Origin: Candidatus Polarisedimenticolaceae bacterium
Lineage (GTDB): Bacteria; Acidobacteriota; Polarisedimenticolia; Polarisedimenticolales; DASRJG01
NCBI GenBank assembly: GCA_036376135.1
Contig: DASVAW010000080.1
Span: 1-41,981, forward strand
DNA length: 41,981 bases
Reading direction: 5' to 3'
Part shown: piece after piece, positions 1 through 41,981 of the stretch
Position numbering within the stretch: position 1 is the stretch's first letter
How the letters are laid out: each line of letters starts with the position of its first letter
Position numbers and translations under genes: made by a program
The notes under the pieces: model-generated
The model's database searches: none
Told to the model about the DNA's origin: nothing
The model's input: the letters and a program-made list of their open reading frames with translations, nothing else

Positions 1-1
1 G

Positions 2-1012
2 TTGGAGGCCCGCCGCCAGGGCGGTGACCCCGTGGCGATCGTGGGATACGCCGACGGCGTGCAGGTGTTCCTGCCCCTGATCCTCAGGCGATTCCCGCTC
101 GACGCGGGATCGTCGCGTGTGATCCTCGACGCGACGTCGCCGTACGGTTACTGCCCGCCGATCGTCTCGGCGGGAGCGGCGTCGTCCCGCGAAGCCGGCG
201 CGCGGGCGATCACCGCGGCGATCGAAGGGTTGAAAAGCTTGGGTGCCTGCTGTGCGTTCATCCGAATGCATCCGCTGTTGCCGACCCCCCCTTGGGCGCT
301 CGAGTCCTGCGGGACGCTCGTCACGCACGGGCCCACGGTCTACATCGACCTCCGGCTCAGCGACGAGGAGATTCGGCGACAGACGCGTCCGAGCGACCGT
401 GCGAACCTCCGTCGGCTGGTGGGTGATGGCTTTGTCGCGAGAGTCGACGAAGGATGGACGCGGTTCGACGACTTCCTGCGAATCTACCGGGAGACCATGG
501 CCCGCGTCGGAGCGAGTCCCGACTACTATTTCGAGGATCGCTACTTCCAGGACCTCAGGGTTGCCCTCGGCACGTCGCTGAGCCTCATCGTGGTCGAGAA
601 GGGCGACGACGCCGCGGCGGCGGGTCTCTTCACCGAAACCTGCGGCATCGTCCAGTTCCACCTGTCGGGGACGGACGAAGCCTTCCGGGAGGATGCCCCG
701 AGTCGCCTCATGCTGGACTTCGCCACGAAGTGGGCGAAAGACCGGGGCAATCGGTGGTTCCACCTCGGCGGCGGATTGGGGGGAAGGACCGACTCCCTCT
801 TCGGTTTCAAGGCGGGATTCTCCAAGCTCCGAGGCAACTTCTCGACCTGGAGAATCGTCACGTCCCCGGAAACCTACGCGGATGCGGTCCGCGCCTGGCG
901 GACCCGTTACGGCGCCGCCGCGGAACCCGGCGACGCCTACTTCCCTGCCTACCGGAGTCCGGCACCGGCCGTCACGGACTCGACGGATTCCCGTCGGCGC
1001 GTCGACCGCTGA
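2..1012 (+). CDS. FemAB/GNAT-type acyl- or aminoacyl-transferase (5' end at window edge)
   Basis: The reading frame is open to the first base of the window, so the true start may lie upstream; a TTG at position 2 is only the first usable codon. The 336 visible residues resemble the BioF2/FemAB-like acetyltransferase fold (Acetyltransf_6 type). There is a PYGY segment near residue 48 and a C-terminal block HLGGGLGGRTDSLFGFKAGF near residues 253-272, which is the usual family signature around the acyl-CoA or aminoacyl-tRNA site. Such enzymes are common in exopolysaccharide loci, where they probably modify a sugar or peptide; the substrate cannot be read from the sequence. It converges on the beta-helix gene that ends 33 bases downstream. 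Confidence 0.75.
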   Translation: MEARRQGGDPVAIVGYADGVQVFLPLILRRFPLDAGSSRVILDATSPYGYCPPIVSAGAASSREAGARAITAAIEGLKSLGACCAFIRMHPLLPTPPWALESCGTLVTHGPTVYIDLRLSDEEIRRQTRPSDRANLRRLVGDGFVARVDEGWTRFDDFLRIYRETMARVGASPDYYFEDRYFQDLRVALGTSLSLIVVEKGDDAAAAGLFTETCGIVQFHLSGTDEAFREDAPSRLMLDFATKWAKDRGNRWFHLGGGLGGRTDSLFGFKAGFSKLRGNFSTWRIVTSPETYADAVRAWRTRYGAAAEPGDAYFPAYRSPAPAVTDSTDSRRRVDR

Positions 1013-1045
1013 GGGGGTACGGCGAATTCGCCTCCGATCGCACGA

Positions 1046-2566
1046 TCACTTCACGTCGGTGCGGTTTACGTTGGTGACGGTTCCTGGTGAGGGATCGGAG
1101 GTACCCCCTCCCTGCAGCTCGATGGCGCCGATGTCGCAGCGACCGTCCGATCGCGGGTTGCCGAAGTAATCGTTCGCCGGGCACGGGAACGAGGCGTTGT
1201 TGACGCCGGCGTTGACCTGCGGCGCGGACACGTTGAGCGGCCTGAAGTCCGATGCGGAGTAATTCATGAACTGCGGCGCGGCGTCCGTGCCGTTCAGGTC
1301 CTTCCCGTGACTGCGCCATTCGGCAAGCGTGCGGTATCTCGTGCTGCCGTCGCTGCCGACGGTGCCACCGGACGGCCGATGAATGAGATTGTAGTCGGAA
1401 TGGCAGCACGGGCTGGGCTCGGCCGCGGCGTTCGAGGTGCTCAGCCCCACGCCATAGGAACCACTGGGCTTCCCGTCGTAGATGATGTTGTTGTAGACGC
1501 GAAAGTAGTCGTATTCCGTTCCGTCGTCGGCGACCTCGGGAGCGATTCCGTCGTTGCATCGGGAGTCCGCTCCGGGGTTCGGAGCGAGGACCGCCAATTG
1601 CTGTTGCCAACCGAGGCCCTTTCCGACGACGGTATTGTTGCGAATGACGACATCCTCGAAGCAGTAGCTGTCGAAGAGCGACGACTGGAGGATCTCGTCG
1701 CTGCAACCCGGGCCCGTATCGATGTCCGCGATGTTGTTCTCGATGACGGCGCCCAGGACGTCGTCCATCTCCCAGCAGCCGTGGTTCGTGGCGTTCGTGC
1801 ACTTGTTCCGACGGACCGTCACGTTCGTGAAGTTGCGGATTCGAACAGGATTCTGCCAGTGGCCGAAGTCGTTCTCCTCGAAGACGAGATTCGAGTCGGC
1901 GGCGCCGGTTCCGTTCCCGCTGATGTTGAAGATGTCCGAGGAGTTCGTCGTGTCGAAGTCGCACCGGGAGTGGGTACCGCACGCCGGAGCGGTTCCCCCG
2001 TCGCCCCAAGGGCCGGCGGCGTAGGTTTCGCCCCCGTTGATGCAATGGGGGTAGTGGTGCGCCCAATTGCCCTTGACGGTGACGTTGCTCGCCGTCTGAA
2101 CGATGAATGCATACTCCTGGGCCCCTGGCTTCACCTCGACGCGGTTGTTCTGGAAAGTGACCCCGGTATTGCTCGTCGCGTGCGTGAAGCGTCGGCTCGC
2201 GTTCATGCGCACCTTGAAGCCGTCGACCACCCAGTTGTCGCCCGTGATCAGGAACACCGGCGTCGAGCCCGGATTCGCGGTCAAGTCGATCCGGGCGGCG
2301 TGGCGATTGGTGGCGCGGATCGCGCAGACGCCCGCCCCCGTCCCGCAGTTCCGAGACGCCTCGATCTGCGGGGGATTCGTATACACGCCGTCCCCGACCG
2401 AACACACATCTCCGTTCGCGGCGATGCGCGCAACGCACTGGGAGAGCGTGCAGGGCGCCGCGGCGGAACACGTGGTGCCGCTCCCGTTGGGAGACGCGTA
2501 GTAGGTCGCGGCCATCACGGTGGTCGCGAGCATCGGCGTCGCCAGTAGAAGGAGAAGGCGTCTCAT
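1046..2566 (-). CDS. Secreted right-handed parallel beta-helix protein (pectate-lyase-like fold), copy 1
   Basis: The protein has 506 residues. Residues 1-19 form a Sec signal peptide (Arg-Arg then a Leu run, cleavage after VMA). The mature N-terminus begins with the ATYYASPNGSG-type block typical of beta-helix surface proteins. Many short Asn/Val/Thr coils follow, such as NVTVKGN, NVTVRRNKCTN and VVIRNNTVVG, with several cysteine pairs. No catalytic lyase motif is clear, so the role is likely polysaccharide binding or processing outside the cell. The ATG is preceded by AGGGG. A sigma-54-type promoter lies 159 bases upstream. The last ten residues, VTNVNRTDVK, resemble the end of the second beta-helix protein at 6439-7770. 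The gene lies within a polysaccharide locus. Confidence 0.85.
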   Translation of the reverse strand: MRRLLLLLATPMLATTVMAATYYASPNGSGTTCSAAAPCTLSQCVARIAANGDVCSVGDGVYTNPPQIEASRNCGTGAGVCAIRATNRHAARIDLTANPGSTPVFLITGDNWVVDGFKVRMNASRRFTHATSNTGVTFQNNRVEVKPGAQEYAFIVQTASNVTVKGNWAHHYPHCINGGETYAAGPWGDGGTAPACGTHSRCDFDTTNSSDIFNISGNGTGAADSNLVFEENDFGHWQNPVRIRNFTNVTVRRNKCTNATNHGCWEMDDVLGAVIENNIADIDTGPGCSDEILQSSLFDSYCFEDVVIRNNTVVGKGLGWQQQLAVLAPNPGADSRCNDGIAPEVADDGTEYDYFRVYNNIIYDGKPSGSYGVGLSTSNAAAEPSPCCHSDYNLIHRPSGGTVGSDGSTRYRTLAEWRSHGKDLNGTDAAPQFMNYSASDFRPLNVSAPQVNAGVNNASFPCPANDYFGNPRSDGRCDIGAIELQGGGTSDPSPGTVTNVNRTDVK

Positions 2567-2724
2567 CGTTCAGATCCCCTTTACCACGGTCGCGAAGGGC
2601 GAGTCGAACTCCATCGACACGTCTCGTCGGAACGCACGCCAGCCCGGAGCCCGCGAGCGGCCCCCGGAGGGGCCCCGGCCACGATGTCGTCGGCCCGGCA
2701 CCGGACTCTCGCATCTGACGGTAG

Positions 2725-2740
2725 TGCAAGTACCGCGCCC
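2725..2740 (-). promoter_or_regulatory. Sigma-54 (-24/-12) promoter for beta-helix gene 1
   Basis: On the minus strand the sequence reads GGGCGCGGTACTTGCA. This has the invariant GG-N10-GC and a full TTGCA -12 box (consensus TGGCACG-N4-TTGCW). The -12 element is 159 bases from the ATG at 2566, giving a long leader that includes a GGCCCC/GGGGCC hairpin (2659-2674). A GTGG-AAG-CCAC dyad sits at 2746-2756 just upstream, and the same GGAAGCCACG block recurs at 2786-2795. These are possible activator contacts, but they lie closer than usual for an enhancer. Confidence 0.7.
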
Positions 2741-2773
2741 GATCGTGGAAGCCACGGCTCCGTCATACTTCCC

Positions 2774-4261
2774 CTAGGACTTCCCGGAAGCCACGATGCT
2801 GATGTAAGAACTACATTTCTGCAACCCGTCCGGTGGACGCCGAGGCCGGGTCCAGGTGGGCTTCCGTCGCCGATCGGGTTGCGTCGGCCCTGCGGTCGAC
2901 GTCCCCGCGTCCCCCCGCTTTCGCCGTCGCTCGACGGCGAAGCGGGCCAGCGCGCCTCCCAGCACCCAGATGTAGGCCATCACCTCGCGGTTGCGGAAAC
3001 GCGTCCCCGACGTGTCCAGCAGCGCCAGGCACAGGATCGCGCACATCAGGCCCAACGCGACGTCGCGCACGAGGCCGCCATCGCGTCCCAGCCAGACGCG
3101 AAGTGCGGTGAACCCGAGCAGGCCCAGCAACCAAAGGTAGGCCGCGATGCCCACCAGGCCTTCCTCCGCCAGGAACTCGACCCACATGCTGTGGGCCGCC
3201 TTGGGCTCGCCATCCGCTGCGTACCGGGCCCACCGGTGTCTGAACGACTGGAAGCCGTGACCGAAAATCGGGGCCTCGGCCACGATCGTCGGCAGGGCCT
3301 TCCATTGATCCAGGCGCACCTGCGCCGAATCCTCGAGCAACTGATCGTCGGTACTCTGCCGGCCTTGGAACGTGTGCTGGACGCGCTCGACGACCTTCTC
3401 CGGAAGCCACAACGGAGCGGTGAGCGCAACCGCAAGGACAAACGCAACCGCCCGGGCGCCGCGCAGCAGGGCCAGCGCGCTCAGCCCCAGGAGCAACGCC
3501 AGCCACGAACCGCGCGAGAGGGTCATCAACAACGCCCCACCCATCGCGGCGACCAGGGCCATGTATCCGAGGCGCACGCGGAACTTCAGGTCCCGGCCGA
3601 GCAGGACGGCAACGAAGATCAGGATCATCATCGCCAAAAAGCCGCCGAACAGATTCGATTGCCCCGCGACGAGTCCGACGGCGCGATTCCGTTCGAGCAT
3701 CAGGCCCCGAAGCAGTGTGTCCCGGGTCAGCCAGAGCGCATGCAAGGAAACGAGCGTGCACGTCAGCGCGATCAGGTTCAGCGCCGTGCGCAAGTGCTTT
3801 TCCGTGTGGATGAGGCGGAAGGCGATCGGCGCCAGGAATACGAAGAAGATCTGGTTCTTGACGGAGGCCAACAACTCGGCGGCCTCGCCCACGCCGGACA
3901 GGTAGCTGCGCACGCCAGAAACGGCCATGACGATCGCGTAGTAGGCGACGGGCAACGTGAACGGGTTCTCGGGCGCGGGTTGCTCCTGCTGGCGCTGGCT
4001 CGTCACCCCGGCCGCGAAGAGCGCGCCGATCACGATCGTCTCCGCGTTCAGACCGGGAAGCGGGAACATGGTCGCGGGGATCAGGTCCAGTACGGGCATC
4101 CCCAGCAGGAACACAAAGAGAGTCCGCTCGGGCGCCGTTCGGTAGAACGAGACGAAGATCAAGCCGAACATCGCGAAGATCGCGAACTTGACCGGCGGAT
4201 AGGGGAGGAGCCACGCGACGGCCATCGCGAGCGCGCAGACCCAGTAGAACCAGCGCGGCAT
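2774..4261 (-). CDS. O-antigen ligase / polysaccharide polymerase-type membrane protein (Wzy_C domain)
   Basis: The protein has 495 residues when started at the ATG at 4261. That start has a strong GGAGGAGAGG ribosome site; the frame runs further upstream but without one. About ten to twelve hydrophobic segments are visible. The Wzy_C hallmark region is present: a TLSRGSWLALLLG segment, a long periplasmic loop with APIFGHGFQSFRHRW, then AHSMWVEFLAEEGLVG. Family members join or ligate polysaccharide repeat units at the periplasmic face of the inner membrane. It lies 38 bases downstream of the glycosyltransferase at 4300-5460 and is surely co-transcribed with it. Sequence alone cannot separate ligase (WaaL) from polymerase (Wzy) activity. 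Confidence 0.85.
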   Translation of the reverse strand: MPRWFYWVCALAMAVAWLLPYPPVKFAIFAMFGLIFVSFYRTAPERTLFVFLLGMPVLDLIPATMFPLPGLNAETIVIGALFAAGVTSQRQQEQPAPENPFTLPVAYYAIVMAVSGVRSYLSGVGEAAELLASVKNQIFFVFLAPIAFRLIHTEKHLRTALNLIALTCTLVSLHALWLTRDTLLRGLMLERNRAVGLVAGQSNLFGGFLAMMILIFVAVLLGRDLKFRVRLGYMALVAAMGGALLMTLSRGSWLALLLGLSALALLRGARAVAFVLAVALTAPLWLPEKVVERVQHTFQGRQSTDDQLLEDSAQVRLDQWKALPTIVAEAPIFGHGFQSFRHRWARYAADGEPKAAHSMWVEFLAEEGLVGIAAYLWLLGLLGFTALRVWLGRDGGLVRDVALGLMCAILCLALLDTSGTRFRNREVMAYIWVLGGALARFAVERRRKRGDAGTSTAGPTQPDRRRKPTWTRPRRPPDGLQKCSSYISIVASGKS

Positions 4262-4299
4262 CGTGCCTCTCCTCCCACGCGGTCGCCGGCGGCCCGACG

Positions 4300-5460
4300 C
4301 TACCGATGGGTCTCCCCAGACTCCCCGGAACAAACGGACTCGTACAGCGCCGCAGTGGCCCCGACCATCCGCGGGATGCTGAAACGATCCGCCACGGCCC
4401 GGGCGGCGGCGCTACCGAGCTCCTGCCTGCGCGCGGCATCGAGTCCCAATCGGACGATGGCGGAAGCGACGCCAGCCACGTCTTCCTCGCCGACGAGGCA
4501 CCCGGTCCGGCCGTCCTCCACAAGCTCGCGATTACCGCCCACGTCCGTCGCGACGACGGGCAGGCCGCAGGCCATCGCCTCGAGCACGGCGTTCGAGCAG
4601 CCTTCGCGCTCCCGGGAGAAATGTACGTAGACGTCGAGGCAGGGGAGGACCGCCTCGACGTCGCCGACGAAACCCGGCATCTCCACGCGTCCTTCGAGTC
4701 CCAGCGTGCGCGCCAGCTCCGCGAGGCCGCCGCGGTCCGGCCCGTCACCCAGCAGGACCACGCGGAGCCCCGGTACCCGGCTCGCCGCGGTCGCGCAGGC
4801 CCGAAGCACTTCGGACTGGCCCTTGTGCGGCACCATCGTTCCCGTGTGTCCGACGACGAATGCGTCGGGGGGCCAGCCTCGCTCCGCGCGCCTCCGCTCC
4901 CGATCGGCGAGGGGCTTGAACCGAGTCGTGTCGACGCCGTTCGGGATGACGACGATCTTCGACGGCGGCAGGCCGCTCTCCTCGATGAGGAAGCGACGAA
5001 TCGCGTCCGCATTGGCGACGATGCGAACGCTCACCCTGGCCAACAGCCGCTCGAGCGCATGGTGATGGGACCGTTTCCAGACATTGACGCTCCGCTCGGA
5101 GCTGATGACACGCACACCCGGGGCCGCGATCGCGGCGAGTCGGGTGCGCCAGTTCTCGGAGAACAGGAACGAGTGAACCACGTCGGGCCGCCGGGACCGA
5201 AGCAACCTCGCGAGCCCGATCAGCTGCCCCGGCCCGAGCCGGAGCGTTCGCCGGAGGGTCAGGACCTCGATGCCCGCCTCCCGGAGTCGCTGGTAGTGGG
5301 CGCCGCCGTGTCGGGACAGCGCGCGATCCGGCACCAGCGAGACCACGGCGGTTCTGAAACGACGCGGGTCAAGGTGCCTCGCGAGCTCGGTGATCTGTCG
5401 CTCCGCGCCTCCCCCCGAACCGAGGTAACCCGACACGAGCAGGATGCTGAGCGGCTCCAT
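4300..5460 (-). CDS. GT4-family glycosyltransferase
   Basis: The protein has 386 residues from the ATG at 5460, which has a GAGGGA ribosome site; a longer open frame upstream lacks support. The N-terminal half starts MEPLSILLVSGYLGSGGGAE, the GT-B acceptor-domain glycine loop. The C-terminal half carries IPNGVDTTRF, VGHTGTMVPHKGQ and the E-x7-E donor motif in EREGCSNAVLEAMACGLPVV. These features place it in GT4 (retaining, NDP-sugar donor, cytoplasmic face of the inner membrane). It probably adds one sugar of the surface polysaccharide repeat; donor and acceptor are unknown. It is first in a two-gene unit with the Wzy_C-type protein. Confidence 0.9.
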   Translation of the reverse strand: MEPLSILLVSGYLGSGGGAERQITELARHLDPRRFRTAVVSLVPDRALSRHGGAHYQRLREAGIEVLTLRRTLRLGPGQLIGLARLLRSRRPDVVHSFLFSENWRTRLAAIAAPGVRVISSERSVNVWKRSHHHALERLLARVSVRIVANADAIRRFLIEESGLPPSKIVVIPNGVDTTRFKPLADRERRRAERGWPPDAFVVGHTGTMVPHKGQSEVLRACATAASRVPGLRVVLLGDGPDRGGLAELARTLGLEGRVEMPGFVGDVEAVLPCLDVYVHFSREREGCSNAVLEAMACGLPVVATDVGGNRELVEDGRTGCLVGEEDVAGVASAIVRLGLDAARRQELGSAAARAVADRFSIPRMVGATAALYESVCSGESGETHR

Positions 5461-5480
5461 CGTCACGGATTCCCTCGGCG

Positions 5481-5498
5481 CGGGCGACCGGTCGCCCG
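5481..5498. promoter_or_regulatory. 18-base perfect palindrome upstream of the GT4 gene
   Basis: CGGGCGACCGGTCGCCCG is a perfect 18-base palindrome, 21-38 bases before the ATG of the minus-strand glycosyltransferase, in the 141-base space between divergent genes. A second dyad, CGTCCG-GACAT-CGGACG, lies at 5536-5552. They could be operators for a dimeric regulator, or the first could fold in the leader mRNA. No clear sigma-70 or sigma-54 promoter is seen beside them. Confidence 0.4.
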
Positions 5499-5601
5499 GC
5501 GACCCGGCCAAGGCGTAACGGGGATACCGGGTGCACGTCCGGACATCGGACGGTAACATAAGCGCACGCAGATACGGATTGCGGTCCAGGGAGGTAACGA
5601 C

Positions 5602-6525
5602 GTGCGTGGAAGGGTGGGAGTGGGCCTTCTCTTTACGGCAAGTGCGCTGGTGGGCTGCGGAGGCAAGGAGACCATGGCACCGGGACGGTCGGAGGCGTTG
5701 CTCGCGGGGCTTTCCGCGGAAGCCAAGTCGAGTCTGGCCGCCAAGAAGGTCTACTTCGGCCACCAATCCGTGGGGTACGACATCGTCAAGGGCATCGAGG
5801 ATCTTCTCGACCGCGACCCGACCCTCGGCATTCGAATCATCGAGACCGGGGATCCCGAGGCGCTAGGCGCGGCCTGTTTCGCCCACTCGAAGAGCGGGGT
5901 CAACAAGCAGCCGTGGGTCAAGATCGAGGCCTTCGAGAAGGCTCTCGATTCCGGCCTCGGCGGCCGTGCGGACATCGCATTCTTTAAATTCTGCTACGTC
6001 GACTTCACTCCGGACACCGACCTGGCGAAGCTCTTCAACGACTACAAGGCGACGATGGCCGGCCTGCGTCAGCGGCATCCGGGAACGAACCTGGCGCATG
6101 TGACGGTCCCGCTGACCACGGTGGAGGCAGGGCCGAAGGCATGGGCCAAGCGGATCCTGCGGCGGCCGCTCGCCGGGGTCCGCGAGAACGTGATCCGTAG
6201 CCGATTCAACGACATGCTTCGCGCGGAGTATGTCGGGAAAGAGCCGATCTTCGATTTGGCGAGCGTGGAGTCCACCTACCCGGACGGGAGCCGTCGGAGT
6301 TTCACCCGGGACGGGACCAGCTACCCGGCGTTGATCGCGGGTTACTCCCATGACGGGCGCCACCTGAACGAAGTGGGGCGCCAATGGGTCGCCGCGCACC
6401 TGTTGAAGTTCCTCGCGGAGCTCCCCACGAACGCGGCGTCACCGCCGATCGGTTCGGCGCACGTTCTCGACGTCGGTGGGGGCGGTGCCCCCGCCGCTCC
6501 CCGGGGGGCTCGACAGGAAGGGTGA
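5602..6525 (+). CDS. SGNH-hydrolase-like lipoprotein
   Basis: The protein has 307 residues and starts at GTG 5602 with an ideal GGGAGGTAA ribosome site. Residues 1-19 form a lipoprotein signal with lipobox LVGC (Cys19). The block VYFGHQSVGYDI (residues 50-61, Ser56) and the late block HDGRHLNEVG (Asp251, His254) match the Ser and Asp-x-x-His positions of SGNH/GDSL hydrolases, though the classic GDS is not present. A periplasmic or outer-membrane esterase or deacetylase acting on the polysaccharide is a reasonable inference, not proven. The conserved core ends near residue 275. The last ~29 residues are Gly/Ala/Pro-rich and overlap the convergent beta-helix gene by 87 bases. Confidence 0.75.
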   Translation: MRGRVGVGLLFTASALVGCGGKETMAPGRSEALLAGLSAEAKSSLAAKKVYFGHQSVGYDIVKGIEDLLDRDPTLGIRIIETGDPEALGAACFAHSKSGVNKQPWVKIEAFEKALDSGLGGRADIAFFKFCYVDFTPDTDLAKLFNDYKATMAGLRQRHPGTNLAHVTVPLTTVEAGPKAWAKRILRRPLAGVRENVIRSRFNDMLRAEYVGKEPIFDLASVESTYPDGSRRSFTRDGTSYPALIAGYSHDGRHLNEVGRQWVAAHLLKFLAELPTNAASPPIGSAHVLDVGGGGAPAAPRGARQEG

Positions 6526-7770
6526 GTAGGTCACGGGCCCCGTGACCTGGTTCGAAGGATCGACGTCGCCCCACCAGTTGTTCTGGGCCTGCATCGCCAC
6601 CGTGGTGAGGTTGTGAAAATCGAGCGTCGTATCCGACGACGAGCGATTCCCGGTGAGCGTGTTGTTGCCCGAGGAGGAGCGGATCGCGCCGTCGAGCGTC
6701 TGGGAGCCACCTCCGGCGTCCACCACCGCGCTCTGCCCGACCGCGATCCCGCCGTAGCCGGGAATGGGGTCTCCCCCCGTGGAGCCGCCGCCGTTGCCCG
6801 TGAACGTGTCGTTCTGTACGAGGCATCGCGACGAACCGGAACATTGCAGTCCGCGCAGTGAATTCCCGGAGAACGTGTTGCCGCCCAGCGAGATGTAGTG
6901 CGCCGCCCCCGTGATGCGAAGTCCGCGCGTCGTTCCGGTCACGGTGCTGTCCTTCATGTAGAGCGCGATCGGCTCGGTTCCCCCTTCGTCACCGATGTAC
7001 GGACCTCGCGCTGTGAACAACGATGACGGGGGATCGGCCGCGTTGAACGTGACGCGCTCGAGGAGGAACCGGCCTCGGGCGCTGCTTCCCGACATCCGGA
7101 TGTGCGAGGACGAATTGGAGATCGTCGTGTCGTAGATCTGCATGTCCCAGTTCGTCCCGCCCAGGGGCTCGTTGCCATAGGCCTGGATGTTCTTGTCGCA
7201 GGCATTGAGGAATGTGGAGTTGCGTATGACGACGTTCGAGCCTCCCGGGTTCGAGAGGACCTCGTCGCCCGGCATCACGCCGGTGACGCCGTCCAGCTCG
7301 GCGCCGCTCGCCTCCATACGCACGCCTTCCATGAAGTAGCGATACGTGATGTTCTTGAGTTTCGAACCGCTCCCCCGGATCTGAAGCACCCACATCGACG
7401 TGGTCCCATCGTTGGTGTCGGGGCACGCGTTCGGCAGGTTGTCCCCGTCGGGGTCGCAGTTCGCACCGCCGCAGAGGTTCGTGATCGCGTCCCACCACGG
7501 GGGCGTCATGTCCAGGCTCACCTTGTTCTCGCCGTCGATCACGACGTTGGAGGCTGTGATCACGCGGTAGCCGTAGCGTCCCGGAGTGATGGGGATGATG
7601 GTCCCCGGGGCGCAATTGAAGGTGATCGTCGTATTGCCGCCGGCGGCATTGGCGTCGGCGATCGCCCTCTCATAGGCCGCCTCGGTGCAGTCGATCCGCT
7701 GGGCAGCGACCGGCGAGGCCACGACCAACGCCAACATCCATCCCGCGAACTCCGCGCCTCGACGTCTCAC
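6439..7770 (-). CDS. Secreted right-handed parallel beta-helix protein, copy 2
   Basis: The protein has 443 residues from the GTG at 7770, chosen because a GGAG lies 6-9 bases before it and it gives a clean signal peptide (RRRGAEF then a hydrophobic stretch to SPVAAQ). A GTG at 7788 is in frame but has no ribosome site. The body is a string of beta-helix coils (NVVIDGENKVSL, NVVIRNSTFLN, YISLGGNTFSGN, NNTLTGNRSSS) with an NNWWGD turn near the end, as in polysaccharide-lyase-fold proteins. The C-terminus VENVRRTDRR resembles that of the first beta-helix protein. The 3' end overlaps the convergent lipoprotein gene by 87 bases. It is probably exported and sigma-54-controlled. Confidence 0.83.
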   Translation of the reverse strand: MRRRGAEFAGWMLALVVASPVAAQRIDCTEAAYERAIADANAAGGNTTITFNCAPGTIIPITPGRYGYRVITASNVVIDGENKVSLDMTPPWWDAITNLCGGANCDPDGDNLPNACPDTNDGTTSMWVLQIRGSGSKLKNITYRYFMEGVRMEASGAELDGVTGVMPGDEVLSNPGGSNVVIRNSTFLNACDKNIQAYGNEPLGGTNWDMQIYDTTISNSSSHIRMSGSSARGRFLLERVTFNAADPPSSLFTARGPYIGDEGGTEPIALYMKDSTVTGTTRGLRITGAAHYISLGGNTFSGNSLRGLQCSGSSRCLVQNDTFTGNGGGSTGGDPIPGYGGIAVGQSAVVDAGGGSQTLDGAIRSSSGNNTLTGNRSSSDTTLDFHNLTTVAMQAQNNWWGDVDPSNQVTGPVTYSPFLSSPPGSGGGTAPTDVENVRRTDRR

Positions 7771-7908
7771 GGTTGCTCCATCACCCACGGATTACGATTT
7801 CGAAGCCTCGGACACCGGATCGAACCCCGACGACCGGCCGAACCATCGCCGGGTTGGACCGGGGCCGCCCGAAGGCCGTCGGCGGCCGGGGCGACAGACG
7901 CTTGGCGA

Positions 7909-7924
7909 TGCAAGACAAAGGCCA
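7909..7924 (-). promoter_or_regulatory. Sigma-54 (-24/-12) promoter for beta-helix gene 2
   Basis: Read on the minus strand the site is TGGCCTTTGTCTTGCA. It keeps TGGC and TTGCA with GG-N10-GC spacing. It lies 139 bases before the GTG at 7770, close to the distance seen for the first beta-helix gene (159 bases). It sits in the divergent space between this gene and the flippase gene. Confidence 0.7.
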
Positions 7925-8019
7925 GCTCACGGACCGACCCCACCGCTCGGTCCTGGCGCACTAAGCATAGGTGATAGGGTAAGTTGTCGCGGGCATCGGC
8001 TTACGGTGGAGCCTAATCC

Positions 8020-9513
8020 TTGTCAGGTCGAATTCGAGAGTTGCTCGGGCACTTTCTCACCTACGGTGTGGGTCAGATTCTCGGGAAACTCGTCGGTTTC
8101 CTGCTCCTGCCGCTGTACACCCGTGTCCTGACTCCGCAGGACTACGGTGTCCTTTCGCTGCTTGCCGCCTATTCCGCGGTCCTCTTCGTGCTGATCAGCG
8201 TGGGTTTGAGCACGGGCATCTTCAGGTTCTACCTGGATTCCGACGAGCCGACGCACCGCAACGCGGTACTGACCGCGGCCCTCGCGATCATGGGCGCGAT
8301 GGCCCTGCCCTGCGCGGGACTCGTCCTGGCCCGTAACGTCTCGGCGGAGTTGTTGACCGGGAGCTCGCAATGGGGCGGGCTCGTGGCGTTGGTGACGGTC
8401 ACGACCTACCTGGAGCTGCTCCTCAAGCTCCCTTACTGCGTCATGCGCGCGCGGCAGGAGTCGTTTCGGTACGCCTTGGCCAATCTCGCGCAGACGCTCC
8501 TCGACATCGGCCTCACGTTCGTCTTTGTCGTGTCCTTGAAGATGGGCCCGGCCGGGATCGTCTGGGCGCAGTTCTGGGCGACCCTCGCCATCGCGGCGTT
8601 CCTCGCCCGCTCGGTGCTGCGGGACTACCGCGTCGTTTGGCGGGACGCGCTCCTTCGCGGACTGCTGCGGTTCGGAATACCGCTCATCCCCGCCGGACTT
8701 TCGACGTTCGCCCTGACGTTGAGTGATCGGTACTTCCTGAAGGCGTACGCTTCGCTCAACGAGTTGGGGCTGTATTCGGTCGGTTATCGCTTCGGGCAGA
8801 CCATCACCTTCGTGGCCATGGCGTTCCAGCTCGTCTGGTCGCCGTTCATATTCGCAAACCAGAAGCAGGAGGACGCCGGACCTCTCTTTGCCCGAGTGGC
8901 CACCTACTACGTCGTCGGTCTCGGCTTGGCGTCGCTGGGCCTTCACGTCTTTGCGCGAGAATTGACGTTGCTCATGACCGGACCGCAGTTCCGCGAAGCA
9001 CACACCGTGATCGGCATCGTGGCGCTTTCGCAGTACTTCCTTGCGCTGACGAACGTCGCAACCGCGGGCGTGCTGATCCGGCAGCGTACTTCGCTCGTGG
9101 CGATCATCGTGACCTTCGCCGCTGCGATCAACGTCGGGCTGAACTTCTACTGTGTGCCCCGGTGGGGGATGATCGGGGCCGCGTGGACGACTCTGATCGC
9201 CTACGCGGTGCAACTCGTCGTCACCGTAGTCGTCTCCCAGCGCGTCTTCTCGATTCCCTTTGAGGTCCGGAGGATCCTCGGTTTCGCGGCGCTCGCGGCG
9301 ATCGTCGCGGCGATCAGCGTCCTTCCGGACACCGGGCGGCCGTGGTTGGACGTCGTGCTCAAGACGACGATGTTCGCGGTATTTCCGGTGGCCGCCGTGG
9401 CGGGCGGGTGGTTCGACGACAGGGAACGGCGACAACTCGCCGGATTCGGTCGTACCGCACGCGCGATGCTGAGCGCGTCGACCCGCTCCTTCTGGCGGCG
9501 GAGGTCGAAGTGA
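8020..9513 (+). CDS. Wzx-type polysaccharide flippase (MOP superfamily)
   Basis: The protein has 497 residues and starts at TTG 8020 with GGTGGAG upstream. The N-terminus LGHFLTYGVGQILGKLVGFL followed by LPLYTRVLTPQDYGVLSLL is the standard opening of the polysaccharide-transport/oligosaccharide-flippase family. Twelve to fourteen hydrophobic segments follow, including the conserved DRYFLKAYASLNELGLYSVGYR stretch near the middle. It should move undecaprenyl-linked repeat units across the inner membrane. The stop overlaps the GTG of the next glycosyltransferase (GTGA at 9510-9513), so the two are translationally coupled. It pairs logically with the Wzy_C-type protein for a Wzx/Wzy pathway. Confidence 0.9.
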   Translation: MSGRIRELLGHFLTYGVGQILGKLVGFLLLPLYTRVLTPQDYGVLSLLAAYSAVLFVLISVGLSTGIFRFYLDSDEPTHRNAVLTAALAIMGAMALPCAGLVLARNVSAELLTGSSQWGGLVALVTVTTYLELLLKLPYCVMRARQESFRYALANLAQTLLDIGLTFVFVVSLKMGPAGIVWAQFWATLAIAAFLARSVLRDYRVVWRDALLRGLLRFGIPLIPAGLSTFALTLSDRYFLKAYASLNELGLYSVGYRFGQTITFVAMAFQLVWSPFIFANQKQEDAGPLFARVATYYVVGLGLASLGLHVFARELTLLMTGPQFREAHTVIGIVALSQYFLALTNVATAGVLIRQRTSLVAIIVTFAAAINVGLNFYCVPRWGMIGAAWTTLIAYAVQLVVTVVVSQRVFSIPFEVRRILGFAALAAIVAAISVLPDTGRPWLDVVLKTTMFAVFPVAAVAGGWFDDRERRQLAGFGRTARAMLSASTRSFWRRRSK

Positions 9514-10889
9514 AGCGCGTGCTCGTCGTCGCCTACCGCTTCCCCCCCCAGACGGGGGCGGGCTCGTTGCGGATCTCCAAGTTCGTCCGCTACCTCCCGG
9601 AGTTCGGCTGGACACCCGAGGTGGTCACCGTCCGCAACCCGCTCAACCAGCGGCGTGACGACACGCTGCTCGCGCAGCTACCGCGCGACTTGAAGGTGCA
9701 CGGCGCCACAGGGTGGTACTGGAGGCGACTCGAGCAGCGCGCGTTGCGATGGGTCCGAGGACCGGCGAGTCCACCCGATCCGGCGGCCCTGGGGCGGTCC
9801 GATCCTCCGGATGTCGGTGGACGTTCGGCGGTCCGGCGTGGGCTCGCTCGCGCCTACGGCGCGTTGCGGGACCTCGTCGAGTTCCCCGACGCACACGTCG
9901 GATGGGTGCCTGCAGCGGCTTGGTGGAGCGCACGGGCGTGTCGGAGCCGGTCCTTCGACGCCATCTTCTGCTCCACGCCACCGCACTCCGCGCAACTCGC
10001 GGCGTATCTCGCCGCCCGGGCATCGGGCGTCCCCCTCGTCGTCGACCTTCGGGATCCGTGGGCCGACCTGTTCCACCTGACGCGTCGGCCCGTGCGACGT
10101 TTCGCGGTTCGCACCCTCGAGCGGCTGGTCTTCCGGTTGGCGGGAGCGGTCGTGCTCAACACCGAGGCCATGGCCGAGATGGTGCGTGCCCGCCATACGG
10201 GCCTGCCGCCCGACCGGTTCGTGGCGATTCCCAACGGGTTCGATAGTTCGGATTTCCCGGCGCGGGAGTCCGCCCCGCGTAGGGACGACGGCCGGAAGGT
10301 GGTGCTCCACGTCGGGGACGTCTATCACGGCCTGGGCGATCCGAGCGAGGTCCTTCGCGGCCTGGAGACGGTGGTCGCACGTCATCCGGCGCTGAGGGAT
10401 CGGCTGATCCTGCGATTCATCGGCGGGGGGCCGATCCTACGAACCGGGCCGTACGGCCGGCTGTTCCAGGAGTCCCCCCTGCGGGACCGCATCGAGGTCC
10501 TCGATCACCAGCCCCACGCCGTCTGCGTGAAGGCGATGCTCGACGCTTCCGTCCTTTTCCTGGTTCAGAACTCGCCGGATACTCCGACGCAGGTGTCGTC
10601 GAAGCTCTACGAGTACCTCTACGCGCGTCGCCCGGTGCTCGCCGTCACGACGTCCGCCGCCACCCGCAGGGTGGTGGAAGAAACCGCTTGCGGCGTTGCG
10701 ATTCCGCCCGGACGGCAGGATGAGGTGACGCGGGTGCTCGAATCGTTTCTGACCGACCCGGCTGCGTCACCTCATCCCAAGGACGATGCCGTGGGAGCCT
10801 ATGAGCGCCGCGCGCTCACGCGGCGTCTCGCGACGATTCTCGACGCGGTGGCGAGCCGTGAGTTGACCTCGCGGCGGTCGAATTCGTAG
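9510..10889 (+). CDS. GT4-like glycosyltransferase
   Basis: The protein has 459 residues. The start is the GTG at 9510, overlapping the flippase stop and preceded by GGAGG; the open frame extends further upstream but only as an out-of-frame shadow of the flippase. The N-terminus VLVVAYRFPPQTGAGSLRI is the GT-B family opening with the PP-G-G loop. The block PLVVDLRDPWAD (about residues 172-183) and IPNGFDSSDF follow. The C-terminal part has VSSKLYEYLYARRPVLAV, the usual donor-domain region of this subgroup. It probably adds a sugar to the lipid-linked polysaccharide unit in the cytoplasm; the sugar is unknown. Confidence 0.87.
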   Translation: MKRVLVVAYRFPPQTGAGSLRISKFVRYLPEFGWTPEVVTVRNPLNQRRDDTLLAQLPRDLKVHGATGWYWRRLEQRALRWVRGPASPPDPAALGRSDPPDVGGRSAVRRGLARAYGALRDLVEFPDAHVGWVPAAAWWSARACRSRSFDAIFCSTPPHSAQLAAYLAARASGVPLVVDLRDPWADLFHLTRRPVRRFAVRTLERLVFRLAGAVVLNTEAMAEMVRARHTGLPPDRFVAIPNGFDSSDFPARESAPRRDDGRKVVLHVGDVYHGLGDPSEVLRGLETVVARHPALRDRLILRFIGGGPILRTGPYGRLFQESPLRDRIEVLDHQPHAVCVKAMLDASVLFLVQNSPDTPTQVSSKLYEYLYARRPVLAVTTSAATRRVVEETACGVAIPPGRQDEVTRVLESFLTDPAASPHPKDDAVGAYERRALTRRLATILDAVASRELTSRRSNS

Positions 10890-10892
10890 ACT
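10863..10892 (+). promoter_or_regulatory. Possible sigma-70 promoter before the Gfo/Idh/MocA gene
   Basis: TTGACC (10863-10868) and TAGACT (10887-10892) are 18 bases apart, overlapping the 3' end of the glycosyltransferase gene and 43 bases before the ATG at 10936. The -35 is good, the -10 moderate. Confidence 0.35.
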
Positions 10893-10935
10893 CACGCGGG
10901 GCAAGGCGACGCTCGACGCCCTTCCCCCGGGGTGC

Positions 10936-11958
10936 ATGGTTCCCATCAAGCTCGCCATCGTCGGCTGCGGCGCGATCACCGACCAGGGCCATCTGCCCGC
11001 GGCCCTTCGATCGCCGCTCATCGAGGTGACGGCGCTGGTCGACAACGACCTCGCCCGGGCGGAACTGCTCCGGCGCAAGTACGCGTGTTCCGCGGAGGTC
11101 TGCGACGACGTCGCTCGTGTCCTCTCGAAGGTGGACGGCGTGCTCGTCGCCACCCCGAATCACGCCCATGGCGACGTCGCGCGCCTGGTGCTCGAGAACG
11201 GCCTTCCCGTCTTGATCGAGAAGCCCATGACGACGTCCTACGCCGAGGCGCAGGCGTTGTGCGAGCTCGCCAGAAGGCGATCGACCTTCATTTCCGTCGG
11301 GTTCGTGACGCGCCAATACCCGGTGACGCGACTGTTCAAGCGGCTCCTGGACGAACGCTTCTTCGGACGCGTCGGGCGATTCCACGTCGAGTTCGGCACC
11401 GCGGGAGGCTGGGCACCGGTGTCGAACTACAACTTGGACAGGAAACTCTCCGGCGGAGGCGTCCTCGTCATCAACGGCACGCACGCGATCGATCGCCTGT
11501 TGTATTGGTTCGGGGAGCCGAAGTCGTTCACCTACGCGGACGACAGCTACGGGGGGGTGGAGGCGAACTGCAAAGCGGAACTCGACTACGGTGACGGACT
11601 TCGGGGTTCGTTCTTCTTCTCGAAGACGATCGCCCTGAAGAACCGTTTCGTCTTCGAGAGCGATCAGGCGATCGTCGAACTCGGCGCGAACGAAACGCGA
11701 CAACTCACCGTGACGCGACGTGATCTGCCGGGCGTCCGGCTCCGCATCGACAGCCTCGGGGCGTCGGGGACCGACGACTACTTCCAGGAGCAGCTCAACG
11801 AGTTCGCCCGCGTCCTCCGCGACGGAGCTGCGCCTACCGTCGACGGCGAAGCCGGCGCGGCGAGCGTGCGGTGGTGCGAACGCTTCTACTCGGCCCGAAC
11901 CCAGCTCGAGGAGCCTTGGGCCTGGTACCGGCACCTCAACAAGGAACGCCACCCGTGA
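10936..11958 (+). CDS. Gfo/Idh/MocA-family NAD(P)-dependent sugar dehydrogenase (first)
   Basis: The protein has 340 residues. A Rossmann nucleotide-binding motif GCGAITDQGH sits near residue 10. The family lysine motif EKPMTT is near residue 95, and the catalytic-domain block GGGVLVINGTHAIDRLLYW near residue 178 contains the expected His. The family oxidises or epimerises sugars, often the 3-position of a UDP-sugar, before amination. The stop overlaps the GTG of the epimerase gene (GTGA 11955-11958), so they form one unit. The DegT aminotransferase at 19046-20194 would be a natural partner, inferred from the family pathway rather than from adjacency. Confidence 0.85.
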   Translation: MVPIKLAIVGCGAITDQGHLPAALRSPLIEVTALVDNDLARAELLRRKYACSAEVCDDVARVLSKVDGVLVATPNHAHGDVARLVLENGLPVLIEKPMTTSYAEAQALCELARRRSTFISVGFVTRQYPVTRLFKRLLDERFFGRVGRFHVEFGTAGGWAPVSNYNLDRKLSGGGVLVINGTHAIDRLLYWFGEPKSFTYADDSYGGVEANCKAELDYGDGLRGSFFFSKTIALKNRFVFESDQAIVELGANETRQLTVTRRDLPGVRLRIDSLGASGTDDYFQEQLNEFARVLRDGAAPTVDGEAGAASVRWCERFYSARTQLEEPWAWYRHLNKERHP

Positions 11959-13118
11959 GCCGGCGGATCGCCGTACTCGGCGCATCGGGGTTCGTGGGCT
12001 CCGCACTCTGCGAGCGGCTCTTCTTCGAGGGATCGGACGAGTTCGTGGCGGTCATCCACGGGAGCGGAAGGGCCGGTCGAATCGCACGGCTCGGGATCGA
12101 GCTCCGCGTCGCGGATCTCATGAAGCCCGACAGCATCCGGAAAGCGATTCAAGGCTGCGAGGTCGTCGTGAACTGCGCGATGGGCGACCACGACGCCATG
12201 ACGCGGGGCTTCCGAAACCTCGTGCGTGCACTCCGGGACGTACGACCTTCGAAGTTCATCCATCTGAGCAGCATCCTGATCTACGGCGAGACCCCCCCCG
12301 CGGCCAGTGTCGACGAGGACGCGGAGCCGGACCCCGGACGAAACGAGTACGGCCAAACCAAACTCGCCCAGGACCGCCTGGTCCTCGGGCTCCACCGCGG
12401 CGGCGTACCCAGCTACATCCTGTGTCCCGGGAACATCACGGGCCCCTACTCTCCCTTCCTCCGCTCCCTCTGCGAGCGACTGGTCCAGGGTCCGCTCCCG
12501 CTCGTCGACGGAGGTCGGTATCCCAGCAACCTCATCCATGTCGACAATCTGGTCGAAGGGATCCTGGCTGCGATCCGATCGGGCCGCGGGGCCGGCGCGC
12601 GCTACTTCGTGAACGAGACCCGTCCCGTGCCGTGGCGTGAACTCCTCGAGGACCTTTGCGTCCGGATGGACGTCGCCCCCACCTTCGTCGAGGTGACTCG
12701 CGAGGCGGTCTTGGACAGGATCAACGCGCCACAGCGACGGGCCGGGCTCCGGGAGCACCTCAGGGTCGCTGCCTCGGACGAGTTCCGCCGCTCGATGAAC
12801 CGTCTGCCCGTGGTCGCCGCCGCCAACCGTCTCGCCCTCGGCGTGTTTCGGAGACTCTCCATCGAGAACCAGGAGTCGTTGCGCAGGAGGCTGCGGTGGC
12901 CGGTCCAACTGGAAAAGCGCGGCACTTCGGCTCCGCTCGACGAGCGATTCGTCAAGGTGCAGATTCGGCAGCATTTTCACAGCCCGGCCCGGCTCGCGCA
13001 GACGCTCGGATGGCGGCCGCCGCTCACGTACGAGGAGGGTCTCGACGTGACGACGGCGTGGATGCGCTTCGCCGGAGTCGCGCCGATGGGTGGTCGGGGC
13101 GGTCGGGATCTCGCATGA
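11955..13118 (+). CDS. NAD-dependent epimerase/dehydratase (extended SDR)
   Basis: The protein has 387 residues from the GTG at 11955, which overlaps the preceding stop. The nucleotide-binding motif GASGFVGSAL is at residues 8-17. The catalytic Tyr-x-x-x-Lys appears as YGQTK in NEYGQTKLAQDRL. The block LIHVDNLVEGILAA is the typical substrate-domain helix. The C-terminal ~130 residues are longer and more Arg-rich than in GalE-type enzymes. It probably reshapes a nucleotide sugar for the surface polymer. It converges with the second Gfo/Idh/MocA gene 24 bases downstream. Confidence 0.85.
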   Translation: MSRRIAVLGASGFVGSALCERLFFEGSDEFVAVIHGSGRAGRIARLGIELRVADLMKPDSIRKAIQGCEVVVNCAMGDHDAMTRGFRNLVRALRDVRPSKFIHLSSILIYGETPPAASVDEDAEPDPGRNEYGQTKLAQDRLVLGLHRGGVPSYILCPGNITGPYSPFLRSLCERLVQGPLPLVDGGRYPSNLIHVDNLVEGILAAIRSGRGAGARYFVNETRPVPWRELLEDLCVRMDVAPTFVEVTREAVLDRINAPQRRAGLREHLRVAASDEFRRSMNRLPVVAAANRLALGVFRRLSIENQESLRRRLRWPVQLEKRGTSAPLDERFVKVQIRQHFHSPARLAQTLGWRPPLTYEEGLDVTTAWMRFAGVAPMGGRGGRDLA

Positions 13119-13142
13119 GCCCGTGCGGTCGGCGTGGCGCCG

Positions 13143-14267
13143 CTAGAGTCTCCTCTTCGCCCCGCTCAACGGCGGCTGCCGGTCGAGCCGGAAGGCCCGG
13201 TCGGCTCCCGACAGCGGGAGCTTCACCTCGCGCCGTTCGATCGCGGAGACGTAGGCGGCTTGCAGGGCTTCGATCGACTCCAGCCCCTGGACGCTGTTGA
13301 CCGCGATCTCCTTCGCGTCGAGGAGCACCTCGACCGCGTTTTCGATCACCTTGTCGTGATTCGACATCGAGCCCTTGTACGATCCGTAGTCGTTCGCCGG
13401 GTTGCCGGGTTCCAGCGTCGGGGACTCGAGGTCCCTGACGTTGCAGAACTCGAGGGTGTTGAGATATTCGCCGCCGACCTTGACGCTCCCCTCGGTTCCG
13501 AGGATCGTCATGCTTCCCTCGATGTTCTTCTCGTAGGCGTTGGTGGTGTACTGGAGCGAGCCGAGCGCGCCGCTTCGGAACCGCAACGTGACGAAGCCGG
13601 CGTCCTCCGTCTCCACGTAGGGGTGGGTGAGGTTGGCCATGATGGCCGAAACGCTGTGCACCGCCCCGCCGATCCAGATCATCAGGTCGAGGAAGTGGGA
13701 GCACTGCGTCATCAGGGCGCCGCCGTCGAGGTGCATGGTTCCTCGCCACGGCGACTCGTCGTAATAGGACTTCCTGCGGTTCCAGATGACGTTGCAGTTG
13801 ATGAGGGTGATCTGCCCCAGCCGCTTGTGCCAAGCGAGGTCTTTCAGGAAGCGAATGGGCGGATTGTAGCGATTCTGCTTGACCAGGAGGAACCGCTTGC
13901 CGCTCCGCCGCTCGGCCTCGACGACCGCCTCGGCGTCCGCGACGGACATCGTCATCGGCTTTTCGCAAAGGACGTGTTTCCCACCGCCCAGCGCGGCGAT
14001 CGACATCGCCGCGTGGAGTCCGCTGGGCGTGCAAACCGAAACGATGTCGACTTCCGGCCCGAGCGCGTCCTCGAATCGCTCCGTCGCCCGCCCGCCGAAG
14101 CGCTCGGCGACGGCGCGCGCCCGGTCGCCCTCGACATCGCACGCGACGGTCAACTCCGCCCTGGGGTTCTTGGCGATCTGCTCGGCGTGACGGGAACCGA
14201 TCCGCCCGCACCCCACGAGCCCGAACCGCAGCTTGCGGTTCCCTCCACCGTTTCCTGCCTCGTTCAT
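13143..14267 (-). CDS. Gfo/Idh/MocA-family dehydrogenase, WbpB/WlbA-like (second)
   Basis: The protein has 374 residues and an ATG with GAGGAGAACCC upstream. The motif GLVGCGRIGSRHAEQI (near residue 16) binds NAD(P). CEKPMTMS is near residue 100, and DGGALMTQCSHFLDLMIW near residue 180 carries the family His. The segment EGSMTILGTEGSVKVGG is very like the corresponding block in UDP-GlcNAc(A) 3-dehydrogenases of the WbpB/WlbA group. The likely job is oxidation at C3 of a UDP-HexNAc-type sugar, making the keto-sugar substrate for the DegT aminotransferase; this is inference. It follows the acyl ligase gene by 67 bases on the same strand. Confidence 0.85.
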   Translation of the reverse strand: MNEAGNGGGNRKLRFGLVGCGRIGSRHAEQIAKNPRAELTVACDVEGDRARAVAERFGGRATERFEDALGPEVDIVSVCTPSGLHAAMSIAALGGGKHVLCEKPMTMSVADAEAVVEAERRSGKRFLLVKQNRYNPPIRFLKDLAWHKRLGQITLINCNVIWNRRKSYYDESPWRGTMHLDGGALMTQCSHFLDLMIWIGGAVHSVSAIMANLTHPYVETEDAGFVTLRFRSGALGSLQYTTNAYEKNIEGSMTILGTEGSVKVGGEYLNTLEFCNVRDLESPTLEPGNPANDYGSYKGSMSNHDKVIENAVEVLLDAKEIAVNSVQGLESIEALQAAYVSAIERREVKLPLSGADRAFRLDRQPPLSGAKRRL

Positions 14268-14334
14268 CGATGGGTTCTCCTCGGTCCAGGCGTCATGATC
14301 GCACGCGGTCGCCAGCTTTCGGGTGGGGCCGGCC

Positions 14335-15900
14335 TCATTCCCGCGCGTCGGAGCCCGGAGTCGGGGCGTCGTGGTGAAGCCGGTCCTTCATCACCTTCCC
14401 CGAGGGGTTCTTCGGCAGGGTTCCCCGCTTCACGAACTCCCGCGGGACCTTGTAGCCGGCAAGTCGCTCCCTGCAGTGCGCCGCGATGGCGTCGATCGAC
14501 AGCGTGCAGCCTTCGCGGGGGACCACGTAGGCACGGATCGCCTCCCCGAGCATCGCGTCCGGGATCCCGATCACCGCGGCCTCGAGGACGGACGCGTGCT
14601 CCAGGATGGCTTCCTCGATCTCCTTCGGGGAGATACGGTGAGCGCCGCTCTTGATCATCTCGCGTTTTCGACCGACGACCCGGAGGTAGCCCTCCTCGTC
14701 GGCGACCCCGAGATCGCCGGTGTGGTAACCGTGTCGGTCGAGCACGGCGGCGGTCTCGGCGGGGTCGTTCCAGTAGCCTTCCATGATGTTCGAGCCTCTC
14801 GCGACGATTTCGCCGACCTCCCCGGGCTCGCACGTCGAGCCGTCGTCGCGAAGCACCAGCAATTCGACGTTCGGGATGGCCCTGCCGATGGATCCGACGC
14901 GGCTCGGCAGCTCGTCGGGGGGCAGGTAGGACAGCCGGGCGCCCGCCTCGGTGGCTCCGTACATGATGAAGACGCGCGTTCGAGGGAGGGCTTCCATGAC
15001 GCGACGGATGATCGCCGGGGCCATGGCCCCGCCTGCCTGAGTCACGTAGCGCAACGCAGGCAGGTCTCGCTTCGCGACGTTGGTCTTGTCGAGCAGGATC
15101 GCGAACGTGGACGGTACCCCCGCGAAGCCGGTGCACGCCTCCCGCTGGAGCGTGTCGACGGCCACCTGGGGGAAGAGGAAGCGGTTCTCGATCACGACAC
15201 TTCCGCCCGCCGCCACGTGCGTGTTCAGGAGGGACTTTCCGTAGACGTAGTAGAAGGGTAGGACGGCGAGAACGCGGTCGGCGGATGTCAGCTCCAGGTA
15301 CTGCACGATGCTCCGCGTGTTGGCGACGAGGTTCAGGTGGGAGAGCACGGCCCCCTTGGGCCTCCCGGTGCTTCCGGACGTGTAAATGATCGATGCCCGA
15401 TCCAGGTCGATGCGGCGCAGGGACGGGGCGGGTCCGCCGAACGCGCGTGCGTCGGAAATGCGGACGAGACGGACCGGCCCGGCAGGCGCACTCTCGACGT
15501 CGCCGTCGGGCAGAACGGCGAACTCCATGGCCCCGAGCCCGTTCAGCCCCGGGAGGATCAGGGGAGCGTGACGGCGACCGGCGATCACGGCCCTCGCTCC
15601 GCAGTCGGCGAGCAGGCCCTGAATCGTGCGCGGGTCGGCCTGCGTGTTGAGCGGAACGGCCACCGCCCCCGCCTTGAGGACCGCGTAATAACCCTCGACG
15701 TAATCGAGTCCGTTGTCGTCGAGCAGGCCGACGCGGTCCCCCCGCCGGATCCCCTGGGACGCGAGCGCTCCGGCCACGCGGTCGGACGCCCGGTCGAGAT
15801 CCCCGTAGGAGGTCCTCTCTTCGCCGTGAATCAGCGCGACGGATCCGGGGACCCGCTGCGCGGATTCGCGCAGGAAATCGTCGAGCAGGTGGACCGCCAA
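14335..15900 (-). CDS. AMP-forming acyl-CoA/acyl-ACP ligase (ANL superfamily)
   Basis: The protein has 521 residues. The start is TTG 15900 with GAGGGG seven to eight bases before it; no in-frame ATG is near. The adenylate-binding P-loop YTSGSTGRPKGA is at residues 173-184. MYGATEAG, HTGDLG, the hinge GRKREMIKSGAHRISPKE and the C-terminal catalytic lysine in PKNPSGKV are all present, so the enzyme looks intact. It activates a carboxylic acid as an acyl-AMP and passes it to CoA or a carrier protein. No carrier protein gene is seen here. In this locus it may provide an acyl group for sugar N-acylation. Confidence 0.87.
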   Translation of the reverse strand: MAVHLLDDFLRESAQRVPGSVALIHGEERTSYGDLDRASDRVAGALASQGIRRGDRVGLLDDNGLDYVEGYYAVLKAGAVAVPLNTQADPRTIQGLLADCGARAVIAGRRHAPLILPGLNGLGAMEFAVLPDGDVESAPAGPVRLVRISDARAFGGPAPSLRRIDLDRASIIYTSGSTGRPKGAVLSHLNLVANTRSIVQYLELTSADRVLAVLPFYYVYGKSLLNTHVAAGGSVVIENRFLFPQVAVDTLQREACTGFAGVPSTFAILLDKTNVAKRDLPALRYVTQAGGAMAPAIIRRVMEALPRTRVFIMYGATEAGARLSYLPPDELPSRVGSIGRAIPNVELLVLRDDGSTCEPGEVGEIVARGSNIMEGYWNDPAETAAVLDRHGYHTGDLGVADEEGYLRVVGRKREMIKSGAHRISPKEIEEAILEHASVLEAAVIGIPDAMLGEAIRAYVVPREGCTLSIDAIAAHCRERLAGYKVPREFVKRGTLPKNPSGKVMKDRLHHDAPTPGSDARE

Positions 15901-15983
15901 GAATCACCCCTCGCAACGGAGCGGACGGACCCGAATGTATATCTCCGAATCGCTGGAAATCCACGATCTACGGACCCGTCCGT

Positions 15984-16013
15984 TTGACGCTCGCCTCCGC
16001 CGGTCCCTATGAT
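15984..16013 (+). promoter_or_regulatory. Sigma-70 promoter for the nadE-like/asnB unit
   Basis: TTGACG (15984-15989) and TATGAT (16008-16013) have an 18-base spacer. They match the consensus at five of six positions each and lie 49 bases before the ATG at 16062, in the divergent space upstream of the acyl ligase. Confidence 0.55.
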
Positions 16014-16061
16014 TCACCCCGCCCGCGGTCGGGCCGACCCGATCGCACCCCCGGAGGTCCG

Positions 16062-17045
16062 ATGTTTTCGAAACACGTCCTCGATCTCGACTATCCCGCG
16101 CAGGCGCGTCGGATCGAGGAAGGGATCCGACGCATCGTCACGGAGGACCTCAAGCGCAAGGGGGCCGTCGTCGCCATCTCGGGGGGGATCGACAGCTCGC
16201 TCGTCGCCGCCCTGTGCGCCCGGGCGCTGGGGCCCGAGCGCGTGTTCGGACTGTTCCTTCCCGAGAACGACTCTTCGGACGACAGCCTCCGGCTCGGCCG
16301 GGCGCTCGCGGCGAAGTTCGGGATCCCCGCCCAGGTCGTGAACATCGGTCCGGCCCTCGATGCGATGGGGTGCTACCGCCAGCGCGACGAGGCGATCCGG
16401 ACGGTCTTCCCCGACTACGGTCCCGGCTGGAAGTCGAAGATCGTGCTTCCCCAGGTGTCGGATCGTCCGCGCCTGAACGTCTTCAGCATCGTGGTCCAGC
16501 GCCCCGACGGCGAGATCCTCCGGGCGAGGGCCCCCCTCGACGTCTACCTCACGATCGTGGCCTCCACGAACATGAAGCAGCGGACCCGGAAGCTGACCGA
16601 GTACTTCCACGGCGAGCGCCTTCACTTCGCCGTCGCCGGAACGCCGAACCGGCTCGAATACGACCAGGGCTTCTTCGTGAAAGGGGGCGACGGTCTGGCC
16701 GACTTCAAGCCGATCGCCCACCTCTACAAGACCCAGGTCTACGCGATGGCCGCGGCGGTCGGGGTCCCCGACGAGATCCTCGGGCGCACTCCCACGACGG
16801 ATACCTACTCGCTCCCGCAGACCCAGGAGGAGTTCTACTTCTCCCTGCCGTACGATCGCATGGACCTTTGCCTCTGGGCCTACAATCACGGCGTCGCCGC
16901 CGAGGAGGTGGCTCCGGTGGTCGGGATCACCCCGTCGCAGGTCGAGGCCGTTTACCGCGACATCGAGTCCAAGCGCAGGACCACGGCGATCCTGCACCGC
17001 AAGCCGGTCCTCGTCGAGCCCGTCTCCGAGATCCGGGTCGACTGA
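16062..17045 (+). CDS. NadE-like NAD+ synthase family protein (ATP-pyrophosphatase amidase)
   Basis: The protein has 327 residues, started at ATG 16062 with GGAGG four bases before it. The ATP-pyrophosphatase loop SGGIDSS is at residues 40-46. A later block AGTPNRLEYDQGFFVKGGDG, then ADFKPIAHLYKTQVYAMA, matches the NAD synthetase region that binds deamido-NAD. It lacks a glutaminase domain, so it would use ammonia. Its place 15 bases before asparagine synthase in a polysaccharide locus suggests it may amidate a sugar carboxylate or acyl group instead of, or as well as, making NAD. The canonical reaction cannot be excluded. Confidence 0.8.
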   Translation: MFSKHVLDLDYPAQARRIEEGIRRIVTEDLKRKGAVVAISGGIDSSLVAALCARALGPERVFGLFLPENDSSDDSLRLGRALAAKFGIPAQVVNIGPALDAMGCYRQRDEAIRTVFPDYGPGWKSKIVLPQVSDRPRLNVFSIVVQRPDGEILRARAPLDVYLTIVASTNMKQRTRKLTEYFHGERLHFAVAGTPNRLEYDQGFFVKGGDGLADFKPIAHLYKTQVYAMAAAVGVPDEILGRTPTTDTYSLPQTQEEFYFSLPYDRMDLCLWAYNHGVAAEEVAPVVGITPSQVEAVYRDIESKRRTTAILHRKPVLVEPVSEIRVD

Positions 17046-17060
17046 AGCGGAGACCCACCG

Positions 17061-19058
17061 ATGTGCGGCATCGCGGGCGCCCTCGGCTGGGGAAGCGACG
17101 GACCTCCCGGCGTCGAGGCCCTCGGCCGGATGCTGGGGGCGTTGCGTCACCGCGGCCCGGACGAGTTCGGCGTCTACCGGAACGGGCCGGCCGCGCTCGC
17201 CCACGCGCGGCTGAGCATCATCGATCTCGCGACCGGCCAGCAGCCGCTCGCCAACGAAGATCGGACCGTCTGGACGGTCTTCAACGGGGAGATTTTCAAC
17301 TACGTCGAGCTCCGGGAGGAGCTCGTGGCGCTGGGCCACCGCTTCCGCACGGCGTCCGACACCGAAGTCATCGTCCATGCGTGGGAGCAGTGGGGCGAGT
17401 CCTCCGTCGAGCGCTTCAACGGACAGTGGGCGATCGCGACCTGGGATGCCCCCCGCCGGCGCCTGTTCCTGTCGCGGGACCGGCTGGGCGTGCGCCCCCT
17501 CTACCACGCGACCGTCGGGGAACGGTTCTACTTCGCGTCCGAGGTCAAGGCGATCTTCGCGGATCGCGCGGTGCCGCGTGAGATCGACCCCGCGGGGCTC
17601 GACCAGGTCTTCACCTTCTGGACGACCGTCGCACCGCGGACCCCGTTCGTCGGCGTCGAGGAACTGCCCCCGGGTCACAACATGATCCTCGAGGTTCCCG
17701 CGTCCGGGAAGCCGTCGCGACGGTGGCGTCGTTACTGGGAGCCCGCGTACCCCGAAGCCTCCGCCCCCGCGCCGATGTCCCTCGACGACGCGACCGACGG
17801 GCTACTCGAGAAGCTCGAGACCGCGACGAGGCTCCGGATGCTCCGGGCGGACGTCCCTGTAGGAGCCTATCTGTCGGGGGGGATCGACTCGTCGGTCACG
17901 GCCGCGCTCGGTCGCCGCGCCAAGGAGGGGGTGTTCAAGACCTTCTCGCTGCGATTCGCCGACGCCGAGTTCGACGAGACCCCGTACCAGCGGATCATGG
18001 CCCGCACCCTCGACTCGGAACACGAGGAGGTGCTCTGCGAGCGGCGCGACATCGCCGCGGTGTTCCCGGACGTCGTCCGCCACACCGAGCGCCCCGTGCT
18101 GAGGACCGCCCCGGCGCCGATGTACCTCCTTTCGGGCCTGGTGCGCGCCGCCGGCTTCAAGGTCGTCCTGACGGGGGAGGGGAGCGACGAGATCCTCGCG
18201 GGGTACGACCTCTTCCGCGAGGCGAAGGTGCGCGGCTGGTGGGCGCGACAGCCCGGGTCCCAGCGGCGCCCGCTGCTGCTGGGCAAGCTCTACCCCTATC
18301 TCAAGCGCTCGCCCACCCAGTCCCCGGCCATGGCCTGCCGGTTCTTCGGACAGGGGCTCGACCGCGCGGGCCGTCCGGAGTTCGGCCACCAGATGCGCTG
18401 GGACTCGGCTGCAGGGCTCAAGCGCCTGTTCTCGGCTGGCGTTCGCGACGCGGTCCGCGGAGTCGACGCCGTCGCGGAGCTCACGCAGGCCCTTCCCGAC
18501 GGTTTCGATCGATGGGATCTCGTGAGCCGCGTGCAGTACCTCGAGGTGCGCACGCTGCTCTCCGGCTACCTGCTCTCCTCTCAGGGCGACCGGATGCTCA
18601 TGGCGCATTCGGTGGAGGGGCGGTTCCCCTTCCTGGACCACGACGTCGTGACGTTCTGCAACGCACTGCCGTCCCGTTACAAGCTGCGCGTGCTCGACGA
18701 GAAGCATCTGCTCAAGCGCGCGGCCCGCGGACTGGTGCCGCGCGAGATCCTGGAGCGGCCCAAGCAGCCGTACCGGGCCCCGGATGCCGCCAGCTTCGTC
18801 GGGGACGCCGCACCCGCGTGGATCCACGAGGTGCTCGATCCGTCCGCGATCCGGGAGGCGGGGATGTTCGATCCCGATGCCGTGACGGCGCTCGTCGCGA
18901 AGTGCCGCGCCCGTGCCGGCGCCTCGCAGCTCGCCAACGCCGACAACATGGCGTTCGTGGGCGTGCTCTCGAGCCAGCTCCTGTGGCGTGACTTCGTTCG
19001 GACGGCGCCGTCGGCGGCGCCTGTCCGCGCCGAGGAAATCGGGACTCAGGCCCCCTGA
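17061..19058 (+). CDS. asnB: Glutamine-dependent asparagine synthase-like amidotransferase
   Basis: The protein has 665 residues with Cys2 directly after Met, as needed for the N-terminal class II glutaminase. RHRGPDEFG (30-38), FNGEIFNY (74-81) and SRDRLGVRPLY (138-148) complete that domain. The synthetase domain has SGGIDSS at 272-278 and GEGSDEILAGY near residue 374. All key residues appear present. Paralogs of this kind in exopolysaccharide clusters are thought to amidate a sugar uronate rather than make free asparagine; here that is inference from context. It follows the NadE-like gene by 15 bases and ends overlapping the convergent aminotransferase by 13 bases. Confidence 0.9.
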   Translation: MCGIAGALGWGSDGPPGVEALGRMLGALRHRGPDEFGVYRNGPAALAHARLSIIDLATGQQPLANEDRTVWTVFNGEIFNYVELREELVALGHRFRTASDTEVIVHAWEQWGESSVERFNGQWAIATWDAPRRRLFLSRDRLGVRPLYHATVGERFYFASEVKAIFADRAVPREIDPAGLDQVFTFWTTVAPRTPFVGVEELPPGHNMILEVPASGKPSRRWRRYWEPAYPEASAPAPMSLDDATDGLLEKLETATRLRMLRADVPVGAYLSGGIDSSVTAALGRRAKEGVFKTFSLRFADAEFDETPYQRIMARTLDSEHEEVLCERRDIAAVFPDVVRHTERPVLRTAPAPMYLLSGLVRAAGFKVVLTGEGSDEILAGYDLFREAKVRGWWARQPGSQRRPLLLGKLYPYLKRSPTQSPAMACRFFGQGLDRAGRPEFGHQMRWDSAAGLKRLFSAGVRDAVRGVDAVAELTQALPDGFDRWDLVSRVQYLEVRTLLSGYLLSSQGDRMLMAHSVEGRFPFLDHDVVTFCNALPSRYKLRVLDEKHLLKRAARGLVPREILERPKQPYRAPDAASFVGDAAPAWIHEVLDPSAIREAGMFDPDAVTALVAKCRARAGASQLANADNMAFVGVLSSQLLWRDFVRTAPSAAPVRAEEIGTQAP

Positions 19059-20194
19059 CGCGCCCGGACTCGCGCGTCGATCGCCTCCCGCAACGCCCCT
19101 GCGACCGCCTCGATCTCCGCCTCGCCCACCCGGTTGTGGAACGGAAGGGCGATCGACCGCGCCGCGACGGCTTCGGTCACCGGGAACTGCCCCTCCCGGA
19201 AGCCGAATCGCTCCCGCATGTAGCCCTGGAGGTGGATCGGTACGAAGTAGTTCCTGCAGCCGATGCCGCGCCGGCGAAGCTGCGCGAGGACCGCGTCCCG
19301 GTCCTCACGATCGAACTCGTCGGCGAGTCGCACGACGTAGACGAACCACGAGACCCGCTCGTCGGGGCGGGCGGGGGCGGGTGCGATCACTCCGCCGACG
19401 TTGCGCAGCGCTTCGCCGTATTGCTGGAAGACCCGTTGGCGCATCGCGACGAACGACTCCAGGCGCGCCATCTGGGACAATCCGAGCGCGGCCTGGATGT
19501 CCGACAGACGGTAGTTGAACCCCATGCGAACGTGCTCGAGCCAGCCGCCGCCCGCGTCTCGGCCCTGATTCCGCAGCGAGCGGCACAAACCGGCGATCGT
19601 GTCGTCGTCGGTGACGATGACCCCGCCTTCACCCGTCGTGATCTGCTTGTTGGGGTAGAACGCGAAGACGCCCGCGTCCCCGAACGTCCCCGTCATGCGG
19701 CCGCGCACCGCGGATCCGAGGGATTCGCAGGGGTCCTCGAGCAGGCGCAAGCCGCGCCGCCGCGCGATCTCGACGAACTCCCCGATCCTGCAGGGGCGGC
19801 CGAAGACGTGGACGGGCAGAAGGGCCTTGGTGCGTGGGGTGATTGCCGCCTCGGCCGCCGCGGGGTCGAGGTCCCAGGTCACCGGATCGATGTCGGCGAA
19901 CACGGGTTTCGCACCCTCGAAGAGGAAGCAGTTGGTGGACGCCACGAAGGAGAAGGGCGTCGTGACGACCTCGTCGCCGGCGCCGATTCCGAGGGCGATC
20001 ACCGCCAGATGCAGCCCGCTCGTCCCGCTGTTCACCGCGACCGCGTGCCGGGCCCCGGTGTACTCCACGAAAGCCTGCTCGAAGCGCGGCCCGGTCGGTC
20101 CGAGGCTCAGTTGGGTCGACCGGAGGACGGCGATCACCGCTTCGATGTCGGACGGATCGATGTCGGGGCTGGAGAGGGGGATCTGCTGCTCCAC
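19046..20194 (-). CDS. DegT/DnrJ/EryC1/StrS-family PLP sugar aminotransferase
   Basis: The protein has 382 residues and starts at GTG 20194 with AGGAG about eight bases upstream. The family marks are NSGTSGLHLA (55-64, PLP phosphate contact), EDPCESLG (153-160, Asp below the PLP ring) and FYPNKQITTGEGG (179-191), where Lys183 should hold PLP. It transfers an amino group, usually from glutamate, to a keto-nucleotide-sugar. With the two Gfo/Idh/MocA dehydrogenases this gives a plausible route to a 3- or 4-amino sugar of the surface polymer. The normal EDAA motif is EDPC here, a mild deviation. Confidence 0.9.
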   Translation of the reverse strand: MEQQIPLSSPDIDPSDIEAVIAVLRSTQLSLGPTGPRFEQAFVEYTGARHAVAVNSGTSGLHLAVIALGIGAGDEVVTTPFSFVASTNCFLFEGAKPVFADIDPVTWDLDPAAAEAAITPRTKALLPVHVFGRPCRIGEFVEIARRRGLRLLEDPCESLGSAVRGRMTGTFGDAGVFAFYPNKQITTGEGGVIVTDDDTIAGLCRSLRNQGRDAGGGWLEHVRMGFNYRLSDIQAALGLSQMARLESFVAMRQRVFQQYGEALRNVGGVIAPAPARPDERVSWFVYVVRLADEFDREDRDAVLAQLRRRGIGCRNYFVPIHLQGYMRERFGFREGQFPVTEAVAARSIALPFHNRVGEAEIEAVAGALREAIDARVRARQGA

Positions 20195-20435
20195 GGGTGG
20201 ACTCCTGGATGCTCACAAACTTAGCGACGGGCGGGCCGAGATGCTACCACGCTGGTTTTCGCACCCCCCGGGGCACCCTCGGTCGTTACACCGCCACGGT
20301 AGTAATTACCTTCTTGTATTCCGGAAGCGGGAAAACTATGCGCGTGGGGAATGTCCGAGAGGGCCATATTCGTCAAAATCAGCGTCATGAGGGCGCTTCT
20401 GGCGTTCTCGGGCGAGGTTCCGGGTTTTCGGGGTC
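20195..20435. other. Divergent intergenic space with a local AT-rich island
   Basis: About 300 bases without a gene separate the aminotransferase and the Fn3-dockerin gene. The part from about 20290 to 20380 is clearly richer in A/T than its surroundings and includes GTAATTAC and a TTCCGGAA palindrome (20318-20325). It is a fair place for activator binding sites of the sigma-54 promoter just downstream. No RNA gene or convincing small ORF is seen; a 113-codon frame over it looks random. Confidence 0.4.
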
Positions 20436-20450
20436 TGGCACCGCAATTGC
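20436..20450 (+). promoter_or_regulatory. Sigma-54 (-24/-12) promoter for the Fn3-dockerin/cohesin unit
   Basis: TGGCACCGCAATTGC matches the -24/-12 consensus TGGCACG-N4-TTGC at all but one conserved position, with exact GG-N10-GC spacing. The -12 GC is 45 bases before the ATG at 20496. This is the best sigma-54 match in the window. The GAFTGA-type activator encoded at 23179-24567 is an obvious candidate regulator. Confidence 0.8.
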
Positions 20451-20495
20451 CTTGGTTGGGGCGGGACGGTTGAACGTCCGACCAGGAGCGAACCG

Positions 20496-21323
20496 ATGGC
20501 CTGTCACCCCCTCCGTCGAATCGCCTTCGTGGCCGTGAGCGCCGCGCTCGCGTTCTCCGCACACGCCGGGCAAATTCAGATTGCCTGGGACGCCGTGCCG
20601 GGCGCGACCGGTTATCGCGTGTATTACGGCACGCAATCCGGGAGCTACACGGCGAACGTCTCCACGTCGGCGACGACGGCCACGCTGTCCGGACTCCAGG
20701 ACTGCACGACCTACTACCTCGCGGTGAAGGCCTACAACGCCGCCGGCGAGTCGCCCTCCTTCTCGAACGAGTTGTCGGGATGGTCGCGTCCCGAGGTGAC
20801 CTCCGCGACCCCGGCGGTCGCGATGCAGGGATCCCAGGTGACCGTCACGGTGAACGGAGCGAACTTCCAGTCGGGGGCGATCGTCGAGATCGACAACCCG
20901 CGCGTCACCCTCACGGGCGTTCGGACCGTGGCCTGCAACCAGATGCAGTTCGTCGCGACCCTCGATCCGCCGGCGCAGAACGTCCGCGCGGCGCAGGTCG
21001 GGCGATGGACCGTCTCGGTCTCCAACCCCGACGACGTCTTCGGGCAGAAGTCGCAGGCCTTCGAGGTCTCGATCAACCCGGCCCGTTTCAACATCAACAC
21101 CACCGATTCCGCCACCCAGAACCGGCTCGACGGCAAGGACACGATCTGGATCGCCCGCCTGTTCGGGAGCCAGGACGGCGGCGCATCCTACGATCCGGAT
21201 TCCGACTTCGACGGCGACGGCTGGGTGGACGGGAACGACCTGGCCTACCTCGCGAGCAACCTCGGCCGCTGCTGGTCGGGTACGAACTGGTCGGCGGCCT
21301 CGTGTCCCGCCAACCTCCGATAG
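20496..21323 (+). CDS. Secreted Fn3-IPT/TIG-dockerin protein
   Basis: The protein has 275 residues and an ATG with AGGAGC upstream. Residues 1-24 form a signal peptide (cleavage after AHA). A fibronectin type III domain covers about 26-95 (WDAVPGATGYRVYYG opening, TTYYLAVKAYNAAGES close). An IPT/TIG-like domain covers about 98-190. A dockerin-like domain covers about 195-262, with a first degenerate calcium loop and a canonical second one, DSDFDGDGWVDGNDLAYL. Dockerins bind cohesins outside the cell, and the next gene encodes a cohesin-like lipoprotein 8 bases downstream. No catalytic domain is present, so it is likely an adaptor or structural surface protein. Confidence 0.82.
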   Translation: MACHPLRRIAFVAVSAALAFSAHAGQIQIAWDAVPGATGYRVYYGTQSGSYTANVSTSATTATLSGLQDCTTYYLAVKAYNAAGESPSFSNELSGWSRPEVTSATPAVAMQGSQVTVTVNGANFQSGAIVEIDNPRVTLTGVRTVACNQMQFVATLDPPAQNVRAAQVGRWTVSVSNPDDVFGQKSQAFEVSINPARFNINTTDSATQNRLDGKDTIWIARLFGSQDGGASYDPDSDFDGDGWVDGNDLAYLASNLGRCWSGTNWSAASCPANLR

Positions 21324-21331
21324 GGGCGAAC

Positions 21332-21907
21332 ATGATCGGCATCGGCGTTCGGGGACTACTTTTCGGTTCGGCGCTCGTGCTCACGGGTTGCGGCGGCGGC
21401 GGCGGCGGCTCGGACGCGGGGACCGGCCCGAATCCTTCCCCGGATCCGATCATCGCGGCGTTCGCGGCCGACACCACCGCGCCGGGCGGCAACACCGTTT
21501 CCATGCTCGAAGGATCCAAGAGCGGGGACACGGTCACCGTCAGGGTCGCGGTGACGAACACGACGGCCCTCTACGCGACGGCGTTCGATCTCACCTACGA
21601 CGACACGCAGGTGACCTACGTCAGCCACTCGGCGGGGCAGCTCTTCGAGCAGGGCGGCCACGCGCCGACCTACCAGGTCAACGTGCCGGATCCCGGCCGG
21701 GTGGTGGTCGCGGTGAGCCGGAACGGGAACGTGGGGACGGTCAATGCCAGCGGCACGGTCGATGCGGTCCGACTCACCTTCCGGGTGCGTGCGAAGGGGG
21801 CCTCGCGGGCCGAGTTCGGGCTGGCTCCGGTCCTCTACGACGGGCAGCCAACGCCGCAGCCCAAGCCCGGGATCAACTGGACCGCAGGGACCTTCCAGGG
21901 CAGCTGA
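21332..21907 (+). CDS. Cohesin-domain lipoprotein
   Basis: The protein has 191 residues from the ATG at 21332 (GGGG ribosome site); the frame is open upstream only as a shadow of the previous gene. The lipobox LTGC puts Cys20 as the lipidated residue, followed by a Gly/Ser/Pro linker. Residues about 45-175 look like a cohesin domain: GDTVTVRVAVTN, then TAFDLTYDDTQVTYV, then GTVDAVRLTFRVRAKG. It would be fixed to the inner or outer membrane and present the cohesin to the exported dockerin protein made from the gene just upstream, with which it surely shares the sigma-54 promoter. Confidence 0.8.
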   Translation: MIGIGVRGLLFGSALVLTGCGGGGGGSDAGTGPNPSPDPIIAAFAADTTAPGGNTVSMLEGSKSGDTVTVRVAVTNTTALYATAFDLTYDDTQVTYVSHSAGQLFEQGGHAPTYQVNVPDPGRVVVAVSRNGNVGTVNASGTVDAVRLTFRVRAKGASRAEFGLAPVLYDGQPTPQPKPGINWTAGTFQGS

Positions 21908-21924
21908 GTCCCCTCAATTTCCGC

Positions 21925-21952
21925 TTGCCAATCGCCACTCGGCGCATAGATT
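21925..21952 (+). promoter_or_regulatory. Possible sigma-70 promoter for the NtrB/NtrC-type pair
   Basis: TTGCCA (21925-21930) and TAGATT (21947-21952) are 16 bases apart in the 75-base gap before the kinase gene. It would let the regulator pair be expressed apart from the sigma-54 unit upstream. Confidence 0.35.
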
Positions 21953-21982
21953 TCAATAGCGTACCGGGTAGGTGATCAATAG

Positions 21983-23182
21983 ATGTCGCATATGTCCTCT
22001 GACTTGAGCGCTATGGGTGTGAACGGCGCCGTGGACGACGGGTCGCGGGACTTCTTCCGCGGCCTGATCGAGGGCATGCGCTGCGGCATCCTCACCATCG
22101 ACCGCGACGGCCGCGTCGTGATGATGAACGAGCACGCCCGCGGGATTCTCGAGCTCGACCGGCTTCCGAGAGCCGGCGATTCGGTCGAGGCCGCGCTCTC
22201 GGGGCACCCGCAGCTCGCCCAGATCCTCCGCGAGTCGTTCTCGATGTCGAGCCTTCCGAACCGCGCCGAGATCGACTTGCGATGCCGGTCGGACCGGGGG
22301 AAGACGATCGGGTTCACCCTGTCGATGGTCCCCGGTGAGGACGGCGCGCCGATGGGCGCCGCGATCTTCTTCAAGGATCTGACCTACGTCGAGCACAAGG
22401 AGGAGCAGGAGCGCCTGCGCGACCGCCTCGCGGCCCTCGGCCAGATGGCGGCGAATCTCGCCCACGAGATCCGCAATCCGCTCGCCTCGATCGAGGTGTC
22501 GTGCTCGCTGCTCAAGCGACGGGTCGACTCGGCCGACCAGGGGACCCGCGATCTCCTCGACAAGATCATCGCCGAGGTGCGCCGGCTCAACCGCACGATC
22601 ACCTCGAGCCTGGAGTTCGTGCGGCCGCTGTCGCTGACGCTCGCGCCGGCGAACCTCGAGGCCGTGCTCGACGAAGCGATCACGGTGGCGACCGGGCGGC
22701 GCGGCCGGCCCGGAGTCGAGATCGTGCGGCGCTATCCGGAGCGCTCCGGCCCGTTGCTGATGGACCGGACGCAGCTGCGGCAGGTCTTCGAGAACCTGAT
22801 GCTCAACGCGCTCGAGTCGATGGGGGAGACGGGAACGTTGACCGTGGAGTGCACGACGGCGCCGGCTCCGGCCTCCGCGTCGACGCCCTACCGTCCTGCG
22901 GGGTTCCGCGATTCCGATCCCTGGCAGGGATTCGACCGCTACGCCGTGGTCCGGGTGACGGACACCGGGAGCGGCATCGAGGACGAGCACCTCGACAAGT
23001 TGTTCTATCCGTTTTTCACCACCAAGAAACAGGGCTCGGGTGTGGGCCTGTCCATGGCGAGGAAGATCGTGGACAGCCATCGCGGGCTCATCGACGTCGA
23101 GAGCCGGCCCGGAGCGGGGACCACCTTCACGGTGCGTCTGCCGATCGCCACCGGCCGGAACGGGGGGCAGGTCGCATCATGA
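21983..23182 (+). CDS. Soluble NtrB-type sensor histidine kinase (PAS-HisKA-HATPase)
   Basis: The protein has 399 residues; the ATG has AGGTGA eight bases upstream. No membrane segment is seen, so it senses a cytoplasmic signal. A PAS domain covers about 22-138. The dimerisation/phosphorylation box is NLAHEIRNPLASIE with His161. The ATPase domain has the N box (QVFENLMLNALESM), G1 (DTGSGIED), F box (FYPFFTTKKQGSGVGL) and G2, all intact. It should phosphorylate the response regulator whose ATG overlaps its stop (ATGA, 23179-23182). The kinase overall resembles NtrB and the kinases that control sigma-54-dependent exopolysaccharide genes. Confidence 0.9.
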   Translation: MSHMSSDLSAMGVNGAVDDGSRDFFRGLIEGMRCGILTIDRDGRVVMMNEHARGILELDRLPRAGDSVEAALSGHPQLAQILRESFSMSSLPNRAEIDLRCRSDRGKTIGFTLSMVPGEDGAPMGAAIFFKDLTYVEHKEEQERLRDRLAALGQMAANLAHEIRNPLASIEVSCSLLKRRVDSADQGTRDLLDKIIAEVRRLNRTITSSLEFVRPLSLTLAPANLEAVLDEAITVATGRRGRPGVEIVRRYPERSGPLLMDRTQLRQVFENLMLNALESMGETGTLTVECTTAPAPASASTPYRPAGFRDSDPWQGFDRYAVVRVTDTGSGIEDEHLDKLFYPFFTTKKQGSGVGLSMARKIVDSHRGLIDVESRPGAGTTFTVRLPIATGRNGGQVAS

Positions 23183-24567
23183 AGAAAATTCTCGTCGCCG
23201 AGGACGAACAGACGCTGCGTGAGGGGATCGCGACCGCCTTTCGGGACCGCGGATGGGAGGTCACCGAGGCCGTGGATGGTGCGCAGGCGTCGCAGCGGCT
23301 CGAGGAAGAGGTTTTCGACGTCCTCGTGACCGACTACAAGATGCCCGAGCGCAACGGGCTCGAGGTCCTCAAACGCGCGAAGATGATCAACGAGGGGACG
23401 GTCTGCCTCGTGATGACCGCGTACGGAACGGTCGAGACCGCGGTCGAGGCGATGAAGGCGGGGGCCTACGACTACGTGCTCAAGCCCTTCGATCTCGAGG
23501 AGCTCGAGTTGAAGGTCGAGCGCGCGCTCGAGCACCGTCGCCTGATGGCGCGCATCCAGGTCTACGATCGCCAGTCGATCCTCCCGAAGTTCGAGAACAT
23601 CGTGGGGGAGGCCCCCCAGATGAAGGACATCTTCCGGACGATCGAGAAGGTCGCGCGTTCCAACGCCACGGTGCTCGTTCTGGGGGAGACCGGCGTCGGC
23701 AAGGAGCTCGTCGCGGAGGCCCTGCACCGCAACTCGTCCCGCGCCGACCGTCCGTTCGTCAAGATGAACTGCGCGGCGCTCCACGAGAACCTGCTCGAGT
23801 CCGAGCTGTTCGGGCACGAGCGCGGCGCCTTCACCGGCGCCGACCGCCAGCGCATCGGCCGTTTCGAGCTCGCCAACGAAGGCACGCTGTTCCTCGACGA
23901 GATCGGGAACATGATGCCGTCCACGCAGGCGAAGGTGCTGCGCGTCCTTCAGGAGCGCGAGTTCGAGCGCCTCGGCGGGTCCCGTACGATCAAGGTGGAC
24001 GTCCGGCTCGTCGCCGCCACCAACAAGAACCTCGAGGAGGCGATCTCCCGCGGGGAGTTCCGCGAGGACCTCTTCTACCGGCTCAACGTGGTCACGATCC
24101 ACGTGCCGCCGCTGCGCGAGCGCAAGGAGGACATCGTCCCCCTCGCCACGCACTTCATCGAGCGTTTCGCGGCGGAGCTCAAGAAGGACGTGCGCGGGCT
24201 CGACCCCGGAGCGGTCCGGGCCCTCAAGCGTCACACCTGGCCCGGGAACATCCGCGAGCTCGAGAACACCGTGGAGCGCGCCGTGCTCATGTCCGAGGGT
24301 CGCTACGTCCTCGAGGAGGACCTCAACCTCTTCGACGGGCAGGCGTCGTCGGACAACGTCGCGGCGATGAACCTGCGCCTGCCGCCCAACGGGATCCCGC
24401 TCGACGAGCTCGAGCGTCACGCCATCCTCGAGGCGCTGCGCATCAACAACTGGGTGCAGAAAGACGCCGCGAAGTTCCTCGGGATCTCGTCCCGCGTGAT
24501 GAACTACAAGGTCGCGAAGTACGAGATCAAGAACCCGCGCTGGACGAAGAACAAGGCCGCGGTCTAG
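23179..24567 (+). CDS. NtrC-type sigma-54-dependent response regulator
   Basis: The protein has 462 residues. A receiver domain covers 1-120 with Asp52 as phospho-acceptor and Lys102 in LKPFD. The AAA+ domain has Walker A GETGVGK (169-175), the sigma-54-contact loop GAFTGA (216-221), Walker B GTLFLDE (235-241) and the R-finger region. The C-terminus (about 415-455) is a Fis-type helix-turn-helix (KDAAKFLGISSRVMNYKV). It should open promoters bound by sigma-54 RNA polymerase. Three -24/-12 promoters within 21 kb, all before exported-protein genes, are its likely local targets. The rpoN gene itself is not in this window. Confidence 0.93.
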   Translation: MKKILVAEDEQTLREGIATAFRDRGWEVTEAVDGAQASQRLEEEVFDVLVTDYKMPERNGLEVLKRAKMINEGTVCLVMTAYGTVETAVEAMKAGAYDYVLKPFDLEELELKVERALEHRRLMARIQVYDRQSILPKFENIVGEAPQMKDIFRTIEKVARSNATVLVLGETGVGKELVAEALHRNSSRADRPFVKMNCAALHENLLESELFGHERGAFTGADRQRIGRFELANEGTLFLDEIGNMMPSTQAKVLRVLQEREFERLGGSRTIKVDVRLVAATNKNLEEAISRGEFREDLFYRLNVVTIHVPPLRERKEDIVPLATHFIERFAAELKKDVRGLDPGAVRALKRHTWPGNIRELENTVERAVLMSEGRYVLEEDLNLFDGQASSDNVAAMNLRLPPNGIPLDELERHAILEALRINNWVQKDAAKFLGISSRVMNYKVAKYEIKNPRWTKNKAAV

Positions 24568-24571
24568 CGAT

Positions 24572-25366
24572 TCATCGCTCGAGCAGGCGGCGGGCCCGAT
24601 CGCGGGCGCGCAGCTCGATCTGGCGCACGTGCTCGCGGGTGCAGCGGAGCTCCTGTCCGATGAGCTGGAGCGTCCGCGGCGGGCCGCCGTCGAGTCCGTA
24701 GTGCATCTCGAGGACGCGCCGCTCGAGGGCCGGGATCCGCCCGAGGACCGATCGCAACGCCTCCTGGAGATCGCTCTCGACGACCAGGTGCTCCGGATCC
24801 TCGGCGTCGGCGGGCGCCACCTTCTCGAGCAGAACCCGGTCGCCGGAGTTGTGCAGGAAGTCCTCGAGCGAGAGCACGCGCGCCCGCTTGATCGGGGTGA
24901 CGGCGCCGGCGTCGCGGGGGAGGGGGCTCGTCGCCGCCTTCGTCGAGTCGTTCAGGGCGGCGACCATGTACTTGCGGACCCACCACGACGCGTAACTCAC
25001 GAAGCGCACTCCGCGGTTCGGGTCGAAGCGCTTGACGGCCTGGATCAGGCCGATGTTCCCTTCGGCGATCAGGTCCTCGAGCTTGACGGGCGAGTGCCGG
25101 TACTCGAGCGCGATCTTGACGACGAGCCGGAGATTGGCTTCGAGCAGGCGATTGCGCGCCGCCTCGTCCCCGGCGCGGCTGTCCACCGCGAGGCGGTACT
25201 CGCCGCTCTCGGTGAGCAGACCGATGGGCCGGATCTGCTCCAGATAGGCCCGCAAAGCCCCACGATACGAGCGTTTCCCCTCGTCGCTCACGTCGTACTC
25301 CAGGCGGCCGATCGTGCTGCGTTCATGCTGGGGCACCCGCCTCGGCAGTGTCAAGCGTGTTAGCAT
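24572..25366 (-). CDS. RNA polymerase sigma-70 family factor (RpoD/RpoS-like, group 2 type)
   Basis: The protein has 264 residues from the ATG at 25366. A GTG at 25336 with GAGGCGG before it is an alternative and may be better, as the ATG has no ribosome site. Region 1.2 is at about 34-60 (RGALRAYLEQI). Region 2 includes NLRLVVKIALEYR, DLIAEGNIGLIQAVKRFDP and SYASWWVRKYM (about 79-135). Region 4 is at about 195-264 with ERRVLEMHYGLDGGPP and a helix-turn-helix TLQLIGQELRCTREHVRQIE. There is no region 1.1 and no large spacer, so it is a small primary-like or stress sigma factor. It is divergent from the dCMP deaminase gene, with only six bases between them from this start. Confidence 0.85.
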   Translation of the reverse strand: MLTRLTLPRRVPQHERSTIGRLEYDVSDEGKRSYRGALRAYLEQIRPIGLLTESGEYRLAVDSRAGDEAARNRLLEANLRLVVKIALEYRHSPVKLEDLIAEGNIGLIQAVKRFDPNRGVRFVSYASWWVRKYMVAALNDSTKAATSPLPRDAGAVTPIKRARVLSLEDFLHNSGDRVLLEKVAPADAEDPEHLVVESDLQEALRSVLGRIPALERRVLEMHYGLDGGPPRTLQLIGQELRCTREHVRQIELRARDRARRLLER

Positions 25367-25372
25367 CCGGTC

Positions 25373-25828
25373 ATGTCGCAAAGAGTCGACTGGCACACCT
25401 ACTTCATGAACATCGCCCGGCAGGCGGCCACTCGCTCCACCTGCGACCGCAAGCACGTCGGGGCCGTCATCGTCCGCGACAAGACCATCCTCTCCACCGG
25501 ATATAACGGCTCGATCCGGGGAATGCCTCACTGCGACGACGTGGGGCACCTGATGGAGAACGGACACTGCGTCGCGACCGTGCACGCCGAGGCGAACGCC
25601 ATCATCCAGGCGGCGAAGAACGGCGTGAGGATCGACGGGGCGGAGCTCTACACCACGGCGTCGCCGTGCTGGAATTGCTTCAAACTCATCGCCAATGCCG
25701 GTATCGGGACGATCTACTACGGCGAGTTCTACCGCGACACGAGGAGCATCGACGTCGCCGCGCAACTCGGGATCGAGCTGATCGATCTGAGCGGGGCCGG
25801 GGCGGGAGAAAAAAAGGCCGGCGCGTGA
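25373..25828 (+). CDS. Deoxycytidylate (dCMP) deaminase
   Basis: The protein has 151 residues. The zinc-binding catalytic site is His71-Ala-Glu73 and SPCWNC (Cys99, Cys102), as in the dCMP/cytidine deaminase superfamily. A cluster of Cys/His residues at His53-Cys54 and His65-Cys66 suggests a second structural zinc, seen in dCMP deaminases. The enzyme makes dUMP from dCMP for thymidylate synthesis. Early residues VDWHTYFMNIARQAATRSTC are the standard family opening. The stop codon sits in the loop of a terminator hairpin at 25813-25840. ComE-type or RibD-type deaminases are less likely because of length and motifs. Confidence 0.9.
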   Translation: MSQRVDWHTYFMNIARQAATRSTCDRKHVGAVIVRDKTILSTGYNGSIRGMPHCDDVGHLMENGHCVATVHAEANAIIQAAKNGVRIDGAELYTTASPCWNCFKLIANAGIGTIYYGEFYRDTRSIDVAAQLGIELIDLSGAGAGEKKAGA

Positions 25829-25840
25829 GCGCCGGCCTTT
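25813..25840. terminator. Bidirectional intrinsic terminator between the dCMP deaminase and the small Lys/Ala gene
   Basis: A perfect 12-base-pair stem (AAAGGCCGGCGC with its complement) closes a GTGA loop. On the minus strand it is followed by a run of seven T, which gives a strong terminator for the small gene at 25871-25942. On the plus strand only three T follow, so it is weaker there. The deaminase stop TGA (25826-25828) lies in the loop. Confidence 0.85.
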
Positions 25841-25870
25841 CATGACGGCCTGATTTCTGTTTCGGCGAGA

Positions 25871-25942
25871 CTACTTCTTGGCGGCCTTCTTCTTGGTGGT
25901 CTTCTTGGCGGCCTTCTTCGCAGCCTTCTTCTTCGTGGCCAT
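25871..25942 (-). CDS. 23-residue Lys/Ala-rich basic peptide (histone H1-tail-like)
   Basis: The gene has 24 codons including the stop. The peptide has 12 Lys, 7 Ala, 3 Thr and Met, in repeats of the form AAKK/TTKK with almost all Lys codons AAG. Such composition is like the C-terminal tail of eukaryotic H1 and of bacterial H1-like (HC1/AlgP-type) proteins, but here there is only the tail. It is real rather than a chance frame: it has a GGAGG site ten bases before the ATG, a good sigma-70 promoter 93-120 bases upstream, and a strong terminator 31 bases after its stop. It should bind nucleic acid or another acidic polymer; this is inference from charge. It is too short to be found by most gene callers. 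Confidence 0.7.
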   Translation of the reverse strand: MATKKKAAKKAAKKTTKKKAAKK

Positions 25943-26005
25943 GTTCTTCGATCCTCCAATCCCCGTATCAGGAGTTTCGAGGCCCTTCCGGGGTCCGGGA
26001 CTCTA

Positions 26006-26027
26006 GATCTGGTATCCGGACCAGATC
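26006..26027. promoter_or_regulatory. Inverted repeat at the transcription start of the Lys/Ala peptide gene
   Basis: GATCTGGT and ACCAGATC form a perfect 8-base dyad around ATCCGG. It lies just after the -10 box, so it would be either the first stem-loop of the leader RNA (protecting its 5' end) or an operator. Both fit a tightly controlled small gene. Confidence 0.5.
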
Positions 26028-26034
26028 GGCCACC

Positions 26035-26062
26035 AATATATAGGGCCGCGGAGTCCCGTCAA
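26035..26062 (-). promoter_or_regulatory. Sigma-70 promoter for the Lys/Ala peptide gene
   Basis: On the minus strand, TTGACG (26062-26057) and TATATT (26040-26035) have a 16-base spacer, each matching consensus at five of six positions. The predicted start near 26028 gives an ~85-base leader before the ATG at 25942. The area is unusually A/T-rich for this window. Confidence 0.6.
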
Positions 26063-26076
26063 GACGTTTTTGGAGG

Positions 26077-27597
26077 TCAGGGGGGCGAGGTCCCCGCCGC
26101 GGCGATCGACGGGATCTCGAGATTCGCCGACTTCAGTTGCCCGACGAACCCGATCTTGTCGATGGCCTTGATGTACGCCTCCTCGCTCGTGACCAGTCCC
26201 TTCTTCACGAGTTCGACGAGGGCGTCGTTCAGCAGGACCATCCCGTGTCGGCGGCCGGTCTGCATGATGCTCGGGATCTGGAACGTCTTTCCCTCGCGGA
26301 TCAGGTTCGCGATCGCGGGGACGCCGATCAGCACTTCCATCGCCGCGACCCGGCCGCCGCCCTTCTTGCGGAGCAGCGACTGCGAGATCACGCCCTTGAG
26401 CGACTCCGAGAGCATCACGCGGATCTGGGACTGCCGGTCGCTGGGGAACTGGTCGATGATGCGATCGACCGTGGACGCGGCGGTCGACGTGTGGAGCGTG
26501 CCGAACACGAGGTGGCCGGTCTCGGCCGTCTCGATCGCGATGGCGATCGTCTCCAGGTCGCGCATCTCGCCGACGAGCACGATGTCGGGATCCTCGCGCA
26601 GGGCGGCCCGCAGCGCGGTCTTGAATCCCCGGGTGTGCGTCCCCACCTCGCGCTGGTTCACGAGGCACTTCTTGTTCGCGTGCACGAACTCGATCGGGTC
26701 CTCGATGGTGATGACGTGATCGGCGCGGTTCCGGTTGACGTAGTCGACGAGAGCCGCCAGGGTGGTCGACTTCCCCGAGCCGGTCGGCCCCGTCACGAGC
26801 ACGAGGCCCTTGGAGAGGTGGCAGAGGTCGAGCACGGCCTTCGACAGGCCGAGGTCCTCCGCCGAGGGGATCCTGCTCGGGATCACGCGGAAGACGCCGC
26901 CGACGCCCTTGCGATCCATGAAGACATTGCAGCGGAAGCGGGCGAGCCCCGGAACCTCGTGCGCGAAATCCGTGTCGTTGCCTTCCTCGAACTCCTGCTT
27001 GAACCGCGGCGGCATCAGCGGGAAGAGCAGGCGCGCCGCCTCCTCCGGAGACAACACGGGGGCGCCCTCGATCCGCACCATGTCCCCGTGAAGGCGCAGC
27101 ATCGGGGTCTCGCCGGCGCTCACGTGCAGGTCGCTGGCTCCCGTCTCCACCAGGTGGAGGAAATACGCCTCGATCGCGGGGGAGCCCGCGCGCACCTTCG
27201 CGGCGTCGAAGCGGGGCTGGCTCGAGGCGGGTGCGGGAACCGCCGGCGGGGGGGGCGCGACGGCGCTGGCCGCCGGCGGCGCGGCCGTCACGGGCCGGGC
27301 CGCCTCCAGGGAGAGTTTGGCCGAGAAACTCCCCGCCGAGCCCCCGGCATCGACGACGAACCGACGCCCGTCGCCGAGCTGGTAGGCGAACCGCGTGGGG
27401 CCGCCGTTCGCCAGGCGGGACTTGTCGCCCCCGAGCTCCGACAGGAGCGTCACGATCTGTGCGCGGCTGAGCACCGACTGGGAGACCGGCCGGTCCCCCT
27501 CGTCGAATCGGAAGGAGGGGCGAACCCCCTCGGAAAGAACGAGTTCTCGAGCGCCCCGGTCGGCGAGGGCGCGGAGCATCGCGTCGAGCTGGGCCAA
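26077..27597 (-). CDS. pilT: PilT-type twitching motility ATPase with an extra N-terminal domain
   Basis: The protein has 506 residues from TTG 27597, which has GGAGG eight bases upstream; typical PilT has about 345-370. The standard part starts near residue 140: [20 protein letters not shown], Walker [10 protein letters not shown] (270-278), the Asp box, Walker B ([11 protein letters not shown]) and the His box [12 protein letters not shown]. It should drive pilus retraction at the inner membrane. Residues 4-95 look like a diverged second copy of the PilT N-terminal PAS-like domain ([17 protein letters not shown] against [17 protein letters not shown]). An Ala/Pro linker joins the copies (about 104-128). 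PilU or PilB are other possibilities, but the motifs fit PilT best. Confidence 0.87.
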
Positions 27598-27738
27598 GTT
27601 GGAACCTCCGGGAGGCGCGGGCTCGCCCGGAATATAGGTTCGGCTTTCCGGTGGAACCAGCGGGGCGCCTTTGCGCCTTCCCCGTCGCGCGTGGCATGCT
27701 TCGTCGGTCGCGCCTGTCGCGACGGAGGTGGTAACCCG

Positions 27739-28416
27739 ATGACGAAACCGTTCTTGGCGGCGTTCGCGATCCTCAGCGTCGCCACCGCATTCGCCGCCGA
27801 TCCGGCACCCGCGCCGGCACCGGCCAAGCCCAAAGGAGACAAGGCCATCGAAGCGATCGACCGCCAGATCCAGGCCCAGAAGATCGACAAGAGCGCGTCG
27901 AACTGGCGGACGCGACTCCCGATGCCCCAGGTGGTCGCCTTCGAGGCCGGCCGCTCGTACTTCGCGCGGATTCAGACCAACAAGGGCCCGATCCGGATCA
28001 AGTTCCTTCCCGAGACCGCGCCGATGCACGTCACGAGCTTCATCTACCTTTCGAAGCTCGGCTTCTACGACGGCCTCTCGTTCCATCGGGTGATCACCGG
28101 CTTCATGGCGCAGGGGGGCTGCCCGCTCGGCACCGGCACCGGCGGCCCCGGCTACAAGTTCAACGGCGAGTTCGACGGACCCGCCCGGCACGACAAGCCC
28201 GGAGTGCTGTCCATGGCGAATGCCGGTCCGGGCACCGACGGAAGCCAGTTCTTCCTGACGTTCGTTCCGACGTCCTGGCTCGACGGCAAACACACGATCT
28301 TCGGCAACGTCGTCGAGGGGATGGACACGCTGAAGGCCCTCGAGGCCGCAGGCTCGCGCTCCGGCCAGACGTCCGAGAAACTCGTGATGGAGAAGGTCTC
28401 CATCGAGGTCGAGTGA
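27739..28416 (+). CDS. Exported cyclophilin-type peptidyl-prolyl isomerase (first)
   Basis: The protein has 225 residues from the ATG at 27739 with GGAGGTGG upstream. Residues 1-20 are a signal peptide (cleavage after AFA), followed by a Pro/Ala linker. The catalytic domain has [13 protein letters not shown] with the key Arg, [13 protein letters not shown], and [16 protein letters not shown], so the active site looks complete. It should help fold exported proteins in the periplasm. The stop overlaps the GTG of a second cyclophilin gene (28413-28416). It is divergent from pilT. Confidence 0.9.
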
Positions 28417-29111
28417 GCCTCGCCGCGGCGGTGACCCTCGCCTTCGCCCTCGCGGGCGCGGTTCCGACCGCGTCCGCGGGGGGTGAGCTTCCCGAGGGCC
28501 TGCCGGAAGGGTGGTACGCGATCCTCGACACCGACGCCGGCGCGATCGTGGCCCGACTGCTCCCGGAACAGGCGCCCCAGTCGGTCGCGCACCTCGCGGC
28601 CTTCGCGGAGGGACGCCTCACGTGGACGGACGCGTTCACCGGGGAATCGGTCCGCCGCCCCTACTACGACGGCCTCGCCATCCATCGAGTCGTCGCCGGG
28701 GAGCGCTTCGAGGCGGGCGATCCGACCGGGACCGGGCGAGGCGCCCCTCCGGTCTGGGTTCCCCAGGAGGGGGACGGAAGCGTCAACTTCTCGAAGGCCT
28801 ACCGCGTGGGCCTCACCCGCACCGGACAGGGTCGGGTGAACGGAGCGATCTTCTTCGTCACGGCGATCCCGGCCCCGTGGCTGAACCGGCGGCATCCGTG
28901 CATCGGGGAGATCGTGGCGGGGCGCGAAGTCGTCGATCGGATCTGCGCGCGCAAGACCGACGACGGGGGGCGCCCGCTCGACAAGGTCACGATCCGGAAG
29001 GTGACGGTTCGCGCGGTGGGCGCGCCGAGGCCGCTGCCGGACCCGGTCCCCTACGACCCTCCGACGCCCGAGCTCCAGATGCGGAAACCCTCGGAGCCGG
29101 TCGCGCGCTGA
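28413..29111 (+). CDS. Exported cyclophilin-like protein (second, diverged)
   Basis: The protein has 232 residues from the GTG that overlaps the first cyclophilin's stop. Residues 1-22 are a signal peptide. The fold marks are [19 protein letters not shown], which keeps the Arg, and [25 protein letters not shown], where the usual Gly-Ser-Gln before Phe-Phe is Gly-Ala-Ile. So the substrate groove is altered and activity may be low or the role may be binding only. There is an insertion of about 12 residues before the HRV motif, and a Pro-rich tail. Both genes form one unit. Confidence 0.8.
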
Positions 29112-29118
29112 CGCGGGG

Positions 29119-30570
29119 TCACGGCGGGGGAGGAGGCGGGAACTCCAGCGTGAACCGCGACCCGCGGCCGATCTCGGACGCGAGCACCACCTGGCCGCCG
29201 TGCAGGCGCATCAGGTGGCGGACGATCGCGAGGCCGAGCCCGGTTCCCCCGATTTCCTTCGACCGCGCCTTGTCCACGCGATAGAAGCGGTGGAAGACCT
29301 GCTCCAGGCTGTCGGCCGGGATCCCCGTCCCGGTGTCCTCGACCCACAGCGTCGGCCGCCCTTCCTCGGTTCCGCCGCCGACGACCACGCGCCCGCCCGG
29401 CCGGTTGAACTTGATCGCGTTGTCGATGAGATTGACGAGGATCTGCACGAGCCGGCGCCGGTCCGCCCGCACCGGGAAGGGGTCGGGAATCTCGACGGCG
29501 ACCTCGACCCCCGCCGCACGTGCCTTGAGCGCGAGCTGGGCCGCGACGTCCCGCGCGACTTCCCCCGCGTCGAGCTCCTGCTGGTCGAGCGCCACCGCGC
29601 CCGTCTCGATCAGCGACAGGTCCGTCAGGTCGTCGATCAGCTCGCCCATGCGGTCCGCGTGCTTGCGAACGATCGACAGGAACTTCAGGCTCTGTTCGCG
29701 ATCCTCCAGGCCGTCGTCGCTGAGCGTCTCGACGAAGGCCTTGATGGAGGTCAGCGGCGTCCGAAGCTCGTGGGAGACGTTCGCGACGAAATCCTGCCGC
29801 ACCCGCTCGAGCGCTTCGAGCCGGGTCACGTCGAAGAAGAGGATGAGCGCGCCGGGGGAGCGCTCGCCCGCGCGGCCGGTGAGGGGCGTGACGTGCGCCT
29901 CGAACGACCGTCCGCTTCCGATCATGTGAAACGTGAACTCGCGGGACTCGCCGCGCTCGGTGAGCGCGAGGTCGAGCTCCCGCATCACCGAGGGGTTGCG
30001 CACGACCTCGGCCAGGAGGTGACCCGTCGGGTCGTAGGGGAGCGCGAAGATCTGCCGGAAGGTGTCGTTGGCCATCCGGACGCGGCGGCCCGGGCCCACC
30101 CAGACGAGGCCTTCGCGCATCCCCGAGATCAACGAGAGGACGAGGCGGCGGTCGGACTCGACCTCCTCGATCTTCGCCGTGAGCGCGCGGCGCATCCGGT
30201 TGATCGCCGCGGCGAGCTCCGCGGCCTCGTCGTCCTCGGGAAGGGGGAGGTCGCTCGCGAGGTCCCCCTGCGCCGCGACCGCCGCGCCGCGAGTCAGCTC
30301 GTGCAGACTCCGGCGCGTGCGTCTTCGGGCCGCCCAGGCGACGGCGGCCGGGAGAGCGAAGGCGGTCGCCACGGTGAGGACGGTCGTCCAGAAGATCCGG
30401 CCGCTCTCCTGGGTCAGCAGCGCCAGCAGGAGCGTGCGGTCGTCGGCGGGCGCGGGCTGGAGCGCGGCGATCGCCGCAGAACGGAAGAGCGCCACGGCGG
30501 CGGAGGCGGCGAGCAGCGTCGCGAGGACGGCGGCGACGGCGTACGCGGCGGCCGGTCGCCGGAGGATCAA
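29119..30570 (-). CDS. phoR: Phosphate-regulon sensor kinase PhoR
   Basis: The protein has 483 residues and starts at TTG 30570, which overlaps the phoB stop (TTGA). Two membrane segments (about 9-30 and 60-82) flank a short periplasmic loop. A HAMP region (83-135), a PAS domain (about 143-250) and HisKA with His267 (VANVSHELRTPLTSIK) follow. The ATPase domain has LVNLIDNAIKFNRPGG, DTGTGIP, FHRFYRVDKARSKEIGGTGL. The order phoU-phoB-phoR and the nearby pst genes support PhoR over other kinases. The protein ends in a Pro run (about six residues). Confidence 0.92.
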   Translation of the reverse strand: MILRRPAAAYAVAAVLATLLAASAAVALFRSAAIAALQPAPADDRTLLLALLTQESGRIFWTTVLTVATAFALPAAVAWAARRRTRRSLHELTRGAAVAAQGDLASDLPLPEDDEAAELAAAINRMRRALTAKIEEVESDRRLVLSLISGMREGLVWVGPGRRVRMANDTFRQIFALPYDPTGHLLAEVVRNPSVMRELDLALTERGESREFTFHMIGSGRSFEAHVTPLTGRAGERSPGALILFFDVTRLEALERVRQDFVANVSHELRTPLTSIKAFVETLSDDGLEDREQSLKFLSIVRKHADRMGELIDDLTDLSLIETGAVALDQQELDAGEVARDVAAQLALKARAAGVEVAVEIPDPFPVRADRRRLVQILVNLIDNAIKFNRPGGRVVVGGGTEEGRPTLWVEDTGTGIPADSLEQVFHRFYRVDKARSKEIGGTGLGLAIVRHLMRLHGGQVVLASEIGRGSRFTLEFPPPPPP

Positions 30571-31259
30571 GCGCCGGCCCGCCAGCGATACCCGACACCC
30601 ACGACGGTCTCGATCCGCTCGTCGGCGACGGCGCCGAGCTTCTTGCGAAGGCGTCGGATGTGCACGTCGACCGTACGGGTCTCGCCGGGGTAGGTGTAGC
30701 CCCAGACGCGCTCGAGCAGGCGCTCCCGGGTCAGCACGCGCCCGCGACTGCGGAGCATGTCGGCGAGGAGGTCGAATTCCTTGCGGGTCAACGCGACCTC
30801 CGTCGCGTCCAGGAGGACGCGACGCGAGGCGAGGTCCACGACGATCGGCGGGTCCGAAAGCGTCTCGCCTTCGCCCTCGGTCCGCTCCGTGCGGCGAAGG
30901 ACCGCGCGAACCCGCGCGAGCACTTCCTTCACCGAGAACGGCTTCGTGATGTAGTCGTCGGCGCCCAGGTCGAGCCCCGAGATCTTGTCGGCTTCCGCGA
31001 TGCGGGCGGTGACCATCACGATGGGGACGGACGCCGTGGGTTCGGAGCGGCGGAGGCGGCGGCAGAGCTCGAGCCCGTCCATTCCGGGGAGGTTCAGGTC
31101 GAGGACGATCAGGTCGGGGAGGCGGACGGCGACCGCCTGGAGCGCGCGCTCGCCGTCGGGGGCGACCGTCACGTCGAAGCCGCCCTCGCGCTCGAGGTTG
31201 TGCCTGAGCGACAACGCGATGTCGGCGTCGTCCTCGACGAGGAGCACGCGGCGCGTCAC
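30567..31259 (-). CDS. phoB: Phosphate-regulon response regulator PhoB
   Basis: The protein has 230 residues and starts at GTG 31259, overlapping the phoU stop (GTGA). The receiver domain (1-120) has Asp10/Asp11, phospho-acceptor Asp54 in VLDLNLPGMDG, and KPFS with the conserved Lys. The C-terminal winged helix (about 133-228) carries LTRKEFDLLADMLRSRGRVL and RTVDVHIRRLRKKL. It is the OmpR/PhoB type. It should bind the 11-base direct repeats found before pstS and the porin gene. Confidence 0.93.
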   Translation of the reverse strand: MTRRVLLVEDDADIALSLRHNLEREGGFDVTVAPDGERALQAVAVRLPDLIVLDLNLPGMDGLELCRRLRRSEPTASVPIVMVTARIAEADKISGLDLGADDYITKPFSVKEVLARVRAVLRRTERTEGEGETLSDPPIVVDLASRRVLLDATEVALTRKEFDLLADMLRSRGRVLTRERLLERVWGYTYPGETRTVDVHIRRLRKKLGAVADERIETVVGVGYRWRAGA

Positions 31260-31945
31260 GGTTTCGAATCGCCCTCGGGGTGCAGATATCCGTGCTTGAT
31301 GACGCGCCCCTCGCACATGTAGACGACCTGCTCGCAGACGTTCGTGGCCTGGTCTCCGATCCGCTCGAACGCCTTGGCGACGAAGACCAGGCGGAGCGCT
31401 CGCGTGATCGTACGCTGGTCCTCGATCATGAACGAAAGCAGCTCGCGGAACACCTGCTCCATGCGGCCGTCGAGATCGTCGTCCATCGCGATGACGCGCC
31501 GCGCGGTCTCCACGTCCCGCTGGACGAAGGCGTCGAGGGCGCCCCGGACCATCTCCTGCGCGCGTCGCGCCATCACGGGGATGTCGATGTACGGCTTGAG
31601 CTGGGGCTCGTCGTTCAGCTCGAGCGCGCGTTCGGCGATGTTGCAGGCGAGGTCGGCGATGCGCTCCAGGTCCGTCGTGATCTTCATCGCGGTCGTCACG
31701 AACCGCAGGTCGCGCGCGAACGGTTGCTGAAGGCCGAGGACGTGGGTGCACAGGTCGTCGATCTCGAGCTCGAGGCGGTCGACGCGATCGTCGTCCGCGA
31801 TCACCTGGCGCGCGAGGTCGGAGTTCCGGTCCACGAGAGCCTGGACGGAGCGCCCGATCGCCTCCTCGACGAGTCCTCCCATGACGAGGATCTTCTCGGC
31901 GAGAAGGTCCAGCTGCTCTTCGAAGTGGCGTTGCAGCTTCTCCAT
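31256..31945 (-). CDS. phoU: Phosphate transport regulator PhoU
   Basis: The protein has 229 residues; the ATG has GGAGG four bases upstream. It has the two-fold repeat of three-helix bundles with acidic metal-binding motifs: LERIADLACNIAE in the first half and FERIGDQATNVCEQVV in the second. It joins the Pst transporter to PhoR signalling and represses the Pho response when phosphate is plentiful. The gene lies between the porin and phoB genes rather than after pstB, a small change from the enterobacterial order. Confidence 0.95.
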   Translation of the reverse strand: MEKLQRHFEEQLDLLAEKILVMGGLVEEAIGRSVQALVDRNSDLARQVIADDDRVDRLELEIDDLCTHVLGLQQPFARDLRFVTTAMKITTDLERIADLACNIAERALELNDEPQLKPYIDIPVMARRAQEMVRGALDAFVQRDVETARRVIAMDDDLDGRMEQVFRELLSFMIEDQRTITRALRLVFVAKAFERIGDQATNVCEQVVYMCEGRVIKHGYLHPEGDSKP

Positions 31946-31959
31946 GGCCTCCGTCCGGC

Positions 31960-31988
31960 GGGCGCCCCGGCGTCTCGCCGGGACGCCC
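31960..31988 (-). other. Strong hairpin between the porin and phoU genes
   Basis: GGGCG-C-CCCGGCG pairs with CGCCGGG-A-CGCCC around a TCT loop, a 12-pair stem with one mismatch. There is no T-run after it, so it may shorten transcription, protect the end of the porin mRNA, or separate porin levels from those of the regulators, rather than fully stop transcription. Confidence 0.5.
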
Positions 31989-31997
31989 GTTGGTGTA

Positions 31998-33224
31998 TCA
32001 GAAGTTGAGCTGGAACTGCACCCGGAGCTGGGTGTCCTTGACGGACTCCCCGGCGGCCGCCGCGAGGCGGTCGCCGCGGCCCGGCGCGTCGGCCTCGAAC
32101 TCCACCTGCCCGAGGTCCGTCTGGAGCTTGAGATTGTGGGACTTCCAGAACCAGTTGAGCCCGGCGCGCATCTCGGTCACCGTATCGTCGTCCGCGTCGT
32201 TGTCGGCGTCGACCGTGGCGTACCGCAGGCCGAGCTCGAGCTTCTCCGGGATCGCCATCCAGCCGGCCTGCACGTGCCAACCGTCGGAATCGACGTCCTC
32301 GAGCGCCGGGGCGGGATTCCGGCGCTCGGTGGTCTGGTCGTAGTACTCCCCGGTGGCGAAGAGGGTCTTCCACTTCCAGGCGAGCTCGAGGCCGAGCGCC
32401 GTCTGGTCGTCGGCGTCCTCGAAGATGCGCACGGTGCTGCCCGCCGAGGTGAACGTGTCTCCGCCCCGCGTCGCCTCGCCGCCACGGTAGGCGAGCCCGG
32501 CATGGAACACGTGGCTTTCGGGTGCGTCGTTCGTCCCCTCGCGGAGCGCGTACTCCCCGAACGGCTCGAAGTACACGCGGGCCGCGTACATCAGGTCCTG
32601 GTCGTCCTGCCGGTTCGACTCGCCCGAGCCGTTGAAGAACCCGGCCTGGTAGCCGAACTTCTTGGACCCGGTCGTGCCGAACAGCATCGCGCCCGCGTCG
32701 CGGCTGACCGCGAAGACGTTCGTGATGCCGCGATCGACGAACTGCTGGTACTGGTCGCCGACGAGCTCCTGGAGGCTGAACGGCGCCTTGAACTGACCGA
32801 ACCGAACCGAGGCCGCGGGATTCTTGGCCACCTCGAGGTAGGCGTCCTTGAGCTTGTTGGCGCTCTCCCCCGAGGTGCGCCCGATCTCGTAGGAGAAGTT
32901 GTACCTGAGCCACGGCTTGTACATCGTGCCGCGGATGCTCAGGCGGACCCGGGCGACGTCGAACGACGGGGACCAGCCGTCCTCGACGCCCGCCCCGGTG
33001 CTGCCGGCGGGGTCGTTGTCGCCGAGTTCCCGGTCCTCGCCGAGGAACCGGATCTGGCCGTAAGCGCCGAACGTGAGGCTGTTTTCCCCCGACTTGACGG
33101 TGAAGCCGCCCTTGGAGGCGTCGACCGCCGTCGGCGGCGTCTCTTCGCCCGCCGCGAGGGCGGGGATGGCCGCGAGCGCCGCGACCGCGAGGGCCGTCGT
33201 GATCTTGATCGAGAGGTTCGACAT
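31998..33224 (-). CDS. Phosphate-selective porin (OprP/OprO-like)
   Basis: The protein has 408 residues. Residues 1-24 are a signal peptide (AALAAIPALA). The mature part has alternating hydrophobic/polar strands and the family opening VKSGENSLTFGAYGQIRF, RGTMYKPWLRYNFSYEIG and RFGQFKAPFSLQELVGD. It ends in QLRVQFQLNF, with the terminal Phe of outer-membrane beta-barrels. It is expected to form an anion channel for phosphate uptake at low supply. Its gene has its own Pho-box-like repeats (33311-33338) and lies between pstB and phoU, which supports the phosphate role. The ion specificity cannot be seen directly. Confidence 0.85.
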   Translation of the reverse strand: MSNLSIKITTALAVAALAAIPALAAGEETPPTAVDASKGGFTVKSGENSLTFGAYGQIRFLGEDRELGDNDPAGSTGAGVEDGWSPSFDVARVRLSIRGTMYKPWLRYNFSYEIGRTSGESANKLKDAYLEVAKNPAASVRFGQFKAPFSLQELVGDQYQQFVDRGITNVFAVSRDAGAMLFGTTGSKKFGYQAGFFNGSGESNRQDDQDLMYAARVYFEPFGEYALREGTNDAPESHVFHAGLAYRGGEATRGGDTFTSAGSTVRIFEDADDQTALGLELAWKWKTLFATGEYYDQTTERRNPAPALEDVDSDGWHVQAGWMAIPEKLELGLRYATVDADNDADDDTVTEMRAGLNWFWKSHNLKLQTDLGQVEFEADAPGRGDRLAAAAGESVKDTQLRVQFQLNF

Positions 33225-33310
33225 GCGCGAGGTTCCTCCGTGTCGGCTTCGTCACCGCGACGTCGCCGGTCCGTCACGACCGACATCAGAACGTCGCGAT
33301 CGGTCGCGAT

Positions 33311-33338
33311 TGTAACCACGCCGTTAAAACGGCGTGAA
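33311..33338 (-). promoter_or_regulatory. Pho-box-like direct repeats before the porin gene
   Basis: On the minus strand TTCACG, TTAACG and GTTACA begin exactly 11 bases apart (33338, 33327, 33316). This is the spacing of PhoB/PhoP sites, and the hexamers fit the TT(A/C/T)ACA type. A 7-base dyad, CACGCCG/CGGCGTG (33317-33336), overlaps it and is probably a result of the repeats. The ATG is 86 bases downstream. Confidence 0.65.
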
Positions 33339-33346
33339 CGCTCCTC

Positions 33347-34162
33347 CTAGCCGAACCGGCCGGTGATGTAGTCCTCGGTCTGCTTTTTCGCCGGGTTGAT
33401 GAACAGCTTGTCCGTGAGCCCGTATTCGATCAGCCGTCCCATGTACAGGAACGCCGTGTAGTCCGACACGCGCGAGGCCTGCTGCATGTTGTGCGTCACG
33501 ATGACGAGGGTGTAGCGCCCCTTGAGCTCCTGCATCAGCTCCTCGATCTTGGCCGTGGCGAGCGGATCGAGGGCGGAACAGGGCTCGTCGAGCAGGACGA
33601 TCTCCGGCTCGATCGCGATCGCGCGGGCGATGCACAGGCGCTGCTGCTGCCCTCCCGAAAGGCCGAGCGCGCTGTCGGAGAGGCGGTCCTTGACCTCCTC
33701 CCACAACGCGGCGCCGCGCAGGCTCCGCTCGACGATCTCGTCGAGCTCCGCGCGGCGGCGGACGCCGTGGATCCGCGGGCCGTACGCGACGTTCTCGTAG
33801 ATCGACTTCGGGAAGGGGTTGGACTTCTGGAAGACCATTCCGACGCGGCGGCGCAACTCGTTCACGTCCCGCTTGGGGTCGTACAGGCTCTGGCCGTCCA
33901 GGGTGATGTCGCCGGAGATCCGGACGCCGTCCACGAGGTCGTTGAGGCGGTTGAAGCAGCGCAGCAGCGTCGACTTCCCGCACCCCGACGGGCCGATGAA
34001 CGCGGTGATCTTGTGCTCGGGGATCCGCAGCCGCACGTCGTGGAGCGCCTGCGAGGCTCCGTACCAGAGGGACAGGTCCGAGACCTCGAGCAGCGGCCGC
34101 TCGATGACGGGGTCGAGGGCCGGGTCGTGGATCGGCGCGGCCGTCGTGTCGATGGGGGGCAT
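33347..34162 (-). CDS. pstB: Phosphate ABC transporter ATP-binding protein PstB
   Basis: The protein has 271 residues from the ATG at 34162, which has GAGGAACC upstream; the open frame beyond is a shadow of pstA. Walker [10 protein letters not shown] (57-65), the PstB-typical block [20 protein letters not shown], signature LSGGQQQR, Walker [14 protein letters not shown] and the switch His (VTHNMQQA) are all present. It supplies energy for phosphate uptake and is part of the signalling complex with PhoU and PhoR. Confidence 0.97.
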
Positions 34163-34179
34163 GCGTTCGGTTCCTCGGC

Positions 34180-35805
34180 TCAGATCGCGCTGGAAGCGTA
34201 CTTCCGGCGCAGGTGGTTGCGGACCAGAATCGCGACGAGGTTGACGGCCGTCACGACGAGGATGAGGAGCAGGGCCGTGGCGAAGACGAGGGGCTTCGTG
34301 GCCTCGACGTTGGGGCTCTGGAATCCCACGTCGTAGATGTGGAATCCCAGGTGCATGAACTTGCGCTCGAAGTGAACGAACGGGGCGTGGTGGTCCACGG
34401 GAAGCGAGGGCGCGAGCTTCACCATGCCGACGATCATGAGCGGCGCGACCTCGCCGGCGGCGCGGGCCATCGCCAGGATCATCCCCGTCAGGATCCCCGG
34501 CGCGGCCGCGGGGAGGACGACCTTGTAGGTCGTCTCGAACTTCGTCGCACCCAGCGCCAGCGACCCCTCGCGCACGATGCGCGGCACCGCGGCGAGACCC
34601 TCCTCCGTGGCGACGATCACGACGGGAACGGTCAGCAGCGCGAGCGTCAGGGACGCCCACAGGATGCCGCCGGTGCCGAACGTGGGCGTCGGAAGCTGGG
34701 AGGAGTAGAGGAGCCGGTCGATCGATCCGCCGATCAGGTAGACGAAGAAGCCCAGCCCGAACATGCCGAAGACTATCGACGGCACCCCGGCGAGGTTGTT
34801 CACCGCGATCCGGACGACCCGGACCAGGGGGCCCTGCTTCGCGTACTCCCGCAGGTACAGGGCGGCGAGCACGCCGAACGGGGCCACGGCGAACGACATC
34901 AGGAAGACCATCATGACGGTGCCGAAGATCGCCGGGAAGATGCCCCCTTCGGTGTTCGATTCGCGCGGGTCGTCGAAGACGAACTCCCGGATCCGCGACA
35001 GGTAGAGGCCGACCGTCTCCCCGGCGCCCATCGCGTTGGGACGGATCGCGCGGACGATGTTCCCGACGGCGATCTCCTTGCGCTCCCCCGACGCGGTTTC
35101 CATCACGAGCACGTCCGACATCAAAGCCTCGCGCATCGTGAACATCCGCTCGGCGAGCGTGTCGTACTCCCGCTGCTTCTCCTGCTCCCGCGCGGAGAGC
35201 TCCGCGGTGCGGCGCGGGTCCCCGGCGGCCTTCTTGCGCTCCCTGCGCAACTTCTCGATCGCGTGGTTCACGTCCCCGATCTCGCCGCGCTCGAGCCGCT
35301 GGAGATCGCCGACCGCCCTGTGCTTTGCCTCGAGCAGCGGCGGGAGCGCCGCGAGAACCGCCTCGGATCCGGCGGCCACGACCCCCTCGCCGCGGCGCAA
35401 CTCCACGGGGAAGCCGTAGAAGTTCCCCCATTCGAGCCGTTCGAGCATCAGGACGCCGGGCGGCGCCTCGCGGCGCACGATCTGCCGCTCGTCCACCCAT
35501 CGGAAATCGAGGCCCACGAGGTCGCGGTTGCCGATCTTGAGCTGGATCCGGGAGCGTCCCGAGGCGTCCGGGTCCTCCGGCGTCACCGGAAGGGGTTCGC
35601 GATCGTGCACCTCGCCCAGGAGCACGGTGCCGTCCGCGAGGAAGACCCGTTCGACCCGTTTCGGCCAGAAGTAGGCCAATCCCACCGCGGCGAGGAGCGC
35701 GAGCAGTCCCGCGATCAGCAGCAGGTTGAGGGCGAGGGCACCGCCGCACAACGCGGTGAGGGACTCGCCCAGGAGGTCGCTCCGACGACGGCGCGCGTCA
35801 CCCAT
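34180..35805 (-). CDS. pstA: Phosphate ABC transporter permease PstA, long form
   Basis: The protein has 541 residues from the ATG at 35805, just 8 bases after the pstC stop. After one N-terminal membrane segment (about 22-46) there is a ~260-residue extracytoplasmic region with a charged, partly coiled-coil stretch ([13 protein letters not shown]...). The usual PstA permease follows, with [30 protein letters not shown] and the EAA-type loop [25 protein letters not shown] split around Gly. Compact PstA has about 290 residues, so the added domain roughly doubles it, as in several marine and soil Proteobacteria. Confidence 0.92.
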
Positions 35806-35813
35806 CGCGGCGC

Positions 35814-38084
35814 CTACAGCTGCGAGTACCGGCGACGCAGGCGCTGCCGGACGATCTCCGCGACCGTGTTGACCGCGAAGGTGACGAGGAAGAGAAGCAG
35901 ACCCGCGAGGAAGAGGGTCCGGTACAGCGTGCTCCCCACGGGGGCCTCGGGGATCTCGACCGCGATGTTCGCGGAGAGCGTGCGGAAGCCGTTGAACGCG
36001 CTCCAGTCCATGATCGGCGTGTTGCCCGTGGCCATCAGGACGATCATCGTCTCGCCCACCGCCCGGCCGAATCCGACCATGATCGCGGAGAAGATCCCCG
36101 GGCTCGCGGTCGGCAGGACCACCCGGGTGACGGTCTGCCATCGGTTCGCCCCGAGGGCGAGCGACCCGGAAACGAGGTTCAGCGGGACGTTCGAGAACGC
36201 GTCCTCCGCGATGGCGAAGATGATCGGGATGACCGCGAATCCCATCGCCAGCCCGACGACGACCGCATTGCGCTGGTCGTACCGCAGCCCCGTCGTCTCC
36301 AGCAGCCAGACCTGGAAGTTCCCGCCGAACGCCACGGAAGCGAACGCCGGAGCGAGCTCCGCGGCGAGCCATGCGCCGGAGGCGAGCGCGAGGGCGTAGA
36401 CGCCCACCTCCGCCCCCGTCGGGATCCGGTTGCGCCACGGGCGGGGCAGGCGCGACCAGGCCAGCCCCGCCGCCAGGACCGCGATCGTCGTGAACGGGAC
36501 GGCGAGCAGCAGGGCGGGGAAGTGCTTCTCGACGATCGGGGCGAGCCAGAGGCCTCCGAGGAAGCCCAGCACCACGCTCGGGAGGGCCGCCATGATCTCC
36601 ACGGTAGGCTTGACGTAGCGCTTGAGCGACGGGTGCATGAACTGGGAGGTGTACATCGCGCCGAACACGCCGAGCGGAATCGCGAGGAGCAGGGAGTAGA
36701 CCGTCGCCTTGAGGGTGCCGAACACGAGCGGCGTCAGGCTCAGCTTCGACTCGAAGTCGTCCGTTCCTCCCGTGGACTGCCAGACGTGTGCGGGCTCGGG
36801 ATAACTCTCGTACCAGACCTTGCCGAACAGGGCCTTCCAGCCGACCTCCGGGTGCGGGTTCTCGACGTCGTAGACGCCGACGACGCGGTCGGAGGCGGCG
36901 TAGAGCGCGTCGGCCTTGGGGGCGAAGAGCAGCGCACGGACGGGCGTATGCGGCGTCGAGCCACGCCAGAGGGTCCGAGCGGAGGTGGAGTAGTAGAGGC
37001 CCAGGCCTCCCTCCGCGTCGGCCACCGCGAACCCCTTGTCCCGGGGGGAGGGCGTGATCCGCACGATGGGTGCGCCGTGCGGCGCGAAGTCCCGGATCCG
37101 GCGCATCCGGAAGACGTCGTCGCCGCCGCGCGTCTGGAACCAGACCGAGACCGACCCGTCCGCTCCCCCCACGATCACCGAACGATCCCCCAGGAGGAGC
37201 GCGAGGGCGGCGACGGGACCGCTCGTCGCAGGGAAGATCTCGGGGTCGCCGGGGCTGCCGTCGCTCGCCTTCCAATGGAGCAATTCCCCCGTCTCGGAAC
37301 CGGCGTACACGTCGCGGAGGTCGTTGGACGCGACGATCCGGACGAGCCGACGTCCGGACGCCGTCGCCGATGTCCGACTCTCGACGGACGATCGCTCTCC
37401 CGTGATCGCGTTCTCACGTACTTCGAGCCGAACGAACGCCAGATCCCCCGACGCGGTCTGGGCGAGCACGGAGGCCGAGCCGCTCTCCCCCAGGATCGCC
37501 GCGAACGCTCCCAGCGGGCGACCCTCGGGATCGACGTGGAAGACGATCGGCGCGCCGACGTCGGGGGTGACCTCGCGCGCCCCGGTGTTCGTGTCGAACG
37601 CGACGTCCCAGCCGATCCGCACCGCGGCGACGCGACCGTCGTCGGTCGAGCCGGCGAGGACCGGGGTCCCGGTGGCCGCGACGACGGCGGCCAGTCGAGG
37701 AGAGACTCCGTCGGGGCCGGGGGGGAACAGCGGGGCCTCGGACGCGAGGCCGCCGTCGGACTTCCGGAAGATACGGATCACACCGTCGAGTCCGAGCGCG
37801 GCCACATGGGTGCGGTGTTCGTCGACGAGCACCGCCTCGGCTGCGTCGGAGGGAAGCGGAATCGACTCCACGGGGGTCACGTCGGCGCCGCCGAGCAGCG
37901 GGACCACCTCGATGAGGATGAACACGAGGATGCCGAGGACGCTCGCGATGATGCCGAGTCCTCCGGCCGTGACGACGCTGCGCGCCGCGCGGTCGACCAG
38001 GAGCCGGGAGCGGCTCGTGCGGGCGACGGCGCGGCGCGGAGTCGCGTCCGCACGCGCGGGCGGGGGGTCGGTCAGGCTCGCCAT
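35814..38084 (-). CDS. pstC: Phosphate ABC transporter permease PstC with a large periplasmic propeller-like domain
   Basis: The protein has 756 residues; compact PstC has about 310. After a first membrane segment (about 40-65), residues about 75-430 contain short repeated beta units such as HVAALGLDGVIRIF, SVIVGGADGSVSVWF and GFAVADAEGGLGLYY, like a WD/beta-propeller fold. The permease core follows (about 450-750), with LPSVVLGFLGGLW and SLALGANRWQTVTRVVLPTA. Long PstC proteins of this kind are known in Gram-negative bacteria; the extra domain is thought to face the periplasm and may take part in substrate handling or sensing. No strong ribosome site is seen. Confidence 0.92.
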   Translation of the reverse strand: MASLTDPPPARADATPRRAVARTSRSRLLVDRAARSVVTAGGLGIIASVLGILVFILIEVVPLLGGADVTPVESIPLPSDAAEAVLVDEHRTHVAALGLDGVIRIFRKSDGGLASEAPLFPPGPDGVSPRLAAVVAATGTPVLAGSTDDGRVAAVRIGWDVAFDTNTGAREVTPDVGAPIVFHVDPEGRPLGAFAAILGESGSASVLAQTASGDLAFVRLEVRENAITGERSSVESRTSATASGRRLVRIVASNDLRDVYAGSETGELLHWKASDGSPGDPEIFPATSGPVAALALLLGDRSVIVGGADGSVSVWFQTRGGDDVFRMRRIRDFAPHGAPIVRITPSPRDKGFAVADAEGGLGLYYSTSARTLWRGSTPHTPVRALLFAPKADALYAASDRVVGVYDVENPHPEVGWKALFGKVWYESYPEPAHVWQSTGGTDDFESKLSLTPLVFGTLKATVYSLLLAIPLGVFGAMYTSQFMHPSLKRYVKPTVEIMAALPSVVLGFLGGLWLAPIVEKHFPALLLAVPFTTIAVLAAGLAWSRLPRPWRNRIPTGAEVGVYALALASGAWLAAELAPAFASVAFGGNFQVWLLETTGLRYDQRNAVVVGLAMGFAVIPIIFAIAEDAFSNVPLNLVSGSLALGANRWQTVTRVVLPTASPGIFSAIMVGFGRAVGETMIVLMATGNTPIMDWSAFNGFRTLSANIAVEIPEAPVGSTLYRTLFLAGLLLFLVTFAVNTVAEIVRQRLRRRYSQL

Positions 38085-38115
38085 GTTCGTCGGGCGTGCG
38101 GATGGTAACGCAGGG

Positions 38116-39084
38116 TCAGTTCAGTTTCGCGAGCTCGTCTTCGATGACCTTCGCGGGAAGGGGCAGGTACCCGTCCTTGACGACGATCTCCTGACCCTCC
38201 TTCGAGAGGATGTACCGCAGGAACTCGCGGGTGAGGGGGTCGATCGGCTTGTTCGGAGCGCGGTTCACGTAGACGAAGAGGAACCGGGAGAGCGGGTACT
38301 TCCCGGAGAGGACGTTGTCGGCCTCGTCGCTGTAGTAGGGCCCGCCGGCCTTGCTCGCGAGCTTCATCGCCTTCACGCCGGAGGTCTTGTACCCGATCCC
38401 GCTGTACCCCATCGCGAACTTGTCCCCGGTGACCCCCTGGACCACCGCCGCCGAGCCCGGCTGCTCCTTCACGGAGTCCCGGTAGTCGCCCTTGTACAGC
38501 GCATGCTCCTTGAAATAGCCGTAGGTCCCCGAGGCGGAGTTGCGGCCGTAGAGGCTGATCGGCTTCCCCGCCCACTCGCCCGTGAGGCCCAGGTCTCCCC
38601 AGGTCGTGATGTCCTTCTCGAATCCCCCCTTGCGGGTCTTGGAGAAGACGGCGTCCACCTGGGGAAGGGTGAGCTCCGCGAGCGGATTGTCCTTGTGGAC
38701 GTACACGGCGAGGCCGTCGACCGAGGTCTTCACCGGGGTCGGCTTGTAGCCGAACTTCTTCTCGAATTCGTCGATCTCCGACTGCTTCATCGGCCGGCTC
38801 ATCGGGCCGAGCTGCGCGGTCGCGGAGATGAGGGCGGGGGGCGCGGTCGAGGAGCCCTTCCCCTCGATCTGGATCTTGACGTTCGGGTACTGCTTCTGGA
38901 ACCCCTCGGCCCAGAGGGTCATGAGGTTGTTCAAGGTGTCCGAGCCGATCGAGTTCAGGCTTCCGGAGATGCCGCTCGTCTTCTTGTAGGGCTTGATGTC
39001 CTTGTCGAGCTTGACCGCCTGCGCCATCGCGGGGGTCGTCAGGGCGACGGCCGTCAGGGTCGTCACGGCGAGCATGCGCTTCAT
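38116..39084 (-). CDS. pstS: Phosphate-binding periplasmic protein PstS
   Basis: The protein has 322 residues; the ATG has GGAGAACGAGG upstream. Residues 1-22 are a signal peptide (cleavage after AMAQA or AMA). Phosphate-binding features of this family are SIGSDTLNN, GKGSSTAPPAL, MSRPMKQSE and GRNSASGTYGYF. It is of the short PstS type used with long PstC/PstA. It is first of the pstSCAB unit and should be the most strongly induced gene under phosphate limitation. Confidence 0.94.
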   Translation of the reverse strand: MKRMLAVTTLTAVALTTPAMAQAVKLDKDIKPYKKTSGISGSLNSIGSDTLNNLMTLWAEGFQKQYPNVKIQIEGKGSSTAPPALISATAQLGPMSRPMKQSEIDEFEKKFGYKPTPVKTSVDGLAVYVHKDNPLAELTLPQVDAVFSKTRKGGFEKDITTWGDLGLTGEWAGKPISLYGRNSASGTYGYFKEHALYKGDYRDSVKEQPGSAAVVQGVTGDKFAMGYSGIGYKTSGVKAMKLASKAGGPYYSDEADNVLSGKYPLSRFLFVYVNRAPNKPIDPLTREFLRYILSKEGQEIVVKDGYLPLPAKVIEDELAKLN

Positions 39085-39155
39085 GCCTCGTTCTCCTTTT
39101 ACGTGGAGGCCGGACGGCCTCGCCCCGTCATTCGAGGCGACGAAGACGTCACGAA

Positions 39156-39183
39156 CGTGAACTCCGTGTTAAAGGCCTGTTAA
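39156..39183 (-). promoter_or_regulatory. Pho-box-like direct repeats before pstS
   Basis: On the minus strand TTAACA (39183-39178), TTAACA (39172-39167) and TTCACG (39161-39156) start exactly 11 bases apart. This is close to the TT(A/C/T)ACA-N5 repeats bound by PhoP/PhoB. The ATG of pstS is 72 bases after the last repeat. The plus-strand gene at 39304 could also be affected. Another dyad, GTCACG-CAAC-CGTGAC, lies at 39211-39226. Confidence 0.7.
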
Positions 39184-39303
39184 CGGCCCTTCCGGCCCCG
39201 TACCGGGGACGTCACGCAACCGTGACCGCCCCGCAAACCCCCCGCAAAGCCGCAGGCCGACCGTGGAGGTCCGCACGTTGCGGAAACCACGGAGGAGCGA
39301 ACC

Positions 39304-41981
39304 ATGAATTGGGGGCGGGCGATCGCCGCAGTCCCGGTGCCCGTGATCGCGCTGATGTTGACGACGGCCCAGGCCGCGACGATCCACATCGGCGCCGACA
39401 TCACGACGAGCCAGACCTGGACGGCCGACAACGAGTACATCCTGACGCAGCCGATCTACGTCACCTCGGGTGCGACGCTCACGATCGAGCCGGGCACGGT
39501 GGTTCGCGGCGAGCCGACCAGCGGCGCCAACGATCCGGGGACGCTCGTCATCACCCGCGGATCGAAGCTCCAGTCGCTCGGGACCGCCCGGCGCCCGGTC
39601 GTTTTCACGGACCTTCTCGACGACAACATCCTCGACAACCCCGGCTCGGGGAGCTACGGCGACCGGATCTCCTCCCGGTCGATCGTCGGCCAGTGGGGCG
39701 GCGTCGTCGTCCTGGGCTACGGGTACGTGGCCAACAACACGGCGGGGGCCGTGAACCCGGCCCGCGAGGTCCAGATCGAGGGCTTGACGGCGGTGGGGGG
39801 CGCCGGCCTCTACGGGAACTGCCAGGCCTTCCTCGCCGGCCCGTACGGCCGCAACTGCGACGACGGGGACAGCGGCACGATCCGCTTCACCCGCCTGTCC
39901 TACGGCGGCTTCAACCTCTCCGCCAACAACGAGATCAACGGCTTCACGATGGGCGGCGTCGGTCGCGAGACCGACGTGGCGTACATCGAGGTCTACCAGA
40001 CCAAGGACGACGCGATCGAGTTCTTCGGCGGCGCGGTGAACTTCCGCAACGCGGTTCTCGCCAATCACGGCGACGACGGCGTGGACTACGACGAAGGCTG
40101 GCGCGGCAAGGCCCAGTACATCTTCCAGATGCAGAACGTCCCCGGTACCGAGGTGACCGACAAGGGAGGCGAGTGGGACGGCGGCAACAACCCCGACGCC
40201 TCGCTCCCGAAGACGATCCCGACCCTGTGCAACATGACGTGGGTCGGCCTCGGGGCATCCAAGACCACCTGGACGAACCACGACCGCAACACCGCGATCC
40301 ACATGCGCGACAACGCGGGCGGGCGCTTGTACAACAGCGCCTTCCTCGACTTCGGCGGCGCGCCCCTGTGCATCGAGGGGGCGAGCAACATCGGCGGGAG
40401 CGCCACGGGCGCGAACACATCCGGCGAGCGCGCGATCACGCCGTACGCCGTGGACGGCGTCTACTACCTCGAACCGACGTCGTCCTTCGAGCTCGAGCTC
40501 CGGGGCAACGTCTGGTGGAACACCGGCTCCGACGCGTTCCTCGCGGACGCCCTGCCCACCGTCGGGACCTGCTCGGTGACCGTGGCGACGCAGTGCACCC
40601 AGAACACCGAGTGCCCCGCGGGGGAGACCTGCCTGAACAGCGGCTCGCGCTGGGGGTGCGACAGCGCCAAGCGGCACTACGACAACGGCCTGTTCACGAA
40701 TGCGGCGCTCGAGAACACGCGCCTGGACAACCTCGACCCGCTCCCGATCCGCGAGCTGACCCGCCTTCCCTCGGGGCTCGCGTCCACGCACGATCCGATC
40801 GACGTGATCGACCCGATCCCGGCCGCGGGGAGCCCGCTCGCGAGCACGACCTTCACCTGCCCGACGGCGGGCGGCTTCCTCGAGGCGGCTCCGTACAAGG
40901 GGGCCTTCGCCCCGAACACCGCCAACTGGGCGGAAGGATGGACGCTGACCTCCCGCCTGGGCTACTTCGCTCCCAAGCCCCAGGTCGTCCAGACGACGGA
41001 CATCACGACCTCCACCGTCTGGACCTCGGACAACGAGTACGTGATCGGAAACCCGGTCTACGTCACGAACGGCGCCACGCTGCGCATCGAGCCGGGCACG
41101 GTGGTTCGGGGCGAGCCGACCAGCGGCGCCAACGACCCGGGGACGCTCGTCGTCACCCGCGGCTCCAAGATCGTCGTGGACGGCACCCTCGACCGTCCGG
41201 TCGTCTTCACCGACCTCGCCGATGACAACGTCGGCGCGTCCTACGGCTCCGGTTCGTACGCCGACCGCGCGTCGTCCCGTTCGATCGTCGGTCAGTGGGG
41301 CGGCCTCGTCGTCCTCGGCTACGGCTACGTGGCCAACAACACGGCGGGGGCGGTGAACCCGGCCCGCGAGGTCCAGATCGAGGGCCTGACGGCCGTGGGC
41401 GGCGCCGGCCTCTACGGAAACTGCCAGGCCTTCCTCGCCGGCCCGTACGGCCGCAACTGCGACGACGGCGACAGCGGCTCGTTGCGCTACTTCCGGATCT
41501 CCTACGGCGGCTTCAATCTCTCCGCCAACAACGAGATCAACGGCGTCACCCTCGGCGGCGTCGGCCGGAACACCACGATCGAGCGTTTCGAGGTCTACCA
41601 GACCAAGGACGACGCGATCGAGTTCTTCGGCGGGGCCGCCAACATCAAGTACGCGGCCCTCACCAACCACGGCGACGACGGCGTCGACTACGACGAGGGC
41701 TGGCGCGGCAAGGCGCAGTTCGTCTTCCAGATGCAGAATGTCCCCGGCACCGAAGTGACCGACAAGGGCGGCGAGTGGGACGGCGGCAACAACCCCGACG
41801 CCTCGCTCCCGAAGACGATCCCCACGCTCTCCAACATGACCTGGGTCGGACTCGGGGCCTCCAAGACCACCTGGACGAACCACGACCGCAACACCGCGAT
41901 CCACATGCGCGACAACGCGGGCGGGCGCGTCTACAACAGCGCCTTCCTCGACTTCGGCGGCGCACCCCTGTGCATCGAGGG
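39304..41981 (+). CDS. Large secreted modular beta-helix protein (3' end beyond the window)
   Basis: The open frame of 892 codons runs from ATG 39304 (GGAGGAGCG seven bases upstream) to the end of the window with no stop. Residues 1-24 form a signal peptide ending TAQA. The body has the TWTADNEYIL-x-YVTSGATLTIEPGTVVRGEP start typical of large right-handed beta-helix surface proteins. A full module is followed by a second copy exactly 1,602 bases (534 residues) later. A Cys-rich insert CTQNTECPAGETC lies between them (near residue 432). It is likely an exported surface or secreted protein. The enzyme role, if any, is unknown. A huge frame on the opposite strand is a shadow of it. Confidence 0.85.
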   Translation, partial: MNWGRAIAAVPVPVIALMLTTAQAATIHIGADITTSQTWTADNEYILTQPIYVTSGATLTIEPGTVVRGEPTSGANDPGTLVITRGSKLQSLGTARRPVVFTDLLDDNILDNPGSGSYGDRISSRSIVGQWGGVVVLGYGYVANNTAGAVNPAREVQIEGLTAVGGAGLYGNCQAFLAGPYGRNCDDGDSGTIRFTRLSYGGFNLSANNEINGFTMGGVGRETDVAYIEVYQTKDDAIEFFGGAVNFRNAVLANHGDDGVDYDEGWRGKAQYIFQMQNVPGTEVTDKGGEWDGGNNPDASLPKTIPTLCNMTWVGLGASKTTWTNHDRNTAIHMRDNAGGRLYNSAFLDFGGAPLCIEGASNIGGSATGANTSGERAITPYAVDGVYYLEPTSSFELELRGNVWWNTGSDAFLADALPTVGTCSVTVATQCTQNTECPAGETCLNSGSRWGCDSAKRHYDNGLFTNAALENTRLDNLDPLPIRELTRLPSGLASTHDPIDVIDPIPAAGSPLASTTFTCPTAGGFLEAAPYKGAFAPNTANWAEGWTLTSRLGYFAPKPQVVQTTDITTSTVWTSDNEYVIGNPVYVTNGATLRIEPGTVVRGEPTSGANDPGTLVVTRGSKIVVDGTLDRPVVFTDLADDNVGASYGSGSYADRASSRSIVGQWGGLVVLGYGYVANNTAGAVNPAREVQIEGLTAVGGAGLYGNCQAFLAGPYGRNCDDGDSGSLRYFRISYGGFNLSANNEINGVTLGGVGRNTTIERFEVYQTKDDAIEFFGGAANIKYAALTNHGDDGVDYDEGWRGKAQFVFQMQNVPGTEVTDKGGEWDGGNNPDASLPKTIPTLSNMTWVGLGASKTTWTNHDRNTAIHMRDNAGGRVYNSAFLDFGGAPLCIE
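39397..40379 (+). repeat. Module 1 of a long in-frame tandem repeat (seen part)
   Basis: This part matches 40999-41981 with a constant shift of 1,602 bases and no net indels. In a 240-base stretch compared by eye (39661-39900 against 41263-41502) about nine in ten bases agree, many differences being silent. Confidence 0.9.
40999..41981 (+). repeat. Module 2 of the long in-frame tandem repeat (cut by the window end)
   Basis: It is the second copy of the 534-residue module of the beta-helix protein. It begins with GACATCACGAC as in copy 1 at 39397. More copies may follow beyond the window. Confidence 0.9.

Follow-up and report, generated by a model that had tools for sequence, protein, structure and literature searches.

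The window, meaning the whole stretch of 41,981 nucleotides that we analysed, carries on its minus strand a gene for a 23-residue Lys/Ala peptide. An earlier note had described an autonomous gene here, with its own promoter, inverted repeat, ribosome site and terminator, and we located all of these parts on the minus strand. In what follows G000 is the window's own genome, the other G numbers are related genomes, f stands for families and L for loci. The features are:

25942..25871, minus: ORF of 23 codons plus a TAG stop, MATKKKAAKKAAKKTTKKKAAKK, with variants in relatives
26062-26057, minus: -35 element TTGACG, from a sigma70-type promoter scan
26040-26035, minus: -10 element TATATT, with a 16-nt spacer to the -35, from the same scan
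26006-26013/26020-26027, minus: perfect 8-bp inverted repeat GATCTGGT/ACCAGATC, just 3' of the -10, at the predicted 5' end of the transcript
25993-25989 with 25965-25961, minus: putative second leader stem, CCCCG with CGGGG, just 5' of the Shine-Dalgarno (SD)
25957-25953, minus: Shine-Dalgarno GGAGG, with the ATG 10 nt downstream
25809..25840, minus: intrinsic terminator with a perfect 12-bp stem (25813-25824/25829-25840), a 4-nt loop and 7 U
25373..25828, plus: dCMP/cytidine deaminase gene (Pfam PF00383), the convergent and conserved neighbour
26077..28293, minus: PilT-like ATPase ORF (Pfam PF00437), upstream on the same strand; the true start is inside the ORF

The promoter is the sole sigma70-type match in 500 bp (the shuffle mean was 0.1). 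The pattern TTGAC-N14-20-TATANT matches once in the 42-kb window, at this promoter, and nine times in the whole 4.38-Mb genome, where two of the nine matches front the two peptide genes (the second gene is described below). The -35 of the window copy, TTGACG, is TTGACA in relatives of both copies. The 8-bp inverted repeat, which is kept in G002 and G004 and has one mismatch in G001, is a candidate 5' hairpin or operator. The terminator serves both the peptide gene and the convergent deaminase gene; our consensus terminator scanner did not call this 12-bp stem with 7 U, probably owing to the scanner's rule for stem ends. With 12 Lys, 7 Ala and 3 Thr in 23 residues and no Pro, the peptide is indeed more than half Lys, and no other M-started ORF of about 15-41 aa in the window reaches 40% Lys.

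The opposite strand is open for 42 codons (25878-26006, plus strand, LAAFFLVVFLAAFF..), and this antisense hydrophobic ORF could be taken for the real gene. We give that reading almost no weight, as it is the Lys/Ala strand that carries the promoter, SD, stop and terminator, all of which are conserved in relatives. We found no promoter or SD on the plus strand and rejected the antisense ORF as a membrane protein gene.

A DNA search of G000 found a second unit, on contig C10, that codes for the identical 23-residue peptide. This copy B has the promoter TTGACA-16-TATATT, and its leader and terminator are also unlike those of the window copy (copy A). The coding sequences of the two copies differ at four sites, all of them third positions and all synonymous, and the stop is TAG in copy A and TAA in copy B. 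With 20% of the possible single changes being synonymous, the naive probability of four out of four is about 0.0017.

Pattern searches of the related genomes found two copies of 19 aa each in G001, one of 21 aa in G002, copies of 24 and 25 aa in G004, one of 17 aa in G013 and one of 19 aa in G016; in f1 and f2 the tiny peptides are 19-25 aa. We also checked whether the frame is kept in relatives, as the earlier note had suggested, and it is. Copy A is convergent with the dCMP deaminase gene in all five of the syntenic loci, which come from three families (the window, G001, G002, G004 and G013), and the PilT-like gene is upstream of it in the window, G001 and G002. Judged by its position, the type A gene is orthologous across these five genomes. 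Three f12 genomes have ORFs of 20 aa after an ATA codon. In these loci (L051, L052 and L053, from G030, G024 and G019) the ATA is in the ATG position after a perfect SD, AAAGGAGGTGA, and the in-frame GTG codons, located 6 or 9 nt upstream, either overlap the SD or leave it little room. AUA initiation is rare and IF3-sensitive, and it is possible for these tiny ORFs.

A short Lys-rich run of this kind might also be a Lys-sensing leader peptide, that is, an attenuator of a neighbouring gene, and lysA is downstream of the tiny gene in one planctomycete (L091). However, a terminator follows the ORF. We rejected an attenuator at the window locus because the next gene is convergent and there is nothing to attenuate, which is also the case at all of the syntenic loci and at many others, and we consider this explanation extremely improbable.

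Copy B is located behind an NtrC-type regulator gene in G000, G001 and G004. In G018 and G025 a homologous NtrC gene is followed by a gene for a Lys-rich protein (about 96 aa in the first genome, about 127 aa in the second), with the promoter TTGACAAG..CATATT. We believe that the tiny peptide and these H1-like proteins of the usual size are probably length variants of one gene, with the orthology drawn from one neighbour and a similar promoter. Separately, contig C100 of G000 (L003) codes for an H1-like Lys/Ala/Pro protein of about 140 aa, MAKAAKKKAKKAPKRKV..., and G001 (L044) has a syntenic-looking counterpart of 149 aa.

We scanned GTDB genomes with the pattern SD-ATG-Ala-x-Lys3-Ala-x-Lys ... 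Lys-Lys-stop and found at least 119 matching stretches, where about 1e-4 chance matches would be expected in the whole collection (our own arithmetic, with equal base frequencies). From among the GTDB matches listed we fetched 80 loci, and 71 of them have stand-alone ORFs of 17-27 aa. The labels of their MAGs cover about a dozen phyla (Alpha-, Beta-, Gamma- and Deltaproteobacteria, Bdellovibrionales/Oligoflexia, Gemmatimonadota, Eisenbacteria, Eremiobacterota, Acidobacteria, Verrucomicrobia, Planctomycetes, Nitrospirae, Nitrospinota, Dormiibacterota, Caenarcanales and Uhrbacteria), and some labels are possibly wrong, such as Planktophila for L101, which looks proteobacterial. In the window's own phylum the strict pattern occurs in 6 of 396 genomes, so the distribution is patchy. 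We rejected a phage origin, with one matching IMG/VR contig against at least 119 GTDB stretches. The twin gene for the identical peptide, the positional conservation in the order and class and the recurrence across phyla together put the gene beyond chance, and we consider the window ORF to be confirmed, by sequence comparison, as a real, self-contained, monocistronic gene.

The neighbours of the tiny genes in other phyla are rpiA/6S RNA, nrdJ, gatB, lysA or pyrD. The tiny gene adjoins rpiA in six loci of gamma-proteobacterial MAGs (L097, L115, L125, L126, L139 and L147), and 6S RNA is nearby in L097, L115 and L125. In four beta-proteobacterial loci (L109, L114, L120 and L140), lysA is upstream of the tiny gene.

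Lys makes up 57.6% and Ala 28.5% of the residues encoded by the ORFs of the GTDB scan, and the net charge ranges from +10 to +18. Outside the residues fixed by the pattern, Lys recurs with a period of five (lag-5 z = 11.7), so the tiny peptides have consecutive Lys-rich pentamers, as Hc2 and BpH1 do. Lys codon choice tracks the G+C of the locus (r = 0.73), and one 21-mer peptide is encoded by five different DNAs, which together point to constraint at the level of the protein. The functional product could instead be a small RNA, with the ORF incidental: the transcript is short with a hairpin at each end, and the whole transcription unit folds with z = -3.35. Against this are the same codon pattern and shared peptides, the synonymous changes and the TAG/TAA stops between copies A and B, leaders that vary by lineage while the class of peptide is kept, and no Rfam match to the unit. 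We rejected a product that is only an sRNA on the pattern of synonymous substitution, and we regard the small RNA explanation as very unlikely.

The earlier note had expected annotation to miss the gene, and there is no model for it in Pfam, NCBIfam or Rfam. Profile searches with Pfam and NCBIfam matched none of the tiny peptides. Rfam had no matches in the window, and on 17 related loci it found only 6S RNA, tRNA and a group II intron, all away from the tiny gene. The exact peptide strings did not occur in the open-access papers searched, which is weak evidence of novelty as subscription papers were outside the search; the single related item was a synthetic antimicrobial design.

Eight leaders from Gemmatimonadota form two predicted hairpins, the second of which encloses the SD. 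In an alignment that we built without reference to structure, 97.5% of the cells pair and four pairs are changed on both sides, values that none of 500 shuffles reached, in a test that relatedness inflates. One of the four double changes falls in the SD hairpin. The evidence that this hairpin occludes the SD is good but not final, and covarying hairpins that hide the SD suggest translational control. A two-hairpin leader with the loop ACCGGG is conserved at L112, L122, L135, L137, L151, L156, L159 and L163; it is a candidate for a new cis-regulatory RNA, and Rfam had no match to it in the four loci that we searched (L112, L122, L151 and L116). The conserved leader of type A could fold into a hairpin and an interleaved stem, with pseudoknot potential in relatives. 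Its stem pairs are conserved with zero compensatory changes in four sequences, and its folding energy is no better than that of shuffles. We therefore treated a pseudoknot in the window leader, which is convincing by eye, as unproven.

The structured leaders bear on whether the product is a basic peptide that associates with RNA or the ribosome. One model would be the ribosomal proteins bTHX, bS22 and bL37, which are stand-alone and very basic, at less than 40 aa, and another an RNA chaperone; such a peptide could possibly feed back on its own leader. The strong promoters and SDs, which suggest high housekeeping expression, and the covarying SD-occluding hairpins in Gemmatimonadota would fit. 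There is also a precedent in Hc2, which binds RNA and represses translation (PMC2848022). However, the composition of our peptide differs from that of the ribosomal proteins, as pentameric Lys repeats without Arg or aromatics are untypical of bTHX, bS22 and bL37, and the type A leader has no compensatory changes. We consider this explanation unlikely, but less so than the small RNA.

The likeness to an isolated histone H1 tail that was proposed for the peptide holds at the level of the Lys pentamers. Hc2 and BpH1 are built from Lys-rich pentamers, and their length varies with repeat number (PMC2848022). Both Hc2 (HctB, from Chlamydia) and BpH1 (from Bordetella) belong to Pfam PF07382 (HC2) and, like the tiny peptides, consist of Lys/Ala-rich pentamers with no globular domain, but they are 165-237 and 182-206 aa long, compared with 17-27 aa for the tiny peptides. 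A Pfam search with the MATKKKAAKKAAKKTTKKKAAKK peptide gave 0 families at E<=1, and so no match to PF07382, though 23 residues may be too few for the profile to score. The HC2 profile gave E=0.51 and 6e-4 for the longest relatives, under the curated cut-off, and the weak sub-threshold match is confined to a 56-aa relative. By these profile scores the tiny peptide would not be a formal member of HC2. Homology to Hc2 and BpH1 is not established, since low-complexity Lys/Ala sequence can converge.

Another comparison is with AlgP and PhaF of Pseudomonas, the C-terminal domains of which are disordered DNA-binding Lys/Ala tails that we liken to the tiny peptide (PMC9239181). They differ in that AlgP and PhaF are large proteins, which have an N-terminal domain besides their KPAA repeats, while the tiny peptides are almost without Pro and have no other domain; neither KPAA repeats of this type nor an N-terminal helical or phasin domain is present in the 23-aa ORF.

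In f3, f5 and f11 a bacterial histone fold is preceded by a Lys/Ala tail similar in kind to the tiny peptide. With phmmer, the tailed domain matched solved bacterial histones (9qt0, E=3.7e-8; 8cmp, E=0.011), while Pfam had no match on one tailed-histone sequence. Known bacterial histones include Bdellovibrio HBb (PDB 8cmp, 9qt0); the tiny peptide itself has no histone fold. Profile A3 found no histone fold in f1, f2, f7 or f12, which includes the window's genome. The fused tails show, at the sequence level, the company that such tails keep; they do not make the tiny peptide the remnant of a histone. A histone with an N-terminal Lys/Ala tail occurs in 12 genomes of the class (L069, L070 and L074-L085). 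By family, the occurrence of the tiny peptide and that of the tailed histone suggest a complementary pattern, but we do not claim one, as G016 seems to have both and relatedness between families confounds the comparison.

The earlier note had tentatively tied the peptide to the Pho regulon and polyphosphate (polyP), and this part has more behind it in the window's order than the window by itself suggests, but did not extend to other phyla. Copy B lies between ppk1 (which ends 140 nt upstream) and a convergent ppx in G001, adjoins CHAD, then ppx and a PhoB-like regulator in G000, and adjoins a pstB-like ABC ATPase gene, phoU and phoB in G004. Upstream of copy A, the window has a Pho cluster (31283-39168, minus strand) with pstS-like, pst permease-like and phoU genes; a porin-like ORF is located at 32001-33251 in the same region. 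The neighbours of copy B give circumstantial support to the polyP idea in this order. At the 71 tiny loci of other phyla, ppk1, ppx, CHAD and phoU were absent from the fetched stretch at every locus, so we rejected Ppk/Pho linkage as a general rule, and on this evidence polyP is not a general partner. A polyP-specific factor would behave as a free AlgP-like tail that condenses or positions polyP granules together with Ppk1, Ppx and CHAD proteins. AlgP, which is H1-like, is found on polyP granules and determines how they are spaced, and CHAD proteins associate with polyP (PMC9239181). Besides the different neighbours elsewhere, this explanation has against it that the three linked genomes share ancestry and are not independent, and that the near-consensus promoter shows no evident need for PhoB. 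We consider it doubtful, though the likeliest of the alternatives. Linkage in three genomes of the order and at none of the 71 loci elsewhere points to a general polycation, which may have a lineage-specific role with polyP.

The explanation that we favour, with somewhat better than even confidence, is that this is a gene for a miniature H1-like polycation, most likely abundant, which would coat or condense polyanions in the manner of the Lys-rich repeats in Hc2, BpH1, AlgP and PhaF. The near-consensus sigma70 promoter would give strong, constitutive transcription, which the gene's own terminator would end. The product would be a short disordered peptide of about four Lys pentamers (KKKAA/KKKAT type) with a net charge of about +12 and no folded domain. 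It may bind polyanions electrostatically and form a helix on binding, as Hc2, BpH1 and AlgP do through their Lys-rich repeats; by analogy, we infer that it works like the tails of these proteins. The target would be nucleoid DNA first, with RNA and polyP as alternatives. A point against is that, at physiological salt, DNA is bound far less strongly by 23 residues than by a tail of 150-200. High expression, polyanion binding and a physiological role are what we infer from the gene. A wider idea, which we likewise consider doubtful, is that the ribosomally made mini-polycations of 17-27 aa, with around four Lys pentamers and overlooked by annotation, are dedicated protein counter-ions of polyanions across phyla, analogous to polyamines, dosed by SD-hiding leaders that are maybe read by the peptide, and tied to polyP in this order.

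If the favoured explanation is true, many bacteria make a near-minimal, free-standing H1 tail that gene callers and family databases have missed. It would offer a simple natural system for asking how far H1-like and polyP-granule function is a matter of pure charge patterning, and also whether structured leaders regulate such peptides. The gene is small enough for easy synthesis, deletion and titration.
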